Shown piece after piece: positions 1-64,000 of a stretch of 64,000 nt of DNA. The position numbers and the translations under genes were made by a program. The DNA comes from Pseudobdellovibrionaceae bacterium (GTDB taxonomy: Bacteria; Bdellovibrionota; Bdellovibrionia; Bdellovibrionales; UBA1609), in NCBI GenBank assembly GCA_947444305.1, contig CANEZP010000005.1, positions 1-64,000 on the forward strand. Direction: 5' to 3'. Within the stretch, counting starts at the first letter, position 1. Each line of letters starts with the position of its first letter. The notes beneath the pieces were generated by a model. That model saw only the letters and a program-made list of their open reading frames with translations, did not search any database and was not told the DNA's origin.

Positions 1-636
1 AACGAGCGTGTTCGATCGCGAAATCGCCGCGGTCAATTTACGCAAAGCTTGCGACATCAAACGAGCTTGTAAGCCCATGTGGCTGTCGCCCATTTCACCT
101 TCGATTTCCGCACGCGGGGTTAAGGCCGCAACGGAATCGACGACCAAAACGTCAACCGCGCCGGAACGAACCAAGGTCTCGACGATTTCGAGAGCTTGTT
201 CACCCGTGTCGGGTTGCGAGATCAACATCTCGTCAACTTTAACGCCGAGTTTGCGAGCGTACGAAACGTCGAGCGCGTGCTCGGCATCGACGTACGCGAC
301 ACTGCCGCCGGCCTTTTGGGCTTGGGCCACGGTGCTGAGCGCGAGGGTCGTTTTACCCGAACTTTCGGGACCGTAAATTTCGATGATGCGTCCACGCGGT
401 AAACCGCCGATGCCGAGAGCGATGTCTAAGCTCAGGGCGCCGGTTGAATAAACCGGTACGCTTTCGTAAAGGGACTTGTCGCCACCGAGCTTCATGATCG
501 AACCTTTACCGAATTGTTTTTCGATAGAGGCGATCGCGAGTTCGAGCGCTTTACCTTTTTCGCCCGACGATGCGTTTTTGTCGCCCGTCTGCTTGCCGCC
601 CGATTCTTTGTCGCGCGAGCTGATGTTGATTCCCAT
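1..636 (-). CDS. recA: RecA recombinase, N-terminal 212 residues (cut by window edge)
   Basis: RecA is the ATP-dependent strand-exchange protein of recombinational repair and the SOS response. The minus strand reads from an ATG at 636, preceded by AGGAGAG, to the window edge without a stop. Walker A GPESSGKT lies at about residues 89-96, followed by the Walker B region [12 protein letters not shown] and the start of the L1 region ([18 protein letters not shown]). The Walker A motif sits about 23 residues later than in E. coli RecA because of a hydrophilic Ser/Lys/Gly-rich N-terminal extension. The ATP site and L1 are visible; the C-terminus is outside. No canonical CTG-N10-CAG SOS box is seen upstream. 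Confidence 0.97.
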
Positions 637-750
637 TTTTCTCTCCTGTAATCGGCCGGCCTATCCCGAGGACGCCCGATATGAATTACCCAGCACTATC
701 CCAAACTTTGATACACAATTTCTATCGAGAAACTGCGCAAGAATCAGCTG

Positions 751-1254
751 TTATCTCATCGTAGATAGCAGAAAATCTAAAGCAAAAAGAGCGGCTTGTC
801 GCTGGATGTCTTGGCGGCCGCCGCCGGCCGGAAACACTTGCCAGCAGGACTCTTCAACACCCGGGCCACTCACGGCGAAGCACACCGTACCCACCGGTTT
901 CAGCGCGGATCCGCCGCTCGGACCGGCGATTCCGGTGATGCTCACACACCATGTGGAACCTAAAGTTTCGCGCCCACCCTTGGCCATCGCTTGCGCCACG
1001 GGAAGACTGACTTCGCCGTTCGCCAAAATCAAAGAAAGAGGTACATTCAGCACCGTCTCTTTGACCTTGCGCGCATAACTCACTACGGCACCGGCGAAGA
1101 TCGCCGACGCTCCCGGCCGCGCACAAATCAGCGAAGACAACAGACCGCCGGTGCAGCTTTCGGCCAAACCGATCGTCCATCCGCGTTGTTTGCAAAGGGC
1201 TTCGAGCCGCTCGAGCTGTTCGTTCAAGGCCGGTGATTCCGCCGGCGATGTCAT
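751..1254 (-). CDS. pncC: Nicotinamide-nucleotide amidohydrolase (CinA C-terminal domain protein)
   Basis: This is a stand-alone CinA C-terminal domain of 167 aa, the family that deamidates NMN to NaMN in pyridine-nucleotide recycling. The family motifs are AESCTGGLLSS with nucleophile Ser at about residue 33, VVSYARKVK with the Tyr/Lys partners at about 60-65, and GIAGPSGG followed by KPVGTVCFAV. The molybdopterin-binding N-terminal half of full CinA is absent. I chose the ATG at 1254 because it makes a 4-nt ATGA overlap with the pgpA stop; an upstream in-frame GTG at 1263 is possible. It lies between recA and pgpA on the same strand. Confidence 0.92.
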   Translation of the reverse strand: MTSPAESPALNEQLERLEALCKQRGWTIGLAESCTGGLLSSLICARPGASAIFAGAVVSYARKVKETVLNVPLSLILANGEVSLPVAQAMAKGGRETLGSTWCVSITGIAGPSGGSALKPVGTVCFAVSGPGVEESCWQVFPAGGGRQDIQRQAALFALDFLLSTMR

Positions 1255-1754
1255 ACGATCCACATCTCGATCAGCTTGTAATGAAGTATGAGTTGCATCG
1301 CGATGCTGGCAAGTATGCCGGCGACTAAATCATCGGCCATCGCGCCGAAGCCTCCAGGCACTTCGGCATCGACCCAAGAAATGGGCCACGGTTTCAGAAT
1401 ATCGAGTAAGCGGAATAAAACAAAACCCGCGAGCAGGTAAGGCCACGTGAACGGCACCCAAGTCATGGTCACTAAAAAGCCGGCGACTTCATCTAAGACA
1501 AATTCACAAGGATCGTGCTCGGTCGCGAGTTCATTCTCGTACATTTGCGCGATGAAGAGTGAAACCATCACGAACGCGGCGGTTGCGTACATGTACTGCA
1601 TCTCGCCCAAGGAATGAAAATACCATACGAGCGGTATCGCACCGATCGTCCCCCAAGTTCCGGGAGCGTACGGAATCAGACCTAGACCGAACCAAGTACC
1701 GAGAGCTTTGACTGAGAAAATGTAGCGCGAATTCATTGGCCCATCAGTTACCAT
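1251..1754 (-). CDS. pgpA: Phosphatidylglycerophosphatase A
   Basis: PgpA is an inner-membrane phosphatase that converts phosphatidylglycerophosphate to phosphatidylglycerol. The 167-aa length fits the family. The motifs seen are LIPYAPGTWGTIGAIP near the N-terminus, the acidic site LDEVAGF, the segment FRLLDILKPWPI and the C-terminal GGFGAMADDLVAG with two Asp. Several hydrophobic segments are consistent with a multi-pass protein. The stop overlaps the start of pncC, so the two are probably co-translated. Met7 (1736) is an alternative start. Confidence 0.95.
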   Translation of the reverse strand: MVTDGPMNSRYIFSVKALGTWFGLGLIPYAPGTWGTIGAIPLVWYFHSLGEMQYMYATAAFVMVSLFIAQMYENELATEHDPCEFVLDEVAGFLVTMTWVPFTWPYLLAGFVLFRLLDILKPWPISWVDAEVPGGFGAMADDLVAGILASIAMQLILHYKLIEMWIV

Positions 1755-1832
1755 ATCGCACCGTCGATGGGAAAGCCGCGACGCCCACCGGACCTAAGCC
1801 CGGCCCAGGTTTAGATCAACGTGAATTCTGCC

Positions 1833-1838
1833 GATAAT
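1833..1838 (+). promoter_or_regulatory. Possible -10 box directly before pilT (leaderless candidate)
   Basis: GATAAT sits so that transcription would begin at or within a base or two of the pilT ATG at 1846. No Shine-Dalgarno sequence is visible. The call rests on box position only. Confidence 0.3.
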
Positions 1839-1845
1839 TTTAAGC

Positions 1846-3105
1846 ATGCAACTTGAAGAATTACTACGCGCCTCATTGCAAAAAGGGGCCACCGACGTAC
1901 ACCTCAAAGCCGGAGTAATCCCGGTCATCCGCCGTCACGGTGCACTCCGCCCTTTGCAACCGAACGCCGCCGTCGTCACCGCCGAGCAAATTGAATTTAT
2001 GGCGATGGGTCTACTCAACGAAAAGCAGCGCGCTCACTTCGACGAGTTTTCGGAAATCGATATCGGTTACGGCATCAGCGGTCTGGGCCGCTTTCGTGTG
2101 AGCATCTTCCGCCAGCGCGGCACGATCCGCATGGTCGTACGTAACATTCCTTTCAAAGTGCCATCGATGGAAGAGCTCAATCTACCGAAAGTCGTTGAGC
2201 AAATCGCGCAGATCGAGCGTGGCTTGGTGTTGATCACCGGCGTGGCCGGCAGCGGTAAGTCATCGACCCTAGCCGCCATCATCGACGACATCAACAAGCG
2301 CGAAAATAAACACATCCTCACGATCGAAGATCCGATTGAATATTTGATCCGCGATCGCAAAAGCTTAATCACCCAGCGCGAAATCGGCGTGGATTCCATG
2401 TCGTTTGCCCGGGCGTTGCGCGCGGGCCTTCGCCAAGATCCTGACGTCATTCTGATCGGTGAGATGCGCGATAAAGAAACGATCGAAACCGCCATCCTCG
2501 CCGCCGAGACCGGGCACTTGGTCCTCTCGACCTTGCACACGCTCGACGCGGTCGAAACGATCAACCGGATTTTAGCGACCTTCGATGCGACCCAACAGGC
2601 GCAAATCCGTTTGCAATTGGCGGCGACTCTGAAGGCCGTGGTCTCGCAGCGCTTGTGTAAACGAAAAGACGGTAGCGGCCTTGTCCCGACCGTGGAAGTT
2701 TTGATTAACAATTCACGCGTGCGTGACTTGATCGAAGACTCGACCCAGACCCAGCACATCCAGCAATCGATCGAAGAAGGCAGCGCCGCCTGGGGCATGC
2801 AATCGTTCGATCAAAGTTTGATGGAGCTTTTGAACAAAGATTTGATCTCGTACGAAGAAGCACTCCTGCACAGCGCCAGCCCCGAAAACTTCCGTATCAA
2901 GTTCGAAGGCTTCACCGCCATGGACGGAAAAAAATGGTCCCAGGGTGGCTTGTATGATAAAAAAGTGGGCGACAAGTGGGAGAGCGTGACCGAGATCGAA
3001 ATCGTCATGCCGACCGAAATCAAGCCGACCACGATGAGTGAAGATGAAAAGGAATTCGAGAAAAAAGTCGCCCGCGTCGTCGCCAACAGCGGCCGCAAAA
3101 AGTGA
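1846..3105 (+). CDS. pilT: PilT-type twitching-motility retraction ATPase
   Basis: This is the hexameric ATPase that powers type IV pilus retraction at the cytoplasmic base. The protein has 419 aa, with an N-terminal PAS-like PilT domain (DVHLKAG), Walker A GVAGSGKS at 132-139, the Asp box ILTIEDPIEY, Walker B DVILIGEMRD at about 200-209, and the His box ETGHLVLSTLHT. The PilT signature ALRAGLRQDPD is intact. The C-terminus runs about 60 residues past the usual PilT end (a WSQGGLYDKK region and a charged tail), so this may be a PilU/PilT paralogue with an added tail. A GATAAT -10-like box lies 7 nt before the ATG. Confidence 0.93.
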   Translation: MQLEELLRASLQKGATDVHLKAGVIPVIRRHGALRPLQPNAAVVTAEQIEFMAMGLLNEKQRAHFDEFSEIDIGYGISGLGRFRVSIFRQRGTIRMVVRNIPFKVPSMEELNLPKVVEQIAQIERGLVLITGVAGSGKSSTLAAIIDDINKRENKHILTIEDPIEYLIRDRKSLITQREIGVDSMSFARALRAGLRQDPDVILIGEMRDKETIETAILAAETGHLVLSTLHTLDAVETINRILATFDATQQAQIRLQLAATLKAVVSQRLCKRKDGSGLVPTVEVLINNSRVRDLIEDSTQTQHIQQSIEEGSAAWGMQSFDQSLMELLNKDLISYEEALLHSASPENFRIKFEGFTAMDGKKWSQGGLYDKKVGDKWESVTEIEIVMPTEIKPTTMSEDEKEFEKKVARVVANSGRKK

Positions 3106-3434
3106 GCTGATTTCCGAAGTGGAAGAGAATTCTTCCACGCTGATCGCCCCCGCCCTTAAATCGCTGACCCGCTTTCTCACCGTTCGGGACCACTCCCATT
3201 ACGAATTACGCACGAAATTAGCCCGCAACTACCCTCCCGAGGTGATCGAAAAGGTCATGATCGAGGCAGACCGCCGTGGTTGGCTCGCCCCCGAGACCGA
3301 AATTGCCGAGCGCCTTGCTTTGGCCCTCGCCAGGAGGCATAAAAGTCATATGTACATCGTTGGTCTATTTAAAATACCGTGGTTTTGAAGACCCGGTCAT
3401 CAAGCAGGTGTTGGATGAAGAGCGAGATTGTTAG
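3038..3434 (+). pseudogene. recX: recX-like regulator interrupted by a frameshift
   Basis: RecX binds RecA filaments and modulates recombination. The first frame (from GTG 3038, ATG 3044 or GTG 3119) gives ALKSLTRFLTVRDHSHYELRTKL and then EVIEKVMIEADRRGWL, a clear RecX helical repeat, but it runs into TGA at 3388. From about 3369 the +1 frame continues the family pattern, reading YLKYRGFEDPVIKQVLDEE to a TAG at 3432-3434, which overlaps alaS by 20 nt. One extra base between 3362 and 3369 would explain it. It could be a real mutation, a sequencing error or recoding; no classic slippery site is obvious. The start is uncertain. Confidence 0.75.
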
Positions 3435-6126
3435 ACAAACATTTCTGGATTATTTCGAAAAAAAGGGCCACCGTAAGGTCGCCTCTTCCCGCCTGATACC
3501 GGAAGGTGATCCCACACTGTTGTTCACCAACGCGGGCATGAACCAGTTTAAAAACGTGTTCACCGGCCTCGAACAGCGCGACTACACCAGGGCGACTTCA
3601 TCGCAGAAGTGCGTGCGCGCCGGCGGTAAACACAACGATCTGGAAAACGTCGGCCACACCGCCCGTCACCACACTTTGTTCGAAATGCTCGGCAATTTTT
3701 CTTTCGGCGATTACTTTAAAAAAGACGCCATCCATTTTGCTTGGGAATTGATCACCAAAGATTTCGGCATCGATAAAGACAAACTCTACGTCACCGTTTT
3801 CTTGGACGACGACGAAGCCGCCGACATTTGGCACAAACAAGAAGGCGTGCCCCGCGACCGCATCTACCGCCTCGGTGAGAAAGACAACTTCTGGCGCATG
3901 GGCGACGCCGGCCCGTGCGGCCCCTGTTCGGAAATATTTTACGATCTAGGACCCGACGTCCCGGGTGATCCCGCCTTGAACGTCATGACCGGCGACGGCG
4001 ACCGCTTCATGGAATTCTGGAATTTGGTTTTCATGCAGTTCGAAGAAGACGGCAAAGGCGGCCGCGTGAAACTGCCGAAGCCTTCCGTCGACACGGGCAT
4101 GGGCCTCGAGCGCTTGACCACGATCATGCAAGGTAAAATCTCAAACTACGATACCGACTTGTTCCAAGATTTGATCAACGTCGCTTGCAAAAAAGCCGGC
4201 GTCTCGTACGCACAATCGACCAAGGGCATGAAAGGTGCGGAGCTTGCCGCTCAGGAAAAAACGAACGTCGCCTTGCGCGTACTGGCCGATCACGCGCGCG
4301 CTTCGGCCTTCCTGATCACCGACGGGGTCATGCCGTCGAACGAGGGCCGCGGTTACGTCCTCCGCCGCATCATGCGCCGGGGCATTCGCTACGGCCGCCA
4401 ATTGTCGGAAGATCAATCTTTGTTGCCCACGATCGTCGACGCCGTCATCAACAAGATGGGCGGATACTTCACCGAATTGAACCAGCAAAAATCTTTTATC
4501 GAGCGCACCGTCGTCGACGAAGAAAAACGCTTTCTCGCGACGCTTGATCAAGGCACGAGCGTGCTCGGTCACGAACTCGATAAATTAAAAGACGGCGGCA
4601 CGCTGGGCGGCGAAGTCGCGTTCAAGCTCTACGATACGTTCGGTTTCCCAGCGGATCTCACGCGCATCATCGCCGAAGAGCGCGGCTTCCACGTCGACGA
4701 ACTCGGCTTCGAAAAACACCTCAAAGCTTCGAAAGAAAAAGCCAAAGCTTCTTGGAAGGGCAAAGCCATGAGCGGAGACCAAGCGCACTTGGTTACGTTC
4801 TCGCAAAGCGCGGCTAAAAAAGGTGTGACCGAATTCATCGGCTACGACACGACCCAAGAATCAAACGCGAAGGTCACAGCGCTCAGCGACGGCAGCAAAG
4901 AATGCGAAAAATTATCCGAGGGCGCGACGGGCCTCATCGTTTGCAACAAAACTTGCTTTTACGCCGAAGGCGGCGGGCAAGTCGGTGACCGCGGCGTGAT
5001 CCGCTCGGCTTCCGGCGAGGCCGAGGTGCTCGAGACGACGAAACAAAACAACGTGTTCATGCATCAGGTGAAAGTCACCGACGGCGTGATCAACGTGGGC
5101 GACGTCGTGCAACTCGTGGTGAACGAATCCGAACGCCGCGCGACCGCGAACAATCACTCGGCCACGCACTTGATGCACGCGGCTTTACGCATGGTTTTGG
5201 GCAATCACGTGCAACAGGCCGGCTCGCTGGTCGAGCCCGATCGTCTGCGCTTCGACTTCACCCACAACCAACCTTTGACCCAGACCGAGATTGAACGCAT
5301 TGAAGACATCGTCAACGGCGAGATCGCGAAGAGCGTGCAAGTCCAAGGCGAAACGATGTCGCACAAAGATGCGATCGGCAAAGGCGCTTTAGCTTTGTTC
5401 GGCGAGAAATACGGCGACGAAGTGCGGGTCATCCAAATGGGCGGCTTCTCGATGGAACTTTGCGGCGGCACGCACGTCACCAACACCTCGCAAATTCGTT
5501 TGTTCAAGATCGTATCCGAAGGCGGAGTTTCGAGCGGCGTGCGCCGGATCGAAGCCATCACCGGCGACATGGCCACGACGTACTTGCAAACGCTCGCGCG
5601 CGAATCTTTGCAAGCCCGCGCGTTGACCGGCATGAACGTAAGCTGGACAAAGTACCTCGAACCCGAGGCAACGAAACTCTCCTCTTGGGTTGAACAAGCG
5701 CAAGAGACCTCACGCCAACTCGCGCGCGAAGTGCAGAACTTGAAAAGCAAAAACGTGAATCTGGATGACCTCGTCGGCACGGCGACTCCGTTTACCTCGA
5801 ACGGCATCGACGGACGCTTCGTCTTCGGCGATATTCCGATGGACGACCGCAAAGTTTTAAGCGAGTTGTCCGATCGTTTGCAGGATAAGTTGAAAGACGC
5901 GGTGATCGTGCTCGTCGGCCAGGGCGAAAATTCGCACCCGGTGATTGTCTCGGTCTCAAAATCCTTAGCGGGCAAACTCAACGCCGGCAAAATCTTGAAC
6001 GAAGTAGCGACCACCCTCGGTGGCAAAGGCGGCGGCCGGCCCGACTTCGCGCAAGGCGCGGTCCCCGACCGTTCCTCGTTGGATAAAGCCAAAGACAAAG
6101 CTTTGTTGATGGTCCGCCCGAACTAA
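3415..6126 (+). CDS. alaS: Alanyl-tRNA synthetase
   Basis: AlaRS charges tRNA-Ala and hydrolyses mischarged Ser/Gly. The 903-aa protein is of normal length. It starts with MKSEIVRQTFLDYFEKKGH, carries class II motif regions (LLFTNAGMNQFKNVF, then TSSQKCVRAGGKHNDLENVG), the editing-site HSATHLMHAAL (HxxxH), the zinc pair in CGGTHV, and a C-terminal DHHA1-type region ending GGRPDFAQGA. I chose the ATG at 3415, preceded by AGGTG, because it matches the family N-terminus; an upstream GTG at 3379 would add 12 atypical residues. The start overlaps the end of recX. Confidence 0.98.
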   Translation: MKSEIVRQTFLDYFEKKGHRKVASSRLIPEGDPTLLFTNAGMNQFKNVFTGLEQRDYTRATSSQKCVRAGGKHNDLENVGHTARHHTLFEMLGNFSFGDYFKKDAIHFAWELITKDFGIDKDKLYVTVFLDDDEAADIWHKQEGVPRDRIYRLGEKDNFWRMGDAGPCGPCSEIFYDLGPDVPGDPALNVMTGDGDRFMEFWNLVFMQFEEDGKGGRVKLPKPSVDTGMGLERLTTIMQGKISNYDTDLFQDLINVACKKAGVSYAQSTKGMKGAELAAQEKTNVALRVLADHARASAFLITDGVMPSNEGRGYVLRRIMRRGIRYGRQLSEDQSLLPTIVDAVINKMGGYFTELNQQKSFIERTVVDEEKRFLATLDQGTSVLGHELDKLKDGGTLGGEVAFKLYDTFGFPADLTRIIAEERGFHVDELGFEKHLKASKEKAKASWKGKAMSGDQAHLVTFSQSAAKKGVTEFIGYDTTQESNAKVTALSDGSKECEKLSEGATGLIVCNKTCFYAEGGGQVGDRGVIRSASGEAEVLETTKQNNVFMHQVKVTDGVINVGDVVQLVVNESERRATANNHSATHLMHAALRMVLGNHVQQAGSLVEPDRLRFDFTHNQPLTQTEIERIEDIVNGEIAKSVQVQGETMSHKDAIGKGALALFGEKYGDEVRVIQMGGFSMELCGGTHVTNTSQIRLFKIVSEGGVSSGVRRIEAITGDMATTYLQTLARESLQARALTGMNVSWTKYLEPEATKLSSWVEQAQETSRQLAREVQNLKSKNVNLDDLVGTATPFTSNGIDGRFVFGDIPMDDRKVLSELSDRLQDKLKDAVIVLVGQGENSHPVIVSVSKSLAGKLNAGKILNEVATTLGGKGGGRPDFAQGAVPDRSSLDKAKDKALLMVRPN

Positions 6127-6248
6127 TCTTTGGGGCACGCCGATTGCTCAGTACACCGGTGGCGCAGGCTTATCGCTTCTTGATGAAGCCGGGCCTGCCG
6201 GCCGGTGCCGAATCACGGCCCGGCGTGAAATTTAACCAAGGATTACCG

Positions 6249-7169
6249 ATGATGCGCTTTCTCCTACTTTGTTCTCTCTGCTTGGCCGTCGGCGCGTGTG
6301 ATTCTCAAAAACCCAACCTGATGAGGCAACCGCCCCCTCCCCCGCCGGAAGCTCCCCTTAAAGATTTGAACGTACAGAATTACGAAATTTCCGGTGGCCA
6401 ACGCCTACGCGTGATCGATGCCGACGGAAAAGTGATTATCGAGGGTGAGCCGATACCTAACGGCGCCCGCATTTATCGTTCGCGCGGCTTCGTCGCTTAC
6501 ACCTACGAAAAACAAGGAACGCGGCTTAAGACGTTTAACTACCAAGGGCGCGATCTTCATACCGACGCCGACCTATTGACCGGTAATTACCGTATCTACA
6601 TTTCCGATCACCTACTGGCCGTATACAACGAGAAATCCGACGGCAACCGCCTCAGCACGATCAATAAGGACGGCAAAACAATTCCCACCGCCTCCGACCT
6701 TCTGAACAACGAATCAAAGATTTTCATTTCCGAGAACATCATCGCCTACACCGCGCAAAGCCACTCGCAAGGCAAACTCCTTTCTAAAGAGGGCAACGCC
6801 GCGACTTACGAGGCCATCCCCACGGGTTTGCGCTTGCATGCTTTTAATCGCTATGGAGATGATCTTAACGTGACCTCTAATCTCTTGGACTCTCACTCCC
6901 ACTTTTTCGTTACGGGAAAAATCGTCGCCTACACCTCCATGACGTCCACCCAGGGACAACTGCTTAAGGAGGAAGGCAACGTCAAAACGTACGCGGCCAT
7001 TCCCACGGGCCGCCGCTTGTTCGCGAAGAGCTACCTCGGCGTCCCGCTCGCCGTGAGTTCTGAACCGCTAAACGACGACACGAAGATCACGGTTGAAGAC
7101 AGCTTCATCCTCATCAACAAACCCGGCCGCCGCGATGCCGTTTATTTAATCGACGGCAGCGTCCGCTAA
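6249..7169 (+). CDS. Lipoprotein with tandem beta-rich repeats
   Basis: I do not recognise a named family. The start at 6249 follows AAGGA and opens a lipoprotein signal with lipobox LAVGAC, then a Pro-rich linker (PPPPPPEAP). The mature part consists of about five repeats of 43-62 residues. Each has a strand-like lead (IYRSRGFVAYT, IYISDHLLAVYN, IFISENIIAYTA, FFVTGKIVAYTS, ITVEDSFILIN) and a DLL/NLL-type end. The third and fourth units carry an extra insert (QGKLLSKEGN / QGQLLKEEGN followed by AIPTG). The pattern suggests a propeller-like or solenoid envelope protein. Its stop codon overlaps the convergent gene's stop. Confidence 0.85.
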   Translation: MMRFLLLCSLCLAVGACDSQKPNLMRQPPPPPPEAPLKDLNVQNYEISGGQRLRVIDADGKVIIEGEPIPNGARIYRSRGFVAYTYEKQGTRLKTFNYQGRDLHTDADLLTGNYRIYISDHLLAVYNEKSDGNRLSTINKDGKTIPTASDLLNNESKIFISENIIAYTAQSHSQGKLLSKEGNAATYEAIPTGLRLHAFNRYGDDLNVTSNLLDSHSHFFVTGKIVAYTSMTSTQGQLLKEEGNVKTYAAIPTGRRLFAKSYLGVPLAVSSEPLNDDTKITVEDSFILINKPGRRDAVYLIDGSVR

Positions 7170-8044
7170 CGAAAATCGCGGAGCGGATCTTTTTTGTCGA
7201 CGTAGGTTTCCCAGTTTTCGACGATCCACGGAATATCCAAATTGATTACCGGGGCGAACCACACGCCCCGGATCGGTCCCAGTTTCCATTCTAATTGCGA
7301 TTCGGTGAACCCGCGCTGAAAGGTCAAAACGTTGCCCACGATGCGGCTCGTTTGCTCATCGAGTTCGCGGTGCGCGAGTTGTCCCGTGATAAAGAAATTA
7401 AAACTCAAATCCGCTTTTTGATTTTCACGGAAACCCATGCGCGAGATCGCGCTTAATCCGCAGACCTTATTAATCAACGCCAAAACGTAAACGCGCAGAT
7501 AAGGATTCGCGCCTTCGACCCGCGTGCGCTTGAACGCGCATTGCGAATCACCGGTGAAGGTGATGCGCGCGTTGATCACGCCCTTGTGTCCGTGCCGGGC
7601 GAGTACGCTTGGATAAAACAACATCTGCTCAATCTCTTCGCGCAGACGATCGAAGTGCCCGAGGTGTTCCGCGTACTGGGCCATGTCGGCGCCGTGCGCG
7701 CCCCAAGCTTCTTCGGGCCACTCGCCGCTGCCCTTCGCTTCGGCGTACGCTTTCTCAAAATAGGCGTCCCCTTTAGGTTGGAACAAACCTTCGCCGCTCG
7801 GCACGAAACGGCTCAGGCCTGAACCTTTCGCGGAGTGGCCCCGGGCGCGCCCGCGCGTTGCGGGTTTTTTCCGTGAAGATTTATTTGTTTTAGTTTCGGC
7901 CGATTCCGGCCCAGGGGGAGGTTCCCGATATTCAACTTCGATATCGACGTGCTCAATGGGCGCGTCGGACTCCTGCCCGAAAAGCCAATACACCACCAAA
8001 GCATGTACGCTCAACGAGACGAGCAGAGAGCGAAAAGGAACCAC
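7166..8044 (-). CDS. TonB-like energy-transducer protein
   Basis: The 292-aa protein has one N-terminal membrane segment (about residues 5-23), a Pro/Lys/Arg-rich periplasmic spacer (EPPPGPE, then RKKPATRGRARG), and a C-terminal region resembling the TonB C-terminal domain (YPSVLARHGHKGVINARITF). TonB proteins couple the inner-membrane proton gradient to outer-membrane receptors. No exbB/exbD is nearby, so the partner is unknown; it could instead be an envelope-spanning gliding or secretion component. It starts at GTG with no Shine-Dalgarno sequence, inside an inverted repeat. Assignment of the C-terminal domain is by pattern only. Confidence 0.72.
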   Translation of the reverse strand: MVPFRSLLVSLSVHALVVYWLFGQESDAPIEHVDIEVEYREPPPGPESAETKTNKSSRKKPATRGRARGHSAKGSGLSRFVPSGEGLFQPKGDAYFEKAYAEAKGSGEWPEEAWGAHGADMAQYAEHLGHFDRLREEIEQMLFYPSVLARHGHKGVINARITFTGDSQCAFKRTRVEGANPYLRVYVLALINKVCGLSAISRMGFRENQKADLSFNFFITGQLAHRELDEQTSRIVGNVLTFQRGFTESQLEWKLGPIRGVWFAPVINLDIPWIVENWETYVDKKDPLRDFR

Positions 8045-8064
8045 GTGACAAAATTATCACGTGG
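8041..8064. promoter_or_regulatory. Inverted repeat over the start of the TonB-like gene
   Basis: Perfect 8-bp arms CCACGTGA and TCACGTGG flank an 8-bp centre. The repeat covers the GTG start at 8044 and, on the minus strand, a GATAAT box. This placement fits an operator or translational hairpin; no regulator is known. Confidence 0.45.
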
Positions 8065-8117
8065 CCAGAACTTTTTAATGAAAACGGCATGAGGTCTTCT
8101 TCATACGCGAGTGAGAA

Positions 8118-8480
8118 TTATTTCCGGCGAACGCGCGTTTCCGTTTTGCTTTCTGATTGATTTTCTTTTTTGGTGGTGACACCAGACTCGGCCGTGAGCT
8201 CATCACGTACGGGAGTAAAGCCTTTAAAACCTGAGCTGAGAGTTTTGGCCGGCTTCACCGTTTTCGGTGTGGCTTCGTTCTTCGCTACGGTCTTTGCGCG
8301 CGCGGCTTCTTCCGAAGAATCGCGGACCGGGGTGAACCCCCAGTTGTTCGCGATCGTTGGCTTTTTCGCGAGCTTTTCGGCTTGGTCAGTCTTGCCCGGC
8401 GCGGTTTTGCTAGGAACCGCGGAGGCGTAGGAACCGATCAAACTGAAACAAAGTACCGTTTTTGAAAATGAACTCTTCAT
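8118..8480 (-). CDS. Small exported protein with two GFTPVRD repeats
   Basis: This 120-aa protein belongs to no family I recognise. Residues 1-21 look like a Sec signal peptide (ending SYASA). The rest is Lys/Ala/Thr-rich and probably disordered, with two copies of a short motif, WGFTPVRDSSEE near residue 47 and KGFTPVRDELTAE near residue 86, about 40 residues apart. The spaced aromatic/basic motifs could bind peptidoglycan or a partner protein; this is guesswork. It lies 12 bp downstream of the barrel gene and may share its transcript. Confidence 0.7.
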   Translation of the reverse strand: MKSSFSKTVLCFSLIGSYASAVPSKTAPGKTDQAEKLAKKPTIANNWGFTPVRDSSEEAARAKTVAKNEATPKTVKPAKTLSSGFKGFTPVRDELTAESGVTTKKENQSESKTETRVRRK

Positions 8481-8492
8481 GCGTTGCTCTTC

Positions 8493-9536
8493 CTAAAATT
8501 TGTACGTGACGTTCGCCGTTAAGACGTTGCCTTCACGTTCAACCTTTCCGAGATTATTATTGATTTTATTTTCATTCTTAGAAATATCGTAACGTAAGAA
8601 AGCCTCAAGGAACGCGACCCGGTAACCGGCCTCGAGGGACGGTTCGATCTCCGTACCTTTCGACTCCACGCCATTGGTTTTTACTTTCAACCAGTTGTAG
8701 GCCGCTTGGGGCCCGACGTAGAAGTCGTAGAATTTGTAGTCGACACCGGCTTTCAAACCATAACCGCTGACGCTGAGAGCCCCGTCCAAGCGCGTGAAAG
8801 TCAGTGCACCGTTGTATTGAAGGTCTCCGGCGTTGATCAGGCTTTGGAGCAAAGCAACGTACGTTTGAGCGCTGTCTTTGTTCGAAAAGAGCATGATCAA
8901 TTCGGCCGCGGCGTCAGGATTTGCGCGGTCTCCGTAGACCTGACCCAGACCGAGCATGTAGCGGTCGCGCAAGTCTTCTTTTGTGCCTTTGGTCTTCATG
9001 CGGCTGTTCGTATATCCCGCGCCCAAATACATCTGGTTGGGCAATCGATAACCGGCGCCCAAAGATCCTTCGAAATTGGTCTGGTCGGTCTTCGTTCCGT
9101 TTGCGGAAGTGAGATCATTCTTCGCAGATTCTAAGATCAAAGCGAAAGCGACCGGCGCCTCTGTTAGCTCGTAACCGAGACCGAGGTGATATTCCATTCC
9201 CTCCTCTTTGGTTTTTGAGCCCGAGGGCAAAGCTTTGTTTTCTTCTTTCGAGCTGACGATCGCCGCTTCGACATTCAGGTTCACCGGCGTGCGGTAGTAA
9301 AGATGAGGACGCAGTCTCATTTCCTCTTCATCCGAAAATTTTGCTCCGCTGTTTTTCGCGTCGGTATTTTCGATTGAATGGGTCAAACCGACTTCCTTAC
9401 GATCGCTCCAACCGACGGCCGAGTAGGAATTAAGGAAGCGGCGGTTGCGATAGTAATTCGGAATGACGTAGTTGTTCGCGAAGGCTTCGCCCGCGCAGAG
9501 CAAGATTACAGACAAAGCAATGATACGTAAAATCAT
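8493..9536 (-). CDS. Outer-membrane beta-barrel protein
   Basis: The 347-aa protein has a signal peptide (cleavage probably after GEAFA), then alternating hydrophobic and polar strands with Gly/Tyr-rich turns, and ends in TANVTYKF, the terminal aromatic typical of BAM-inserted barrels. The repeated pattern (LGLGYELTEAPVAFAL, GSLGAGYRLPNQMYLGAGY, PSLEAGYRVAFLEAFLRYD) suggests about 14-16 strands. Its cargo or ligand is unknown. GGGGAG precedes the ATG. A second barrel of similar style lies at 48009-48947. Confidence 0.85.
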   Translation of the reverse strand: MILRIIALSVILLCAGEAFANNYVIPNYYRNRRFLNSYSAVGWSDRKEVGLTHSIENTDAKNSGAKFSDEEEMRLRPHLYYRTPVNLNVEAAIVSSKEENKALPSGSKTKEEGMEYHLGLGYELTEAPVAFALILESAKNDLTSANGTKTDQTNFEGSLGAGYRLPNQMYLGAGYTNSRMKTKGTKEDLRDRYMLGLGQVYGDRANPDAAAELIMLFSNKDSAQTYVALLQSLINAGDLQYNGALTFTRLDGALSVSGYGLKAGVDYKFYDFYVGPQAAYNWLKVKTNGVESKGTEIEPSLEAGYRVAFLEAFLRYDISKNENKINNNLGKVEREGNVLTANVTYKF

Positions 9537-9595
9537 GGTTGAACTCCCCTAGGTTAGAGGAATTTTTTAGCCCGCTTGACGGCGGAAAACAAACG

Positions 9596-10183
9596 TTAAT
9601 GCTCTTTTGGAGCGTGGGTCGGAGCGGCGGGCGTCGCGGCCGGCGCAACCGCGGGGGCGTGAGCTTGATCGGGATCAAAAGTTTTTTTGAGCGAACCCAA
9701 TTGCCAATCGATCTTGCCCGCCTTCGTGATTTGCGCGGAGTGTTTTTCCCAGCGGTCGTAGAGGTAAACGGGCTTTTCATTCTTCGTCGGATCTTCGGCG
9801 GGTTTCAAACGGCGGCGACGGACCACGCCCTGCGCGATCGTGTTGAGCGCCCCTTTGCGCGCGTCGGTTACGTACCAACGTAACGATTGAACCTGCGCTT
9901 GCCCGGTGCCCACATCCCACAGCCAGAATTGAAGCATCGGCAATCCGTGCTGATAATCGAACGTGATCTTTTCCCACACGATGCCCTCGCCGGTGAGGGG
10001 CATGGCGTCGACGGTGTGCCAGGTGCCGTCATCGCGGGCGATCGTCGCGGCAAGCAAACGAATTTTATATGTTCCCGAACCAAGCCGGCAGTCTTGACCC
10101 CGCAGTTCCCGTTCGGAACAGGTGAGCTTGGCGGGTGCGGCAAAAGACGTTGGAATAAGCAGCGTAAAGAGTATGGCCAGCAT
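9596..10183 (-). CDS. Exported protein of unknown function
   Basis: The 195-aa protein has a short signal peptide (MLAILFTLLIPTSFA) and no family I recognise. The mature N-terminus has a Cys pair (LTCSERELRGQDC) that could form a disulfide. The middle is beta-rich with many Trp (EKITFDYQHGLPMLQFWLWD). The last 25 residues are an Ala/Pro-rich tail. The same-strand barrel and GFTPVRD genes lie downstream, so the three may form one envelope operon. Confidence 0.75.
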   Translation of the reverse strand: MLAILFTLLIPTSFAAPAKLTCSERELRGQDCRLGSGTYKIRLLAATIARDDGTWHTVDAMPLTGEGIVWEKITFDYQHGLPMLQFWLWDVGTGQAQVQSLRWYVTDARKGALNTIAQGVVRRRRLKPAEDPTKNEKPVYLYDRWEKHSAQITKAGKIDWQLGSLKKTFDPDQAHAPAVAPAATPAAPTHAPKEH

Positions 10184-10241
10184 GGGGATAGTCTAATCAC
10201 ATTTGAGCATTCAAACAAGGCGTGCTAACCCTTTCTCACCG

Positions 10242-11276
10242 ATGATAACTGACTTGGATATCGAAAAGCCCAAACGCCGATTGCTCGAATGGTACGCCGA
10301 TAACAAACGGGCGCTACCGTGGCGCGCGAACCGGGATCCTTATTGCATTTGGATTTCCGAGACGATGCTGCAGCAGACGACGACGACGGCGGTCATTCCT
10401 TATTTCGAAAAATTCATCGCGCGCTTCCCGACGCTTGAAGCGCTCGCCACCGCCGAACAAGAATCCGTGCTCGAAATGTGGGCGGGGCTTGGTTATTACA
10501 GCCGCGCACGCAATCTGCATAAATCGGCGAAGGTCTTGCACCAAGCCGGCGGCTTTCCGAAGACCCACGTGGCGTTGATGGAATTTCCCGGCTTCGGTCC
10601 CTACACCGCCCGTGCCGTCAGTAGTCTCGCTTTCGACGAAGAGGTGGGCGTGGTCGACGGCAACGTGATTCGCGTGCTTTCCCGCTTCTACGGACGTGAC
10701 TGGGATTGGTGGCAAAACAAAGCGCGCGTTGAGATTCAAACTCTCGTCGACCAGTGGGTCGCCGGCGTCCCCAGTTACGAGATGAACCAAGCGTTGATGG
10801 AACTCGGCCGCACGGTCTGCACGCCGAAGATTGCGACCTGCATGATGTGCCCGCTGCGTTTGGATTGCACCGCGCTTAAAGAGAATTTAATTTTCTCGCT
10901 TCCCAAACCTAAACCCAGGCGCGCACGCGAAATCTGGATTTGGGAACCGCAGATTCACCGCCTAGGTGAAAAACTCATGCTGACGAAGAACACGACCATC
11001 CCTTTCGCTAAGGGCCATTGGGTTTTGCCGGGCCAGGCTAAAAAAGTTCAAGCGAAGCCCGGGCAGTTTGATTACAAGCACACGATCACGCATCATGATA
11101 TCTACGTAACGGTGCGGGCGACGGCGCCGGTTGAGCCCGCCGCCGATGCCAACACCGACACCGAAGAAAATCTCTGGGTCGAGTCTAAGGAGATTCGTAA
11201 ATATGCTCCGACATCTTTGGTCCAAAAAGCTTTGGCGGCCGTCCTTGGCGGCGGCGCTTCTCGTAAGCGCCTGTAA
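10242..11276 (+). CDS. mutY: A/G-specific adenine DNA glycosylase
   Basis: MutY removes adenine mispaired with 8-oxoguanine. All key elements are present in 344 aa: LPWR (25-28), ISETMLQQT with the catalytic Glu at about residue 40, the helix-hairpin-helix FPGFGPYTARAVSSLAF, the catalytic Asp of VVDGNVIRVLSR at about 139, and a [4Fe-4S] ligand set C-x6-C-x2-C-x5-C at about 193-209. The C-terminal NUDIX-like 8-oxoG recognition domain follows (WVLPGQ, KHTITHHDIYV). I chose ATG 10242; an upstream TTG at 10203 lacks support. The 3' end overlaps the next gene by 74 nt. Confidence 0.97.
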   Translation: MITDLDIEKPKRRLLEWYADNKRALPWRANRDPYCIWISETMLQQTTTTAVIPYFEKFIARFPTLEALATAEQESVLEMWAGLGYYSRARNLHKSAKVLHQAGGFPKTHVALMEFPGFGPYTARAVSSLAFDEEVGVVDGNVIRVLSRFYGRDWDWWQNKARVEIQTLVDQWVAGVPSYEMNQALMELGRTVCTPKIATCMMCPLRLDCTALKENLIFSLPKPKPRRAREIWIWEPQIHRLGEKLMLTKNTTIPFAKGHWVLPGQAKKVQAKPGQFDYKHTITHHDIYVTVRATAPVEPAADANTDTEENLWVESKEIRKYAPTSLVQKALAAVLGGGASRKRL

Positions 11277-12279
11277 GCACCGCTCACAAACTAAAGACGT
11301 CAGCAAAATTCCCGAAGTCAGTTACACGACCGAGACCGTTCTGGTCGGCGACGGCAACAGTTCACAACCCTCATTCAGCGCGGAGGGTGACCGCCTACTT
11401 TTTGTCAGCGCAAAGCGGCCCGGCCACGTCCAGGCGCAAGCGTACGAAAAAGATCTGCGCACCGGCGGCGAGACGCGCATCACTTTTCAAAACGGCGACG
11501 TCGCCCACCCGGTTTACCTCCCGAAAAATGAATTCATCGTCTACGCCAGCTCGACCGATGAACAAAAAGAAAACCCGCCGCTATTGCGACCGCCGGCCCC
11601 GGCACCCGCCCTACCGGCCCCGTTCCAAGAAACTTCAGAAGTGTATTTGCATTCGCTTAATGGTTTAGAAATTACGCGATTATCTACGGCACCCGGTTTC
11701 GACGGCGAACCCCGACCTAGCGGCGACGGCAAATCTATTTATTGGACACGCGCGCGCGCCGGAAAGTTAGAATCCGTTTCGCTTACTCGCTCTTCGGGGG
11801 CATTGCGCGTACTCAGCAAGCTCGGCGTGAATCCCGCCGGCTACGCCGTTTCAGGCGACGGAAAATGGCAGGCGTGGATCGATTGGGATGAGTCTTTCGG
11901 CGTCGCTAAACTTAAAATTCAAAACGCAAAGCTCGCGCCGGTCGAAATTCTGCCCGACCTCGTTGTGCCTAAGGCCGACCTCGTTTTTTCTGCCGATTCA
12001 CAATGGCTGTTCTGGTCACAACTCAATACCGAAACCAGCACTTGGCAAGTGTGGAGTTACCGGCTGGATTCATCTTGCGCGCGCAAGATCAGCGAAAACA
12101 AAGACGGCGACCGGCGCCACCCCGCTCTGTCGCCCGACGGTCAGCGCCTTGTATACACGGCCAGTCTTCGTCCGACCAACATTGCGGCGGGCGAAAGCCT
12201 CCGGTTACCCTACGTCCAGTCTAGAATCATGCAAGTCGGTTTCGCCCCGCCAAGCGGACCTTGTGCGGGCGCCCCTTAA
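11203..12279 (+). CDS. TolB/PD40-type beta-propeller lipoprotein
   Basis: The start at 11203 follows AAGGAG and lies inside the end of mutY. The N-terminus is a lipoprotein signal with lipobox LVSAC. The mature protein contains WD40-like PD40 repeats: PSFSAEGDRLLFVSAKR, PRPSGDGKSIYWTRAR, AVSGDGKWQAWI, LVFSADSQWLFWSQ and HPALSPDGQRLVYTAS. This is the layout of TolB-like periplasmic propellers, which scaffold protein contacts at the outer membrane. It is not TolB itself: there is no TolB N-terminal domain and no tol-pal genes nearby. A Pro/Ala-rich loop (RPPAPAPALPAP) interrupts the second repeat. Confidence 0.85.
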   Translation: MLRHLWSKKLWRPSLAAALLVSACKHRSQTKDVSKIPEVSYTTETVLVGDGNSSQPSFSAEGDRLLFVSAKRPGHVQAQAYEKDLRTGGETRITFQNGDVAHPVYLPKNEFIVYASSTDEQKENPPLLRPPAPAPALPAPFQETSEVYLHSLNGLEITRLSTAPGFDGEPRPSGDGKSIYWTRARAGKLESVSLTRSSGALRVLSKLGVNPAGYAVSGDGKWQAWIDWDESFGVAKLKIQNAKLAPVEILPDLVVPKADLVFSADSQWLFWSQLNTETSTWQVWSYRLDSSCARKISENKDGDRRHPALSPDGQRLVYTASLRPTNIAAGESLRLPYVQSRIMQVGFAPPSGPCAGAP

Positions 12280-12298
12280 GGCTTTAATCTGAGGATAT

Positions 12299-12841
12299 AT
12301 GTTGTTGAAGTGGTGTTTGGTTTTCTTTAGCGTTCACGTATTCGCGGCGCCCATGCCGGGCACGAGTAGTTCCGCGCTCGTCTCCGAAAAGCCGGGACTT
12401 TTTTATTCCGACAAAGGATTCCGCATGGATAGCGGCGGCACCGCTTGGATCCAATCCGCGCCGCCGAAAGATATTCCTTCGCTCGTTACGGTCTATAAAT
12501 CTCCGAATCAACAGCACGGGCAGCAGCCGGCGCTCAGCGTCCGCGTGGATGAATTGCGCAAACAACAATCGCTGAAGAATTACGTGAAGCGCTGGATGCA
12601 GGATTACACGCGTTTCGGTTTCGATGTTTTGACCGCGAAGCAAATCAAGATCGGTACGCAATCGGCGTTTCTGCTGGATATCGTCAGCCGTGAAACGAAA
12701 AAGCAATTGCGCCAAGTCGTTTTCGTGCGCAACAAGACCGCCGTCACCCTCACCTGCCGCGATCATCGCGACTCGTTCGGGAAAACGGTCGCCGATTGCA
12801 ATCAAATCGTAAAATCATTCGAGTGGACGGCAGACCGCTAA
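12299..12841 (+). CDS. Small exported protein of unknown function
   Basis: The 180-aa protein has a signal peptide ending near VHVFAAP. The mature part reads like a single alpha/beta domain of the DcrB/PsbP-like type: KGFRMDSGG, then VTVYKSP, a helix LRKQQSLKNYVKRWMQDYTRFGF, and a closing strand VFVRNKTAVTLTCRD followed by a helix ending NQIVKSFEW. That likeness is only to overall pattern. It follows the propeller lipoprotein by 19 bp, with GAGGA upstream, so the two probably share a transcript. Confidence 0.75.
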   Translation: MLLKWCLVFFSVHVFAAPMPGTSSSALVSEKPGLFYSDKGFRMDSGGTAWIQSAPPKDIPSLVTVYKSPNQQHGQQPALSVRVDELRKQQSLKNYVKRWMQDYTRFGFDVLTAKQIKIGTQSAFLLDIVSRETKKQLRQVVFVRNKTAVTLTCRDHRDSFGKTVADCNQIVKSFEWTADR

Positions 12842-12852
12842 GCGGTCGCCGG

Positions 12853-13995
12853 TTACGCGGTTTCCGAAATCATCGTTAGCGTCATTGTTTGGTTATGTAG
12901 TTCGCAGGTTGCGCCCGCAACGTAAGGCGAGAGTTCGCCGTAAGAATAAAAACCAACTTGGTGAACGCCCTTCGGCATGATCTTTAGCGTCGCCGCTAAT
13001 TCATCGCTAGTGCGTTCGCCTAAAACTAGGCGTCGTCCCACGCAGCTGATCGCGAGGGCCAACGTTTCGGGACCCGGGCTCGCGCCGGTCTTGATAAGCC
13101 GCGCCGCCTTTGATGAACCTTCGATCAAGCGGTCAAAGTTTGCCGACATAAACTGCGCCATGTAACCCATGGGTACATCACCCGCGAAGACCATGCCTTT
13201 TTGTTTTTCGTCGATCGACAAAATCGTTCGCACAATTTTGCGGGTGGCGTTGTCCTTGCTGCGGATCTGCAACGGGAAGAGCAACGCGCTGGCCGGAAGC
13301 TCGGCGGCCTTCGGACCTAAATATTCTTTGTATAAATCTAAAGCCGACTTGCCGTCCAATTCATACAGCACGTTATCTAACGAGCGAGTCACTTCGCGCT
13401 CGATACCGACGGCGTCCCAGCCGCCTTGCGAACCATGACCAACTTGAAATGATTTGCCGTAGAACGCAACCGCGGTCACGTAGCCGTTCACCGCCCGGCC
13501 ATTGTGCAAAACCCAAGTTTCTTTAAAACGAAATCCATCGCCGGCGAGACCGCCCGTAACGACGACGTTCGAACCGACTTCGGAGTTCACGCCGCGGATC
13601 AATTCACTTCCGTTAACCTTCAAACCGTCCGAAAAAATCATGACCGCGCGCAGGTCAGGCCCTTTGAGTTTCGACGCTAGAACTTTGCCCACGCCGAAAG
13701 ATTCGTGGCCGGCCGAGATCGGAAACGATAGCGGAACGACTTTCGTCTTCTCAAATTTAACGGCGGCAACCGAAAGTGATTTATCAAAAACTTTATTGCC
13801 GAAGATTTCGCCGGCGCTTGAGCAACCCATCATGATCGATTGCGGAAATGCTTTTTTCAAATCTTGGAAAGCTTTGGGCTGATTCAAGAACTCCGGCGCA
13901 CCAAATACGAACAAGACGGTTTGCGGTGAATCTAAATTGGAATTCTCGATCGGGGCGTTCGAGCCCGCCTGTATTTGGAACGATGATACCTTCAC
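12853..13995 (-). CDS. FIST-domain sensory protein
   Basis: The 380-aa cytoplasmic protein matches the FIST N- and C-domain pair, proposed to sense small ligands such as amino acids. Markers are MMGCSSAGEIFG in the N-domain, a central ALDLYKEYLGP segment, and the C-domain run MGYMAQFMSANFDRLIEG, ALAISCVGRRLVLGERTSDE and VGFYSYGELSP. There is no fused output domain, so it must act through a partner; the divergent chemoreceptor at 14097 is the obvious candidate. Translation starts at GTG 13995 behind a strong AGGAGA. Confidence 0.92.
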   Translation of the reverse strand: MKVSSFQIQAGSNAPIENSNLDSPQTVLFVFGAPEFLNQPKAFQDLKKAFPQSIMMGCSSAGEIFGNKVFDKSLSVAAVKFEKTKVVPLSFPISAGHESFGVGKVLASKLKGPDLRAVMIFSDGLKVNGSELIRGVNSEVGSNVVVTGGLAGDGFRFKETWVLHNGRAVNGYVTAVAFYGKSFQVGHGSQGGWDAVGIEREVTRSLDNVLYELDGKSALDLYKEYLGPKAAELPASALLFPLQIRSKDNATRKIVRTILSIDEKQKGMVFAGDVPMGYMAQFMSANFDRLIEGSSKAARLIKTGASPGPETLALAISCVGRRLVLGERTSDELAATLKIMPKGVHQVGFYSYGELSPYVAGATCELHNQTMTLTMISETA

Positions 13996-14096
13996 TGGGT
14001 GATCTCCTTGATGCAGCTGTTACAGGGCCAAGGTCGGGCCGCGATTTTTGCCGGGTCAACCTTGAATTATCCACGAATTAAACCGATTAGCCATAT

Positions 14097-15257
14097 GTGA
14101 AATCACGTCTCCGTCGATTTTATTTAGATCTTAATTTCCGGCAGAAATTCCGGCTCTTAAGCGGTGCCTTATCGACGTTCATAGTCGTGATCAGCGTGAC
14201 GTTGTTGGCCCAGGGCACCACGACCGGCGTCCTTACGGGTTCAATTCTTTTTGTTGGATTCTTCGCCTTCGCATTTTGCATCGCGCATATTTTGAACGGC
14301 ACCGACCTAGGTCTTAAAGGCGTGCAAACCCAACTCTCCGACACTTCCGAGAAAATGCTGAGCATCTCGAGCAACGCTTCGCAATCGTCGCAGAGCATGG
14401 CCGAGGCCTCAACTAAACAATCGACCGCCGTCTTCATGAGCGTAAGCAACATGGAAGAAATGGAATCCTGCCTAAACCGCGGCTTAAAACATTCGACCGA
14501 AGCTCTTCAAAGTTCCGAAGAAAGCCTGCGCGAAGCGGTTGACGGCAAACTCGTCGTCGATAGCCTCAACGAGGCCATGAACGAGATCGAGCAATCGACC
14601 ACGCAGCTCGAGGCGGTTAACCAACTGGTGCACGAGATCGGTCAAAAAACCAAAGTGATCAACGACATCGTTTTCAAAACCCAACTCCTCTCGTTTAACG
14701 CTTCGATTGAAGCGGCGCGGGCCGGTGAGCATGGGCATGGATTCGCCGTAGTCGCTTCGGAAGTGGGTAAACTGGCGGAATTGAGCGGCGACGCCGCAAA
14801 AGACATCAGCAAACTGCTCAGCTCGAGCGAACGACGCGTTTCGGAGATCGTCGAATCGACGAAGAAAAAAGTAAAAGTCGCGAACGGCTTATCACAAACG
14901 TGCACCGAAGTTTTCGAACGCATTATCCAACGCGCCGATCAGGTCAAGATCACCATGAACCTGCTTAGCGAAACCTCCGCCGAACAAGAACGCGGGATGC
15001 AGAACCTGACCCAGACCATGACCGACCTTAGAAGCTCGGCCGGCGACACCAATAAAATGGCGCACGCCATATCGCAGCTCTCGGGCGATTTACGAGCGCA
15101 TTCGCAAGCCCTGGCCGGCACGCTTGAGAACTTCAACGGCGTGGTTCAAGGCGTAAGACAAGAGCCGGCCGTCGACGAATCCGTCGCGGTCGCCGCAGCG
15201 GCTTCCGTCGTTCAAATTTCCGGTGATGAAGATCAAGATACGCGCGAAAGCGCTTAG
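14097..15257 (+). CDS. Methyl-accepting chemotaxis protein without a sensory domain
   Basis: The 386-aa protein has two closely spaced membrane helices (about 24-40 and 46-65) separated only by QGTTTG, so there is no periplasmic ligand domain. A long coiled-coil signalling domain follows. Its tip carries the CheA/CheW-binding hairpin ([20 protein letters not shown], then [15 protein letters not shown]). The C-terminus is Ala/Val-rich. It starts at GTG 14097; the overlapping ATG at 14095 runs straight into TGA. With no sensor of its own it probably takes input from a soluble protein, and the divergent FIST protein 101 bp away is a good match. Confidence 0.93.
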
Positions 15258-15309
15258 CGAACGATTCTGAAATCACGGGGCCGCACGGACCCCGCCAATC
15301 AAGAAATCT

Positions 15310-17145
15310 TTATGACTCTTTGTTGCCGAATAACTTCTTAAAGAAGCCCGAAACTTTTTTGCCCAAACCGGCCGGAGCCGCCGCAGCGGGCGCTCCCGGT
15401 TTTGCCCCACGCGCATGTTGCGGACGTCCGCCTTGAGGGCGTCCGTTTGGTCCGCCGTTACCATGACGGCGCGGCTCTTGGGTGCGTCCGCCTTGCGGAC
15501 CCTGACCATTCGGGCGCGGTCCGTTGCCGGCGTTCGGTGCGGAACCTGAACGCGCGTGCTGCGGACGTTGTCCGTCACGATCGCGGCCCCGGCCTCCACC
15601 GGTGTTCGGACGTGGCTCACGGTTTTGACCTTCGGGCCTCGGACCGTTGCCTTGATGTCTTCCCGAATTACGATCGCGATGTTCTTGGCGCGGGCCACGT
15701 TCACCGGCCACTTGCGCCGGCGCTCCTTCCGGACGTGGTCCGTCTTGGCGTGGAGGACGCGGGCCGCGATTGCGATCACGATCCCGGCCGCCTTCTCGTC
15801 CGCCGCCTCCGCCACTTGGCCGAGCATTTCGGTCGCGACCACCGTCACGTCCGCCCGGACGACCACCGCGGTCACGTCCGCCGCCGTCTCTTCCGCCTGA
15901 TCGGCCGCCGCCACCACCGCCGCCCGGACGCCCGCGATATTCTTCGCGCGGTACGGGTTTGAAGTCGGTGATGAGTTCGGTGTCGTCCAACCAGAGATTT
16001 TCAATTTTGTGCTTCAAGTATTCTTCGATGCGCATGTGCGCGTCGACATCGCGCTCGCCCACTAGCGAAAACGCTTGGCCCGTCGCCCCTGCCCGGCCGG
16101 TACGACCTATGCGGTGCACGTAATTTTCGGCGTCGTCGGGCAAATCGTAATTGATGACCATGTCGACGCCCAAAATATCTAAACCACGGGCCGCGACATC
16201 GGTCGCGACCAAAATGTTTTGGTCATTGTCGGCTTTAAATTGTTCCATCACGCGAACGCGTTGCGCTTGCGTAAGCAACGATGAAATACCGACCGCGGGT
16301 ACGCCGTTCGAGGTCAAAAATTTTGTGAGCTTCTCAACGTTGTGTTTGAAGTTCGAAAAAATAATCGCCTGGCGCGGATTGAACTTTTTGATGACCGACA
16401 GCAAGTACTTCGGTTTTTCTTCGGTGCCGGCGTGTAGGAAGAAATCTTTTACGTTGTCGGCTTTAGCTTGGTCACGCGAGATATTCACCTCGACGGGATC
16501 GGCGCCGAATTCGTAGGCCACGTTCAACACGTCGAAGTTTAAAGTTGCGCTGAACACCAAGAATTGGCGGTCGCGCGGGATGCGCTTCAAAATAAAAATC
16601 ATGTCGTCTTTGAAGCCCATGTCGAACATGCGATCGGCTTCGTCAAACGCCACGGCGCGAACCAAACCTAAATCGGCCATGTGCTCTTTATGTAAATCGA
16701 TGAAACGGCCCGGGGTCGCGATAACAAATTCAACACCGCTCTTCAAAGCGGCGATTTGTTTTTCGTAAGTCGTGCCGCCGTAAATGGAGACCGCGTTGTA
16801 GCCGGTGCCTTCCAAAAACTTTACGGCATTTTCGTAAACCTGTTCGGCCAACTCGCGGGTCGGGACCAAAACCAAAATGTATTGTTTTTTCTTCCACTCG
16901 TGAAACGCGACGGTCGGGCTGTCTTTTACGCTCTCGTCGGGTTTTTCGGCTTTGAGTAACCGGTCGATCAGCGGGATGAGGAAAGCCCCCGTTTTACCCG
17001 TTCCGGTTTGTGCGAGGCCGGCAACGTCTTTGCCCGTTCTTAGAATCGGGATGGCCTGTTCTTGGATTTTGGTGCATTCGGCAAAGCCGATTTTATCAAG
17101 GTTCGCTTGGAGCAACGGGTGCAGCTGTATTTCAGAAAACTTCAT
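15310..17145 (-). CDS. DEAD-box RNA helicase with long Gly/Arg-rich tail
   Basis: This is an ATP-dependent RNA helicase of the RhlE/DeaD type. The core (about residues 1-390) shows the Q motif region, motif I AQTGTGKT (45-52), motif II DEAD, motif III SAT, and the C-terminal motifs HRIGRTGRAG. The last 210 or so residues are almost entirely Gly, Arg, Asp, Pro, Asn and Gln in RGG-like runs, then a short helix (LGKKVSGFFKKLFG). Such tails bind RNA and favour condensate formation. In this stretch other frames stay open by composition; I treat those as shadows. A 105-bp leader with a GCTCG/CGAGC stem lies upstream. Confidence 0.95.
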   Translation of the reverse strand: MKFSEIQLHPLLQANLDKIGFAECTKIQEQAIPILRTGKDVAGLAQTGTGKTGAFLIPLIDRLLKAEKPDESVKDSPTVAFHEWKKKQYILVLVPTRELAEQVYENAVKFLEGTGYNAVSIYGGTTYEKQIAALKSGVEFVIATPGRFIDLHKEHMADLGLVRAVAFDEADRMFDMGFKDDMIFILKRIPRDRQFLVFSATLNFDVLNVAYEFGADPVEVNISRDQAKADNVKDFFLHAGTEEKPKYLLSVIKKFNPRQAIIFSNFKHNVEKLTKFLTSNGVPAVGISSLLTQAQRVRVMEQFKADNDQNILVATDVAARGLDILGVDMVINYDLPDDAENYVHRIGRTGRAGATGQAFSLVGERDVDAHMRIEEYLKHKIENLWLDDTELITDFKPVPREEYRGRPGGGGGGGRSGGRDGGGRDRGGRPGGRDGGRDRNARPSGGGGGREGGRDRDRNRGPRPPRQDGPRPEGAPAQVAGERGPRQEHRDRNSGRHQGNGPRPEGQNREPRPNTGGGRGRDRDGQRPQHARSGSAPNAGNGPRPNGQGPQGGRTQEPRRHGNGGPNGRPQGGRPQHARGAKPGAPAAAAPAGLGKKVSGFFKKLFGNKES

Positions 17146-17250
17146 ACTCTCATTCTCGTTAATGTTCTTTGCGCTCGTCGGGGCGAGCTCTTATCGTGAC
17201 GGGATGTAATGCACGACGTCAGGGACCAAATTAGTGCCCAGTATACGGAG

Positions 17251-18093
17251 TCACGACTTTAAGTCAAAAAATTCCTTGAGCGCTCCGATAAACGCGTCCG
17301 GCTGGTCGAAGTGAACCCAGTGTCCGGCGCCCGGAATTTCCCGGCCTACGGCGGTAGGGAGCACTTGGAGCATCTTCGCGAACGTTTTTTTGTCGAGCTC
17401 CCCGGATGTCTCGCCGCGCACAACCAACACGGGCATCTTTAGATTCTTAAAGATTTCCCAGCGGTCGACGTGCCGGGCTTCGTTGAGGGCCGCGAAGATG
17501 GGTTCCTTCGCGAAGCGCCAATCGTAAGTTCCGTCCGGCCGTTGTTCGATATTGGTGAAAAAGAATTGGCTGACGACTTTGGGTTGGGGGTTGAACGCAA
17601 TCCGTTGCGGGTACTCGACCTCGAAGAACCGTTTCGCTTCTTCCCGGCTGGCGAAGGGCGCATCGACCAATTCCACGAGCTTCTCGATCCCTCCTATATT
17701 ATTGGAGGCCGACTCCGGACCGATGTCTTCAATCACGAGAGATTTGACTCTTTGCGCAAAGTGACCGGCAAATTCGAGTGCGTTGCGTCCGCCCATCGAA
17801 TGTCCGACGAGGTGAATGTGTTCCCAGCCCGGATCGTCCGCCTTTAGGTCGTCCAAAATTAACCGGAGATCGGACGCAAAGTCGGAAGGTTGGTATCCGG
17901 AGGCCGGATGGAAACTTCGTCCGTGACCACGCTGGTCGAAAGTGAGAATGTGGAACTCAGCTTGGAATGCGGGCGTGATCCGTCGCCAGTTGGCGGCCGA
18001 TCCCATGAGACCGTGTAGGAACACGAGTTTCGGCCCCGAAGAGTTTCCGCTAATCTGATACTGAAAGTTTTCGATGTGCTTCATATGAGTCAT
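17251..18093 (-). CDS. Alpha/beta-hydrolase (YbfF-like esterase)
   Basis: The 280-aa protein has the alpha/beta-hydrolase fold: oxyanion region FLHGLMGSAANW, nucleophile elbow GHSMGG, VIEDIGPES after the elbow strand, and a C-terminal GAGHWVHFDQPDAF with the catalytic His. The VIEDIGP segment is characteristic of YbfF-like acyl-CoA/carboxyl esterases. The substrate is unknown. The start (18093, or Met4 at 18084) lies only 5 bp from the divergent pcnB start, so the promoters must overlap coding DNA. Confidence 0.88.
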   Translation of the reverse strand: MTHMKHIENFQYQISGNSSGPKLVFLHGLMGSAANWRRITPAFQAEFHILTFDQRGHGRSFHPASGYQPSDFASDLRLILDDLKADDPGWEHIHLVGHSMGGRNALEFAGHFAQRVKSLVIEDIGPESASNNIGGIEKLVELVDAPFASREEAKRFFEVEYPQRIAFNPQPKVVSQFFFTNIEQRPDGTYDWRFAKEPIFAALNEARHVDRWEIFKNLKMPVLVVRGETSGELDKKTFAKMLQVLPTAVGREIPGAGHWVHFDQPDAFIGALKEFFDLKS

Positions 18094-18098
18094 ACTAC

Positions 18099-19379
18099 GT
18101 GTTGAACGTTACCCAAAAACCGCATCTTCACCAAGACTGGATCGATCCCCATGCCATCGGCATCGTGCGGGCGCTTCAGAAAGCCGGCTTCACCAGCTAC
18201 CTCGTCGGCGGCTGTGTGCGCGATCTCCTCATCGGGATTCATCCCAAAGATTTTGATATCGCGACCGACGCCAAACCCGACGAAGTCAAACGCATCATCC
18301 ACCGCGCTTACGTGATCGGCAAACGCTTTCGGCTCGTTCTTGTCCGCCGCGATGAGATGCAGTTCGAGGTGGCGACCTTCCGCCGCGAGATTCAGGCCGG
18401 CGAAAATCCCGAAGATCTTCCATCCGGTGACAACATCTTCGGCAGCGCCGAAGACGATGCGAAGCGCCGCGATTTCACGATCAACGGATTATTTTACGAT
18501 CCGATCAACGATCAGCTCATCGATTTCGCCGAGGCCCTGCCCGATCTTGAAAACAAATGGGTTCGCATGATCGGTGATCCACGCGTGCGCCTCGCCGAAG
18601 ACCCGATCCGGATTTTGCGCGCGTTGCGGTTGAAACACATGATTCATTTCTCACTCGACGCCGAATTGCGCGAAGCCATGAGTGAATTTGCGCATACCTT
18701 AACGACGACCGCCCTGCCCCGCCGCCGCGAAGAAATCTTAAAACTGATTCGGCTAAAAAATCCTGACCTTGCCTTCCGAGATGCGCAAGATTTAGGGATT
18801 ATGAAATTTCTCTCGCCGACTCTTTCGAAACAGATGGAAACCGAAAATTGCGACATGTTTTTCGAGTATCTCCGTCAGTACAAAGCCGCGCTCGGTGAAA
18901 ACGGCACGCCCGGCGAACTTTTCGCGGGCCTCGTGCACGCCTACGTCCGCTCGTTTATGGAGCCCGATCCGAATCACAGCGCACGCTCCGTTTTTGAAGA
19001 CGAAGAATTTCAAACATGGATGCGCGACGAGCTGGGGATGTTCAAACACGAACAGTCTTTGACCGTTAAGGCGCTGCACGTTGAACCTCTGCTCGCACGG
19101 CGCAAAGAATTTCAGCGCAAAGGCGAACGCCGTCAGCGCGCGTTGCTCATGAACGATGCGTTCCCGCTCGCTTACCGCTTCGCTTGCCAAGATTATCTAT
19201 TGTCATGCGAAGATTCACTGTACTGGGGCCACGCTTACGAAGAGCTCCGGGCCGCGTACCCCGAAGGCATTCCGTCCAGCGGCGGTGGCACGGGCGGCGG
19301 CGCCGACCGTAAACGCCGGCGCAGAACGCGGCGCCCACGCCGGGGCCCAAAACGAAACGCCGAAGAGGTCAGATCTTAA
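18099..19379 (+). CDS. pcnB: Poly(A) polymerase / class II nucleotidyltransferase
   Basis: PcnB-type enzymes add poly(A) to RNA 3' ends, promoting decay; the close relative is the CCA-adding enzyme. The head domain has YLVGGCVRDLLIG, the catalytic DFDIAT, RFRLVLV followed by EVATFR, and RRDFTINGLFYD; the neck has RVRLAEDPIRILRALRL. The RF-R-LV motif and a very basic tail (KRRRRTRRPRRGPKRN) favour a poly(A) polymerase over a CCA enzyme. It starts at GTG 18099. The stop overlaps the TatA-like start as TAATG. Confidence 0.9.
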   Translation: MLNVTQKPHLHQDWIDPHAIGIVRALQKAGFTSYLVGGCVRDLLIGIHPKDFDIATDAKPDEVKRIIHRAYVIGKRFRLVLVRRDEMQFEVATFRREIQAGENPEDLPSGDNIFGSAEDDAKRRDFTINGLFYDPINDQLIDFAEALPDLENKWVRMIGDPRVRLAEDPIRILRALRLKHMIHFSLDAELREAMSEFAHTLTTTALPRRREEILKLIRLKNPDLAFRDAQDLGIMKFLSPTLSKQMETENCDMFFEYLRQYKAALGENGTPGELFAGLVHAYVRSFMEPDPNHSARSVFEDEEFQTWMRDELGMFKHEQSLTVKALHVEPLLARRKEFQRKGERRQRALLMNDAFPLAYRFACQDYLLSCEDSLYWGHAYEELRAAYPEGIPSSGGGTGGGADRKRRRRTRRPRRGPKRNAEEVRS

Positions 19380-19573
19380 TGTTCATGCACCTGCTCATTC
19401 TCGTCATCATTATCTTATTGATCGGGGGCGGGGCTAGATTAGCGCGCGCCGGCCGTGGTCTCGGTGAGGGCGTCCGCGAATTCAAAAAAGGTATTCGCGG
19501 TGAAGGCGACATCGACATCACCGACTCGGTCAAGCGGATCGAAGACGAAGGCGAAAACGGTAAAAAATCTTGA
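19379..19573 (+). CDS. TatA/TatE-like small membrane protein
   Basis: The 64-aa protein has one N-terminal membrane helix (MFMHLLILVIIILLIGGG), then an amphipathic helix RAGRGLGEGVREFKKGI and a charged acidic tail. This is the TatA/TatE plan for the pore-forming part of twin-arginine translocase. The usual FG-x-x-KLPE hinge is replaced by GGGARLARA, so it is divergent, and no tatB or tatC is nearby. It could be a TatA paralogue or an unrelated membrane-active peptide. It is tightly coupled to pcnB (TAATG) and to the next gene (TTGA). Confidence 0.75.
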   Translation: MFMHLLILVIIILLIGGGARLARAGRGLGEGVREFKKGIRGEGDIDITDSVKRIEDEGENGKKS

Positions 19574-20169
19574 ACGCTCCACTCTCACTCCTTACGGTTT
19601 TGATTTTGAGTCTTCCGTTCACCGCCGCCGCCGAGACCGGATCGGCTTGCCCGGATGTTAAGGACGCAAAAAAATATTCCGAAAGTGAGCCGGTGAAGCT
19701 CATAACCACGGCGCGCGAACCTAAATCGGCGAAGGCGGGTTTTTCCCTTCGCTACGTCCGTGAACTGTTAGAGAAAAGCGGTTTGGTTAAAACGCTCGGC
19801 CGCCCCGATGAAGCGGCGGAGCGTGGTGGTCAGATGGATAATCTGAAAGCCGCGATCAATCCTTCGGAGCAAACCGCCAGCGACACCGGCGATGTGCGCG
19901 CCCTCAACGCGCGGGACGCCGGCCTTTGGCTGCAATCCAACGGCTTCGTCAATATAAGTGCCTGTGAGGATTGGAAAACGGTCTTAGTAAATCCGATGAA
20001 AGTTCCCACGGGCGCCGTGGTCGTTTACCGCCACCCTCGTCAAGGTTCGCATCCCGGCCACATCGAGATCGCAACGCCGGGCGGTTTTTGGAGCGATCTT
20101 CCCCGCAAGAAACGCGAATATTCGCCGGGTCTCGACATCGCCGGCATCTTCATCAAACCCGTTCGCTAA
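19570..20169 (+). CDS. Exported papain-fold (CHAP/NlpC-like) protein lacking the catalytic Cys
   Basis: The 199-aa protein starts at TTG 19570, overlapping the previous stop, and has a signal peptide ending TAAAE. The region GFSLRYVRELLEKSGL matches the helix that carries the nucleophile in CHAP/NlpC hydrolases (C-A-R-Y-V-R type), but Ser stands where Cys is expected. The rest fits too: ARDAGLWLQSNGF, VPTGAVVVYRHPRQG and HPGHIEIAT with the catalytic His. It may be a Ser variant or an inactive peptidoglycan-binding protein. The fold call is by pattern only. Confidence 0.7.
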   Translation: MNAPLSLLTVLILSLPFTAAAETGSACPDVKDAKKYSESEPVKLITTAREPKSAKAGFSLRYVRELLEKSGLVKTLGRPDEAAERGGQMDNLKAAINPSEQTASDTGDVRALNARDAGLWLQSNGFVNISACEDWKTVLVNPMKVPTGAVVVYRHPRQGSHPGHIEIATPGGFWSDLPRKKREYSPGLDIAGIFIKPVR

Positions 20170-20266
20170 GGGTAATTCTGCCCCGGGGCCCTAGACTAAT
20201 TATCTAAAAAGGTCGCACGTGGCTCCATTGGTTCACATGGCGCAGCGCTTGATATAAAACGATTAC

Positions 20267-22024
20267 ATGAAACTTCTCCAAGTCTATCTCAGGTCATTGA
20301 AGCTGTTGTGGTCCGAACGTTTGCTTACAACGACGCTCGTTCTCGCGTCGGTGCTTTCGGCACTTATCCAACTAACCGAACCCATTTTATTCGGGCGCGT
20401 GATCGACACGTTGTCGAAGAACGGCGCCGTGTGGCCGGTCTTAAGTTTTTGGGCGACGATCGGGATTCTCAATTTATTCGTCAGCGTTTTTCAAGCGGTC
20501 TTCGCCGATCGTTTAGCGCATCGTCAGCGCTTAACGATCATCGGTGAAGTTTTCGAACGAGCGATCGCTCTACCCGTCACCTTCCATTCCGAACGCGGTT
20601 CGGGAAAAGTTGTGCGCGCAATTCTTGCGGGTGCGGATCAACTCTTCGGTTTGTGGCTAACATTTCTGCGCGAACATTTATCCGCGATCGTCGGTATCGC
20701 GGTTTTAGTTCCCACCGCATTATCGATGGATTGGCGCTTGGCGATTTTGTTGTTCGGACTCGCGACTGTCTACACGGTAGCCAATACTGTAATTTTGAAT
20801 CGCACGAGCGGTCAGCAAGCGCAGGTCGAAGGATATCACCAAGATCTCTTCGGGCGAGTTGGTGATGTGATCGGTAACGTCACCGTCGTGCAAAGCTACA
20901 CACGTTTGCTCGATGAGAAGCAAGCGCTTCAAGATATTATGTCACGCTTGTTGCAAGCTCAGTATCCCGTGCTTACATGGTGGGGTCTCTTAACAGTAAT
21001 TACGCGCATTTCCGCGACGCTGACGATGGTGTGCATCCTTGGTCTCGGGTCCTATTTCGCCGCACGCGGGGAAATATCGGTTGGAAATATCGTCGTGTTC
21101 ACGGGCTTTGCGGGATTATTGATCGCGAAGCTCGATCAAATCTCCGCGTTTTTTTCGCGCGCGATTAATCAAGCGCCCGCGCTAATGAATTTTTATGAAC
21201 TGCTCGATCAAAAAGGCGGCGCGCACGAATTACCGAACGCACAGATCTTGAGCGGCGTTCGTGGCGAAGTTGTTTTCGACAATGTAAGTTTTAAATTTCC
21301 CGACTCGCCGAATGGAGTTCTTGATCTAAACTTTACCGCACTCGAAGGACAAACGATCGCGCTCGTCGGCGCATCGGGTTCGGGCAAAACGACGACGCTT
21401 GGTTTATTGCAACGTTTGTTCGATCCGCAAGAAGGCCGCATCTTAATCGACGGCCAAGACGTTCGCCAATTCACTTTGCACTCGTTGCGTGAATCGATCG
21501 CGACGGTTTTTCAAGATTCGGGTTTATTTAATCGTTCGATTTACGAAAACATTCGCGTCGGTCGCCCCGCCGCCACCGAAGCCGAGATTCAAGAAGCCGC
21601 GAAGCAAGCCGACGCGCACGAATTTATTATGAACAAACCCGGCGGTTATCACTTCGTCATCGGTGAACGTGGCTTATCGATGTCGGGCGGTGAACGTCAG
21701 CGCATCGCGATCGCGCGCGCGATCTTGAAACAAGCACCGATTCTTATTTTTGACGAAGCGACCAGCGCGTTGGATAACGAAACCGAAAAAAGAATCCAAG
21801 CCGTGCTCGCGAATCTTCGTAAAAATAAAACGACGTTCGTCATCGCGCACAGATTGTCGACGGTTGTGAATGCCGATCAGATTTTAGTTTTTGAAAAAGG
21901 CCGTATTGCCGAAGCCGGAACTTTTGAGAATCTGCGCCAAGCACACGGAATATTCCGGCGTCTCGTTGACGCCGGCGAATTGAACACCCAGCGGACGCCC
22001 CCGCCGCAGGAGATTAGGATCTGA
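20267..22024 (+). CDS. NdvA/ChvA-like glucan-exporter ABC protein
   Basis: The 585-aa half-transporter has an N-terminal six-helix membrane domain and a C-terminal ATPase: Walker A GASGSGKT (368-375), a signature beginning LSMSGGERQRIAIARAIL, Walker B LIFDEATSALD and an H-loop AHRLSTV. Across the membrane domain it follows the NdvA/ChvA cyclic beta-1,2-glucan exporter pattern closely (TEPILFGRVID, TALSMDWRL, LLQAQYPVLTWW, FAGLLIAKLDQ). The likely role is export of a glucan or polysaccharide; no glucan synthase is nearby. A GATATA box lies 10 nt before the ATG and no Shine-Dalgarno sequence is seen. The gene looks somewhat AT-richer than its neighbours. Confidence 0.88.
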   Translation: MKLLQVYLRSLKLLWSERLLTTTLVLASVLSALIQLTEPILFGRVIDTLSKNGAVWPVLSFWATIGILNLFVSVFQAVFADRLAHRQRLTIIGEVFERAIALPVTFHSERGSGKVVRAILAGADQLFGLWLTFLREHLSAIVGIAVLVPTALSMDWRLAILLFGLATVYTVANTVILNRTSGQQAQVEGYHQDLFGRVGDVIGNVTVVQSYTRLLDEKQALQDIMSRLLQAQYPVLTWWGLLTVITRISATLTMVCILGLGSYFAARGEISVGNIVVFTGFAGLLIAKLDQISAFFSRAINQAPALMNFYELLDQKGGAHELPNAQILSGVRGEVVFDNVSFKFPDSPNGVLDLNFTALEGQTIALVGASGSGKTTTLGLLQRLFDPQEGRILIDGQDVRQFTLHSLRESIATVFQDSGLFNRSIYENIRVGRPAATEAEIQEAAKQADAHEFIMNKPGGYHFVIGERGLSMSGGERQRIAIARAILKQAPILIFDEATSALDNETEKRIQAVLANLRKNKTTFVIAHRLSTVVNADQILVFEKGRIAEAGTFENLRQAHGIFRRLVDAGELNTQRTPPPQEIRI

Positions 22025-22027
22025 CCC

Positions 22028-23941
22028 ATGCAGAACGTTGAGAAAATTCCCAGCATCGGCACCGAAAATGCCGTTGATAAATCGGTAGCGCGCCCGCCCG
22101 TAGAGCCCTTGGTTTTCAGCCACGAGCCCGAATCGAAATACTGGGCCGTCGCCAGCGAACTGTGGAGTTTGATCCGCGAGATGAAGGGTTCGCCCAAACT
22201 TAAGCACATCTTAGCGCTCACCGCCGGACTCGTGACCGTGCTGCTCGTGAACATGGTTTTTCAAGTCTACCTGAATAACTGGAACGGCGCTTTTTACCGC
22301 GCCATCGAACAGAAGAACGTCTCTATGGTTTGGCACCAGACGTGGGTGGCGCTGCAGCTTATCGCTATTCTTTTGACCGTCGTGGTCTCGCAAACCTGGC
22401 TGCACGAGCGCATGAAGATCTCGTTGCGCGAATGGCTCTCGCACAAATTGCTTGACCACTGGCTGCAACCGGGTCGCGCTTACCGCTTGGCCATCACCTC
22501 CGACACCGGCGTAAATCCCGATCAGCGGATTCAAGAAGACGTTCGCAACTTTAGCGAAGGTTCGGCGGATTTGAGCATCGGGCTCACGCAATCTTCACTC
22601 CTGCTCGTTAGTTTCATCGGTGTTTTGTGGGCGATGTCTTCGGGAATAAAATTCGAAGTCAGCGGCCACATGGTGCAAATTCCCGGTTACATGGTTTGGG
22701 TCGCGATTCTGTACGCGATCATCGGTTCGTGGGTGACGGCGCGCGTGGGCCGTCCGCTAATCAAGTTAAACGAGGAGCGCTACGCACACGAAGGCGACTT
22801 CCGTTTTTCGATCGTTCGCGTTTCCGAAAGTTCGGAGAGCATCGGTTTCTATTCCGGTGAAAAAGATGAACGTAAGATTATCAATAAAAGTTTAGGTGAA
22901 GTTCTTGAAATCACCCGCAAATCATCCGGTGCGTTGGCTCGGTTGACCTGGATCACTTCCGGCTACGGCTGGTTGATGTTGCTCGTCCCCGTTTTGGTCG
23001 CGCTGCCCGGCTACCTCCAAGGGGCGCTGGATCTCGGCGGCTTGATGATGGTCGTCGGTGCTTTCGGACAAGTGCAGAACTCGCTTCGCTGGTTCGTCGA
23101 TAACTTTGCCCGCATCGCCGATTGGCGCGCGGCCCTTCACCGGGTCGTCGTTTTCCGCGACGCGATGAGGGTCGTCGATGAATACGAAAACTCATCGGCG
23201 CAAATTGAACTCGTCGATCACCCCGAAGGACATTTGCAGTTTGATCACACCAAGGTCAGCTTGATCGACGGCGAAGTCGTCATCGCCGACGCCACCGCGC
23301 ACATTCGGCCGGGCGAACGCGTGTTGATCATGGGTCCGTCCGGGTCGGGAAAAAGCACCCTGCTCCGCGCGGTCGGTGGTTTGTGGCCGTGGGGTTCGGG
23401 CAAAATTCATTTGCCCCCGCGCGATCAAATTATGTTCTTGCCGCAAAAGCCCTACATGCCGATGGGAACGCTCGCCGAGGCTCTCAATTATCCCGTGAAA
23501 CACGCGGGCTACTCACGCGAAGAAATGGGCACCGCGCTCGCACGGGTCAACCTCGAAGAATTTATTCCGCTGCTCGATCAACTCGAGCGCTGGGACAAAT
23601 TAATGAGCCTTGGCCAGCAGCAACGTTTAGCGTTCGCCCGCTTGCTCTTGCACAAACCGAAATGGGTTTTCTTGGACGAGGCGACCAGCGCGCTCGACGA
23701 TCAAAATCAACATACGGTCATGACGTTGTTCACCGAAGAGCTCCACGAGACCGCGTTGCTCAGCATCGGTCACCGCCCGGGTCTTTCGGATTACCATACG
23801 CGAACGTTGCACCTGACCGCGACCGGTGAGGGCACGATTTTGCGCCGCCGCCCGAAGCCCGAGCGCATCTCGATCTGGAATAAAGCAAAAGGCTTGGTCC
23901 GCCGTCCGGTCGTCAACGCTGGCGCTATTTCGGCGCCGTAA
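22028..23941 (+). CDS. YddA/SbmA-type ABC transporter, fused permease and ATPase
   Basis: The 637-aa protein has an SbmA/BacA-like membrane domain (LNNWNGAFYRAIEQKN, RMKISLREWLSHKLLDHWL, NPDQRIQEDVRNFSE, ITSGYGWLMLLVPVLVALP) and a C-terminal ATPase with Walker A GPSGSGKST, signature SLGQQQRLAFARLLL and DEATSALD. This is the COG4178 family, whose characterised members move peptides, cobalamin or fatty-acyl substrates; direction cannot be told here. It begins 3 nt after the NdvA-like gene with AGGAGATTAGGA upstream, so the two are probably co-expressed. Its end overlaps the convergent oxidoreductase by 17 nt. Confidence 0.9.
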   Translation: MQNVEKIPSIGTENAVDKSVARPPVEPLVFSHEPESKYWAVASELWSLIREMKGSPKLKHILALTAGLVTVLLVNMVFQVYLNNWNGAFYRAIEQKNVSMVWHQTWVALQLIAILLTVVVSQTWLHERMKISLREWLSHKLLDHWLQPGRAYRLAITSDTGVNPDQRIQEDVRNFSEGSADLSIGLTQSSLLLVSFIGVLWAMSSGIKFEVSGHMVQIPGYMVWVAILYAIIGSWVTARVGRPLIKLNEERYAHEGDFRFSIVRVSESSESIGFYSGEKDERKIINKSLGEVLEITRKSSGALARLTWITSGYGWLMLLVPVLVALPGYLQGALDLGGLMMVVGAFGQVQNSLRWFVDNFARIADWRAALHRVVVFRDAMRVVDEYENSSAQIELVDHPEGHLQFDHTKVSLIDGEVVIADATAHIRPGERVLIMGPSGSGKSTLLRAVGGLWPWGSGKIHLPPRDQIMFLPQKPYMPMGTLAEALNYPVKHAGYSREEMGTALARVNLEEFIPLLDQLERWDKLMSLGQQQRLAFARLLLHKPKWVFLDEATSALDDQNQHTVMTLFTEELHETALLSIGHRPGLSDYHTRTLHLTATGEGTILRRRPKPERISIWNKAKGLVRRPVVNAGAISAP

Positions 23942-25478
23942 GCACCGAGCGAAAAAGTCGGATCACGCCGGCTAGGTTCCCCATCGCGGTGACGGCGCAA
24001 AATCCGCTCATCATCGCGCCGACGATTCCGTGCGCGAGCACGTCGGCGCCGGCCAGGTATAAACCTTTGATATGGGTACGCGGGCCTAGTCCTTTAAGTT
24101 TATAGCGGGCCGTCGTGGCGGGTAATCCGTAAACTTCACCTTCGGTGTGCTTGGTGAAATGATCGATGCTCAACGGGGTCGACACTTCAACGTAATCCAC
24201 TAGCTCGCGAAATCCCGGATGTCGGCTTTCGACAAAATCTAAGACGAGTTCTCCGACCTTTGCTTTTCGTTGTTCATACTTAAGGCCGCGCTTTTTCCAA
24301 GCTCCGTCGCTCAATTTCGAAAAGTAATCGAAACTTGCGGGCACCATGATTTCGGCGGTGTGAAATTTCGCGTCCCGGTCCTTTAAAGATGGAAACGAGA
24401 TGTAGCAGCCTTGCACTTCGCCCTCGGGAGCGGGCGGGCTATTGTGCATGCGTTCGAAGTCGGTATCGGCAAAGATCCAATGATTTTCGCCTTTGAACCC
24501 GAGCTCTTCCGGGCTGCGTTTTAATCCGAGGTAAACCGTCGACATCGTCATGCCCACCGGAAAATCGATAATCTTTTTTTGCCGGCCCGTAATGTGGTTC
24601 GGCAAAAGATTGCCGTACGTTTGCCGCGCGCCGATGCTTGAGACAACTTTGCGAGCGCTGAATTCTTTAATTTCTCCCCGGTGATCGGCGCGCACGCCGA
24701 TGACCCGCGCTTTACGGGTTAAGATGGCCGTTGCCCGATGGCCGGTCAAAACATCTACGCCCAACTTTTGAAGATGGGCTTTGATACTTTTCGGCAAAGT
24801 GCCCGAGCCACCCTTAGGGTAGAAACCGCCTTTAAGATAATGGCGAACGATGAGCGCGTGCACGAACAAGCTCGCTTCGCGCGGAGCGAGGCCGTAATCG
24901 CCGCAGGGTCCGGCGAGTAAAGCCGCCAGATCAGGATTTTTGATGTTGGCATCAAAGTAATCTTGCAAGCTCATTTGTCCGAGACGTCTTTTAGGCCAAG
25001 CGGCTAATTTTGGAAGCCAGCCGAGCAGCGGCGGCAAGATTTGCGAGGCGAACCGAATCGTGCCCCAAATTTGCGCGCGGAGCAGATCCTTGAAATACTT
25101 TTCGATGACCGCGCGATCACCCGGGAACTGCCTTACGAGATCTTCGATAAAAACATCTTCGCCGGCACGTTGGGCAAATTTAAATTTGGGAAATTGAAAA
25201 ACGTCGAACGGGTCCGGTAATTTCAGCCAGTCGACTTGGCCTTCGGTTAGGAAATCCATCACCTTGCGCGGAAAATCTGCGGGTCCCATGTTGCCGACGT
25301 AGTGAAGGCCGGTGTCCCATTCGTATTTGCCGCGCTTAAATGTATGCGTGAAGCCGCCGATGATGTTGTGCTGTTCGAGCACCAAGACTTTTTCTTTGCG
25401 GACTTTTGCTAATAGAACGGCGGCCGTCAGACCGCTGATCCCGCTGCCCAAAATGATCGAGTCATATTGGGCAGCCAC
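23925..25478 (-). CDS. FAD-dependent retinol-saturase / carotenoid-desaturase-like oxidoreductase
   Basis: The 517-aa protein begins with a dinucleotide-binding motif (IILGSGISGLTAAVLLAK), then LEQHNIIGGFTHTFKRGKYEWDTGLHYVG, as in all-trans-retinol 13,14-reductases and phytoene-desaturase relatives, and ends with the FAD-contact strand GLYLAGADVLAHGIVGAMMSG. These enzymes reduce or desaturate polyenes. No phytoene synthase or other carotenoid gene is in the window, so the substrate is open. It starts at GTG 25478, two bases after the transketolase stop. Confidence 0.85.
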   Translation of the reverse strand: MAAQYDSIILGSGISGLTAAVLLAKVRKEKVLVLEQHNIIGGFTHTFKRGKYEWDTGLHYVGNMGPADFPRKVMDFLTEGQVDWLKLPDPFDVFQFPKFKFAQRAGEDVFIEDLVRQFPGDRAVIEKYFKDLLRAQIWGTIRFASQILPPLLGWLPKLAAWPKRRLGQMSLQDYFDANIKNPDLAALLAGPCGDYGLAPREASLFVHALIVRHYLKGGFYPKGGSGTLPKSIKAHLQKLGVDVLTGHRATAILTRKARVIGVRADHRGEIKEFSARKVVSSIGARQTYGNLLPNHITGRQKKIIDFPVGMTMSTVYLGLKRSPEELGFKGENHWIFADTDFERMHNSPPAPEGEVQGCYISFPSLKDRDAKFHTAEIMVPASFDYFSKLSDGAWKKRGLKYEQRKAKVGELVLDFVESRHPGFRELVDYVEVSTPLSIDHFTKHTEGEVYGLPATTARYKLKGLGPRTHIKGLYLAGADVLAHGIVGAMMSGFCAVTAMGNLAGVIRLFRSVLTAPK

Positions 25479-25480
25479 TT

Positions 25481-27520
25481 TTAGATGAGCTGCTTCGCCG
25501 TCTTGATGATCGCTTCCGAATCCATGCCGTGCTTTTTATAAAGCTCAATCGCGTTGTAGGCCGATTGCCCAAATTCACCTTTGACGCCGATCGAACGGCA
25601 TTTAAGCGAGACGCCCTCTTGCAAAAGTGCGTGCGCGAGTTGCGCGCCCATGCCGCCCGTCAATTGATGGTCTTCGACGGTCAGAAGTTTGCCGCCGCAC
25701 TTTTCAAGTTCGGCCTTAAACGTTTTTACGTCGGGGTGATTGATGCACGAAGGATTAATTACGGTGGCTTCGATGCCGGAAGCCTTAAGTTCGTCGGCCG
25801 CCTTCAAAGCCTGGCCGATCATCGCGCCCGCGGCGGCGATAACCAACGCCGGTTTATCGGCGGAACGAAGCACTTGCGCTTTACCTAACTTGTAATCTTT
25901 CGGGCCGTAATTTAACGGAAAGTTTTCGCGGCCGAGGAAAAAGATGTACGAGTCGGGCGTCTCGCCTTTTTTGGTTTTCGCGGCGAACTCTTCGATCGCT
26001 TGACCGACTAATGCTTCGGCTTCGTCGCTGGTCGAGAGCGCGTAGGTGTTCGTGTGGGGAATGCTGCCGGTCATCGCAAAATATCCGAGCGCTTGGTGGC
26101 TCGCCCCGTCGGCCGCGTCTTGGAAACCGACGTGCGAAAAGATCGCGATCACCGGGGCCTGGCTAAGCGCCGCCATCGTTAACGGCAAAGCGCCCTTGGT
26201 CACACCGAACTGCGCGAAGGTATCGACGACCGGGATGAAGCCTAGCTTGGACATTCCGGTGGCCATCGAAACCATGTTGCTCTCGGCCACGCCGACGTCT
26301 TGCGTGTTTTCTTTAAATGCTTTTTGGAAACCCGCAACGCCGGTTGAGCCGGGAAGATCGGCCGAAACCGAAAACACCGGGAAGCCTTCTTGGCGTTTCT
26401 TGATCAACGCTTTGCTAACGCCCTCTTGCACTTTAACTTCGGCCATCGCCGGCTTCGAAGCCTCTTTCGCGCCGATTAACGCGGCCGTTTTTTTAGCCGC
26501 GGCCTGCGCGACCAACTCTTCGGCCCACGCCCAAAACAATTTCGGAACTTCGCGGCCGGTGTAAATCTCGGTCATGAAATCTTGCAGTTCGGAAGGACCT
26601 TTCAACGGGAAACCGTGTCCCCCGCTCGGTGCCTCGGCGGTCTTTTTTACGCCGTAGCCTTTTACGGTACGGGCGTGAATGACAACGGGCTTGCGCGGAT
26701 TCGCCTTGGCCGTTTCGATCGCGGTTTCGATCGTCGTCGCGACTTTTTGTAAGTCGTGGGCTTCGAACAAATCGATGACTTCCCAGCCTAAAGTGCCCAA
26801 CGTTTTGAACGTAGGAGTCATGCTGTAGGACGACTCGTCGATGCGGCCGGTGAGCCCCGTGTTGTTGTCGCTAATGATAAGAACGTATGGGGCCATGCGG
26901 CCCGCCGCCGCGAAACCAGGAATTGCGGTGAGCGCTTCGCGTGCCTCACCTTCCATACAGCCACCGTCGCTGATCGCGGTGATCGTCACGCGCGGGTTGC
27001 CGGCCAAGTGATCGGCGAAGGCAAGACCTTGGGTTTGCGGAATCGCCGAACCGAGCGGACCGTTGCTGAGCAATACCGCTTCGGGGAACAAATGCGACTC
27101 GCCGTGACCGGTCAAACGGCTTTCGATCGAGCGAAAACCTTTGAGTTCTTGGAAGCTCATGCCGTCGTAAGCGTAGTTAGCTTTGAGCGCGTAGATCCCG
27201 TTCTCGCAGTGTCCGGCATCGTTCACGAAATGGAAAAGTTCGTGCCAGGCTTTGTTGGTTTTCTTTGCTTGGGAGAACATGATTCCGTGAAGAGCCGACA
27301 TGATCTCGGCCATGGCCGAAGGTCCACCCCAGTGGCTAGCCGCGCCGCCCATGACGGCGCCCATGTTCATGAGCGCGACAAGCGCGCGCGTGGCCGAGGG
27401 ATCGCCCACCTTGATGGTGTCTCCGCTCTTCAGTTTGATTGTGGTAAAGAATTCGGGATCTTTGCTCGGTGTTTGAGCAAGACGTGACGGCCTCTCGAGA
27501 GGTTTTAAGATTTCATTCAT
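25481..27520 (-). CDS. tkt: Transketolase
   Basis: Transketolase moves two-carbon units between sugar phosphates in the pentose phosphate pathway using thiamine diphosphate. The 679-aa protein contains the ThDP/Mg site (DGGCMEGEAREALT, then ISDNN), the middle domain with the catalytic Glu in VGVAESNMVSMATGMS, and a C-terminal domain (VTVEDH-like LLTVEDHQLTGGMG). The ThDP loop differs from the usual GDGCLMEG, and the protein carries HGESHLFPEAVLLSNGPLG, so it may be a divergent clade. AAAGG precedes the ATG. It is followed directly by the oxidoreductase gene. Confidence 0.92.
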   Translation of the reverse strand: MNEILKPLERPSRLAQTPSKDPEFFTTIKLKSGDTIKVGDPSATRALVALMNMGAVMGGAASHWGGPSAMAEIMSALHGIMFSQAKKTNKAWHELFHFVNDAGHCENGIYALKANYAYDGMSFQELKGFRSIESRLTGHGESHLFPEAVLLSNGPLGSAIPQTQGLAFADHLAGNPRVTITAISDGGCMEGEAREALTAIPGFAAAGRMAPYVLIISDNNTGLTGRIDESSYSMTPTFKTLGTLGWEVIDLFEAHDLQKVATTIETAIETAKANPRKPVVIHARTVKGYGVKKTAEAPSGGHGFPLKGPSELQDFMTEIYTGREVPKLFWAWAEELVAQAAAKKTAALIGAKEASKPAMAEVKVQEGVSKALIKKRQEGFPVFSVSADLPGSTGVAGFQKAFKENTQDVGVAESNMVSMATGMSKLGFIPVVDTFAQFGVTKGALPLTMAALSQAPVIAIFSHVGFQDAADGASHQALGYFAMTGSIPHTNTYALSTSDEAEALVGQAIEEFAAKTKKGETPDSYIFFLGRENFPLNYGPKDYKLGKAQVLRSADKPALVIAAAGAMIGQALKAADELKASGIEATVINPSCINHPDVKTFKAELEKCGGKLLTVEDHQLTGGMGAQLAHALLQEGVSLKCRSIGVKGEFGQSAYNAIELYKKHGMDSEAIIKTAKQLI

Positions 27521-27602
27521 GCGGCCTTTTTAGCGGCCAATTCAACTTCGCGTCAACAGAATCCCCTTGAGCGCATTATGTCGAGAAACGTATTGTTAAC
27601 CT

Positions 27603-28613
27603 ATGACTCCACTCGAGAAAATCCCGAAAGCCGAACTGCATCGCCACCTAGAACTCTGCTTGCGCCCTGATACGATTTGGGAGCTTGCGCCACGTTTCGG
27701 AATCGCGTTGAAGTCGCAAACCGAATTCCAAGACCGCTTTATGATCTTAGAACCGATGAAGGACTTAGGAACGGTTCTCAATAAATTTATGGATACGCAA
27801 AAGCTTCTGGCCACGCCCGAAATCCTTGAGCGCGTCGCCTTCGAAGCTTGCGAAGACGTTTACCGCAACGAGAACGTCCGCATCGTCGAATTCCGCTACG
27901 CGCCAACGTTCATCCAGCAAGGTCACGATATGACCTTCGAAGAAATTCACGAAGCGATCGTTCGGGGTTGCCGAAAGGCCGAAGAATCTTACCCGATCGC
28001 CGTGGGTTTGATCTGCATTATTCAACGCATCTTGCCGGTCATAGATGCCGAGCGCGTCACTGATTTTGCGATCGCAAATAAAGATACCTTCTGCGGACTC
28101 GACATCGCCGACAACGAAGAGGGCTTCGACTCGAAACCGTTTGCGCCTTTTTTCTTGAAGGCCAAGCAAGCCGGCCTCGGCATTACCATCCATAGCGGCG
28201 AGGCCCCGCACCCTAAAGCGCCGTCCTGGGTGATGGACGCGATCGAGGTGCTCGGCGCGCAAAGGATCGGGCACGGCGTGCAGATTTACCGGGACGAAAA
28301 CGTGATGAAAGTCGTGCGCGACCGTAAGATCCCGCTCGAACTTTGCCCGACTTCAAATTGGCTGACCAACGCCATCCCTGATCTAAAACAACATCCGTTG
28401 AAAAAACTTTTCGACTTCGGTGTCATGACGACCATCAACACCGATGACCCCGGCATTTTCAATACCAACATGAATCGTGAGTACCGCGTGTGCCGAGACA
28501 TGATGGGCATGAGCGAAGCCGACTTGGAAAAGTGCGCGCAGTTTGCCGCCGAAAATAGCTTCCTTCCCCTGGCTAAACGTCAAAAGGTTTGGCCGACAAA
28601 GTTGGCGCAATAA
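27603..28613 (+). CDS. add: Adenosine deaminase family protein
   Basis: The enzyme hydrolyses (deoxy)adenosine to inosine in purine salvage. Zinc-site and catalytic motifs are present in 336 aa: KAELHRHLE with the HxH pair at 13-15, TIHSGEA, RIGHGVQI, LELCPTSN and TINTDDPGIF. The usual HLDG after the HxH is HLEL here, so the substrate could be another adenine compound (an adenine deaminase or aminofutalosine deaminase-like activity). The futalosine route is unlikely to matter because a full men pathway is present. The stop overlaps the next start (TAATG). Confidence 0.92.
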   Translation: MTPLEKIPKAELHRHLELCLRPDTIWELAPRFGIALKSQTEFQDRFMILEPMKDLGTVLNKFMDTQKLLATPEILERVAFEACEDVYRNENVRIVEFRYAPTFIQQGHDMTFEEIHEAIVRGCRKAEESYPIAVGLICIIQRILPVIDAERVTDFAIANKDTFCGLDIADNEEGFDSKPFAPFFLKAKQAGLGITIHSGEAPHPKAPSWVMDAIEVLGAQRIGHGVQIYRDENVMKVVRDRKIPLELCPTSNWLTNAIPDLKQHPLKKLFDFGVMTTINTDDPGIFNTNMNREYRVCRDMMGMSEADLEKCAQFAAENSFLPLAKRQKVWPTKLAQ

Positions 28614-29191
28614 TGGCGGGCGGATATTTAGAATTTCTAAAAGCCTCTTTGAAAAGCCCCTTGCAGTTGTCGACGCCGTTCGCCTCGAGCGACCGGGTCG
28701 GTGAACGATTTGCGCGACACTTGCATTTGGATGACGACGAGATCGTGGTTGAGCTCGGCGTGGGTTCGGGCGCCATCACCGATCACGTGCTTAAAGTTTT
28801 AAAAAATCCCGAGAAGCAGTACGTGGGCTTCGAGCTCAATGACGATCTTATTAAATTCCTGAAAGAAGAAAAATATCCCAATCTCGAAATTCATCATGCT
28901 TCGGCCGACACGCTGAAGAAAGTGATGAAGGGCCGTAAGGTCGGCGCGGTGATTTCGACCCTGCCGTGGTCCTTAATCCCGATCGAAATGCGCCACGATA
29001 TTTTAGATCAGATTTACGAAGTGCTCGAACCCGGAGGAACTTTTTCGGTGTTCACGGCGTTGCACGTACTGTGGATGCCGGCGGTTCGCGAGTTCTGGTC
29101 GCAAATGCAAAAACGCTTTCCGACCTACACCTACACCGATGAATTGTTGAACATTCCTCCTTGCCGTCTGTACTTCGCACGCAAACGCTAG
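28613..29191 (+). CDS. PmtA-like SAM-dependent methyltransferase
   Basis: The 192-aa class I methyltransferase begins at the ATG overlapping the upstream TAA. It has the SAM motif VVELGVGSGAITDHVL, the acidic residue of FELNDDLIKFL, ADTLKKVM, and the motif IV segment ISTLPWSLIP. The LPW motif and the leading LKSPLQLSTPFASSDR resemble bacterial phospholipid N-methyltransferases and rRNA dimethylase relatives, so a phosphatidylethanolamine-modifying role is plausible. No C-terminal membrane helix is evident. It is translationally coupled to the adenosine deaminase gene. Confidence 0.85.
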   Translation: MAGGYLEFLKASLKSPLQLSTPFASSDRVGERFARHLHLDDDEIVVELGVGSGAITDHVLKVLKNPEKQYVGFELNDDLIKFLKEEKYPNLEIHHASADTLKKVMKGRKVGAVISTLPWSLIPIEMRHDILDQIYEVLEPGGTFSVFTALHVLWMPAVREFWSQMQKRFPTYTYTDELLNIPPCRLYFARKR

Positions 29192-29227
29192 TCGCCTCGT
29201 AAAAATGGCATATGTCCTGCACAGATT

Positions 29228-29243
29228 CTGATCATCCGATCAG
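29228..29243. promoter_or_regulatory. Small perfect hairpin upstream of the exported macro-domain-like gene
   Basis: CTGATC-ATCC-GATCAG, a 6-bp stem with a 4-nt loop, ends 19 bp before the start codon and lies just before the AGGAG. It could be an operator or an mRNA hairpin. Length alone does not exclude chance. Confidence 0.3.
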
Positions 29244-29262
29244 ATATCGCTCAGGAGTTTTC

Positions 29263-30291
29263 ATGCGTTCCAAGCTTATAGTAATTTCACTACTTTTCTT
29301 TTCCGGCGCTACTTCGTGGGCCGACGAAGATTTAAACTTCAAAGTCGGACCGGTGACCACGCGGATTCTTCCCGGCAACATCTTAGATCAACCTTCCGAA
29401 GCGATTGTTCTGTCGCACGCTCCCGATACGGTCAATGTTCGTAGCCGTGACAACGCCGCGGTTTGGAATGCCGGCGGCCGTAAGGCTCTTGAACTTTACT
29501 GGGACATCGTGAGTGGTCAGGGTCAGCTCGCCTACATGACGGTCACCGATATCCCTTTAGACACCGGTTCTCGATTACACGCCAAATACCTGCTCAACGT
29601 GGTCGAACTTTCACCGATGAATCAAATTATGTTTACCACCGTCGAACAGGTTCGTGAGTCGGTTGTACTTAGCAAAGCCGATAAACGAAAATACACAAAA
29701 CTCATCAACGACAACGCCACGAAAATTTCGGTCTTCTCGCCGCTCGATGACCCTAAGGCCGCGCAATCCATATTCGAAGAGATTCAAAGTTCTTATAAAA
29801 GTGAACTGAATGACATCCTAAACAACTACCGCAAAGAATTGCCGTTCTTCACCGCCGCGTTGAGTATCCGCAATGCTTTATGGCGCGCCGATGAATTAGG
29901 TTTGCAAACGCTCGCGGTCGGCACGCTTGGCCACGGCAGCGGTGGCGATCTGGATCTTACGCAATCGGTAGGCGCCATCATGACCGGTATCAAACTTTAC
30001 GTTTCGCAATCGCGTGACCCAAAAGCCCACGAAATCCGCATCGTCGTGAACGACAAAGTCGCGGGCAATGACCGCAAGAACCTCGCGGCCCAACTCATCC
30101 CCGCCTTCGGTGACGGCGAATTCATTCACTCGGCGGCCGCCACGATTCGCGAGACCGCGTTGAGCCACCTTCAACGTCAACCGCGCGCGGTGAAGCCCGC
30201 GGGTTTGACGCTTAAAGACCGTACGGTCGCCGCTTGCCGAGAGTGGCTAAGCAAAGCGAAAAGCCTTCTTCCTACCAAAAAAGAAAACTAG
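29263..30291 (+). CDS. Exported macro-domain-like protein
   Basis: The start at 29263 follows CAGGAG. The first 20 residues are a Sec signal peptide ending TSWADE. The mature region reads like a macro domain, the fold that binds or hydrolyses ADP-ribose. ILPGNILDQPSEAIVLSHAP lines up with the GDI...DAIVNAAN strand, NAAVWNAGGRKALEL with the G-[ILV]-A-x-A-I-x-x-A-G helix, and ADELGLQTLAVGTLGHGSGGDLDLTQSV with the GIKSIAFPALGTG...G-x-P loop. Key Asn/Asp residues are replaced (GNI, SHAP), so activity is uncertain. A helical insert sits in the middle and a basic C-terminal tail follows. Export of such a domain is unusual. Confidence 0.65.
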   Translation: MRSKLIVISLLFFSGATSWADEDLNFKVGPVTTRILPGNILDQPSEAIVLSHAPDTVNVRSRDNAAVWNAGGRKALELYWDIVSGQGQLAYMTVTDIPLDTGSRLHAKYLLNVVELSPMNQIMFTTVEQVRESVVLSKADKRKYTKLINDNATKISVFSPLDDPKAAQSIFEEIQSSYKSELNDILNNYRKELPFFTAALSIRNALWRADELGLQTLAVGTLGHGSGGDLDLTQSVGAIMTGIKLYVSQSRDPKAHEIRIVVNDKVAGNDRKNLAAQLIPAFGDGEFIHSAAATIRETALSHLQRQPRAVKPAGLTLKDRTVAACREWLSKAKSLLPTKKEN

Positions 30292-30305
30292 ATTTCATTT
30301 ATCTC

Positions 30306-30330
30306 TCTTTCCGCCGGGATGGCGGAAAGA
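30306..30330. repeat. REP-like palindrome (copy A)
   Basis: Perfect 10-bp stem TCTTTCCGCC / GGCGGAAAGA around loop GGGAT, 15 bp after the macro-domain-like gene. It shares the GCC-GGGAT-GGC core with the palindromes at 40342 and 40396. It could also act as a terminator hairpin, but no T-run follows. Confidence 0.7.
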
Positions 30331-30460
30331 CCGCACTCGCAAGGGTGGAAGATCTCCGCACCGAGACATTGAGCGCTTCGAAGCACGATCAACGCATCGT
30401 CTCTTTTCCAGAATTTAAACAACGAGTCAGACCGGACGAAAGAGTAAACCTGAACCGGCT

Positions 30461-30490
30461 CAACGCACCATTTCCTGTCTAGACAGGAAA
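30461..30490. repeat. Palindromic repeat, second family (copy 1)
   Basis: CAACGCACCA is followed by the perfect 20-bp palindrome TTTCCTGTCTAGACAGGAAA. On the opposite strand, 40228-40266 carries the same left arm and centre. It starts 10 bp beyond the stop of the thiamine-type ATPase gene (minus strand), so it could serve as that gene's 3' hairpin. Confidence 0.7.
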
Positions 30491-30500
30491 CGTCGCGTAA

Positions 30501-31136
30501 TCACGGAACCAGGTGGCCGTCCTCGATCTTCACGATCGTATCGGCGAGCGCCGTGAGATCCTCTTGATCGTGGGTCACGAGCAAAGTCGGAATCGCGAGC
30601 CGTTTGACCACGCGGGACACGAGCGTGCGAGCTTCGGCGCGCATTTGCGAATCTAATGAGGAAAAAGGTTCGTCCAAGAACAAGAACCGGGGCGCGCCCA
30701 CGACCGCGCGGGCCAGGGCGACCCGTTGCGCTTCACCACCCGACAAAACAAATGCCTTACGTTTCAAAATGGAAGTGATGCGAAGCTCTTCGGCTAGATC
30801 TTGCAAACGATCCCGCGCCTCTTGCGCGCCGACGCCGCGAACTCGCGCGGCGAAGAGAATATTTTCGGCGGCCGTCATATGCGGGAATAATTCTAAACTT
30901 TGAAAGACGACGCCGAGCCGACGTTCAGAAGGATCGAGCGCCGCGAGGTCAAGTTCACCGAATTTCCAGCTCAATCCCGGGCAGGGTTCGAGACCGATGA
31001 GCAATCGAAACACCGATGTTTTGCCCGAACCCGACGGGCCCCACAACGCGGTGATGCCCGCATCGGCGATGCGCCAGCTTGTGATTTGAATTTTGAAGTC
31101 GCCGTAATCGCGGTTCAGATTTTCAACGTGTGACAT
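30501..31136 (-). CDS. thiQ: ABC importer ATPase, thiamine/ThiQ type
   Basis: The 211-aa ATPase energises the permease encoded just upstream. Motifs are Walker A WGPSGSGKTS, Q-loop VVFQSLELFPHMT, signature LSGGEAQRVALARAVV, Walker B FLFLDEPFSSLD and the H-loop VTHDQED. The small size and the spectrum of neighbours (ThiB- and ThiP-like) support thiamine or thiamine diphosphate uptake; iron-type importers are the alternative. The start overlaps the permease end by 14 nt. Confidence 0.82.
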   Translation of the reverse strand: MSHVENLNRDYGDFKIQITSWRIADAGITALWGPSGSGKTSVFRLLIGLEPCPGLSWKFGELDLAALDPSERRLGVVFQSLELFPHMTAAENILFAARVRGVGAQEARDRLQDLAEELRITSILKRKAFVLSGGEAQRVALARAVVGAPRFLFLDEPFSSLDSQMRAEARTLVSRVVKRLAIPTLLVTHDQEDLTALADTIVKIEDGHLVP

Positions 31137-32598
31137 AGCGGCCCGCCCGTACGAACAAATAGTAAGTGCCTAAACCAATAACCACCAGCGGGATCATCAA
31201 AACTTGCGCGATCTCCATGCGGTAGTTGGCGATTAAATCTTCCATCAGCAGAGGCACGGTGGTGACGTTACCGGCGAAGATCCCGGTCAACGCGAAATCA
31301 CCAGTGGCCCAAAGCGCCGCTAAACCGCAGGCCCGCATCACCGGCGAAGAGACCTGTGGCCAAACGATCTCGAATAGGATTTCGCCCCACGATGCGCCGA
31401 GCGTTCGTGCCATCGCGACTTGGCCGGTGACACCGGTTAACGCCGAATGCACGATCCAACGGTACAAAAGCGGCACGGAAATTAAAGTCAAAGCGAGCAC
31501 GACTTTTAAAATATTCCACACGTCGCCTTCACCCGGAATCAACAGTAACGCGAAGCCCGTGATCACGGGGCTGGGGCTTAGGTAACCGTTTAAAAAACGG
31601 CGCAACCGTGCGTGCGGCGAAACAAACGCGATGCCCAGAAAAATAAAAAGATGGAGCAGCCCGACCGCGAGCGCAAGGATGAAAGTCGTTAGCGCGGCGG
31701 GAAGCAAGGCATGGATGAAACCGTCTTCCCACTCGGCGGCGAAACCATGAACCGCGCCGGCGACCCAACCCGCAAACAAAATCGCGGCCGGGGCGGCCAC
31801 CAACCAACGCGCGCATGGCCACGAAAGATAATTTAAATTTTGGCGCGAAGGCCTGGGCGGCCAAAAGGATTGCGGCAGAAGATAAGCCATGACTAACAAA
31901 ATAAATGCCTGAAAAGCGGCGAGCAAAACCGCTTTGTCCCAGCGGCCCTCGACGCGGATCATGTCGTAGATAACGACTTCCAGCGTCGACGCGCGATCAC
32001 CGCTCAGGAGCAATGGCAGCGAGAAACTCGTGAAACACAAACTAAAAACAAAAAGGTAAAGACACGCCAAATCGGCGCGAAGATAAGGCCAAGCCACCTG
32101 CCGCCAAAAGCGCGAAGGACTCGCGCCCATGACCCAGCAGACTTCGGCCATGCCACCCAAACGGGAATGAACTAAACGATCGAGCGCGATGGCCACCAAT
32201 CCGGAATTTAAAAGCACGTGAGCCGCGACGACCGCTCCGACGCCGTAAGGAAACGGCATGACGACGGTTACCAAATTGAGAAGCCCAAGCGCCACGAACA
32301 ACGGCGGCACCATATTCGGCAACAACAAACTAAATTCTACGAAGGTCCGCGCCCGGCCGGCCGGCCACGTCTGCAGCGCAAAGAACAAAACGAACCCGGC
32401 GATGAGTGAGAAAGTCGCGCTGATGACCGCCTGCCCGAACGCCGTGGTAAGCGCCGGCCACCATTCGTGCAGGCCGGGCACCGTCCACTCGTCAATGCGG
32501 GCGATCCAAATCAGATAAGGCGAAAGGAGGAATATTCCCAGCGCCACTCGTAGAATGGAGCGCGGTAAATCAGCGCGTGAAAACCTTGTCCCAGTCAC
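31123..32598 (-). CDS. thiP: ABC importer permease, thiamine/ThiP type
   Basis: The 491-aa inner-membrane permease has two repeated halves of about six helices, each with an EAA-type loop: AEVCWVMGASPSRFWRQVAWPYLR and MARTLGASWGEILFEIVWPQ. That is the two-domain FbpB/ThiP architecture. Its position between a ThiB-like binding protein and the ATPase gene assigns it to the same importer. The GTG start at 32598 overlaps the binding-protein gene by 29 nt; a later GTG (32547) is possible. Confidence 0.83.
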   Translation of the reverse strand: MTGTRFSRADLPRSILRVALGIFLLSPYLIWIARIDEWTVPGLHEWWPALTTAFGQAVISATFSLIAGFVLFFALQTWPAGRARTFVEFSLLLPNMVPPLFVALGLLNLVTVVMPFPYGVGAVVAAHVLLNSGLVAIALDRLVHSRLGGMAEVCWVMGASPSRFWRQVAWPYLRADLACLYLFVFSLCFTSFSLPLLLSGDRASTLEVVIYDMIRVEGRWDKAVLLAAFQAFILLVMAYLLPQSFWPPRPSRQNLNYLSWPCARWLVAAPAAILFAGWVAGAVHGFAAEWEDGFIHALLPAALTTFILALAVGLLHLFIFLGIAFVSPHARLRRFLNGYLSPSPVITGFALLLIPGEGDVWNILKVVLALTLISVPLLYRWIVHSALTGVTGQVAMARTLGASWGEILFEIVWPQVSSPVMRACGLAALWATGDFALTGIFAGNVTTVPLLMEDLIANYRMEIAQVLMIPLVVIGLGTYYLFVRAGRYVTR

Positions 32599-33589
32599 CG
32601 AGGTCTTTGCCCGTTTCTACTTTGATGGTTTTCAGATTCGGGAGCTCGCCGAAGATCGTACCCTCTTCAAGGCCTTTGATTACTGGCAACATGAAGTTGC
32701 GCTCCATGATCTGCTTTTGTGAATCGGGCAGCATCATAAATTTCACGAATTCTTCGGCCAAGTCACATTGCCGGCACGAGAGCGGCACGCCCGCGTATTC
32801 AATTTGTACCGGGTGACCTTCTTCGAGTGAAAGAACGCGATAGTCGCGATTGTTTTCAAATCCCCAGTGAAACGATAAAGACGTGAGGTAGGAGAAAACA
32901 AAGCGCACCTGTTCTTTTTTAAACAGACCGTACGAAAAGGCCCAGCTCGGCGCGACGCTTTGCACGTTTTCTTTGAACTTGGTCAAGTAGGCGACCGTGT
33001 CTTTGCCCTTTACGGTCTTTATCCAATTGTAAAATTGCAACCCGGGCGAACTGGCGCGGGGATCTTGAACGGCGAATTGTTTTTTAAATTCAGGCTTTAA
33101 TAAATCATCGAGCTTCGTCGGAACCGGGAAGTTTCCTTTGCGGAACACGAAAGTCATCGGGCTCCAGTCGTAGGGCACAAAATGTTTGCTTGGGTAATCC
33201 AGCAAAACGGCGTGGCGGCCCGAACTGCCGAAAAACATTTCCCGCCACTTAAACTGCTCTTCGGCCTGGGCGATGAGCATTTGGTCAATGCCGATGACCA
33301 AATCGAACGGCGTGCCGGCATCGGCCAATTTCATGCGCTCGAGCAAAAGCCCGGCGTCACCGGCCGTTACGACTTCGACTTCGCAATTGCAGGTTTTTTT
33401 AAACTGTTGAATAAGGCCCGCACCTGGCCCGGCCGAGCCGACGAACGTGGCGTAGGTTAATACGCGGAGTCTTTTGAGCTCATAATTTTGGCGCGGAAGA
33501 TCTTTGCTTAGATAAGCTTGCCGGCCGAACAACAATCCAAAGATCAGGGCAACGCCGAGAATGAGGAGGACGGTTAACCGGTTGCGCAT
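32570..33589 (-). CDS. thiB: ThiB-like thiamine-binding protein, membrane-anchored
   Basis: The 339-aa protein follows the E. coli ThiB/TbpA pattern: LRVLTYATFVG, FKKTCNCEVEVV with the paired Cys, FDLVIGIDQMLI, FVPYDWSPMTFVF, QDPRASSPGLQFYNWI, SWAFSYGLF, FSYLTSLSFHWG and EGHPVQIEYAGV. It delivers thiamine or its phosphates to the permease. The N-terminal hydrophobic segment (LLILGVALIFGLLFG) has no clear signal-peptidase site or lipobox, so the protein seems tethered to the inner membrane. No TPP riboswitch was found upstream. Confidence 0.87.
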   Translation of the reverse strand: MRNRLTVLLILGVALIFGLLFGRQAYLSKDLPRQNYELKRLRVLTYATFVGSAGPGAGLIQQFKKTCNCEVEVVTAGDAGLLLERMKLADAGTPFDLVIGIDQMLIAQAEEQFKWREMFFGSSGRHAVLLDYPSKHFVPYDWSPMTFVFRKGNFPVPTKLDDLLKPEFKKQFAVQDPRASSPGLQFYNWIKTVKGKDTVAYLTKFKENVQSVAPSWAFSYGLFKKEQVRFVFSYLTSLSFHWGFENNRDYRVLSLEEGHPVQIEYAGVPLSCRQCDLAEEFVKFMMLPDSQKQIMERNFMLPVIKGLEEGTIFGELPNLKTIKVETGKDLGDWDKVFTR

Positions 33590-33592
33590 CGC

Positions 33593-34075
33593 CTACCACC
33601 AAACGCCGCGGTCGCGTTTATAAAAAAAGTAATCCAAGCCCATGCAGCGTCCCGCCCCGACCCAAGCCAACATCAAGAAAAGCACGAGGTGCAGGCGATG
33701 GAGATCGAGCAATTCAGGCCCACTGTTAAACATAAAGTTCACCGTCACGAGCGCGGCCAATAGGGCCACCGGGCGAACGAAAAATCCGAGTATAAAACTA
33801 ACGCCGACTAAAAAACCGAAATAAACCACGCAGTAGGCGAAGATTTGCCAATTGGGAACGACGGTGTTGTCGAGAAAATCTTTATACCAATCCGGGGCGG
33901 AACTTATCGGTGCCCACTCGGTAATCGCGGCGGCTAACCGTGGTTGCGAGAGGTAATCGCCCTGGTAGCGTTGCCACGCCGCCGAGAAAAACGACCAGCC
34001 TAAATAGATGCGTAAAAGGGCCACCGGGAAAAGGTGCCCTACGTATTTCATGCTCTCAATATATGCGACTAACAT
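33593..34075 (-). CDS. DoxX-like small membrane protein
   Basis: The 160-aa protein has four predicted membrane segments and reads like the DoxX/DoxD family: LLRIYLGWSFFSAAW near the start, NWQIFAYCVVYFGFLVGVSFILGFFVRPVALLAALV in the middle, and a C-terminal HRLHLVLFLMLAWVGAGRCMGLDYFF. DoxX proteins are quinone-linked membrane proteins, often in oxidative-stress complexes; the specific role here is unknown. It ends 3 nt before thiB and may be part of that operon. Met9 (34051) is an alternative start. Confidence 0.8.
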   Translation of the reverse strand: MLVAYIESMKYVGHLFPVALLRIYLGWSFFSAAWQRYQGDYLSQPRLAAAITEWAPISSAPDWYKDFLDNTVVPNWQIFAYCVVYFGFLVGVSFILGFFVRPVALLAALVTVNFMFNSGPELLDLHRLHLVLFLMLAWVGAGRCMGLDYFFYKRDRGVWW

Positions 34076-34107
34076 GCGCCGATCTTCCCTTGTTCGAACC
34101 TAAGTCG

Positions 34108-34761
34108 TCAATGCGTGACACCCTTCTTTGGGCACTCGTCCGCGAGGAAACAGCTCTCGCAATCGGGTGATCTCGCCTTACAGATCTGCCGGCCGTGAAA
34201 GATCAGCAAGTGCGCGATCAGTACCCAGTCTTCCTTAGGCACCAGCACGAGCAAATCCGTCTCGACCTTCTCGGGCGTTTTTTGTTGGGTGAGCTGCAGC
34301 CGGTACGCGAGCCGCTTGACGTGGGTATCGACCACGATGCCGGTCGCGATGCCGAACGCATTGCCTAAGACGACGTTCGCGGTCTTGCGGCCGACGCCCG
34401 GAAGGTGGGTCAAAGACTCAAGTTTACGCGGCACTTGGCCCGCGAATTCAGACACCAACTTTTCGCCCATACCTTTGAGCGCCTTGGCCTTGTTCCTGAA
34501 AAAATTAATGGAGCGGAGGTGATGCTCTATGTCCGGCAAGGGTGCGGCCGCGTAGTCGGCGGCCGTTTTGTAAGCGCCGAACAATTCAGGCGTCGTTTTA
34601 TTTACGCGCTCGTCGGTGCACTGGGCGCTGAGGATGGTGGCGACGAGGAGCTCGAGCGGATTGCTATGGTGGAGGGCGCAGTGCGCGTCGGGGTAATGCT
34701 CTTTGAGCTTACGGATGATGGTCGCGGTCCGTTCTTTCTTTCGTTCTAATTTCTCTCTCAT
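34108..34761 (-). CDS. nth: Endonuclease III
   Basis: Nth is a DNA glycosylase/AP lyase for oxidised pyrimidines. The 217-aa protein has the helix-hairpin-helix LPGVGRKTANVVL with catalytic Lys at about residue 126, the catalytic Asp of VVDTHVKRLAYRL at about 145, and a [4Fe-4S] set C-x6-C-x2-C-x5-C at 194-210. ILSAQCTDERVNKTTPELF is also typical. It heads a minus-strand run into the DoxX-like and thiBPQ genes, though 32 bp separate nth from the DoxX-like gene. Confidence 0.97.
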   Translation of the reverse strand: MREKLERKKERTATIIRKLKEHYPDAHCALHHSNPLELLVATILSAQCTDERVNKTTPELFGAYKTAADYAAAPLPDIEHHLRSINFFRNKAKALKGMGEKLVSEFAGQVPRKLESLTHLPGVGRKTANVVLGNAFGIATGIVVDTHVKRLAYRLQLTQQKTPEKVETDLLVLVPKEDWVLIAHLLIFHGRQICKARSPDCESCFLADECPKKGVTH

Positions 34762-34921
34762 GACCCAGCAGTCTTAGTGAACCACGGGACCGATGTCTAG
34801 CCGCGGGCCGGGCTATTGCGCAGGGTTTGGATTCTAGCCTATCGGTCCAAATTCATTCTCTATTACAATGATAAGGCGGGCACAGGACGTGACCGCAATC
34901 CGACAATGTCAGGAGACGTTC

Positions 34922-36016
34922 ATGGAAGGACCCCGGCCCCTCTTCGATCACGAATTGGGTGATTTGATTCAGTTTTTATCCACCAATCTGCGTCCCGATC
35001 AAAAATGGACGATCGCCGAAGAATATCCGCTCGCCATTCACGACAGCAACTTGAACAACGTGCGCGTGATTAAGGACAATAACGATTTTATGTCCGCCGC
35101 GGTGATGAAGACGCTGGTGATTAAATCACCCGTCGGCGTTTTTAAAGTGGCCGCGATCGGTAGCGTCGTTACGAATCCGCTCCACCGCAATAAAGGTTTT
35201 TCGAAACAGGTTTTGGAAGATTGCATTGAAAACGCGCGCAAGCACGGCTGTGATTTCGCCATCCTCTGGAGCAACTTGTACGACTTTTACCGCAAGCTCG
35301 GCTTCGAACTCGCGGGCACCGAAATCTTGCTCAACGTGCCGCAAACATTTAAATGCGTCGACGTGCCCGGCCTTCGCTTCGTTAACTCGAACAAAGTCGA
35401 CCCCGAAGCGATTTTGCGTTTGTACTCGCAACACTCGACCGGAAGCATCCGCACGACCGATGAAATCCGCAAATTTTTGAATATTCCCAACGCGCGCGTG
35501 TTTACCGCCTGGGATGAGCAAAACGTTTTGCAGGCCTACGCCGTTGAAGGCAAAGGCGCCGACCTCGAAGGCTACATCCACGAATGGGGCGGTAACGTTT
35601 CTAAACTGTTGCCGTTGATCCGGTTCGCGACCCAGGAGCGTAATCGTTCATTGAACGTCATCTCGCCTTCGCACTCGCAAAATCTAATTCGTCACATGGT
35701 CGCCGGTGGCGCAACGGAAACGAGCGGCGTTTTGGGTATGATCAAAATATTAAACCCACCGCACCTGCTGACTAAAGTAAAAAAATATATCCGTGCGCTC
35801 GGCATCGACGACGTCGTTCTCGAGCCGCGCGACGGCCGCTATTACATGGGCTTCAAAGGCGAAATTTTTAGCACCGATGCCGAATCAGATTTGGTGCGCC
35901 TGCTGTTCGGTCCGCTGAAAGCTTCACAGCTTAAAGTCTTCGACGCCGCAACTTCCGAAGCGTTCGAAAAAATCTTCCCGCTGAACATGTGGGTTTGGGG
36001 CTGGGACTCGGTATGA
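34922..36016 (+). CDS. GNAT-family N-acetyltransferase, two-domain
   Basis: The start at 34922 follows AGGAGA. The N-terminal domain has the acetyl-CoA site of GNAT enzymes: VAAIGSVVTNPLHRNKGFSKQVLEDCIENAR, with R/Q-x-x-G-like NKGFSK, and then LWSNLYDFYRKLGFELAG. The second half (about 165-360) is another alpha/beta unit, as in Eis-like double-GNAT proteins, without a clear CoA motif. The acceptor is unknown. The stop overlaps the next start as ATGA, so it probably heads an operon of four genes up to 38711. Confidence 0.85.
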   Translation: MEGPRPLFDHELGDLIQFLSTNLRPDQKWTIAEEYPLAIHDSNLNNVRVIKDNNDFMSAAVMKTLVIKSPVGVFKVAAIGSVVTNPLHRNKGFSKQVLEDCIENARKHGCDFAILWSNLYDFYRKLGFELAGTEILLNVPQTFKCVDVPGLRFVNSNKVDPEAILRLYSQHSTGSIRTTDEIRKFLNIPNARVFTAWDEQNVLQAYAVEGKGADLEGYIHEWGGNVSKLLPLIRFATQERNRSLNVISPSHSQNLIRHMVAGGATETSGVLGMIKILNPPHLLTKVKKYIRALGIDDVVLEPRDGRYYMGFKGEIFSTDAESDLVRLLFGPLKASQLKVFDAATSEAFEKIFPLNMWVWGWDSV

Positions 36017-36864
36017 GGATGGAACGTTTATCGGCCTGGCTGCTCCACGGCGTGCACCTAGGTTTGGCGCTCAGCTTGCCGCTCATCGTAATTGTCTTAT
36101 TCGGCTGCACCAAAATTAAAGAAGAGAAGGCGGACTTCGGCACCGAGGTAACCGGTGAAGACATCGATCGCGCGTTAGGCAAAGCGATCGGCGACGCTTC
36201 GCTGGCGGGACTGGCGTTGAATCAGTACATCGACTACGATGTGACCCGCCGTATAGAAAACGAGGACACCACGACGAATCTCGGCGGCACGCGGGTTGAG
36301 GTCACTCACCAAGCCGACAACGGCGACTACAATACGTTCACCTTAGAAATTAAAAAAACAAACCGCGTCTCGGGCGGAAATTTCGAAACCATCATTAGCG
36401 AAGAACCGCTGAAAATTAGAAAACCGACTTTGATGAACTTGGGCCTCGTCGCCGTACCCGCCCAAAGGGTGCAAAAGATCAGCGCCATGGGCCTCGCGGC
36501 GGAAGCCATGGCCGAGGAAAGAAAAGTAACCCGCGTTTCCTACCACAATTTGAGTGAGTTCACCGAAGCCACCCTTCCTCCCCGTGCGGTCGCCTCGCGC
36601 GCCGGCTGCGGTGGTCTTAATCCATGCGTTATGTCGGTCCGTTACATCCGCTTCGACATGGTTCAATGGTACGCCGACGGCGGGACCTCGAAGGTGTCGC
36701 TCGACTTCGGTTTTAGCGTTCAGCCGCCCTATTTGCCCTTCGGCGAGAATTTCGATCAGTTTAGCGGTTTACTGGTGGTGGACTGCCGCAGCACGTACGT
36801 TCCCATCGAGAGCCGCACTGTTTTCGTCCGCGACTGCATGACACTGGAAGATTTCCAGAAATAG
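36013..36864 (+). CDS. Lipoprotein of unknown function
   Basis: The 283-aa protein starts at the ATGA overlap and has a long lipoprotein signal with lipobox VIVLFGC. The mature part is beta-rich with no family I recognise: NQYIDYDVTRRIENEDTTT, FTLEIKKTNRVSGGNFETI and a C-terminal VQWYADGGTSKVSLDFGFSV. It carries four later Cys (AGCGG, NPCV, VVDCRS, RDCM) that may form disulfides in the periplasm or on the outer membrane. It is coupled to the acetyltransferase gene. Confidence 0.8.
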   Translation: MRMERLSAWLLHGVHLGLALSLPLIVIVLFGCTKIKEEKADFGTEVTGEDIDRALGKAIGDASLAGLALNQYIDYDVTRRIENEDTTTNLGGTRVEVTHQADNGDYNTFTLEIKKTNRVSGGNFETIISEEPLKIRKPTLMNLGLVAVPAQRVQKISAMGLAAEAMAEERKVTRVSYHNLSEFTEATLPPRAVASRAGCGGLNPCVMSVRYIRFDMVQWYADGGTSKVSLDFGFSVQPPYLPFGENFDQFSGLLVVDCRSTYVPIESRTVFVRDCMTLEDFQK

Positions 36865-36897
36865 CGCTATACAGCCTCCGAGCAGGAGGTTTTGCTT

Positions 36898-37551
36898 ATG
36901 AAAAAAGTTGCGGTAATCCTGAGCGGCTGCGGCCACAAAGACGGCACCGAAATCACCGAAGCGGTTAGCGCCTTGATCGCGCTTTCCGAAGCGGGCGCCA
37001 CCTACCAAGTTTTTGCGCCCGATCAAAAATACGCGGTAAAAGATCATATCAGCAACCAGCCTACCGGCGAATCGCGCAACGCCTTGCTCGAAACCGCGCG
37101 CATCGCACGCGGCGACGTTCAGCCCCTCGAAAAATTAAAGGCCAAAGACTTCGATGCCCTCGCCATACCCGGCGGCTTCGGCGCGGCCTTAAATTTGTGT
37201 ACTTGGGCAAAAGACGGTGCGAACTGCGAAGTCGACGCGCAGGCCGAACGCGCGATCAATGAATTCTATATGGCTGAAAAACCGATCGCCGCTATATGCA
37301 TCGCACCCGTCTTGCTGGCAAAAGTTTTAGGCGAAGAAGGCATCACGGTCACCACCGGTGACGACAAGGAAGTCGCGGCCGAGATCCAGAAAACCGGCGC
37401 GCTGCACGAGACCTGCCGCGTGGATGATTTTATCACCGATCGCGCTCACCGCATTATCACGACACCGGCCTATATGTACGGCGACGCAAAACCTTTCGAA
37501 GTCTTCACGGGCGTGCGCAAAGCGATCCGCGAACTCGTCGAGATGGCTTAA
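36898..37551 (+). CDS. elbB: ElbB-like DJ-1/PfpI-superfamily glyoxalase
   Basis: The 217-aa protein follows E. coli ElbB closely: KKVAVILSGCGHKDGTEITEA, ETARIARGDVQPLEKLKAKDFDAL, IPGGFGAALNLCTWA and the nucleophile Cys in PIAAICIAPVLLAKVL. ElbB proteins have weak glyoxalase III activity and were linked to isoprenoid synthesis. A strong AGGAGG precedes the ATG at 36898. The stop overlaps the next start (TAATG). It sits in an operon with the acetyltransferase and lipoprotein genes, which gives no clear functional clue. Confidence 0.95.
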   Translation: MKKVAVILSGCGHKDGTEITEAVSALIALSEAGATYQVFAPDQKYAVKDHISNQPTGESRNALLETARIARGDVQPLEKLKAKDFDALAIPGGFGAALNLCTWAKDGANCEVDAQAERAINEFYMAEKPIAAICIAPVLLAKVLGEEGITVTTGDDKEVAAEIQKTGALHETCRVDDFITDRAHRIITTPAYMYGDAKPFEVFTGVRKAIRELVEMA

Positions 37552-38711
37552 TGAAAATCTTCGCAAGAGCACTGTTCGCGTTAGTCATTTTGTCTACCCT
37601 CGTCCCGGCCTTCGCGGAGCCGCCCGAAACTAAGACGGGTAACGTGATGCCCGGAAATTTTTCGAACATCGAACATTTCTTGAAGGTGATCCGCGCCGCA
37701 ACTTTTGCGAAGGGCCATGAGGTCAACGAAAGCCGGAGGGCGGTCAATCATCTGCCGCTTTTAGGTCCCGCCCAAATTCACCGCGCGCTGAGTATCTTAG
37801 TGAGCAACGAAGAACCGTGGAGAACGAATAACGAGCCCCGGGCCTCGGTGCTCTCAAAAATCTATTCGTCGGTAGTTGCTCTCGAGACCGATCATCAATA
37901 TTTCGGAAGTCCATTACACTTAGAAACGGGCGTTCTCGCGAGTCGCCTGCTCGAACGTTTTCCCGCCCGATCCGAGCGGCAGCGGAGCATCGTTGAGTTG
38001 ATGAACCAAGGGGCGTTCTGGACGCCGCGGGATTTGCCGTTCTTTCTTACGCAAATTAAGAACGATCGTTTAGATAATTTTGCGGTGACGATCCTGAGCC
38101 TGGCGCCCTCCTTGAGCGAAACCGATCTCGCGAAGTTAGGGGACGCGCTCATCAGCGTACAACCCCGGCAAGCTTTGGAATATTCGATGCTCTATCTTCT
38201 CGGGATCGCAACGACGGCTGAGAAAAGTCACCTCGTCCGCGTCTTCGCGGCGGAATATAGTTCGACGCTGAAGAATCAAGCCCACCGCGAGCATTTCCCG
38301 GTCGGGGCTCTCGGGCTTAGCGGCGATACGAAAGATCTCGCGCTTTATCTGCAAACTTATTACGACATTGAATCCCCGATTCTCAACGAAGGCGATCATT
38401 TTTCGGATGCTTGTCAGATCACCGCCGCGGCCTTGAACCTTATCTACGTTGAGTATTTAAGGAACGATCCCGAAACCCTGGCCGCCGTCATTGCGGCGAG
38501 AAACGAACCCTCACTCGGAGTGAAGTCGGCGTCTTCTCATCCGGCCGCCCTCTCATTGTTTTTCCAAAAGTTGGCCACCACGGGCTTCGCCGACGTTGAA
38601 CTCGATGATTCCATGCCTTACTTCGAAGAAGATCCGAATGTAATTAAGGTTAATTTCGCTGAGAAAGCGCGCAAGAACTCATGCCGGGACGATTTGAAAC
38701 GCGACAGCTAG
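37551..38711 (+). CDS. Exported alpha-helical protein of unknown function
   Basis: The 386-aa protein has a signal peptide ending VPAFAEP. The rest is alpha-helical with an irregular repeat feel (HRALSILVSNEEPW, LLERFPARSERQRSIVELM, FAVTILSLAPSLSETDLAKLGDALI, ALGLSGDTKDLALYLQTYY), which suggests a HEAT/TPR-like solenoid; the periodicity is too loose to call a family. It is translationally coupled to elbB and closes the four-gene operon. Confidence 0.72.
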   Translation: MKIFARALFALVILSTLVPAFAEPPETKTGNVMPGNFSNIEHFLKVIRAATFAKGHEVNESRRAVNHLPLLGPAQIHRALSILVSNEEPWRTNNEPRASVLSKIYSSVVALETDHQYFGSPLHLETGVLASRLLERFPARSERQRSIVELMNQGAFWTPRDLPFFLTQIKNDRLDNFAVTILSLAPSLSETDLAKLGDALISVQPRQALEYSMLYLLGIATTAEKSHLVRVFAAEYSSTLKNQAHREHFPVGALGLSGDTKDLALYLQTYYDIESPILNEGDHFSDACQITAAALNLIYVEYLRNDPETLAAVIAARNEPSLGVKSASSHPAALSLFFQKLATTGFADVELDDSMPYFEEDPNVIKVNFAEKARKNSCRDDLKRDS

Positions 38712-38727
38712 CTTTGCCCTGAAACGC

Positions 38728-39426
38728 TCACCATTTTTTTAGAATACTTGAGTGCTCGGGGGCTAGCCACAGGGACGAAAAGATTTGCGCTTCGCTTGAA
38801 GCTTTCCACTTCACTATTTTGTTCGAACTCTCACCGCCGAGCCGGGCCGCCCAACGTTCCGCTTCTTGCGACATAGACCACGCGCTGTAAACTTGGTCCA
38901 GCAATCCTTCGCGCCGGGCCTCGGCCGCGCTTAAGACCCGCGCCTCGATGAGTAAACGGCGAACATTGTCTTCGCCGATCTTGCCGGCCCACACCCGCCC
39001 CCCGCCCCAGCCCGACGACAGACCGATACGTCGTTGCCAAAAAGCAAAAAACGCATTCGGCGTCGACCAGCGGAAATCGAACCGCGCGAGCCACTCCATC
39101 CCGCCGCCGAGCACGTCCCCTTCGATCAGCGCGAGCTTCGGCACCGCCCACGATCCGAAAGTGTTGAGAATGCTTTCGATCTCGCGATTGATTTTCAATC
39201 CGGGCGCACGGCCCTTTAATTTCTTATAGTCGGTAAGATTTCCGCCCGAGCAAAAGAGTCGCGGATGAACGCTTCGCACGATCACCGGCTTCTTCCATTT
39301 CGCATAGGCTTTTTGGATTTTTTTAAGCTCCCGCGCCGCTTCGAGGCCAAGGGCATTGGCGGCGTCGGGAATGAAAAATTCGATATTCAAAGCATTGGTG
39401 GACTCGGTGACTTTAAAGCACTTCAT
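38728..39426 (-). CDS. Enoyl-CoA hydratase/isomerase (crotonase) family protein
   Basis: The 232-aa crotonase-fold protein shows the CoA-binding loop VHPRLFCSGGNLTDYKKLKG, the second oxyanion region EGDVLGGGMEWLARFDFRW and SSGWGGGRVW. It is shorter than typical 255-260-aa hydratases. Where hydratases have two Glu, one position is occupied by Trp/Gly residues, so the reaction could be isomerisation, hydrolysis or decarboxylation. It lies 10 bp after the pseudo-receiver/PilZ gene on the same strand. Confidence 0.85.
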   Translation of the reverse strand: MKCFKVTESTNALNIEFFIPDAANALGLEAARELKKIQKAYAKWKKPVIVRSVHPRLFCSGGNLTDYKKLKGRAPGLKINREIESILNTFGSWAVPKLALIEGDVLGGGMEWLARFDFRWSTPNAFFAFWQRRIGLSSGWGGGRVWAGKIGEDNVRRLLIEARVLSAAEARREGLLDQVYSAWSMSQEAERWAARLGGESSNKIVKWKASSEAQIFSSLWLAPEHSSILKKW

Positions 39427-39436
39427 CCACCGATGA

Positions 39437-40123
39437 TTATACTTTTTCGAGCAAACGGCGATAGATATCTGTGCTCTTCATGAACTTCACGCCGAGCCCG
39501 TAACCGCCCGCCGCGTGTCCCTTGTGCGTGGTCCACATCACCCGGCCGTGCACGTTGTGCTCTTTCTCGACGTCGGACAAATGCACTTTCAAACGGAGCA
39601 AATCACCGACCGATACGCCCGGCTTTTTACTGAGCTCAAAGTATGCGCCACCGCGCGAAAGATTGAACATGTGCGTTTCGTATTTCTCGCCCGAAATGAA
39701 AGTCTCGAGCGTCGCCATCAAATTCGTGCGGTAACGGCGAAACACTTGTTGCGGCACCGCGCGCGAGACCATGAGTTTGCGCGCCAAACCTTTCAGCGTC
39801 TTCAGCTCAAACGGCCGTTCCAGAAAACAAATCTTATGTTTCTCGTGCATCTCCTCAACGTTGATGTCCGCGGCGGTGTCGGTGATCATCAACATCGGGT
39901 ACGCGTAACCCAGTTTCCGCAGCGTCTGCGCGTAGGCAATATCTTGTTTAGCCACGTTGCCCGTTTGCATGAGCACGAGATGGATATTTTTTGTTTTGAT
40001 CGACGTTTCGATATCACGCGGGTCATGCGACAGGATGACTTCGTACGGAAGTTCCGTCTCGATGTAGTTCTTTAAGAAGCGAGCGTCGTTACCTGACTTA
40101 CAGCTTAATAGCACACGGTGCAT
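39437..40123 (-). CDS. Pseudo-receiver plus PilZ (c-di-GMP-binding) protein
   Basis: Start at 40123 behind GGGAGGTG. Residues 1-115 have a response-regulator receiver layout (HRVLLSCKSGNDARFLKNYI, HLVLMQTGN, PMLMITDTAAD, ICFLERPFELKTLKGLARKL). The phosphoacceptor Asp after the third strand is Gln (LMQTGN) and the switch Lys of K-P-F is Arg, so it is probably not phosphorylated. The C-terminal PilZ domain has RRYRTN and NLSRGGAYFE, the two c-di-GMP motifs. It likely reports c-di-GMP to a motility or secretion partner. Confidence 0.87.
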   Translation of the reverse strand: MHRVLLSCKSGNDARFLKNYIETELPYEVILSHDPRDIETSIKTKNIHLVLMQTGNVAKQDIAYAQTLRKLGYAYPMLMITDTAADINVEEMHEKHKICFLERPFELKTLKGLARKLMVSRAVPQQVFRRYRTNLMATLETFISGEKYETHMFNLSRGGAYFELSKKPGVSVGDLLRLKVHLSDVEKEHNVHGRVMWTTHKGHAAGGYGLGVKFMKSTDIYRRLLEKV

Positions 40124-40227
40124 GAAACACCTCCCACATGTAAACCTATCGGCACTAGCCGAAAGTCCGTTGAATGTAGGCAATAGTGTATAGAAGGTGG
40201 TGTCTCGCTCTGAGATTCTGAATGAAT

Positions 40228-40265
40228 AACGCACCTCTTCCTGTCTGGACAGGAAATGGTGCGTT
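40228..40265. repeat. Palindromic repeat, second family (copy 2)
   Basis: Arms AACGCACC and GGTGCGTT enclose an inner stem TTCCTGTC / GACAGGAA around TG, with a 2-bp mismatch between stems. On the opposite strand it matches 30461-30485 at all but one position. Confidence 0.75.
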
Positions 40266-40341
40266 GGAATTCGAGTCGCCCATTTAGCGCCAGCAGTTCA
40301 CGTGAGCGCAGGGAGCGTCCATCCATGAGAAAGCTTTTCGA

Positions 40342-40358
40342 ACCGCCATCCCGGCGGT
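40342..40358. repeat. REP-like palindrome (copy C, inverted)
   Basis: ACCGCC-ATCCC-GGCGGT, a 6-bp stem with loop ATCCC, the reverse complement of the GGGAT loop. It lies in the opposite orientation to copy B 38 bp away, so the two form an inverted pair. Confidence 0.65.
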
Positions 40359-40395
40359 CCGACTTAAAAATTTAAATCAGATTTAATTTCTTAAT

Positions 40396-40420
40396 TTCTG
40401 CCGCCGGGATGGCGGCAGAA
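40396..40420. repeat. REP-like palindrome (copy B)
   Basis: Perfect 10-bp stem TTCTGCCGCC / GGCGGCAGAA around loop GGGAT, followed by GGCC. The same GAAGGCC tail follows the palindrome upstream of the RAYT gene at 57871. Confidence 0.75.
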
Positions 40421-40569
40421 GGCCACTGTCAGGACGCTAGATATTCTAGTTAAGAAGATGAGGCTATCGAAGAAGAATTCGCGAGCACGGTGATCAACCC
40501 AGGATTACCGCGCCGCTTAAATTCCAGGATTTAAACAGCGCACAAATTAGGTGAAACGTTTAAGGGCAA

Positions 40570-40583
40570 GGGTAGGCCTACCC
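40570..40583. terminator. Possible 3' hairpin of citrate synthase gene
   Basis: Perfect 14-bp palindrome GGGTAGGCCTACCC, 8 bp past the gltA stop codon on the minus strand. Only a short TTGCCCTT follows, so it is a weak intrinsic-terminator candidate. Confidence 0.35.
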
Positions 40584-40591
40584 ACAATGAA

Positions 40592-41737
40592 CTAGCGCTT
40601 ATCGATGGGGGTCCACTTGAGACCCTCTTTACCCATCCACTGACCACGGGGGCGGAAGATGCGGTTCTTCGAATACTGTTCGAAGATGTGAGCCAACCAA
40701 CCGCTGATGCGCGAAACCGCGAAGATCGGGGTGTAGATGTCTATGGGAATGCCCATGGAATAATAAACGGTCGCCGAATAGAAATCGACGTTGGGCAAAA
40801 GCGCTTTGTCTTTTTGCATGACGTCGTCGATCTCTTTCGACATTTGGAACCATTGGGGCTCGCCCATTTTGGCGGTCAACTTTTCGCTTAACTGAGCGAG
40901 AACTTTCGCGCGCGGATCGCCGTTTTTGTAAACGCGATGGCCGAAGCCCATGACTTTTTTCTTACCCGCGAGTGCTTCTTTGATCCATTCACGCGCACCG
41001 TCCAGCGAGCCGATTTCTTTGAGCATCAGCATCACTTGTTCGTTCGCACCGCCGTGAAGCGGACCCTTCAAGGCCGAGATTGCCGAGGTAACGGCCGAAT
41101 AGATATCGCTCAATGACGAAGCGGTTACGCGCGCCGCGAAGGCCGAGCAATTCAATTCGTGATCGGCGTGCAAGACCAAACAAGTATCGAAATCTTTCGC
41201 CATGCCGGCGTCGGGCTCTTCGCCTTTGAGCATGTACAAGAAATTCCAAGCCAAAGATTTACCGGGCTTCGGTGCTACGTATTCTTTGCCGGCGCGGGTG
41301 CGATCGAAGAGAGCGACGAGCGTTCCCATTTTCGCGGTCAGGCGGATCGCCACGCGGCGCTGCTCGGGCGCCTCCATGCTTTGCGATTCGTTATCCCATA
41401 ATGCTAGCGACGAAACCGCCGTGCGCAACCAAGCCATCGGGTGAACGCCTTTAGTGGGCAAGGTCGCCAGCAACTTAATCTGTTCGGGAGTGAGAGCCAT
41501 GTTGGCCTCAAGCTCTTTTTTAAGCGCCGCGAGTTCGGTCGCGTTCGGCATGCGGCCTTCCCAGAGGAGGAAAGTCACTTCTTCAAAGTTTGAATTCGCC
41601 GCAAGATCTTCTATCGTGTAGCCGCGGTAATTCAAAGTCGCGTCGACGATGGAAGAGATTGCCGTGGAGCTTGATACGACTCCTTCCAAACCTTTATCTA
41701 ATGCGCCGGTGTAAATTTCAGGTGCGGGAGAAGCCAT
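40592..41737 (-). CDS. gltA: Citrate synthase
   Basis: The enzyme condenses acetyl-CoA with oxaloacetate to enter the TCA cycle. The 381-aa protein is of the shorter bacterial dimer type. It carries LVLHADHELNCSAFAARV, LKGPLHGGANEQVM, the active-site GFGHRVYKNGDPRAKVL and NVDFYSATVYYSMGIP with the catalytic Asp in the region. AAGGA precedes the ATG. It is monocistronic by position, flanked by the repeat region downstream and the SpoIIE-like gene upstream. Confidence 0.97.
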   Translation of the reverse strand: MASPAPEIYTGALDKGLEGVVSSSTAISSIVDATLNYRGYTIEDLAANSNFEEVTFLLWEGRMPNATELAALKKELEANMALTPEQIKLLATLPTKGVHPMAWLRTAVSSLALWDNESQSMEAPEQRRVAIRLTAKMGTLVALFDRTRAGKEYVAPKPGKSLAWNFLYMLKGEEPDAGMAKDFDTCLVLHADHELNCSAFAARVTASSLSDIYSAVTSAISALKGPLHGGANEQVMLMLKEIGSLDGAREWIKEALAGKKKVMGFGHRVYKNGDPRAKVLAQLSEKLTAKMGEPQWFQMSKEIDDVMQKDKALLPNVDFYSATVYYSMGIPIDIYTPIFAVSRISGWLAHIFEQYSKNRIFRPRGQWMGKEGLKWTPIDKR

Positions 41738-41803
41738 GAGGAAGTCCTTTGTTGCGTGACATTTCTACTTCCATAATCGTAACGGACCGGCGTTTATTCG
41801 TCA

Positions 41804-42706
41804 CTAAGACTTGGCCAATTTTATGACTTTGTCTTTCACTTCCAGGACGACCAGAGTTTGGTCGCGTATGGGTTCACTGCCCTGCCCGAACTTCTGCACC
41901 TCGTACAAAATATGATTGCGCAGTTCGTGAACCCCGCGCTTAGGGCCGCTTAGGAAACTGCGGGTCACGCGCTCCATCCCGTAAGCCTCGCCCTCGGGAT
42001 TGCGCGCCTCAATGACGCCGCGGGTACACAAAACAAGACGGTCGCGCGGATTTAAGTAAATCGAGCCCGATTGCGCCGGCGCCTTGAAGTCCAGTTGCAA
42101 AGGCCCGAGGCCCGAGTCGAGCGATTGCACCTCGCCCGTGGAAAAATTCTGATGCAGGACGATCAACTCGCCGGCACGGACGTAACGCATTTCGAAATTG
42201 CGGCGGTCGATCAGCGCATAAAACATATCGGCTTGATCAACGTTGTCCATGCTCTCGAGCAATTGGCCGTGCATATCTTGAATGACGAGGTGGGGGTCGC
42301 TGCCTTTACGTGCTTCAAGTTGCCCGGTCATCTTCAGGAGTACCCCGAGCAGCAACGAAGACATCATGTGACCCGAAGCACTCGACACGATCACGCCGAA
42401 GCGGAAGCGGTCCTCGTGTTCAAAAATATCGAAGTAGTCGCCGCCGCTGATGGTGCTCGGCACAAACTTCGTCGAAAACTCAAAGCCGTTGATGTGCGGA
42501 AATTCCGTCGGCACGAGTGCCTTTTGGATGACGTGCGCGAGCTTCAACTCGGCCTGCAACTGCGCGATCAAGCCCTCTAACTTTTGGTTGGCCCGGCCCA
42601 ACTCTTCGCGAAACCGACGAAGGTCCGCTTGCCGCTCCTTCACTTCTTGTTCGAGTTCGGAAATTCGCGAGAGCAATTGTTTTGGGTCGTGGGTTTGGTC
42701 GGACAT
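41804..42706 (-). CDS. SpoIIE/RsbU-like phosphatase domain protein, metal site altered
   Basis: The 300-aa protein has an N-terminal coiled coil (about 10-60, ISELEQEVKERQADLRRF) and a PP2C-type SpoIIE domain. GGDYFD is intact, but IVSSASGHM stands where G-D-V-S-G-K/H-G is expected, and VLCTRGVIEARN where T-D-G-V-x-E-A is expected. Two metal-binding Asp are therefore lost; RDQTLVVL keeps the last one. It may be a pseudophosphatase acting as a binding partner. ATG 42706 was chosen over TTG 42712. Confidence 0.83.
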   Translation of the reverse strand: MSDQTHDPKQLLSRISELEQEVKERQADLRRFREELGRANQKLEGLIAQLQAELKLAHVIQKALVPTEFPHINGFEFSTKFVPSTISGGDYFDIFEHEDRFRFGVIVSSASGHMMSSLLLGVLLKMTGQLEARKGSDPHLVIQDMHGQLLESMDNVDQADMFYALIDRRNFEMRYVRAGELIVLHQNFSTGEVQSLDSGLGPLQLDFKAPAQSGSIYLNPRDRLVLCTRGVIEARNPEGEAYGMERVTRSFLSGPKRGVHELRNHILYEVQKFGQGSEPIRDQTLVVLEVKDKVIKLAKS

Positions 42707-42824
42707 TACCAATCGTCGGCAACGCGACTCTTTATGTCAAAAGTGATCCTGGACCCCCAAACGATAATGCGCTGCGTGTTACTCCGTTGAAGTCTTTTCA
42801 GAGATCAGCTTAACTGTTCTCCGT

Positions 42825-43676
42825 ATGACATTCGACACCCGCTTCACATGGGAAAAGCTCGTCCTTGAGCTCAAACTTTTGCGCAACGAAGACTTCGGTG
42901 CGCTCGTGCCGTTGGCCGTGGGAATCAATTCCGTTCTCTGGCCGAACGAAAACGTGGAATCGTGCTTCCGGCAAATTCAGTTCTTTGGTTTTGATATTTT
43001 GAAAACCTGCGACGGCATGAAGGAAAGTGAGCGCTGGGAAACTCTGCGCAAATTTATCTTCGAAGAAAAAGCATTTCAGCTTTCGTCGGTTCGCGTGCAA
43101 GACGTTTGCGAAGAAGATGTCTTGATGAAATCTATTTTAGACGAACGCGCGGGCCACCCGCTCCCCGTCGTTTTCTTAGTTCTGCACTTGGCGCACTTTC
43201 TCGATATCCCGATGGCCTTGATCCAGGCGCGCCATCATTTCTTATTGAAGTGGGTTCGGTCGGGCAAAACCTTGTACCTTGATTTGTACGCCGAGGGCCG
43301 CGCGCTCAATGACCAAGAACTGATCGCGATGCTCAACCGCTCGTCTTCGACCTTAGAAGCGTGGAGCGCTAAGCAATTGATGGTGCAATATCTTGAACTG
43401 TTGATGGAAACTTTCGAATCGTCACAAAGTCTGTCGCAACTTCACATGATTTATAATCTCATGCTACAGATCGACGACTCCAACATTTCGGTTTTGGGAT
43501 CGCGCGCGCTACTTCGCCAACGTTTGGGCTTTACCCGCGATGCCTTGAGCGATTTGAAACGCTATTTCTCGTTCGTCGAAAAAACGCACGCCCCGGGCGA
43601 GCTTCAACAAGCTTGGATGGAGCTCGAAAACACGCCCGAGCCTCCGCAGCGCAACCTCACCGACGTTCTTCATTAG
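42825..43676 (+). CDS. SirB1-like transglutaminase-fold protein
   Basis: The 283-aa protein resembles the SirB1 N-terminal domain: ERWETLRKFIFEEKAFQLSS, VLMKSILDERAGHPLPVVFLVLHLAHFLDIPMALIQARHHFLLKW (the D-x-R-x-G-x-P-I and GHF-type motifs) and YLDLYAEGRALNDQEL. A C-terminal TPR-like helical stretch follows (LLRQRLGFTRDALSDLKRY). The biochemical role of the family is poorly known. It is divergent from the SpoIIE-like gene with 118 bp between. Confidence 0.8.
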   Translation: MTFDTRFTWEKLVLELKLLRNEDFGALVPLAVGINSVLWPNENVESCFRQIQFFGFDILKTCDGMKESERWETLRKFIFEEKAFQLSSVRVQDVCEEDVLMKSILDERAGHPLPVVFLVLHLAHFLDIPMALIQARHHFLLKWVRSGKTLYLDLYAEGRALNDQELIAMLNRSSSTLEAWSAKQLMVQYLELLMETFESSQSLSQLHMIYNLMLQIDDSNISVLGSRALLRQRLGFTRDALSDLKRYFSFVEKTHAPGELQQAWMELENTPEPPQRNLTDVLH

Positions 43677-43692
43677 TTAAAAGAAAATTTTT

Positions 43693-44139
43693 TTAGAAGT
43701 TCAGCATCGAAACGAGGTCGGGCGTTTTTCTCGCGCAGGCAAAAGTGCCGTCGGCTAATTTGACTAGCTTCGCATCCCACGGCACGTTGCACCGGTAGTC
43801 ACCTTCCACAACTTCGGCGTCGCGGATCAGCTGCGAATCTTCGATCAATTGAGGAATGCAAAACCGGCCCCCGCCATTCGCCAGACCGGCGCTCTCAAAG
43901 CGGACCTTGTGAACTCCGACCAGGCTTGCGCAGCCCCCGGCCGGCTCGGCGATCTGCTGTTCCGGGCGCGCGCAAAAGGAGACGCTGCCTTCGCGGGCCG
44001 TCGCTCCGACGTACGTCTCCTGGTAGGCCACGGTCAGTTGCTGGCAATAGCTCGTTAAATCCTGAGACCATGCCTGATTTGCGGCAACGGCGGTCACAAA
44101 AAGGGCGCAAAAGAGCGAAGCAATACGAGCTGATGACAT
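43693..44139 (-). CDS. Small Cys-rich exported protein
   Basis: The 148-aa protein has a signal peptide ending QAWSQ and a strong GGAGG before the ATG at 44139. The mature part has six Cys (TSYCQQL, SVSFCARPE, AGGCASL, GRFCIPQ, YRCNVP, FACARK), probably three disulfides. I recognise no family. It is convergent with the SirB1-like gene and divergent from the next small exported gene. Confidence 0.75.
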   Translation of the reverse strand: MSSARIASLFCALFVTAVAANQAWSQDLTSYCQQLTVAYQETYVGATAREGSVSFCARPEQQIAEPAGGCASLVGVHKVRFESAGLANGGGRFCIPQLIEDSQLIRDAEVVEGDYRCNVPWDAKLVKLADGTFACARKTPDLVSMLNF

Positions 44140-44246
44140 AGAATCCTCCGGTACGGGTGTAGTGAGCAAGCCCCGTGCCCCAATTTTCATTGCCGAAGGG
44201 CCATCCGCCCGGGTACAGAATCCGTCATCAAATCCAGAGGAAATGC

Positions 44247-44687
44247 ATGAAATCGGTTTTGCCGGTCTTTTTAGTCGTCTGTTCTTTCATCGGTTCAGCG
44301 CACGCGCATGCGCAAAAAACAGAATTTTGGGAAGCCTTCCCCGCCTACGTCGGTGGCCGTGTTTCTTCCGATCCCGCAACCGCGGAACTCTGTAAATGGG
44401 AGAATATTCTTTTGGGCCGGATCACCGACGCAGACTTCGCGGTCATGCGCTACGTACCGGTGCAATCGTTCGACGGCTTGAGCCTGCGTTGTTTTCAAAA
44501 AAGAATCGCCGACCTTCTTACGAGCGCCGAAGCGTACTCTTACGCCCGCCAACTCCGTTCAGCGAATCGGTCGAAGACCGCGCCGCAAGTGCCGCTCTCG
44601 CCACCCATGGCCGTTTCGCCCGCCGTGCCGCTCTCGCCCGCCGAAGATATTTTTGATTTCCCCGATTTTGAATCGCCGCTGCACTAA
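44247..44687 (+). CDS. Small exported protein with Pro-rich tail
   Basis: The 146-aa protein starts at 44247 after AGAGG and has a signal peptide ending AHAHA. The mature part contains FWEAFPAYVGGRVSSD, two Cys (AELCKW, LSLRCFQ) and a Pro/Ser/Val-rich C-terminus (QVPLSPPMAVSPAVPLSP). I recognise no family. Its last seven codons, stop included, are duplicated in tandem just downstream, so a readthrough product would be seven residues longer. Confidence 0.72.
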   Translation: MKSVLPVFLVVCSFIGSAHAHAQKTEFWEAFPAYVGGRVSSDPATAELCKWENILLGRITDADFAVMRYVPVQSFDGLSLRCFQKRIADLLTSAEAYSYARQLRSANRSKTAPQVPLSPPMAVSPAVPLSPAEDIFDFPDFESPLH

Positions 44688-44708
44688 TTTGAATCGCCGC
44701 TGCGCTAA
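44667..44708. repeat. 21-bp tandem duplication over the stop codon
   Basis: Two units, 44667-44687 and 44688-44708, differ at one position. In frame they read FESPLH-stop then FESPLR-stop. Confidence 0.9.
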
Positions 44709-44869
44709 ATTTCGAAAGGCGTCGAAATGAACAAATCGGGCACCGCCGCGATTGAGTTACATTTCATCACGCTTACTTTGCTCCCGGAGGTGGATTTGTT
44801 GATCTCGACGCCTTCTACATATCCGCGCTTAGCGGCGCTCCGCCCGCTCCAATGGCCAAGCGCCGATAC

Positions 44870-45532
44870 CTAGCGTGCGCTGAGGTAGACGTCGTAGCGG
44901 ATGCTTTGGCCCTTGAACGAAAAACTGGGCGTCGATTTCAATGCGTGACCCTTCAAAGGTTGTTTGACGACCACGCGGTTAAGCGCCGTGGCGCGGGCGG
45001 CATCGAAGAGTTGCTCAAGGTCCAGCGGCGAAGGCTCACCGAGCAGCTCTTGCAACAGTTGCATGTTCTTCGGACTCTTCGCGGATTTCTTCGGCTTGGA
45101 AAACATCGGGTCGATGTAGATCACGTCTGGGCGTTCGGTAAGCGGCAGTTTCAAAAGGTAAGTCCGGGCGTCGTCTTCAATCACTTTCAAATTTTTGAAT
45201 AACGAGCCCACCCCATCCTCGTTCATCGCACGGGCCACGCCGTCGCGAAGGACGGCCGCCACTTCTTTTGATCGTTCGAGCGCCGTGACTTCGCAACCTA
45301 GGCAGAGTGCCATCGCCGCGTCTTGGCCGAAGCCCGCCGTGGCATCGAGCAATTTGACTCCGGGTTCGCGCACGCCCAGGGCCCGCGTGAAGATGTGATT
45401 TTTGCCCAAGCCTTTTTGTAAACGCTGGCGCCAAGCGATGCCCGAGAAATCGACGAAGTAGGGCTTGCCGCGTTTCTCGTCGGCAAAAGCTAAGCCCCAG
45501 CCATAATCGGTTTGCACAAGTTCTACAGCCAC
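44870..45532 (-). CDS. rsmJ: RsmJ-like 16S rRNA guanine N2-methyltransferase
   Basis: RsmJ methylates G1516 of 16S rRNA. The protein has RALGVREPGVKLLDATAGFGQDAAMALCLGCEVTALERS, then the family-typical DVIYIDPMFSKPKKSAKSPKNMQLLQELLG and NRVVVKQPLKG. I chose GTG 45532 (220 aa), which overlaps the UbiA-like stop by 10 nt; a GTG at 45592 would overlap by 70 nt. It is the last gene of the polyprenyl synthase - UbiA-like - rsmJ run. Confidence 0.88.
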   Translation of the reverse strand: MAVELVQTDYGWGLAFADEKRGKPYFVDFSGIAWRQRLQKGLGKNHIFTRALGVREPGVKLLDATAGFGQDAAMALCLGCEVTALERSKEVAAVLRDGVARAMNEDGVGSLFKNLKVIEDDARTYLLKLPLTERPDVIYIDPMFSKPKKSAKSPKNMQLLQELLGEPSPLDLEQLFDAARATALNRVVVKQPLKGHALKSTPSFSFKGQSIRYDVYLSAR

Positions 45533-46584
45533 GCGACCCCAAGGGCGAAAACCCACCACGCGGTCCAACTTAAGTGCGAGGCCAAAGACCACTTCGAAAG
45601 ATCCGCCAAGCTCGACGACAACGGCGACGCCGCGAGGTAAATGCGCCGGAGCGTGAAGATCAGCGGCAATCCCACGAGCGGCGACAACAGTAAGAAGCCG
45701 AGTTGAAGATTTAAAATCACGCCCGCCGCCGGCGGAATAAACAGAAGCGCGATTCCTTCGATGAGCGCAAACTTGCGCGCACGATCGAAGCTTAAATGAC
45801 CGAAGAAGGTACGAAAGTTCTCGGCCTTAGCGCGAAACAGATCCTCAAACTGGCGGACCTGAAACACCCATACGGTCAAAAATCCGAACGAGAGTCCGAG
45901 CGCAATGTCTTTGAAAGAAGCCTCACCGAAACTAGCGAGCGCGATTCCCGTCGTGAGCAGCGGCCCGAATAACAACGCTAAAGATAAATCGCAAGCGCCG
46001 AATCGTACACCGTATTTGCCCGTGATCGTGACAAGCGCGGCGGCGGCGATCGAGCAAACCAAAGCGAGCTCTAACGGCGCGTTCAAAAACGCGGGCACGC
46101 CGAACAAAACGGCCAACGCAAAATTGACCCAGGCCCAACGCTTCATCGCGCTGGCGGTGACCCAACCTTTTTGAATTACTTGCGACCCGCGGCGGTGATT
46201 CAAACGATCAAAGCCACGCAAGTGATCTTGCACGTCGTTGGCCAGGAAAACGGCGGTGTGCAAAAAGAAAAGCCCGGCTAAAGCAAACCACGACGGCCAC
46301 TTCGTCCATGCATTAATGGATTGCACATGAAGCAACCACGCCGCAACCGCCGGCCCGAGCGTAAGCCCGAAAAGCTCGGGGCGCGCCGACCAAAAATAAA
46401 CTTTCCACCACGCGGGCGCGGCCACTTTTTCGAGCGTGAGCACGCGAAACGTTACGCGCTCTTTCGCGGTGGCCGCGTGGTAAGTCTCGACCGGTAACGC
46501 GCGATGCGTTTGTGAAAACGTACCCCAAAGGTAGGAGTCGAAATCAGGATCATTTTTCGTAAGGGTTATGAACTCGGTGCTCAT
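45523..46584 (-). CDS. UbiA-superfamily prenyltransferase-like membrane protein
   Basis: The 353-aa protein has about eight membrane helices after a roughly 60-residue soluble N-terminus. The first Asp-rich motif is clear: LANDVQDHLRGFDRLNHR. The second is degenerate (VRQFEDLFRAKAENFRTFFG), lacking the usual D-x-x-x-D spacing. UbiA enzymes move a prenyl chain from its diphosphate to an aromatic or other acceptor. MenA is encoded separately (51024), so this one has a different acceptor or a lost activity. The start overlaps the polyprenyl synthase stop (ATGA), so the two are coupled. Confidence 0.83.
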   Translation of the reverse strand: MSTEFITLTKNDPDFDSYLWGTFSQTHRALPVETYHAATAKERVTFRVLTLEKVAAPAWWKVYFWSARPELFGLTLGPAVAAWLLHVQSINAWTKWPSWFALAGLFFLHTAVFLANDVQDHLRGFDRLNHRRGSQVIQKGWVTASAMKRWAWVNFALAVLFGVPAFLNAPLELALVCSIAAAALVTITGKYGVRFGACDLSLALLFGPLLTTGIALASFGEASFKDIALGLSFGFLTVWVFQVRQFEDLFRAKAENFRTFFGHLSFDRARKFALIEGIALLFIPPAAGVILNLQLGFLLLSPLVGLPLIFTLRRIYLAASPLSSSLADLSKWSLASHLSWTAWWVFALGVAWL

Positions 46585-47528
46585 CGGCTTTTACGGAAAT
46601 AAAGAAGACTCGGTAGACCCATAAGGTCGTTGATCAGCCCAAGCGCTTCGGGCGCCAGCCGTGACTCTAACGATTTTGCCTTGTGATCGTAAAGCTCGAT
46701 CACCTGGCGATTGAGATCGTCGAATTCCTGTACGGCACGGTTGAATTCGGCGATGCCGACCAAAGCTTTAACCGCGTCCAACGTTTCGCATTTTCGTAAC
46801 AGCTGTTTCTGCTCTTCTTTGAAATTGCGCGCGAGGAACGCGGCGAAAGAATTTAGGTATCCCGACTTCAAATCGCCGAGCAGGGCTTTGCCTTCATCAT
46901 TACGGATGTCGAAATCTAAAAGATCGTCCCCGCGCTGAAAAAGTAAACCGAGCAGCGAACCCATTTCGTCCAAAGTCTGATGTAAAGATTCGTCGTAATT
47001 TTCTTGGATGATAAATGGCGCGCGTAAACACCATTTGAAAAGCGAAGCGGTTTTTAAATCGTGAACTTGATCGAGCTGATTCAATTGCACGTTCCAGTCA
47101 CGCATCAAAGAATCTTGAATCCACTCGCCTTCGAGCAGATCCGAAATCATCTCGGCGGTGTACTGGATCAGTCGGAGGTTCCCGAATCGCGACAAATTCA
47201 CCATCACGCGCGCGAGCAAGTAATCACCCGCCAGCACGGCGTACTCGGGACTATACTTGAGCCAAGCCGCCGTTTTATTACGGCGCAAGGCCGAGCGGTC
47301 GATCAAATCGTCGTGCAATAAAGATGCATTGTGAATGAATTCGATGGTCTGCGCGAGCAGCAACTCTTGTCGCTCGTTGAGTGAGAGGTGCTTACCGATG
47401 CGCTGGATCAGCTTTGAGCGAAAACCTTTACCGGCCGAAAACAAATCGTCGTACAACGAATGCAGCTTAGGCAGGTACTTCGGAAAATCATCTTTGCTGA
47501 ATATTTTCAGGTCTTTCACTACCCTCAT
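46581..47528 (-). CDS. Polyprenyl diphosphate synthase family protein
   Basis: Trans-isoprenyl diphosphate synthases build the prenyl tails of quinones or carrier lipids. The 315-aa protein has GKGFRSKLIQRIG, the first Asp-rich motif HDDLIDRSALRRN, FKWCLRAPF, and the second motif QRGDDLLDFDIRND. The chain length cannot be read safely. It heads the run with the UbiA-like and rsmJ genes and lies close to the men genes, so it may supply the menaquinone tail. Confidence 0.92.
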   Translation of the reverse strand: MRVVKDLKIFSKDDFPKYLPKLHSLYDDLFSAGKGFRSKLIQRIGKHLSLNERQELLLAQTIEFIHNASLLHDDLIDRSALRRNKTAAWLKYSPEYAVLAGDYLLARVMVNLSRFGNLRLIQYTAEMISDLLEGEWIQDSLMRDWNVQLNQLDQVHDLKTASLFKWCLRAPFIIQENYDESLHQTLDEMGSLLGLLFQRGDDLLDFDIRNDEGKALLGDLKSGYLNSFAAFLARNFKEEQKQLLRKCETLDAVKALVGIAEFNRAVQEFDDLNRQVIELYDHKAKSLESRLAPEALGLINDLMGLPSLLYFRKSR

Positions 47529-47575
47529 CGGTACCTAGAATTGACTCTTTAAGTCAACGGTGATCTCTTCTTTGC

Positions 47576-48007
47576 ATGAGCGCTAATCCCCTCGTATTTC
47601 AGGTGCCTTTTGACGAGTCCGACGGCGAGGGCATCGTTTTCTTTGGCAATTATTTCCGCCTCGCGCACCGCGCGCTTGAGCAATGGTTACCGACCATCGG
47701 CATTCCCTGGGACGAGTGGTTTAAAAATAAAGATTGGGGCGTTCCGCTTCGTCACGTCGAAGCCGACTACTTACGGCCGCTGCGCCCGGGCGATTATTTC
47801 GAAGCCAAAATTTTGGTGGTGAACATCGGCGAGAGTTCGATTCACTTCGCCTACGAATTCGTGGATAAAAAAGGTGAGGTCTTAGCTAAACTAAAAACCT
47901 CACACGTCTTCGTGAGCCGCGCGGCCCAAGAAATGAAAAAGCTCAAGATCCCCGACGACGTCCGTAGTCGCCTCGGGGCCCATACCCAAAAACCTTTGGG
48001 TTCCTAA
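47576..48007 (+). CDS. 4HBT-type acyl-CoA thioesterase (possible DHNA-CoA hydrolase)
   Basis: The 143-aa hotdog-fold protein has the 4HBT pattern FDESDGEGIVFFGNYFRLAHRALEQWL with a catalytic-position Asp, and HVEADYLRPLRPGDYFEAKI. DHNA-CoA thioesterases of the menaquinone pathway look alike, and no other candidate for that step is seen among the men genes. The assignment to DHNA-CoA is inference from context. It is divergent from the polyprenyl synthase gene and convergent with the barrel gene. Confidence 0.82.
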   Translation: MSANPLVFQVPFDESDGEGIVFFGNYFRLAHRALEQWLPTIGIPWDEWFKNKDWGVPLRHVEADYLRPLRPGDYFEAKILVVNIGESSIHFAYEFVDKKGEVLAKLKTSHVFVSRAAQEMKKLKIPDDVRSRLGAHTQKPLGS

Positions 48008-48008
48008 T

Positions 48009-48947
48009 TTAGAAAGCAAAACGTGCGAGCACGCTTAGTTCCGTCATCGAGTCGTCTTTGATTCCGGCCGAGCTTGATTTGTAGTTGGTTGAAGCCGACG
48101 CCAAACGCGGGATCAACGTCACGCGCGGAGTGAAACGCAACGGAACGTAGATTTCCAAACCTATCGTAGACGACTTATCGTAAAGTTCTGTTTTCGAGCC
48201 GCTCGATTTAATTTCGGTCGCGGCCGAATCTTTGTAATTAAGCGCGGCGCCCAGCGAAACGATCTTCGGGAAGTTATATTCGTAAAAAATTGCGGCGTTC
48301 GTTTCCTGGCGCTTGCTCTCTTTGTACGAACCCGCGGGCGGCGTATCGTCTTGGGTCTCACGTTCGCTTTTGAAAAGATCGTAGCTTACGCGACCGCCGA
48401 TGATCATGTTGGTCAGGAGAAATTCGGCACCGAAGAACGGCGCGAACTTCGTTCCGCCCGTGGCTAAATTTGAATCGCCGTCTTTATCCAACTTCCTTTT
48501 GCCGATGGAGCTCGAGATATCCGCACCGAAACGTAAAGCCGCGATCCCAACCGGTATCCGAAAGTTGGCCGTGATGATGGGATCGAACAAACCGCTCTGG
48601 ACCGTATCGTCGCACGTCGTACCCGGGCAAATGGCATCCGTTCCACCGATGCCGACCGCGAGGCGCCCGCTCAACGAGAAAAGATCGCTAAAGCCGTACT
48701 CACCCATCACGCCGAGGGGCAATAAGGTGGATTCGCGTTTGTTCTGCGAGGCTTTTGCCGATTGTTTGCGCGACATGACGCCGGTGAACGGCGACAATTC
48801 AAACGTTCCGCCGGTTGCTTGGTGCAAGTATTGCGAACCGGTGTTCGACGGACCTTCGGGCGTATTCTGCGCGCCGATATCTTCGGCGTGGGCCGAAGTC
48901 ATAAACAATAACGTAGCTAGTGAGAGCAAGGCCGGACGGCTAAACAT
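48009..48947 (-). CDS. Outer-membrane beta-barrel protein
   Basis: The 312-aa protein has a signal peptide ending TSAHA and AGGAGA before the ATG. Alternating amphipathic strands (FSLSGRLAVGIGG, IAALRFGADISSSIG, IIGGRVSYDLF, NAAIFYEYNFPKIVSLGAALNY, IGLEIYVPLRFTPRVTLIPRLA) and the terminal SVLARFAF mark a barrel. A Cys pair in a loop (AICPGTTCDD) may form a disulfide. The function is unknown. It lies 32 bp beyond menE on the same strand but has its own ribosome-binding site. Confidence 0.85.
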   Translation of the reverse strand: MFSRPALLSLATLLFMTSAHAEDIGAQNTPEGPSNTGSQYLHQATGGTFELSPFTGVMSRKQSAKASQNKRESTLLPLGVMGEYGFSDLFSLSGRLAVGIGGTDAICPGTTCDDTVQSGLFDPIITANFRIPVGIAALRFGADISSSIGKRKLDKDGDSNLATGGTKFAPFFGAEFLLTNMIIGGRVSYDLFKSERETQDDTPPAGSYKESKRQETNAAIFYEYNFPKIVSLGAALNYKDSAATEIKSSGSKTELYDKSSTIGLEIYVPLRFTPRVTLIPRLASASTNYKSSSAGIKDDSMTELSVLARFAF

Positions 48948-48979
48948 AGATGTCTCCTCAAATTAGGTTGTTCTTTCGA

Positions 48980-50131
48980 TTAACATAAGCGCAATTGCGC
49001 AAGCAAGGCCGCGCGTTTCACCTTGCCGAGTTCGCCGCGCGGGATCGCCGGCACCCAACAAAATTGCTTCAGCCGGTGCGGACCCGAGGCGCCCGCGTCG
49101 TAGGCGTTGAAGCTTTCCTCCCACAGCTTTAGCGATTGCTTCGAAGCAAAAACCAAAATCAAGTCGTGACCCGCGCGGCCACCGGGCACCGCGAGCACGG
49201 TCAAGTCGCCGGTCAAACCGCGCTCACCGAAATACGCACGGACCTCGTGCTCAACCTGCGGTACCGGCACGAGCGCGCCTAAAATCTTTACGACTTCATC
49301 ACGCCGGCCTAAGACCTTAAGCCGATTATCTTTCCACTTGCCGAGATCTTCGGTCGGTAACCAGCCGCCGCGCAAGGGATCTTCGAGACTAAACCACCCG
49401 TCGGTACTTGCGCGGGCCACGTAACGACAAACGGATTTCGCACGCACGAAAATTCTTTGCTTCCGCAATTCGATTCCGGCGTGCGGAAGTACGGTAAGAT
49501 CCGGATAATCCGTTTTACGGAGCGATCCGAGATCCGCCGTGGCGACCTGCGATGCCGATTCGGTCAATCCGTAACTCGGAAGCAAAGGCCAACCGAGCTC
49601 CCGGCCCTTCCGGTATACGGCCGGATCGAGCGCACCACCACCGACGACGATCGCGCGCACCGGTTCCGGGCTTCGTAATCCGGACGTGACGAGATCATAA
49701 ACTTGCGTCGGCACGAGCGAGCAAAGCGTGATCCGGTCACGTCCGGCCAGCGCCACGAATTCTTTCGGATTCCATTTGTTTTGGACGGAGACCTTCGCGC
49801 CGGACAAATGCGCACGCGCGAGTATACCCAACCCACCCACGTGGTACGTCGGTAAGTTTAACAGCCAGCGGTCAGACTTCGTCGATTTTAGGTGCGCGTT
49901 CACCGCACGTGCCGAAGCGAGTAAAGCCTCGCGGGTCAGACCGATCGCTTTGACCTCGTTCACGCTTTGCGTGCCCGACGATAAAACCCAAATCAGATCT
50001 TTATCCGTGGGCGCGCGCCTCTTCATTTCAAAAACGATTTTCTTCTGCCAAGCGGGAAGCTTAGGCGAATGTAACCAAACGGCGGATTTCCCGCCCGTAA
50101 GTTGGCGCCAGTTCAAACGAGACGCTCCCAC
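48980..50131 (-). CDS. menE: o-Succinylbenzoate-CoA ligase
   Basis: MenE adenylates o-succinylbenzoate and joins it to CoA. The 383-aa protein is a short acyl-CoA-synthetase-family member: LIWVLSSGTQSVNEVKAIGLTREAL (P-loop-like), NLPTYHVGGLGILARA, LPSYGLTESASQVAT, GWLPTEDLGKWKDNRLKVLGRRDEVVKILG and the C-terminal RGELGKVKRAAL with the catalytic Lys. It starts at GTG 50131 or TTG 50116, overlapping menC; it is the last men gene of the operon. Confidence 0.95.
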   Translation of the reverse strand: MGASRLNWRQLTGGKSAVWLHSPKLPAWQKKIVFEMKRRAPTDKDLIWVLSSGTQSVNEVKAIGLTREALLASARAVNAHLKSTKSDRWLLNLPTYHVGGLGILARAHLSGAKVSVQNKWNPKEFVALAGRDRITLCSLVPTQVYDLVTSGLRSPEPVRAIVVGGGALDPAVYRKGRELGWPLLPSYGLTESASQVATADLGSLRKTDYPDLTVLPHAGIELRKQRIFVRAKSVCRYVARASTDGWFSLEDPLRGGWLPTEDLGKWKDNRLKVLGRRDEVVKILGALVPVPQVEHEVRAYFGERGLTGDLTVLAVPGGRAGHDLILVFASKQSLKLWEESFNAYDAGASGPHRLKQFCWVPAIPRGELGKVKRAALLAQLRLC

Positions 50132-51027
50132 TTAAGACCGTTAAGAATCTCGTCGAAACCGAAGCCGGTACCCGTGGTCGGTTTCAGCCGTGGTCCCGCG
50201 CAAAGCCATTCGTTTGCGAACGCATCGGGCGCGTAAAGCTCGGGCGCGGCCAGCCCGCAGATATCCATCTTTTTCGGGTGGTCGGAATAAAAGCGCGCCG
50301 CCGACCACGCGGCGCACGCTTGACCGAGCGTATGATCCATCGCGTGGGTAAAAATAAATCGGTCATAGCGCGAGAGTTCGGTTGCTTCTTCCCGCGCGGG
50401 TTTCACGATGCGAATCTTAGCGCGGGCCTGCGCGTACCAATCGTTGGCCCACGGGCCTTCGACGGTCACCGGATCGGCGGCGGTTGGGTCCTCGACGAGA
50501 TCGATGCGTGCGTGTACGTCGGCACCGAGCGATTCCCACCAAGAGTCGAAGTGCGCCGCGCTCAGTTTTCCGTTGAGATCGATGCGCCAAAAAAGCGGCG
50601 ACGCGTACACGAGCTGCAGAAGTATCTCGGTCTCGGCCGCGAGATCGTGACCCATTTTCACTTTGAGGTGCGTAAAACCGGCTTTGTGCCATTCGTTCAA
50701 GACACGGGAGTCAAGCGTTCGGATGTCCGTCACTAAGCGATGCGAGCGCGGGAGAATCAAACCCGCGAACGCATTCTTCTTCCGCAACCGGAACTCGCGA
50801 TCGATATAATTAAAGTCGAGCGATCGCTTCGCAAGCGGTGTGGGCTGAACCGCGCGTAAGGATAGAAGGTGCTCGGGTAATGCAGCATCACCGAACTCGG
50901 GCCACGGATGCAAATCACTGTAGCCAATTTGCTCCAGGGCCCACTCGGCTTTGATCAACGCTCCCGCACGCGGCTTGAACCGCGGATCAACGGGATTCAA
51001 GTCGTACATGCAGACCCAAATTTTCAT
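50113..51027 (-). CDS. menC: o-Succinylbenzoate synthase
   Basis: MenC dehydrates SHCHC to o-succinylbenzoate. The 304-aa enolase-superfamily protein shows THLKVKMG (K-x-K base), WRIDLNGKLS and LVEDP for the metal site, and RIVKPAREE with the second Lys. The N-terminal part is unusually divergent, as is common in MenC. The ATG makes an ATGA overlap with the menA stop. Confidence 0.92.
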   Translation of the reverse strand: MKIWVCMYDLNPVDPRFKPRAGALIKAEWALEQIGYSDLHPWPEFGDAALPEHLLSLRAVQPTPLAKRSLDFNYIDREFRLRKKNAFAGLILPRSHRLVTDIRTLDSRVLNEWHKAGFTHLKVKMGHDLAAETEILLQLVYASPLFWRIDLNGKLSAAHFDSWWESLGADVHARIDLVEDPTAADPVTVEGPWANDWYAQARAKIRIVKPAREEATELSRYDRFIFTHAMDHTLGQACAAWSAARFYSDHPKKMDICGLAAPELYAPDAFANEWLCAGPRLKPTTGTGFGFDEILNGLKWERLV

Positions 51028-51929
51028 CGGATAAGAAACCCCACGCTCATCATCACGCCGAACAACATGTGCACCAAGGCGGAGAGCGCGAGCAAGCGGT
51101 TGTACTCACGGCTCGCCTGCGTATTGAGAAGGGTCATCGTCACGCGTAGCGCGACGGGTACCGCGAGCAACGGCAACAACGCCGCGAAGATCGCGCCTTG
51201 TAGCAGCCAGAAAATATTGAGCGCGAAACTTAAGACAAGAAGGACCACGACCTCGAACCGGCCCCACCGCGGGCCGACCCTCACCGCGAAAGTTTTTTTA
51301 CCCACCAAGCGGTCTTGATCGATATCTCGTAAATTATTAATCGCGATCAAGACGGTGGCGAGCAACCCGATTTGCAAACCGGCCACGACCGCGGGCAAGG
51401 TCAAAGTTTGGGTCTGCAGGAAGTAAACACCGCCGACGGCAACGAGCCCGAAAAAAAGAATGACGAAGAGATCACCCAGCCCGACGTACGCGAGCGGGTA
51501 AGGGCCACCGGTGTAGCAGTAGCCCATCAGTAACGAGACGATCCCGACGGCAAGGATCGGGTAACCGCCCAGCCAGACCAACGGAATCCCGAGCAGCAAC
51601 GCTAATCCGAAAAATCCGAGACCCATAAGCAAGACGGCGTTGGCGCTAAACCAACCCGATTGCGCCGCCCGCGCTTCGCCCAAACGTGTTTCGGTGTCGG
51701 CGCCATTTTTGAAGTCGATCGCGTCGTTGACGAAGTTGGTGCCTATTTGGATAAAAATGGCGGAGAACAAAGCGAAAACCGAAATCCAGGGCGTGACCGG
51801 CGTGCCTTCGAACTTAACGAGCGCCGTCGCGACCATCACGGGGATCACCGCGGCCGAAAGAGTTTTCGGACGCGCGGTCAGCAGCAACGAATAAATCGGT
51901 GAGATCCTCACCGGCTGGACGGCGTTCAA
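51024..51929 (-). CDS. menA: 1,4-Dihydroxy-2-naphthoate polyprenyltransferase
   Basis: MenA prenylates and decarboxylates DHNA to demethylmenaquinone in the membrane. The 301-aa multi-pass protein has [12 protein letters not shown], the first Asp motif [20 protein letters not shown] and the second [22 protein letters not shown], both intact. It starts at TTG 51929 in a TTGA overlap with the menB stop, consistent with coupled translation. Confidence 0.97.
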
Positions 51930-52744
51930 GGCAGGCGCGGGAATTTATCAAAGTTAGGTTTGCGCCGTTCAACGAAGGCTTGCTTACCCTCTTTGGCTTC
52001 TTCGCTCATGTAGTAAAGCATCGTCGCGTTACCGGCGAGATCAAGTAATCCCATTTGCCCGTCGCAATCGGCGTTCAGCGCCGCCTTCAAGCAACGGATC
52101 GCGATAGGCGAATGTTGCAAGATTTCGCGCGACCATTGAAGCGTCTCTTTTTCGAGCTCGGCAAGCGGAACGATTTTGTTCACCAATCCCATGTCCATCG
52201 CTTCTTGCGCGTTGTACTGACGGCAAAGGTACCAGATTTCGCGCGCTTTCTTTTGCCCGACGATGCGGGCGAGGTACGACGAACCGAGACCGCCGTCGAA
52301 AGAGCCGACCTTGGGACCGGTTTGACCGAATTTGGCGTTGTCGGCCGCGATCGTTAAATCGCAAACGACGTGCAATACGTGACCGCCGCCGATCGCGTAA
52401 CCGGCCACCATGGCGATCACGGGCTTCGGCATAAACCGGATTTGTTTTTGGACATCGAGGATATTTAAGCGCGGTACACCGTCGTCACCGACGTAACCCG
52501 CGTGGCCACGAACCTTTTGATCGCCACCCGAGCAGAAGGCATCGGGACCTTCGCCCGTCAGGATGACGACGCCGATGCGCGGATTTTCGCGGGCTTCTTC
52601 AAGCGCGTCTTTCATCTCTTTCACCGTTTGGGGGCGAAAAGCGTTGCGTACTTCGGGGCGGTTAATCGTGATTTTCGCGATGCCGTCTTCGGTGACTTGA
52701 AATTTAATGTCTTTGTATTTTTTGAGGTCGGTCCAATTTTCCAT
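51926..52744 (-). CDS. menB: Naphthoate synthase (DHNA-CoA synthase)
   Basis: MenB cyclises o-succinylbenzoyl-CoA to DHNA-CoA. The 272-aa crotonase-fold protein has [32 protein letters not shown], the glycine loop [30 protein letters not shown] and the C-terminal FVERRKPNF-type end that distinguishes MenB. GGGAAG lies upstream of the ATG. Confidence 0.98.
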
Positions 52745-52753
52745 AAGGCTTCC

Positions 52754-52954
52754 CTACTTGTTCGCTAAGGCTAATTTTTTAAGGAGTTCTTCTTTTTCGA
52801 TCGCCACGGTGTATTTAAAACCGCCGATAAATAATTTGATGTGCCCATCCACGCGCTGGCTGGCCGGCACAACTTCAAACGCACCGACTTGATCGGGACG
52901 AATGTAGATCGTTTGATTCTCGGTGGTTTTGAGTTCGACGAAACCGTCTTGCAT
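52754..52954 (-). CDS. Small protein of unknown function inside the men operon
   Basis: The 66-aa protein starts at 52954 behind GAGGAG. It reads FVELKTTENQTIYIRPDQVGAFEVVPASQ, then IKLFIGGFKYTVAIEKEELLKKL: two beta-hairpins and a short helix, loosely like FlbD-type small proteins. I recognise no family. It sits between menH and menB on the same strand with its own good ribosome-binding site, so it is probably a real and co-expressed gene. A role in menaquinone synthesis is inference from position only. Confidence 0.8.
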   Translation of the reverse strand: MQDGFVELKTTENQTIYIRPDQVGAFEVVPASQRVDGHIKLFIGGFKYTVAIEKEELLKKLALANK

Positions 52955-52978
52955 AATGCTCCTCATCGTTATCGATAT

Positions 52979-53677
52979 CTATCGATCGATCCATTTGGCG
53001 ACGAAGTCCGAAGCGTCGCTGATCAACCGGTGTCCCGAGTTTGGAATGATAGTTATTTGCCCCTGAACCGGCAGATCCTGCAAGGTTTTCGCCATTTCCA
53101 AATATTTTTGATCCAAGGCGCCAAAGGCCCACTGCACCGAGGGTCCGAGTCGGCGCACGTGTTCTTTATCGAACGGATGTTTGGTGACCGACCAATTCGT
53201 TAACGAGAGCGGAAGAACCTCACGCAACTTTTCGGAGTGCCGGCGCGCCGATGTGTCGGAGTGGGTGAAGACACTTTGCTCCTGCCAAGCCGTCTCGAGT
53301 TCACGCCACGGCTGCGATTCAAAACGCTCGCGCCAAAGCTCTTCCCAGACGGCGCGGGCTTGTAGGTCTTCTTTTCCGATGAACGCGGCCCCCGACATGA
53401 GTAGCGCTCCGGCAAAACGGCCGGGGTTGGCGATGATCGCGTTAAGCGCGAGCCGTGCGCCCATCGAATAACCGACGATGCGAAGGGGTTCGCGACCGGC
53501 GTGGTGATGGAGCCAGCTTAAAAAATTCTTCGTCCACGCGGTCAGATCGTGCTTGGGTGAAAGCGGGCCGTCTTCGTAGAGATCAGGCACCAGCACCTCT
53601 TGACCGAGCGAAATTTTTCCGAGGACCGAATTCCAATCTTGGGGCTGGCCCCAAAAGCCGTGCAGTAAAACCGTCAC
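52979..53677 (-). CDS. menH: SHCHC synthase (MenH)
   Basis: MenH eliminates pyruvate from SEPHCHC to give SHCHC. The 232-aa alpha/beta-hydrolase has LLHGFWGQPQDWNS, the nucleophile elbow GYSMGARLAL and a C-terminal PNSGHRLISD with the His. The GTG at 53677 makes a GTGA overlap with menD and gives a family-like N-terminus; an upstream TTG at 53701 is less likely. Confidence 0.9.
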   Translation of the reverse strand: MTVLLHGFWGQPQDWNSVLGKISLGQEVLVPDLYEDGPLSPKHDLTAWTKNFLSWLHHHAGREPLRIVGYSMGARLALNAIIANPGRFAGALLMSGAAFIGKEDLQARAVWEELWRERFESQPWRELETAWQEQSVFTHSDTSARRHSEKLREVLPLSLTNWSVTKHPFDKEHVRRLGPSVQWAFGALDQKYLEMAKTLQDLPVQGQITIIPNSGHRLISDASDFVAKWIDR

Positions 53678-55194
53678 TTCGAAACCTCCCAGGCTTGCCA
53701 AAATTCTTCGGTCTGGCGGGCGTCGGGAATTATTTCGATAACCTGCCGCCCGTCACGGACGGGTGAGGGTTTTTCTAAACGCCGGTAATCCAGCGACCAC
53801 ATCTTTGCCCAGTGCTCGAAGCGCAATTGGTGCGCGTTCAAGAACATCGGATTGCGAAACATGCGGTTAAAAATTTGCCCGCCACCGTTATTGATGACGA
53901 CTAAGTTAAAACTTTTAAGCGGGCGCTGACTTAAGGCCCAGGGGCCGCTCAGGTCGTAAAGTAAAGAGAGATCTCCGATCAACGCCCAGTTTGACCGGTC
54001 CTCTGCCGCCGCGCCGGCGAAGGTCGACACGAGGCCGTCGATGCCGTTGGTTCCGCGGTTCGCGAAGACATCACGGGTGGCCCCGGCGAACGCTGCGAAA
54101 TCCCACTCGCGAATCGGCAAGCTGTTGCCGAGGAACAAACGCCCGTCGCGCGGCAACTGCCGGCTTAACCATTCGACCCACGCCGGCTCGCTTAGGTCAT
54201 ACTCTTTGAACAAAACCTCGCGACGTTGCGCCAGGTCTTCGTCTTTTTGCTTCTCTACCGGATTCCAAAAATCAAATTTGAGTTGGCGCGGCAGATCTTC
54301 GAGCGCGTGAACCATCGTTACACGCGGCGAACCCCCGTAAGGGATATTCGAAAAACAATGCACCGGTAAATCGGAGTTTTCCAGATCACGCCAGTAACGA
54401 AGCGTCGGAACGGAGCCCACGCGGATTACGCCGTCGAAATTGAGATGGGCGATGGACTTCTCGCCGGCGCGTAGCTCAAACTCCCGTAGCGAAGCATGGC
54501 CCCGCAAACGCGAGGTTCCTTCGAGATAAAGGGGGCGCTTCCACCCGGCCAAAATCGGCTCTACGAACTTCGCCTCGTTTTCGGTCAAGCCACCTACGAT
54601 AACGAGTGGTCTTTTGCACTCGATGAACGGCGCAGCCGCGGACCTTGTTCGCGCACCCGCGGGTTCAAACGGAGAATCTCCCGCGCCCAAATTCCACGCG
54701 TGAAACTCGCCGCTCAACAATGGCTCGTCGAATGAAATGTTCACGTGCACCGGGCGGCGGGCCGCCAATATGGACAAGTCACCGTCCCAATCATTTTCGA
54801 TGTCAAATTGCCCGCCCACGTAGTGTGAAAAAAGGCCGGGCTGCGTGATCGTTTGCGGAGCGCCGCTGCCGCGGTAGCGCCGTGGGCGGTCGGCCGTGAT
54901 CATGAGGAGCGGCAAACGCTGAAAATCGGCTTCGATGCACGCGGGTAATAATTCGGCGGCGGCGGTGCCCGAAGTGGTGATGATGCCGACGGGCCGGCCC
55001 TCCGCCTGCATCCGCCCGAGCGCAAAGAAACCGGCGCTGCGCTCTTCAAAGAACGAGTAGGTTTTAAAAGTCGATTGTTCACTTAGAAGTTTGATGAACG
55101 GGGCATTGCGCGCGCCCGCGCACAAAATCAATTCACGAACGCCGGCGGCCCACGCGGAAGTCAGCACGTCCTGCGCCAGGCGCAAATTGCTCAC
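53674..55194 (-). CDS. menD: SEPHCHC synthase
   Basis: MenD is a thiamine-diphosphate enzyme adding a succinyl-semialdehyde unit from 2-oxoglutarate to isochorismate. The 506-aa protein has the MenD N-terminus VRELILCAGARNAPFIKLL, FEERSAGFFALG with the catalytic Glu, TTSGTAAAELLPACIEA, LMITADRP, LFLGNSLPIREWD, NRGTNGIDGLVS and the ThDP loop LIGDLSLLYDLSG ending NNGGGQIF. GTG 55194 was chosen because it overlaps the menF stop (GTGA) and gives the standard start; a GTG at 55251 would add 19 residues. Confidence 0.96.
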   Translation of the reverse strand: MSNLRLAQDVLTSAWAAGVRELILCAGARNAPFIKLLSEQSTFKTYSFFEERSAGFFALGRMQAEGRPVGIITTSGTAAAELLPACIEADFQRLPLLMITADRPRRYRGSGAPQTITQPGLFSHYVGGQFDIENDWDGDLSILAARRPVHVNISFDEPLLSGEFHAWNLGAGDSPFEPAGARTRSAAAPFIECKRPLVIVGGLTENEAKFVEPILAGWKRPLYLEGTSRLRGHASLREFELRAGEKSIAHLNFDGVIRVGSVPTLRYWRDLENSDLPVHCFSNIPYGGSPRVTMVHALEDLPRQLKFDFWNPVEKQKDEDLAQRREVLFKEYDLSEPAWVEWLSRQLPRDGRLFLGNSLPIREWDFAAFAGATRDVFANRGTNGIDGLVSTFAGAAAEDRSNWALIGDLSLLYDLSGPWALSQRPLKSFNLVVINNGGGQIFNRMFRNPMFLNAHQLRFEHWAKMWSLDYRRLEKPSPVRDGRQVIEIIPDARQTEEFWQAWEVSK

Positions 55195-56186
55195 AGCTCG
55201 ACGCCCAACGCGCGGAAGATGGAGTCGCGCTTCAGCTCTAACTCTTTCCACTCTTTAAGAACTTCGCTTTCGCGCACAATGCCGCAGCCGGCGCCCACGC
55301 GAAGCGAGGAATTTTCCCACTGTACATTTCGGATCGCGACCACGCAGAGCATTCGCTCACCGTCGGTAAAACCGAACGGTGCGCCGAACCGACGGCGGGT
55401 TGCGTGAAAGGGCTGACGCTCTAACCACTCGACCGCGGGTTTACGCGGCCAGCCCCCGAGCGCGGCGGTGGGATGAAGATGCGTGATGAGCTCTTCAAAC
55501 TTCGGCGCATTTTCTAATTTCACTTCGATCGGCGTGAAGAGGTGCTTCAGCGGCCCGTACTCACGCTCGATGGTTCGCCCGATGCTGATCGCACCCAAGG
55601 CCTTCAATTCCCGGCGGATGTGTTCGATCACCAAGCGGTGCTCGTGCATCTCTTTCGCATCGTCGATGAGCGGAGGGGTGCCGGTCTTGGCCGTCCCGGC
55701 GAGCGCCATCGTTCTTAATATCCCGCCTTCGACGGCGAACAAAATTTCGGGCGTGACGCCGGCGAGGCCCTCGTCGTCGAATTCAAATCCGTAGGCAAAT
55801 TGCCCGGGCAAATTTTTATTCGCGAACATCGTGCGCGAGAGCGGCCCGCTGAATTCAAAATCGGTCGAGACCATGGGCACGACCTTCTCGAACTCACCGC
55901 CTTTGATCTTGCCGGCAATACCTTCGAATAGGTCTTCGAAGCCGGCGGAGGAAGGCTCGGCCTTCGATATAAGCTTCGGAAGGGGTCGGCGCTCGAAAGT
56001 GACGTGTTCGCACTCCTCGCCTAACAGCCAAGGTTCGGGCGTAAGCAAAGAAAAATCGGGAGCGAAAAAACTTAATGAGTTTGGTGCAGGAGCCGTGGAA
56101 CGCTCACGGATCTTCAGCGTTTTATGGAACGTGTCGCCGTTCAGCCACGCTAGTCCACTCTGTATTTCACGTGCCTGTTTTAACAT
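55191..56186 (-). CDS. menF: Isochorismate synthase
   Basis: MenF converts chorismate to isochorismate, the entry step of menaquinone synthesis. The 331-aa chorismate-binding protein has FEKVVPMVS with the general-base Lys region, FAYGFEFDDEGLAGVTPEILF, TMALAGTAKTG, MHEHRLVIEHIRREL, HLHPTAALGGWPRKPA and VRVGAGCGIVRESEVLKEW-type ending. It is shorter than the 430-aa E. coli protein at the N-terminus. It is the first gene of the men operon; its ATG abuts CATATG shared with the divergent aroF side. Confidence 0.95.
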   Translation of the reverse strand: MLKQAREIQSGLAWLNGDTFHKTLKIRERSTAPAPNSLSFFAPDFSLLTPEPWLLGEECEHVTFERRPLPKLISKAEPSSAGFEDLFEGIAGKIKGGEFEKVVPMVSTDFEFSGPLSRTMFANKNLPGQFAYGFEFDDEGLAGVTPEILFAVEGGILRTMALAGTAKTGTPPLIDDAKEMHEHRLVIEHIRRELKALGAISIGRTIEREYGPLKHLFTPIEVKLENAPKFEELITHLHPTAALGGWPRKPAVEWLERQPFHATRRRFGAPFGFTDGERMLCVVAIRNVQWENSSLRVGAGCGIVRESEVLKEWKELELKRDSIFRALGVEL

Positions 56187-56252
56187 ATGAAAATCACTGC
56201 CACTTTTTTAATCCGTGACATGCCTGCTCTGGTTGACTTAAAACAGGGAAGA

Positions 56253-57050
56253 ATGAATCACAAGTTAAGCGGCGTCAAGGTAGGTTCGGGCACCATCGGC
56301 ACAGGCACCTTCTCGGTTTGGGCGGGGCCGTGCTCCGTTGAATCTGCCGAACAATTTGCGAAAACTGCGGCCCTCGTTAAACGCTTCGGCGGAGTGGGTT
56401 TGCGTGGTGGGTTATTCAAGCTACGTACCGACCCCACCGCGTTCCAAGGTTTGGGCCGCGAGGCCTACGACATCGCCAAAAAAGTAAAAGCCGACGTCGC
56501 CTTGCCCTTCGTTTCCGAGATCACCGATCCCCGTCAAATCAGCGATCTCCTCGACGTGGTCGATATGTTTCAAGTCGGTTCGCGCAATATGCACAACTAC
56601 GCGCTTCTCAAAGAACTCGGGCAAACTAAAAAGCCGATTTTGTTGAAGCGTGGTTTCGCCGCGACCTTCAAAGAATGGATGCTCGCCGCCGATTACATTT
56701 TTAAGGGCGGCAACGAAGCTATCGTCTTGTGCGAGCGCGGTATCCGCACGTTCGAAACAAGCACGCGCAACACTTTCGATATCAACTCAATTGCTTTAGC
56801 CAAGATTGAAACTCCGTTTCCCGTCATCGCCGATCCTTCGCACGGTACAGGCCGCGCGGATTTGGTCGTGCCCATTTCGCTCGCCGCCGCGGCCGCAGGC
56901 GCCGATGGTCTGCTGATCGAAGTGCACCCCGACCCCGCCACCGCCAAGTCCGACGGCAACCAGTCGCTGACCTTCGCGCAGTACGAAACGCTGATGACAA
57001 AACTTCCGAAGTTGCTTAATGCTTTGGACCGAAAGATGGCGGTGATCTGA
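56253..57050 (+). CDS. aroF: 3-Deoxy-7-phosphoheptulonate (DAHP) synthase
   Basis: This enzyme condenses PEP with erythrose 4-phosphate, the first step of the shikimate pathway. The protein is the compact KDO8PS-like type without a regulatory ACT domain: WAGPCSVES, RGGLFKLRTDPTAFQG, QVGSRNMHNYALLKELG, PILLKRGFAAT, CERGIRTFE, VIADPSHGTGR and IEVHPDP. I chose ATG 56253, with AGGGA upstream; ATG 56187 would add 22 residues and leave no gap to menF. The stop overlaps ubiE (TGATG). Confidence 0.95.
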   Translation: MNHKLSGVKVGSGTIGTGTFSVWAGPCSVESAEQFAKTAALVKRFGGVGLRGGLFKLRTDPTAFQGLGREAYDIAKKVKADVALPFVSEITDPRQISDLLDVVDMFQVGSRNMHNYALLKELGQTKKPILLKRGFAATFKEWMLAADYIFKGGNEAIVLCERGIRTFETSTRNTFDINSIALAKIETPFPVIADPSHGTGRADLVVPISLAAAAAGADGLLIEVHPDPATAKSDGNQSLTFAQYETLMTKLPKLLNALDRKMAVI

Positions 57051-57778
57051 TGCAACACGAAGGACCCAAGGCCGAAGAAATCAAAAATCTGTTCGCGGCG
57101 GTGGCCACCGGCTACGACAAAGCCAACGACGCAATGACCTTGGGGCTTGCCCACTTGTGGCGGCGTAAACTTGTTGCGTGGAGTGGCGCAAAAGCCGGCG
57201 ATCAAGTCTTAGACTGCGCGACCGGCACCGGCGATCTCGCACTTGAATTCAAACGCAGCGTGGGCACCACGGGTAAAGTCTTAGGCACCGACTTTTGCGC
57301 CGAGATGCTCGAGCTCGCACCGCCCAAGGCTAAAAAGGCCGGCCTCGACATCGATTTCCAAATCGCCGACGCCATGAATTTACAATTCGCCGACAAACGC
57401 TTCGACATCGCTTCGATCGCCTACGGAATCCGCAACGTTGCCGATCCCGAAAAAGCATTGAGCGAGATGGCCCGGGTCGTTAAACCCGGCGGCCGCGTGA
57501 TGATCTTAGAAACCGGCGACTCGCCCGATCACGCCCTTCGCCCCTTCTTTGATTTTTACTTCCGCAAGGTGATTCCGCGCGTGGGCGGCTGGGTCACCGG
57601 CAAGCGTTTCGCGTACGAATACCTGAACAATTCGTCGCGCGGTTTCCCGAGCCGGGACCGCTTCCTCGAATTGATGAAGAACACCGGCCGCTACGAAGAT
57701 CTCGAGTTCCGCGTTTTATTCGGCGGCGCAAGCTTCATCTACCGCGGCGTCGTAAAATCGAAACCCACGATCAACTAA
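57050..57778 (+). CDS. ubiE: Demethylmenaquinone methyltransferase
   Basis: UbiE/MenG performs the last C-methylation of menaquinone. The 242-aa methyltransferase has the family pattern VATGYDKANDAMTLGLAHLWRRKL, the SAM loop VLDCATGTGDLAL, GTDFCAEML, GIRNVADPEKALSEMARVVKPGGRVMILE, the FYFRKVIPRVGG stretch and a final EFRVLFGGASFIYRGVV. It is coupled to the DAHP synthase gene (TGATG), linking the start of aromatic synthesis with the end of the quinone pathway. Confidence 0.96.
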   Translation: MQHEGPKAEEIKNLFAAVATGYDKANDAMTLGLAHLWRRKLVAWSGAKAGDQVLDCATGTGDLALEFKRSVGTTGKVLGTDFCAEMLELAPPKAKKAGLDIDFQIADAMNLQFADKRFDIASIAYGIRNVADPEKALSEMARVVKPGGRVMILETGDSPDHALRPFFDFYFRKVIPRVGGWVTGKRFAYEYLNNSSRGFPSRDRFLELMKNTGRYEDLEFRVLFGGASFIYRGVVKSKPTIN

Positions 57779-57801
57779 CCTATCCTCGTTAAAAGACGAT
57801 C

Positions 57802-57821
57802 CTCCACGCCCACACGTGGAG
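57802..57821. repeat. Small inverted repeat between ubiE and the RAYT gene
   Basis: CTCCACG and CGTGGAG, 7-bp arms with a 6-nt loop, 24 bp after ubiE. It may be a 3' hairpin or part of the RAYT-associated repeat set. Confidence 0.5.
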
Positions 57822-57870
57822 TTCCGAGCATTCCCTTCTCCCCCTAAATATAAACTCCCAAGCATTCAAG

Positions 57871-57896
57871 TCTTCACGCCGCGGACGGCGTGAAGA
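57871..57896. repeat. REP-like palindrome (copy D) next to the RAYT gene
   Basis: Perfect 11-bp stem TCTTCACGCCG / CGGCGTGAAGA around CGGA, then AGGCC. The GAAGGCC tail is shared with copy B (40396). It lies about 100 bp upstream of the transposase start, where RAYT-linked REPs are normally found. Confidence 0.75.
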
Positions 57897-57994
57897 AGGC
57901 CCTCACACGGATGGTCACCCTCCCGCACAACAAAATCAGCCTCCTCGAAGACGAAAGCTGACAAAAGACCCCACCGAAATACCATCGGTCACGA

Positions 57995-58522
57995 ATGAAG
58001 CAGCTCAAACTCCTGAAAGCAGAAAAGAACTTCTACGGCGGCACCTTCCGCAACAAAAGAAAGGGCCGTCAGGGCAGCCGTCCGCTCGCCACGAAGCATT
58101 CGATGCATCTAGTTTTAAGGTCTAGCCAAGCGACGGGCGCAAAATCTTTTCTTAAGCACCGCAAAAAGGTGCGCGGGATCATCGATCGCTTCGCGAAAAA
58201 ATACGCGGTGAAGATTCACACGCTCGCGAATGTCGGGAATCATCTGCACCTGCATCTCCAGCTCGCAAACCGGTTCACGTATGAAGCTTTTATCCGCGCG
58301 GTGACGGGTTCGATCGCGTTGGCAATGACGGGCGCGAGTAAGCTTAAAAAGAACAAAGGAAGATTTTGGGACTACCGTCCGTTCACGCGCGTGGTGATCG
58401 GATTTCGGGCTTTTTTAGGAGTGCGGGATTATGTCTTAGTCAACCAACTCGAAAGCCAGGGGTTCGAGCGCGATGATGCGGAAATCGTCATCCGGGAGTT
58501 CGGGCCGCGGAGCTCGGCCTAG
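57995..58522 (+). CDS. REP-associated tyrosine transposase (RAYT, HUH/Y1 family)
   Basis: The 175-aa protein has the IS200-like Y1 fold signatures: KHSMHLVLRSS, the HUH metal motif in ANVGNHLHLHLQL, FIRAVTGSIALAMTGASK, FWDYRPFTRVV and a C-terminal RDYVLVNQLESQGF with the candidate nucleophile Tyr. RAYTs are single-copy, domesticated relatives of transposases that handle REP palindromes. This sub-family, starting QLKLLKAEKNFYGG, resembles proteins I recall from Bdellovibrio. The flanking palindrome at 57871 supports the call. It sits between the menaquinone and chorismate genes. Confidence 0.85.
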   Translation: MKQLKLLKAEKNFYGGTFRNKRKGRQGSRPLATKHSMHLVLRSSQATGAKSFLKHRKKVRGIIDRFAKKYAVKIHTLANVGNHLHLHLQLANRFTYEAFIRAVTGSIALAMTGASKLKKNKGRFWDYRPFTRVVIGFRAFLGVRDYVLVNQLESQGFERDDAEIVIREFGPRSSA

Positions 58523-58546
58523 CGAGCCCCCGGTCGGAGCGGCCGA

Positions 58547-59872
58547 TCAATCCGCTTCGCTGGCCGACTCGAACTTTTCGATCTGAGCGTCGGTCGGTCG
58601 TTGGATAAAGAACAAAATAACGATGGCGATCAGCATCGTGCCGGCGATTTTAAAATCTTCGGCCTTCGCGTGCGCCATCATCGCGACCGTACCGATCACG
58701 CCGAGCACGGGCACGAACTGCGGGATGCGCCAACGGGTGACCCGGCGTTTGCTGCGGCGATCATTCTTCTGGAACATGAACAAACTTGCGTTCATGCACA
58801 TGAACACCAACAAAACGAAAAGGCTGGTCGCGCGGGCGAGCGAAGCGACGTCGCCTACGTAGGCGAGCACGAGAAAAACGACGAAGACGATCGCGATGGC
58901 GACCCACGGCGTTTTCGTACGCGCGTGGACCTTAGAGACGAACTTAGGCAGCAGACCTAAATTACCGAGCCCGTACATCAAACGCGAAGCCATGATGAAA
59001 TTAAGCAGGGCCGTGTTGGTCACCGCAAACAGCGCGATCACGCTAAAGATTTTTGCAGGGAACCACGGCCACGCAATTCGAATGACGTCGACCAACGGTT
59101 CTTTCGAAACGGCGAGCTTGTCGGGCGCCATCACGCTGACCGCGACGATCGCGACCAACATATAGATAACGGACGCGATTAGCATCGCCAACATTAGGGC
59201 GAGCGGAACCGTGCGCTTAGGCTTAATCACTTCTTCGCTAACGTTGATCAGATCTTCGAAGCCGACGAAAGAATAAAAGGTAAGAACCGCGCCCGACAAA
59301 ACCAAGGTGGGCGTCAGCGCACCGGCGTTCGGGATAGATTGCACGTCGAAAAGGTTCACCTGGCCGATGTACGGTACGCCCGCCGCGATGATGAGAATTA
59401 ACCCGGTGACTTCGATCACCGTGCAAATCGTGTTTGCCCACATTGATTGTTTAATCCCGGCAAAAACAATCCCCGCCAGCAATAAACAGAATCCAAGGAT
59501 ACCGATCCATACGGGAATGAAATCGAGCATGCCGTTGAGGTAGCCGGAAAAAATATTTGCGGCGGCGGCCATCGAAGTCAGACCCGAAGCCATGGTGGCC
59601 ATGCCCGCGACGAACGCCAGGAACGGGTTTCGGAAAGCCTTCCAGATGATAAAGGAACTACCGGCCGCGCGCGGGTAACGTGCGCCGAGGGCGGCGTAAC
59701 AAAGCCCCGTTAACAACGCGAGCAAAAAGCTGACGAGAAACGCGAGCCATACGAAGTTGCCGAGCTGGCCCGCCGCTTTACCGACGAGGCCGTAAATGCC
59801 CGAACCTAATATATCGCCCACTCCGTAAAGAGTGAGCGCGAATAATCCAATGTGCCTTTGAAGCTTCGACAT
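58547..59872 (-). CDS. APC-superfamily amino-acid permease
   Basis: The 441-aa protein has 12 predicted membrane helices and the APC pattern LYGVGDILGSGIYGLVGKAAGQLG in helix 1, AALGARYPRAAGSSFIIWKAF in helices 2-3, and FYSFVGFEDLINVSEEVIKPKRTVPLAL in helices 6-7. These carry amino acids or polyamines by proton symport or exchange. The substrate is not readable from sequence. It is followed upstream by a small regulator gene on the same strand. Confidence 0.92.
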   Translation of the reverse strand: MSKLQRHIGLFALTLYGVGDILGSGIYGLVGKAAGQLGNFVWLAFLVSFLLALLTGLCYAALGARYPRAAGSSFIIWKAFRNPFLAFVAGMATMASGLTSMAAAANIFSGYLNGMLDFIPVWIGILGFCLLLAGIVFAGIKQSMWANTICTVIEVTGLILIIAAGVPYIGQVNLFDVQSIPNAGALTPTLVLSGAVLTFYSFVGFEDLINVSEEVIKPKRTVPLALMLAMLIASVIYMLVAIVAVSVMAPDKLAVSKEPLVDVIRIAWPWFPAKIFSVIALFAVTNTALLNFIMASRLMYGLGNLGLLPKFVSKVHARTKTPWVAIAIVFVVFLVLAYVGDVASLARATSLFVLLVFMCMNASLFMFQKNDRRSKRRVTRWRIPQFVPVLGVIGTVAMMAHAKAEDFKIAGTMLIAIVILFFIQRPTDAQIEKFESASEAD

Positions 59873-59928
59873 CCGGCTACGGTAGCACCCGGATGTGAAT
59901 TCGCGAACAATTGTTTTTTGAAGCTTTG

Positions 59929-60216
59929 TTAGTTGAGTTTGTTAGAGCGTTTGAAAACGCGGAGTAAGCTGACTTTTTCTTCAGAGAGAAAAAGTTCGAG
60001 AACTTGATCGGTCGAGAGTCTGTAGAGTTTTTTGATTCTAGGAAGTTTTTGAACGGGAAAGCGGCAGCGGCCACGTTCAACGTTCGAAATAAATTGCGGC
60101 GTGGAGTAACCGAGCTGATCCGAAACGTCGCGCTGAGTGAGCCCGACTTTTTCGCGCAGGGTTTTCCATTGATTGCCATTAACTCTAGAACTGGTTCGGT
60201 TTGATTTGGTATTCAT
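59929..60216 (-). CDS. XRE-family HTH regulator, small
   Basis: The 95-aa protein is almost entirely a Cro/C1-type helix-turn-helix: WKTLREKVGLTQRDVSDQLGYSTPQFISNVERGRCRFPVQKLPRI. No sensor or catalytic domain is attached. It lies 16 bp beyond the aroC stop and 56 bp before the permease gene, so it could control either or be autoregulatory. Confidence 0.9.
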   Translation of the reverse strand: MNTKSNRTSSRVNGNQWKTLREKVGLTQRDVSDQLGYSTPQFISNVERGRCRFPVQKLPRIKKLYRLSTDQVLELFLSEEKVSLLRVFKRSNKLN

Positions 60217-60232
60217 AGTTCGAACGGAATTA

Positions 60233-61267
60233 TCATACCCGGTCGAGCCTTGCCAGAAGTATTTGATCCGCGAGCACTAACCACGTCATCGCCTCAAGAA
60301 CGGGCACCGCTCTCGGAACAATGCACGGATCGTGTCTCCCTTTCTTTGCAACTTCTAAACGGGAAGAGGTTGGTTTGAAAGCGACGCGCATCGTGATCGG
60401 TTCACCACTCGAGATTCCGCCCCGGATTCCGCCGTAGTCTTGGTCGACGTCATGAAATTCTTTCCCCGATTTTTCGGCCGCGGCGAAACCTTGTCCCACT
60501 TCAACACCGCAAGTGGCGCCGATGCTTAAGAAAGCTGAACTTAACTCTGATTTTAATTTGTGGAATACAGGTTGACCTAAGCCCTTAGGTAAACCAATCA
60601 GCCTCATATAGGCCTTGCCACCGTAGCTCTCGCCGGTTTCGCGAGCGCGCGACAGCATCAATTCCATATCTTCATTTTTTTCTTCGGACGGGCAGCGGAG
60701 CGAAAATTCATCGGCGTGCCACGGGTCTGTTTCTAAAGCTTCGGCCGCGTCGAGCGCTTCGGCGTCGGTCATGCCGATCACCCCGATGTTCTGCACGAAC
60801 GCAATTACGCTGGCTTCCGGGTAAAGCTGTTGCACGAACATGCGCGCGACCGCGCCGCCGATTACGCGGCTGACCGTTTCTCGTCCGGACGCCCGGCCGC
60901 TGCCCCTCGGATCCGAATGTCCGTACTTATCGGCCCAAAGGTCGGTGGCGTGCCCCTGACGCTTCTCTAAAGTTTTTTTGTCGTAGTCTTGCGAGCGGGC
61001 ATCTTCGTTGAAAATCACGGCGCCGATGGGCGTGCCTAATGTCTTGCCCTCGTAAACGCCGGACAAGATTTGTACGAGATCCTTTTCGGCCCGCGCGGAG
61101 ACGTTCGGACCGCTCCCCGGCCGGCGGCGTTCGAGCGAACGATTGAGCATATCTTGCTGCCAAACGACGCCCGCGGGGCAACCGTCGATCACCGCACCCA
61201 TCGCGGGTCCGTGGCTTTCGCCGAAAGTGTTCAAACAAAATACGCGGCCGAACTGATTGCCTCTCAA
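60233..61267 (-). CDS. aroC: Chorismate synthase
   Basis: AroC forms chorismate from EPSP using reduced FMN. The 344-aa protein has GNQFGRVFCLNTFGESHGPAMGAVIDGCPAG, RRRPGSG, GTPIGAVIFNEDARSQDY, ATDLWADKYGHSDPRGSGRASGRET and GIRGGISSGEPITMRVAFKPTSS. It starts at TTG 61267 behind AAGGGG, 10 bp after the aroKDE stop, so it is the downstream gene of the aro operon. Confidence 0.97.
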   Translation of the reverse strand: MRGNQFGRVFCLNTFGESHGPAMGAVIDGCPAGVVWQQDMLNRSLERRRPGSGPNVSARAEKDLVQILSGVYEGKTLGTPIGAVIFNEDARSQDYDKKTLEKRQGHATDLWADKYGHSDPRGSGRASGRETVSRVIGGAVARMFVQQLYPEASVIAFVQNIGVIGMTDAEALDAAEALETDPWHADEFSLRCPSEEKNEDMELMLSRARETGESYGGKAYMRLIGLPKGLGQPVFHKLKSELSSAFLSIGATCGVEVGQGFAAAEKSGKEFHDVDQDYGGIRGGISSGEPITMRVAFKPTSSRLEVAKKGRHDPCIVPRAVPVLEAMTWLVLADQILLARLDRV

Positions 61268-61277
61268 AACTTGCCCC

Positions 61278-63014
61278 TTAAGTTTTTTCGTTAAGCCAAA
61301 ATGTGCGTTGAAATCCGGCCTGTAGCTTAAACATTTTCAAGCCCGATTGATAGGGCAAGTTGCGCATCACCGCCCACTCGAGTCCCGGCGAATCGTCGGC
61401 GTAATTAAGATCTAGCACCAAACCGGCACCGGCCTCTTCGCCCGGAAAGCGGAAGTCACGCGCGCGTCCCGCAGCCCAAATCAAAACTTTAGCTTGCCCG
61501 AAATTTTCGCTCCCCGCGCGAGGCAAGCCCGTGCGTGCGGAAAATTCTTTTAAGTTGGGGAACGCCGCGCGAACGCTCGAGCGGACTCCCCCGCCGCCCC
61601 AAAGCCAAACCTCACCGGGAGTGGCCGCGAACTCGGCGGCGATTTCTTTTAGCGCAAGCACGTCGGTGTTGTGGCCTTGGATTGTTTCATGTGACACGCG
61701 AAGGGTATTTACCGCGTTCAGTTCCTGCGCTTCGGGCGTGAGCGAGCCGCAAATCTGAAACGCCGCCTTCTTTAACGGCGCGGTGACCGCCGCGTGCGTG
61801 AGCCCGAGCTTTCTTAAGAACGAAAAAGCCACGGCGAACTCATCTTCGTTCACCGGTATCGCCACGAAGGGCATGCCCCGTTCTTTAAAAAAATCTAAAT
61901 GCTCGACCGGGGAACGGCTATGGCCGACCGGTGAACCGAGCACCGCCGCGAAGTGGTGATTGAGTTCCGGTTGTAAACGCATTTGCCAATAAAGCGGCTG
62001 ATCGGCGGCACTGCCTTCGTCTTCGCGGTAAAAGTGTACCGGCATCCTTGCGCCGAACAATGAGCGATACCAACGCCAGCGCCCGTCTTTGGACCGAGGT
62101 AAAAACGCGCGCTTTTGCGGATCCCGCAACCACCAGTCGTGACCTAATTCCAGCTCCTCGAAGCTGTCGATGTTGACGGCCAACTTGTAGATCTCCGCGC
62201 GCAAGCTCCCGAACTTTTTGAAACTGTTGGCCAGCGTCCCGTCCCGCTCGTGAAGTGAAAGGATTTGCGCCGGCGCCGGCGGCGGTCCGAGCTCGAGGGC
62301 CCAGTCGCTCGGTCCTTGCGCGATTCGGCCCGGCGCCGTACGAACCGAACTCAGAATTTTTTCCGCCGGTAATAGCTCGTTCGCCCGGCTCATCTGTACG
62401 GCGGTCAAAACATCGTCGCGAAGCTCCCAACGACGCGTGCCCCACGTCTTCCGTTTTTCGATAAAAGCATCGCCGCCGCGAAAGTGCGCCGGCAATAACG
62501 TGAAATCAAAAGGCAAAAAAATCGCGTGCGATTTCAAGACGAAGTCTTCGAGCCCACCCGCGTAACCTTCGGGCAAAACGAGTTGTTCGTGAGCCCAGGC
62601 CCTGAACCGGTGCTCACGAATATGGTAGCGGTGCATGTATTCCGCGTGCGGCGTAAGCGATGGGTTCAGCCGCGGCCGTCCAAGAAACGACCGGCCCGAG
62701 CCGTCGCTTTCGCGGCGTAACCAGAGGACACGCGCCTCTTTCGGCATCGGTCCTTCGAATCCGGCGCCGAGCGCGATGATTTTGTGACTGCCCTCTTCCG
62801 CCATGAGCGCGGCGAAAGTTTTTTTCTCGGCCACCCGAAAAACGGTTTCGCCGTCCGCAAAAAGTTGCGCGATCGTTCGCCCACCGCGGCTCTCGATTTC
62901 TTTGTCCAAATCGTAGAACACCGCGCTTAGCGAATTCGCCCGCGCGTAAACTTTAAGTGATTGTAAAAACGCGGACTTGCCCGTACCGCGATGACCGATC
63001 AAAAGCGTTGTCAC
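61278..63014 (-). CDS. Trifunctional shikimate kinase / 3-dehydroquinase / shikimate dehydrogenase fusion
   Basis: The 578-aa protein appears to join three shikimate-pathway enzymes. Residues 1-160 are shikimate kinase (P-loop GHRGTGKS 7-14, DLDKEIESRGG, GETVFRVAE, GRPRL). Residues 165-345 resemble type I dehydroquinase (RRWELRDD, SSVRT, ALELG, LSLHERDG with His 255, IYKLAV with Lys 277, WRWYRSLFGA). Residues 355-578 are shikimate dehydrogenase (GSPVGHSRSP, VTAPLKK with Lys 415, LNAVNTL, GHNTD). The middle domain is the most divergent. GTG 63014 overlaps the aroA stop (GTGA). The domain order matches the end of eukaryotic AROM. Confidence 0.85.
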   Translation of the reverse strand: MTTLLIGHRGTGKSAFLQSLKVYARANSLSAVFYDLDKEIESRGGRTIAQLFADGETVFRVAEKKTFAALMAEEGSHKIIALGAGFEGPMPKEARVLWLRRESDGSGRSFLGRPRLNPSLTPHAEYMHRYHIREHRFRAWAHEQLVLPEGYAGGLEDFVLKSHAIFLPFDFTLLPAHFRGGDAFIEKRKTWGTRRWELRDDVLTAVQMSRANELLPAEKILSSVRTAPGRIAQGPSDWALELGPPPAPAQILSLHERDGTLANSFKKFGSLRAEIYKLAVNIDSFEELELGHDWWLRDPQKRAFLPRSKDGRWRWYRSLFGARMPVHFYREDEGSAADQPLYWQMRLQPELNHHFAAVLGSPVGHSRSPVEHLDFFKERGMPFVAIPVNEDEFAVAFSFLRKLGLTHAAVTAPLKKAAFQICGSLTPEAQELNAVNTLRVSHETIQGHNTDVLALKEIAAEFAATPGEVWLWGGGGVRSSVRAAFPNLKEFSARTGLPRAGSENFGQAKVLIWAAGRARDFRFPGEEAGAGLVLDLNYADDSPGLEWAVMRNLPYQSGLKMFKLQAGFQRTFWLNEKT

Positions 63015-64000
63015 GCATCCCAACCCATAATCTTCCAAAACTCAGGCAGGCTTTTGCTAACGACTTCCGGATGCAGAATATGAACCGGCAGTCCCGCCGC
63101 TTTAAAGATCGCCCCCGCGAAAGCGAGACGGTGATCTTGATCGGAATCGAAGTCGAGAGACTGCGTAACCACGACCGGGTCGTCACCGAGAATTTCTAGG
63201 CCGTCGGGCTTACGTAAAACTTTGCGCCCAAGTTTCTCGATGATCACGGCCATCGCTTCGAGCCGGTCCGACTCCTTGTGCACCAATTGCGGGGCACCGT
63301 GGAGATCACTCGGGCCAACGGCCAGCGCGCACAAAGCGGCCAGCACGGGAAAAAGGTCGGGCATCGATTTCAGATTTACGCGCACGCCGTTCAAGCGCGC
63401 GGCTTTCTCTACTTTAAGCCCGTGCGGTCCCCGGCTCAGGGGAACGCCCATGCCCGCCAAAATTTGCACGAACTGTGCGTCGGGCTGCAAACTCGCTTCC
63501 GGAAAATCGGTCAACGTGGCGCGCCCGCTGACCGCGGCCGCGGCGGCAACCGCAAACGCCGAACTCATGTCGGTTTCGATCACGACTTCGGCGGCGCTCA
63601 CTTTTTGCCCGCGAGGGATGCGAAAGTCGGCGTCCCAAAAGTCCATCTTCATGCCGAGCTGAATCGCCATGCGTTCGCTCATCTTCCAGTAGCCTTCCGA
63701 AACTTTACGGCCGCCGGGCGAGACGAATAGATCAAAGGGTAAATCCCAAGCGTTGAGCAAGACACTTGTCGCAAACTGACTGCTGCGCTCGGAAGGCACG
63801 AGCAAAGTATCGCCATGCATCTTCCAGCCTTGGCTTTCGAGTTCTAAGTAGTCGGCCCCGAGCGTCGCTTGCACGCCGAGTTGTTTCAGAATTTTCAGCA
63901 GTTCTTCTTGCGGCCGTTCGAACAATCTTTTTTCGCCGGTGAGCCGGTGCTTGCCCGATTCGCGCGAGGCCCGCAACGCCATGAAACGTAGAACCGTCCC
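63011..64000 (-). CDS. aroA: EPSP synthase (3-phosphoshikimate 1-carboxyvinyltransferase), 5' end cut off
   Basis: AroA transfers enolpyruvyl from PEP to shikimate 3-phosphate. The C-terminal 329 or so residues are in the window, and the frame stays open to the edge. They begin with GTVLRFMALRASRESG (the G-T-x-x-R-F region), then RLFERPQEELLKILKQLGV, a middle VETD-like VIETDMSSAFAVAAAAAVSG, FPEASLQPDAQFVQILAGMG and the C-terminal HKESDRLEAMA, DQDHRLAFAGAIFKAAG. The Met at 63982 is internal, not the start. The stop overlaps aroKDE. Confidence 0.95.
   Translation of the reverse strand, partial: GTVLRFMALRASRESGKHRLTGEKRLFERPQEELLKILKQLGVQATLGADYLELESQGWKMHGDTLLVPSERSSQFATSVLLNAWDLPFDLFVSPGGRKVSEGYWKMSERMAIQLGMKMDFWDADFRIPRGQKVSAAEVVIETDMSSAFAVAAAAAVSGRATLTDFPEASLQPDAQFVQILAGMGVPLSRGPHGLKVEKAARLNGVRVNLKSMPDLFPVLAALCALAVGPSDLHGAPQLVHKESDRLEAMAVIIEKLGRKVLRKPDGLEILGDDPVVVTQSLDFDSDQDHRLAFAGAIFKAAGLPVHILHPEVVSKSLPEFWKIMGWDA

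Follow-up and report, generated by a model that had tools for sequence, protein, structure and literature searches.

The closest described counterpart of the arrangement reported here is AROM (Aro1), the polypeptide of fungi and protists (6hqv, 7u5s, 7tbv) that carries shikimate kinase (SK), type I dehydroquinase (DHQase) and shikimate dehydrogenase (SDH) in one chain, directly preceded by AroB and AroA. The group that solved its structure termed the existence of AROM a long-standing enigma, and its survey found only bifunctional shikimate fusions in prokaryotes (PMC10792529).

Several two-enzyme fusions share a part of this layout. The plant and chlamydial AroDE (2gpt, NF006802) joins a type I dehydroquinase to a following SDH, but it has no kinase domain and its dehydroquinase is of ordinary length. 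The clostridial DHQD-SK (CASP15 T1180; PMC10792529), which is prokaryotic, joins a type I dehydroquinase to a shikimate kinase, but it has two domains in the reverse order (DHQD first) and no SDH. The AroK-AroB fusion (NF010556, Thermotoga type) is also a bacterial shikimate-pathway fusion with a kinase, but with another partner and in another order.

The protein described here, AroKDE, combines kinase, dehydroquinase and dehydrogenase domains. NF006802 covers only part of its SDH (47.7 bits; cut-off 598), and NF010556 matches only the N-part of its kinase (21 bits). A search of the openly accessible papers for trifunctional or Bdellovibrio shikimate fusions found none. As far as those papers go, AroKDE is a conserved bacterial near-AROM without an earlier description. 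The original prediction had allowed that such a fusion might be a well-known family shared by all related genomes; it is indeed widespread among them, but no paper describing it was found.

Organization of the chorismate gene run

In the window (the whole stretch of 64,000 nucleotides that was analysed) and in the adjoining part of its contig, C5, we located the following features:

61278–63014, minus strand: aroKDE (shikimate kinase – type I 3-dehydroquinate dehydratase – shikimate dehydrogenase), single open reading frame of 578 aa, GTG start at 63014
62550–63014, minus strand: domain K, shikimate kinase, residues ~1–155; Pfam SKI 40.7 bits, above cut-off
61965–62549, minus strand: domain D, divergent minimal type I dehydroquinase, residues ~156–350; assigned from its profile matches, its fold and an invariant active site
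61278–61964, minus strand: domain E, shikimate dehydrogenase, residues ~351–578; Pfam Shikimate_dh_N 59.2 bits, above cut-off
63011–63014, minus strand: GTGA overlap of the aroA stop (TGA, 63013–63011) and the aroKDE start (GTG, 63014–63012), read from the sequence
63011–64000, minus strand: window part of aroA (EPSP synthase); whole gene C5:63011–64198, 395 aa
C5:64183–65286, minus strand: aroB (DHQ_synthase), 367 aa, overlapping the 5′ end of aroA; just outside the window
60233–61267, minus strand: aroC (chorismate synthase), 344 aa, TTG start, Pfam 329.8 bits
56187–57050, plus strand: DAHP synthase, one of the remaining pathway genes, which the genome also has

The 578-aa frame, its coordinates, the GTG start and the 4-nt overlap with aroA had all been claimed from the letters, and a sequence check bore them out. 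The window edge falls inside aroA, and contig C5 (279 kb) continues past it. Whether aroB lies upstream of aroA had been asked, and the contig beyond the window answers that it does. The locus had been said to match the last four AROM steps; with aroB in place it matches all five, which goes beyond the claim. With aroC, the final gene of the run, 10 nt downstream of aroKDE, the operon order aroB-aroA-aroKDE-aroC is the AROM order B-A-K-D-E plus the last pathway step. This order is present as gene order plus fusion: the chain described here holds three of the five activities, and those of relatives hold at most four.

Judged from the sequence, the GTGA overlap probably couples translation of aroA and aroKDE. 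Together with the fusion, such coupling would yield the enzymes in equal amounts.

A second aromatic/quinone gene group, in which a chorismate-binding enzyme (minus strand), the DAHP synthase (plus strand) and a UbiE/MenG-type methyltransferase (plus strand) adjoin, was observed at 55191–57778, some 3 kb away from aroC. Between the two aromatic gene groups lies a gene for a Y1/IS200-like transposase of the REP-associated type (57995–58522, plus strand).

Identity of the three domains

The motifs of the two outer domains had been described as clear, and both domains score above their Pfam cut-offs. Domain K carries all of the shikimate kinase motifs (P-loop, DxD, R58, GG, lid Arg and R136), namely the GHRGTGKS P-loop, D35/D37, R60, G83/G85, the lid residue R113, and R133. 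D35, D37, R60, G83, G85 and R133 are invariant in 42 sequences, and R113 is present in 44 of 45. In domain E, K415 and D451 correspond to the catalytic Lys65 and Asp102 of AroE, and N436 and Q565 to its Asn86 and Gln244; these four and S366 are invariant among the aligned relatives. The fold of this domain matches AroE structures with a Z of 23 (VIA).

Profile, fold and an invariant active site identify the middle domain as a type I dehydroquinase, though a very divergent one. In the window protein it had no Pfam match, falling below the cut-off of PF01487 as well, which is a criterion of detection and not a catalytic feature; PF01487 was matched weakly by 7 of 43 relatives (best E 0.0015). 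Sequences of the domain in our alignment are 28–52% identical to that of the window. When a 43-row family profile was compared with all PDB sequences, the top three matches were 3-dehydroquinate dehydratases (2ocz, E=1.1e-5). Comparison of the domain D family with E. coli AroD and four other AroD sequences in hhalign aligned the full domain length (E=2.9e-6). The region, for which a profile search had been proposed, is thus not unrelated to dehydroquinase.

The AlphaFold model of domain D (pLDDT 92) is an eight-stranded barrel. In VIA, its top 39 rows were all type I DHQases, including AROM and plant DHQase entries (Z 12.3–14.4; ~180 residues aligned, rmsd ~3.2 Å), and the next fold was pyruvate kinase (Z 10.6). 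Foldseek with domain D alone gave no match with E <0.001; its top match was an archaeal DHQase with a probability of 0.98.

Ten residues of domain D are invariant in all 45 sequences. E197, R199, D201, R225 and D237 occupy the positions of Glu46, Arg48, Asp50, Arg82 and Asp114 in E. coli AroD, and S253, H255, K277, R317 and Q339 those of Ser141, His143, Lys170, Arg213 and Gln236. The Schiff-base lysine (Lys170) is K277 on β6 and the general acid/base (His143) is H255 after β5, which confirms the two positions that had been picked out by motif. E197, R199, R225, R317 and Q339 are the counterparts of the substrate-binding Glu46, Arg48, Arg82, Arg213 and Gln236; the pairing of R317 with Arg213 relies on where R317 sits in the helix that follows β7 and is shifted by 2 residues from the hhalign register. 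In the model, the catalytic residues are found on the strands that carry their AroD counterparts. We assign domain D to the type I DHQases on the grounds of its fold, its Lys/His dyad and the profile.

One position differs. Glu86 of AroD is the partner of His143, a helper residue that is dispensable. It is replaced by G229 in the window protein, and 15 of 45 relatives have E there. Turnover by domain D may therefore be slower, or another residue may substitute, and the loss lowers the certainty of full dehydroquinase activity as read from the sequence.

No other dehydroquinase, type I or type II, and no second SDH/aroE was found in the genome of the window, a draft of 29 contigs that is ~97% complete. 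A second SKI match (C2:159913–160029) lacks the DxD motif and was rejected as a generic P-loop kinase. The search for an intact separate set of aroD/aroQ, aroE and aroK, which would have spoken against the original prediction, thus found no second dehydroquinase or aroE and no convincing aroK. An undetected dehydroquinase is possible in this one genome, but hardly in all 130 relatives that carry the domain. Among 197 related genomes, the D-domain profile was found in 130, DHQase II in 26 and DHQase I in 4, with zero overlap (130 vs 30, hypergeometric 4e-17, kinship ignored). Within the order of the window, the three genomes of family f7 and one genus of family f8 have the type II enzyme and lack the D domain.

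Domain D might alternatively be a vestigial or structural barrel, with step 3 performed by an unrecognised enzyme or bypassed through uptake of pathway products from prey or the environment. The very low similarity, the missing Pfam match of the window protein and the lost Glu86 equivalent fit this idea, and the relatives may be predators with many predicted auxotrophies (PMC7529429; PMC10665431). The dead type I domain of Candida albicans Aro1 also means that the presence of a domain does not equal activity (PMC9074039). We nevertheless consider an inactive barrel improbable, because His255, Lys277 and the eight other active-site residues have stayed invariant over divergent sequences, the remaining pathway is present, including the DAHP synthase, and many lineages without the D domain have a type II or type I enzyme instead. 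In Candida Aro1, the presence or absence of a type II enzyme correctly predicted dead and active type I domains, and the dyad is lost exactly where type II exists (PMC9074039). Here neither is true, and the mutual exclusion among the relatives is the pattern that sorted the Candida domains.

As an active enzyme, the domain D barrel would dehydrate 3-dehydroquinate in step 3, with Lys277 forming the Schiff base and His255 acting as general acid/base. The C-terminal domain would then use NADPH to reduce 3-dehydroshikimate (step 4), and shikimate would be phosphorylated by the N-terminal domain (step 5), after which AroA would make EPSP and AroC chorismate.

Three genomes that are close to complete and belong to the same order or family (G049, G054 and G010) have neither the fusion nor a recognised dehydroquinase. 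They are possibly chorismate auxotrophs, or their enzyme may have diverged even further. A different fusion was observed in a sister family that has the type II dehydroquinase: a 535-aa ORF of genome G171 (L208:1492–3099, minus strand) appears to combine an N-terminal RibF-like part, recognised by its motifs by eye, with a shikimate dehydrogenase that is very divergent. In genome G164 (L207:582–2181, plus strand) the RibF-like protein and shikimate dehydrogenase are separate overlapping ORFs.

Distribution of the fusion and the four-enzyme variants

Homologues of aroKDE were found in ~130 related genomes, and the fusion occurs in most genomes of the window's order as well as in families f16, f17 and f27 of the phylum. 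These relatives were collected by a separate genome search; a scan of an 84,980-species collection with exact peptide patterns returned unrelated shikimate kinases only, the patterns being too specific. A D-domain search of 398 genomes of another phylum, run without a positive control, gave no match and is uninformative.

The order aroB, aroA, KDE, aroC is kept in nearly all loci inspected, and aroC adjoins in nearly all loci fetched. The exceptions are one locus with aroA relocated behind aroC (L130) and two in which no aroA was found in the run (L115 and L116).

It could be objected that an assembly or frame error joined separate aroK, aroD and aroE genes in one genome, given the draft state of the assembly (29 contigs). 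The ORF is, however, uninterrupted in ~100 independent genomes, several of them closed in a single contig, and the architecture recurs in ~130 relatives, so that neither such an error, whose probability we regard as negligible, nor chance accounts for it. ORF, Pfam, profile, fold and relatives together confirm that the predicted K-D-E three-enzyme fusion is real.

In loci L062–L068 (families f10 and f8) and L111 and L112 (f17), aroA is in frame with KDE. The resulting AroA-K-D-E ORFs are ~980–1100 aa long and contain EPSP synthase, SKI and SDH domains. An example of the in-frame AroA/KDE junction is '...KSFPEFWSLLHAGPHLIVGHRGAGKT'; it is the GTGA junction of the window that is here read in frame. 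The four-enzyme fusion occurs in three clades and requires three separate changes on the AroA tree.

A search of 369 genomes of the phylum turned up no ORF with all five domains, and AroB is separate in all loci inspected. A 1366-aa frame in genome G345 (L111) appears pentafunctional, but its first ~350 residues are an out-of-frame aroB overlap and aroA starts near residue 350. A 1073-aa frame in genome G068 (L061) was rejected as a fusion since aroA is in a different frame. One bin (G043) holds two copies of the locus (L124 and L125), one of them with the K and D-E parts in separate frames; either contamination (6%) or the decay of one copy may explain this.

Relation to eukaryotic AROM

The original prediction had left it open whether the locus is a relative of the AROM ancestor or a convergent fusion, and had proposed a phylogeny of each domain. 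The AROM letters were taken from PDB chains, fetched with a yeast ARO1 sequence that served only as query, and the trees contain fungal AROMs only and about 20 other bacteria.

In the AroA tree, the bacterial cluster is a single clade (100/99) and AROM joins E. coli AroA (100/98); a joint clade of cluster and AROM is rejected (AU p = 0.005). The AroB tree also shows the cluster as a single clade (100/99) with AROM among other bacteria, but here a joint clade is not rejected (AU p = 0.137). The cluster is again a single clade in the AroE tree, where AROM is placed with other bacteria at moderate support. For none of AroB, AroA and AroE is the nearest PDB sequence relative an AROM, and domain E scores 85.2 bits with the general aroE model TIGR00507 vs 39.5 bits with the AROM-specific SDH model TIGR01809.

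The structure prediction that had been proposed for the full protein gave a model with pLDDT 93.7 and pTM 0.93. In Foldseek, its ten best rows were all AROM chains. As a rigid body, however, the model fits AROM poorly (18.5 Å over the chain), whereas its D-E half superposes on Arabidopsis DHQ-SDH (399 residues, 3.5 Å), the predicted domain placement being that of AroDE; the program that predicted this packing had the plant structure among its training data. In plant DHQ-SDH and clostridial DHQD-SK, the partner domain takes over the dimer face of the DHQase (PMC10792529). As regards quaternary structure, the model suggests that the D-E half probably packs as in plant DHQ-SDH, via the face that free dehydroquinases use for dimerisation.

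These data bear on the possibility that an operon or fusion gene of this bacterial lineage gave rise to the eukaryotic AROM gene. Common descent would explain the identical five-part order, which has a chance probability of 1 in 120, and it accords with the stepwise series from split genes through K-D-E to A-K-D-E, with the AroB tree and with the AROM chains as best whole-chain fold matches. Against it speak the AroA tree in particular, which gives AroA a descent separate from that of AROM, and further the AroE tree, the TIGR01809 score and the D-E packing, which in the model fits the plant enzyme and not AROM. There are other differences as well: in the bacterial cluster AroB is encoded by a gene of its own in every case and AroA in most, and the dehydroquinase, with ~190 residues, is far more divergent. 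We therefore regard common descent as unlikely.

Since AROM's AroA groups with that of E. coli and the joint clade is rejected, the likeness to AROM is most likely convergent, as far as sequences allow such a judgement. Of the two readings offered originally, convergence is thus favoured and ancestor kinship is unsupported. The shared order may be due either to chance or to a favourable or old operon order.

Overall, we are confident that the locus is a chorismate operon, aroB-aroA-aroKDE-aroC, with a trifunctional AroKDE whose fusion arose in this phylum and whose resemblance to AROM is convergent. Fusion and operon would have been born inside the bacterial phylum, with aroA additionally fused in three lineages. 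More tentatively, and with rather less assurance, we suggest an independent bacterial near-AROM, in which overlapping B-A-K-D-E genes were fused junction by junction, first into a three-enzyme protein and then, three times, into a four-enzyme one.

In ~130 genomes the third-step enzyme is invisible to Pfam, and automatic annotation would therefore tend to call these bacteria chorismate-deficient. AROM is regarded as a eukaryotic peculiarity, yet a bacterial lineage has the equal gene order with graded fusion, of three and then four domains. If our reading is true, the odd domain order of AROM, which is not that of the pathway, can result when the genes of an operon that already existed in bacteria are fused, and the bacterial cluster represents living intermediates of an AROM-like fusion. 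Such graded fusions are natural intermediates for the question of why enzymes fuse (channelling, stoichiometry, stability) and how fusions grow.
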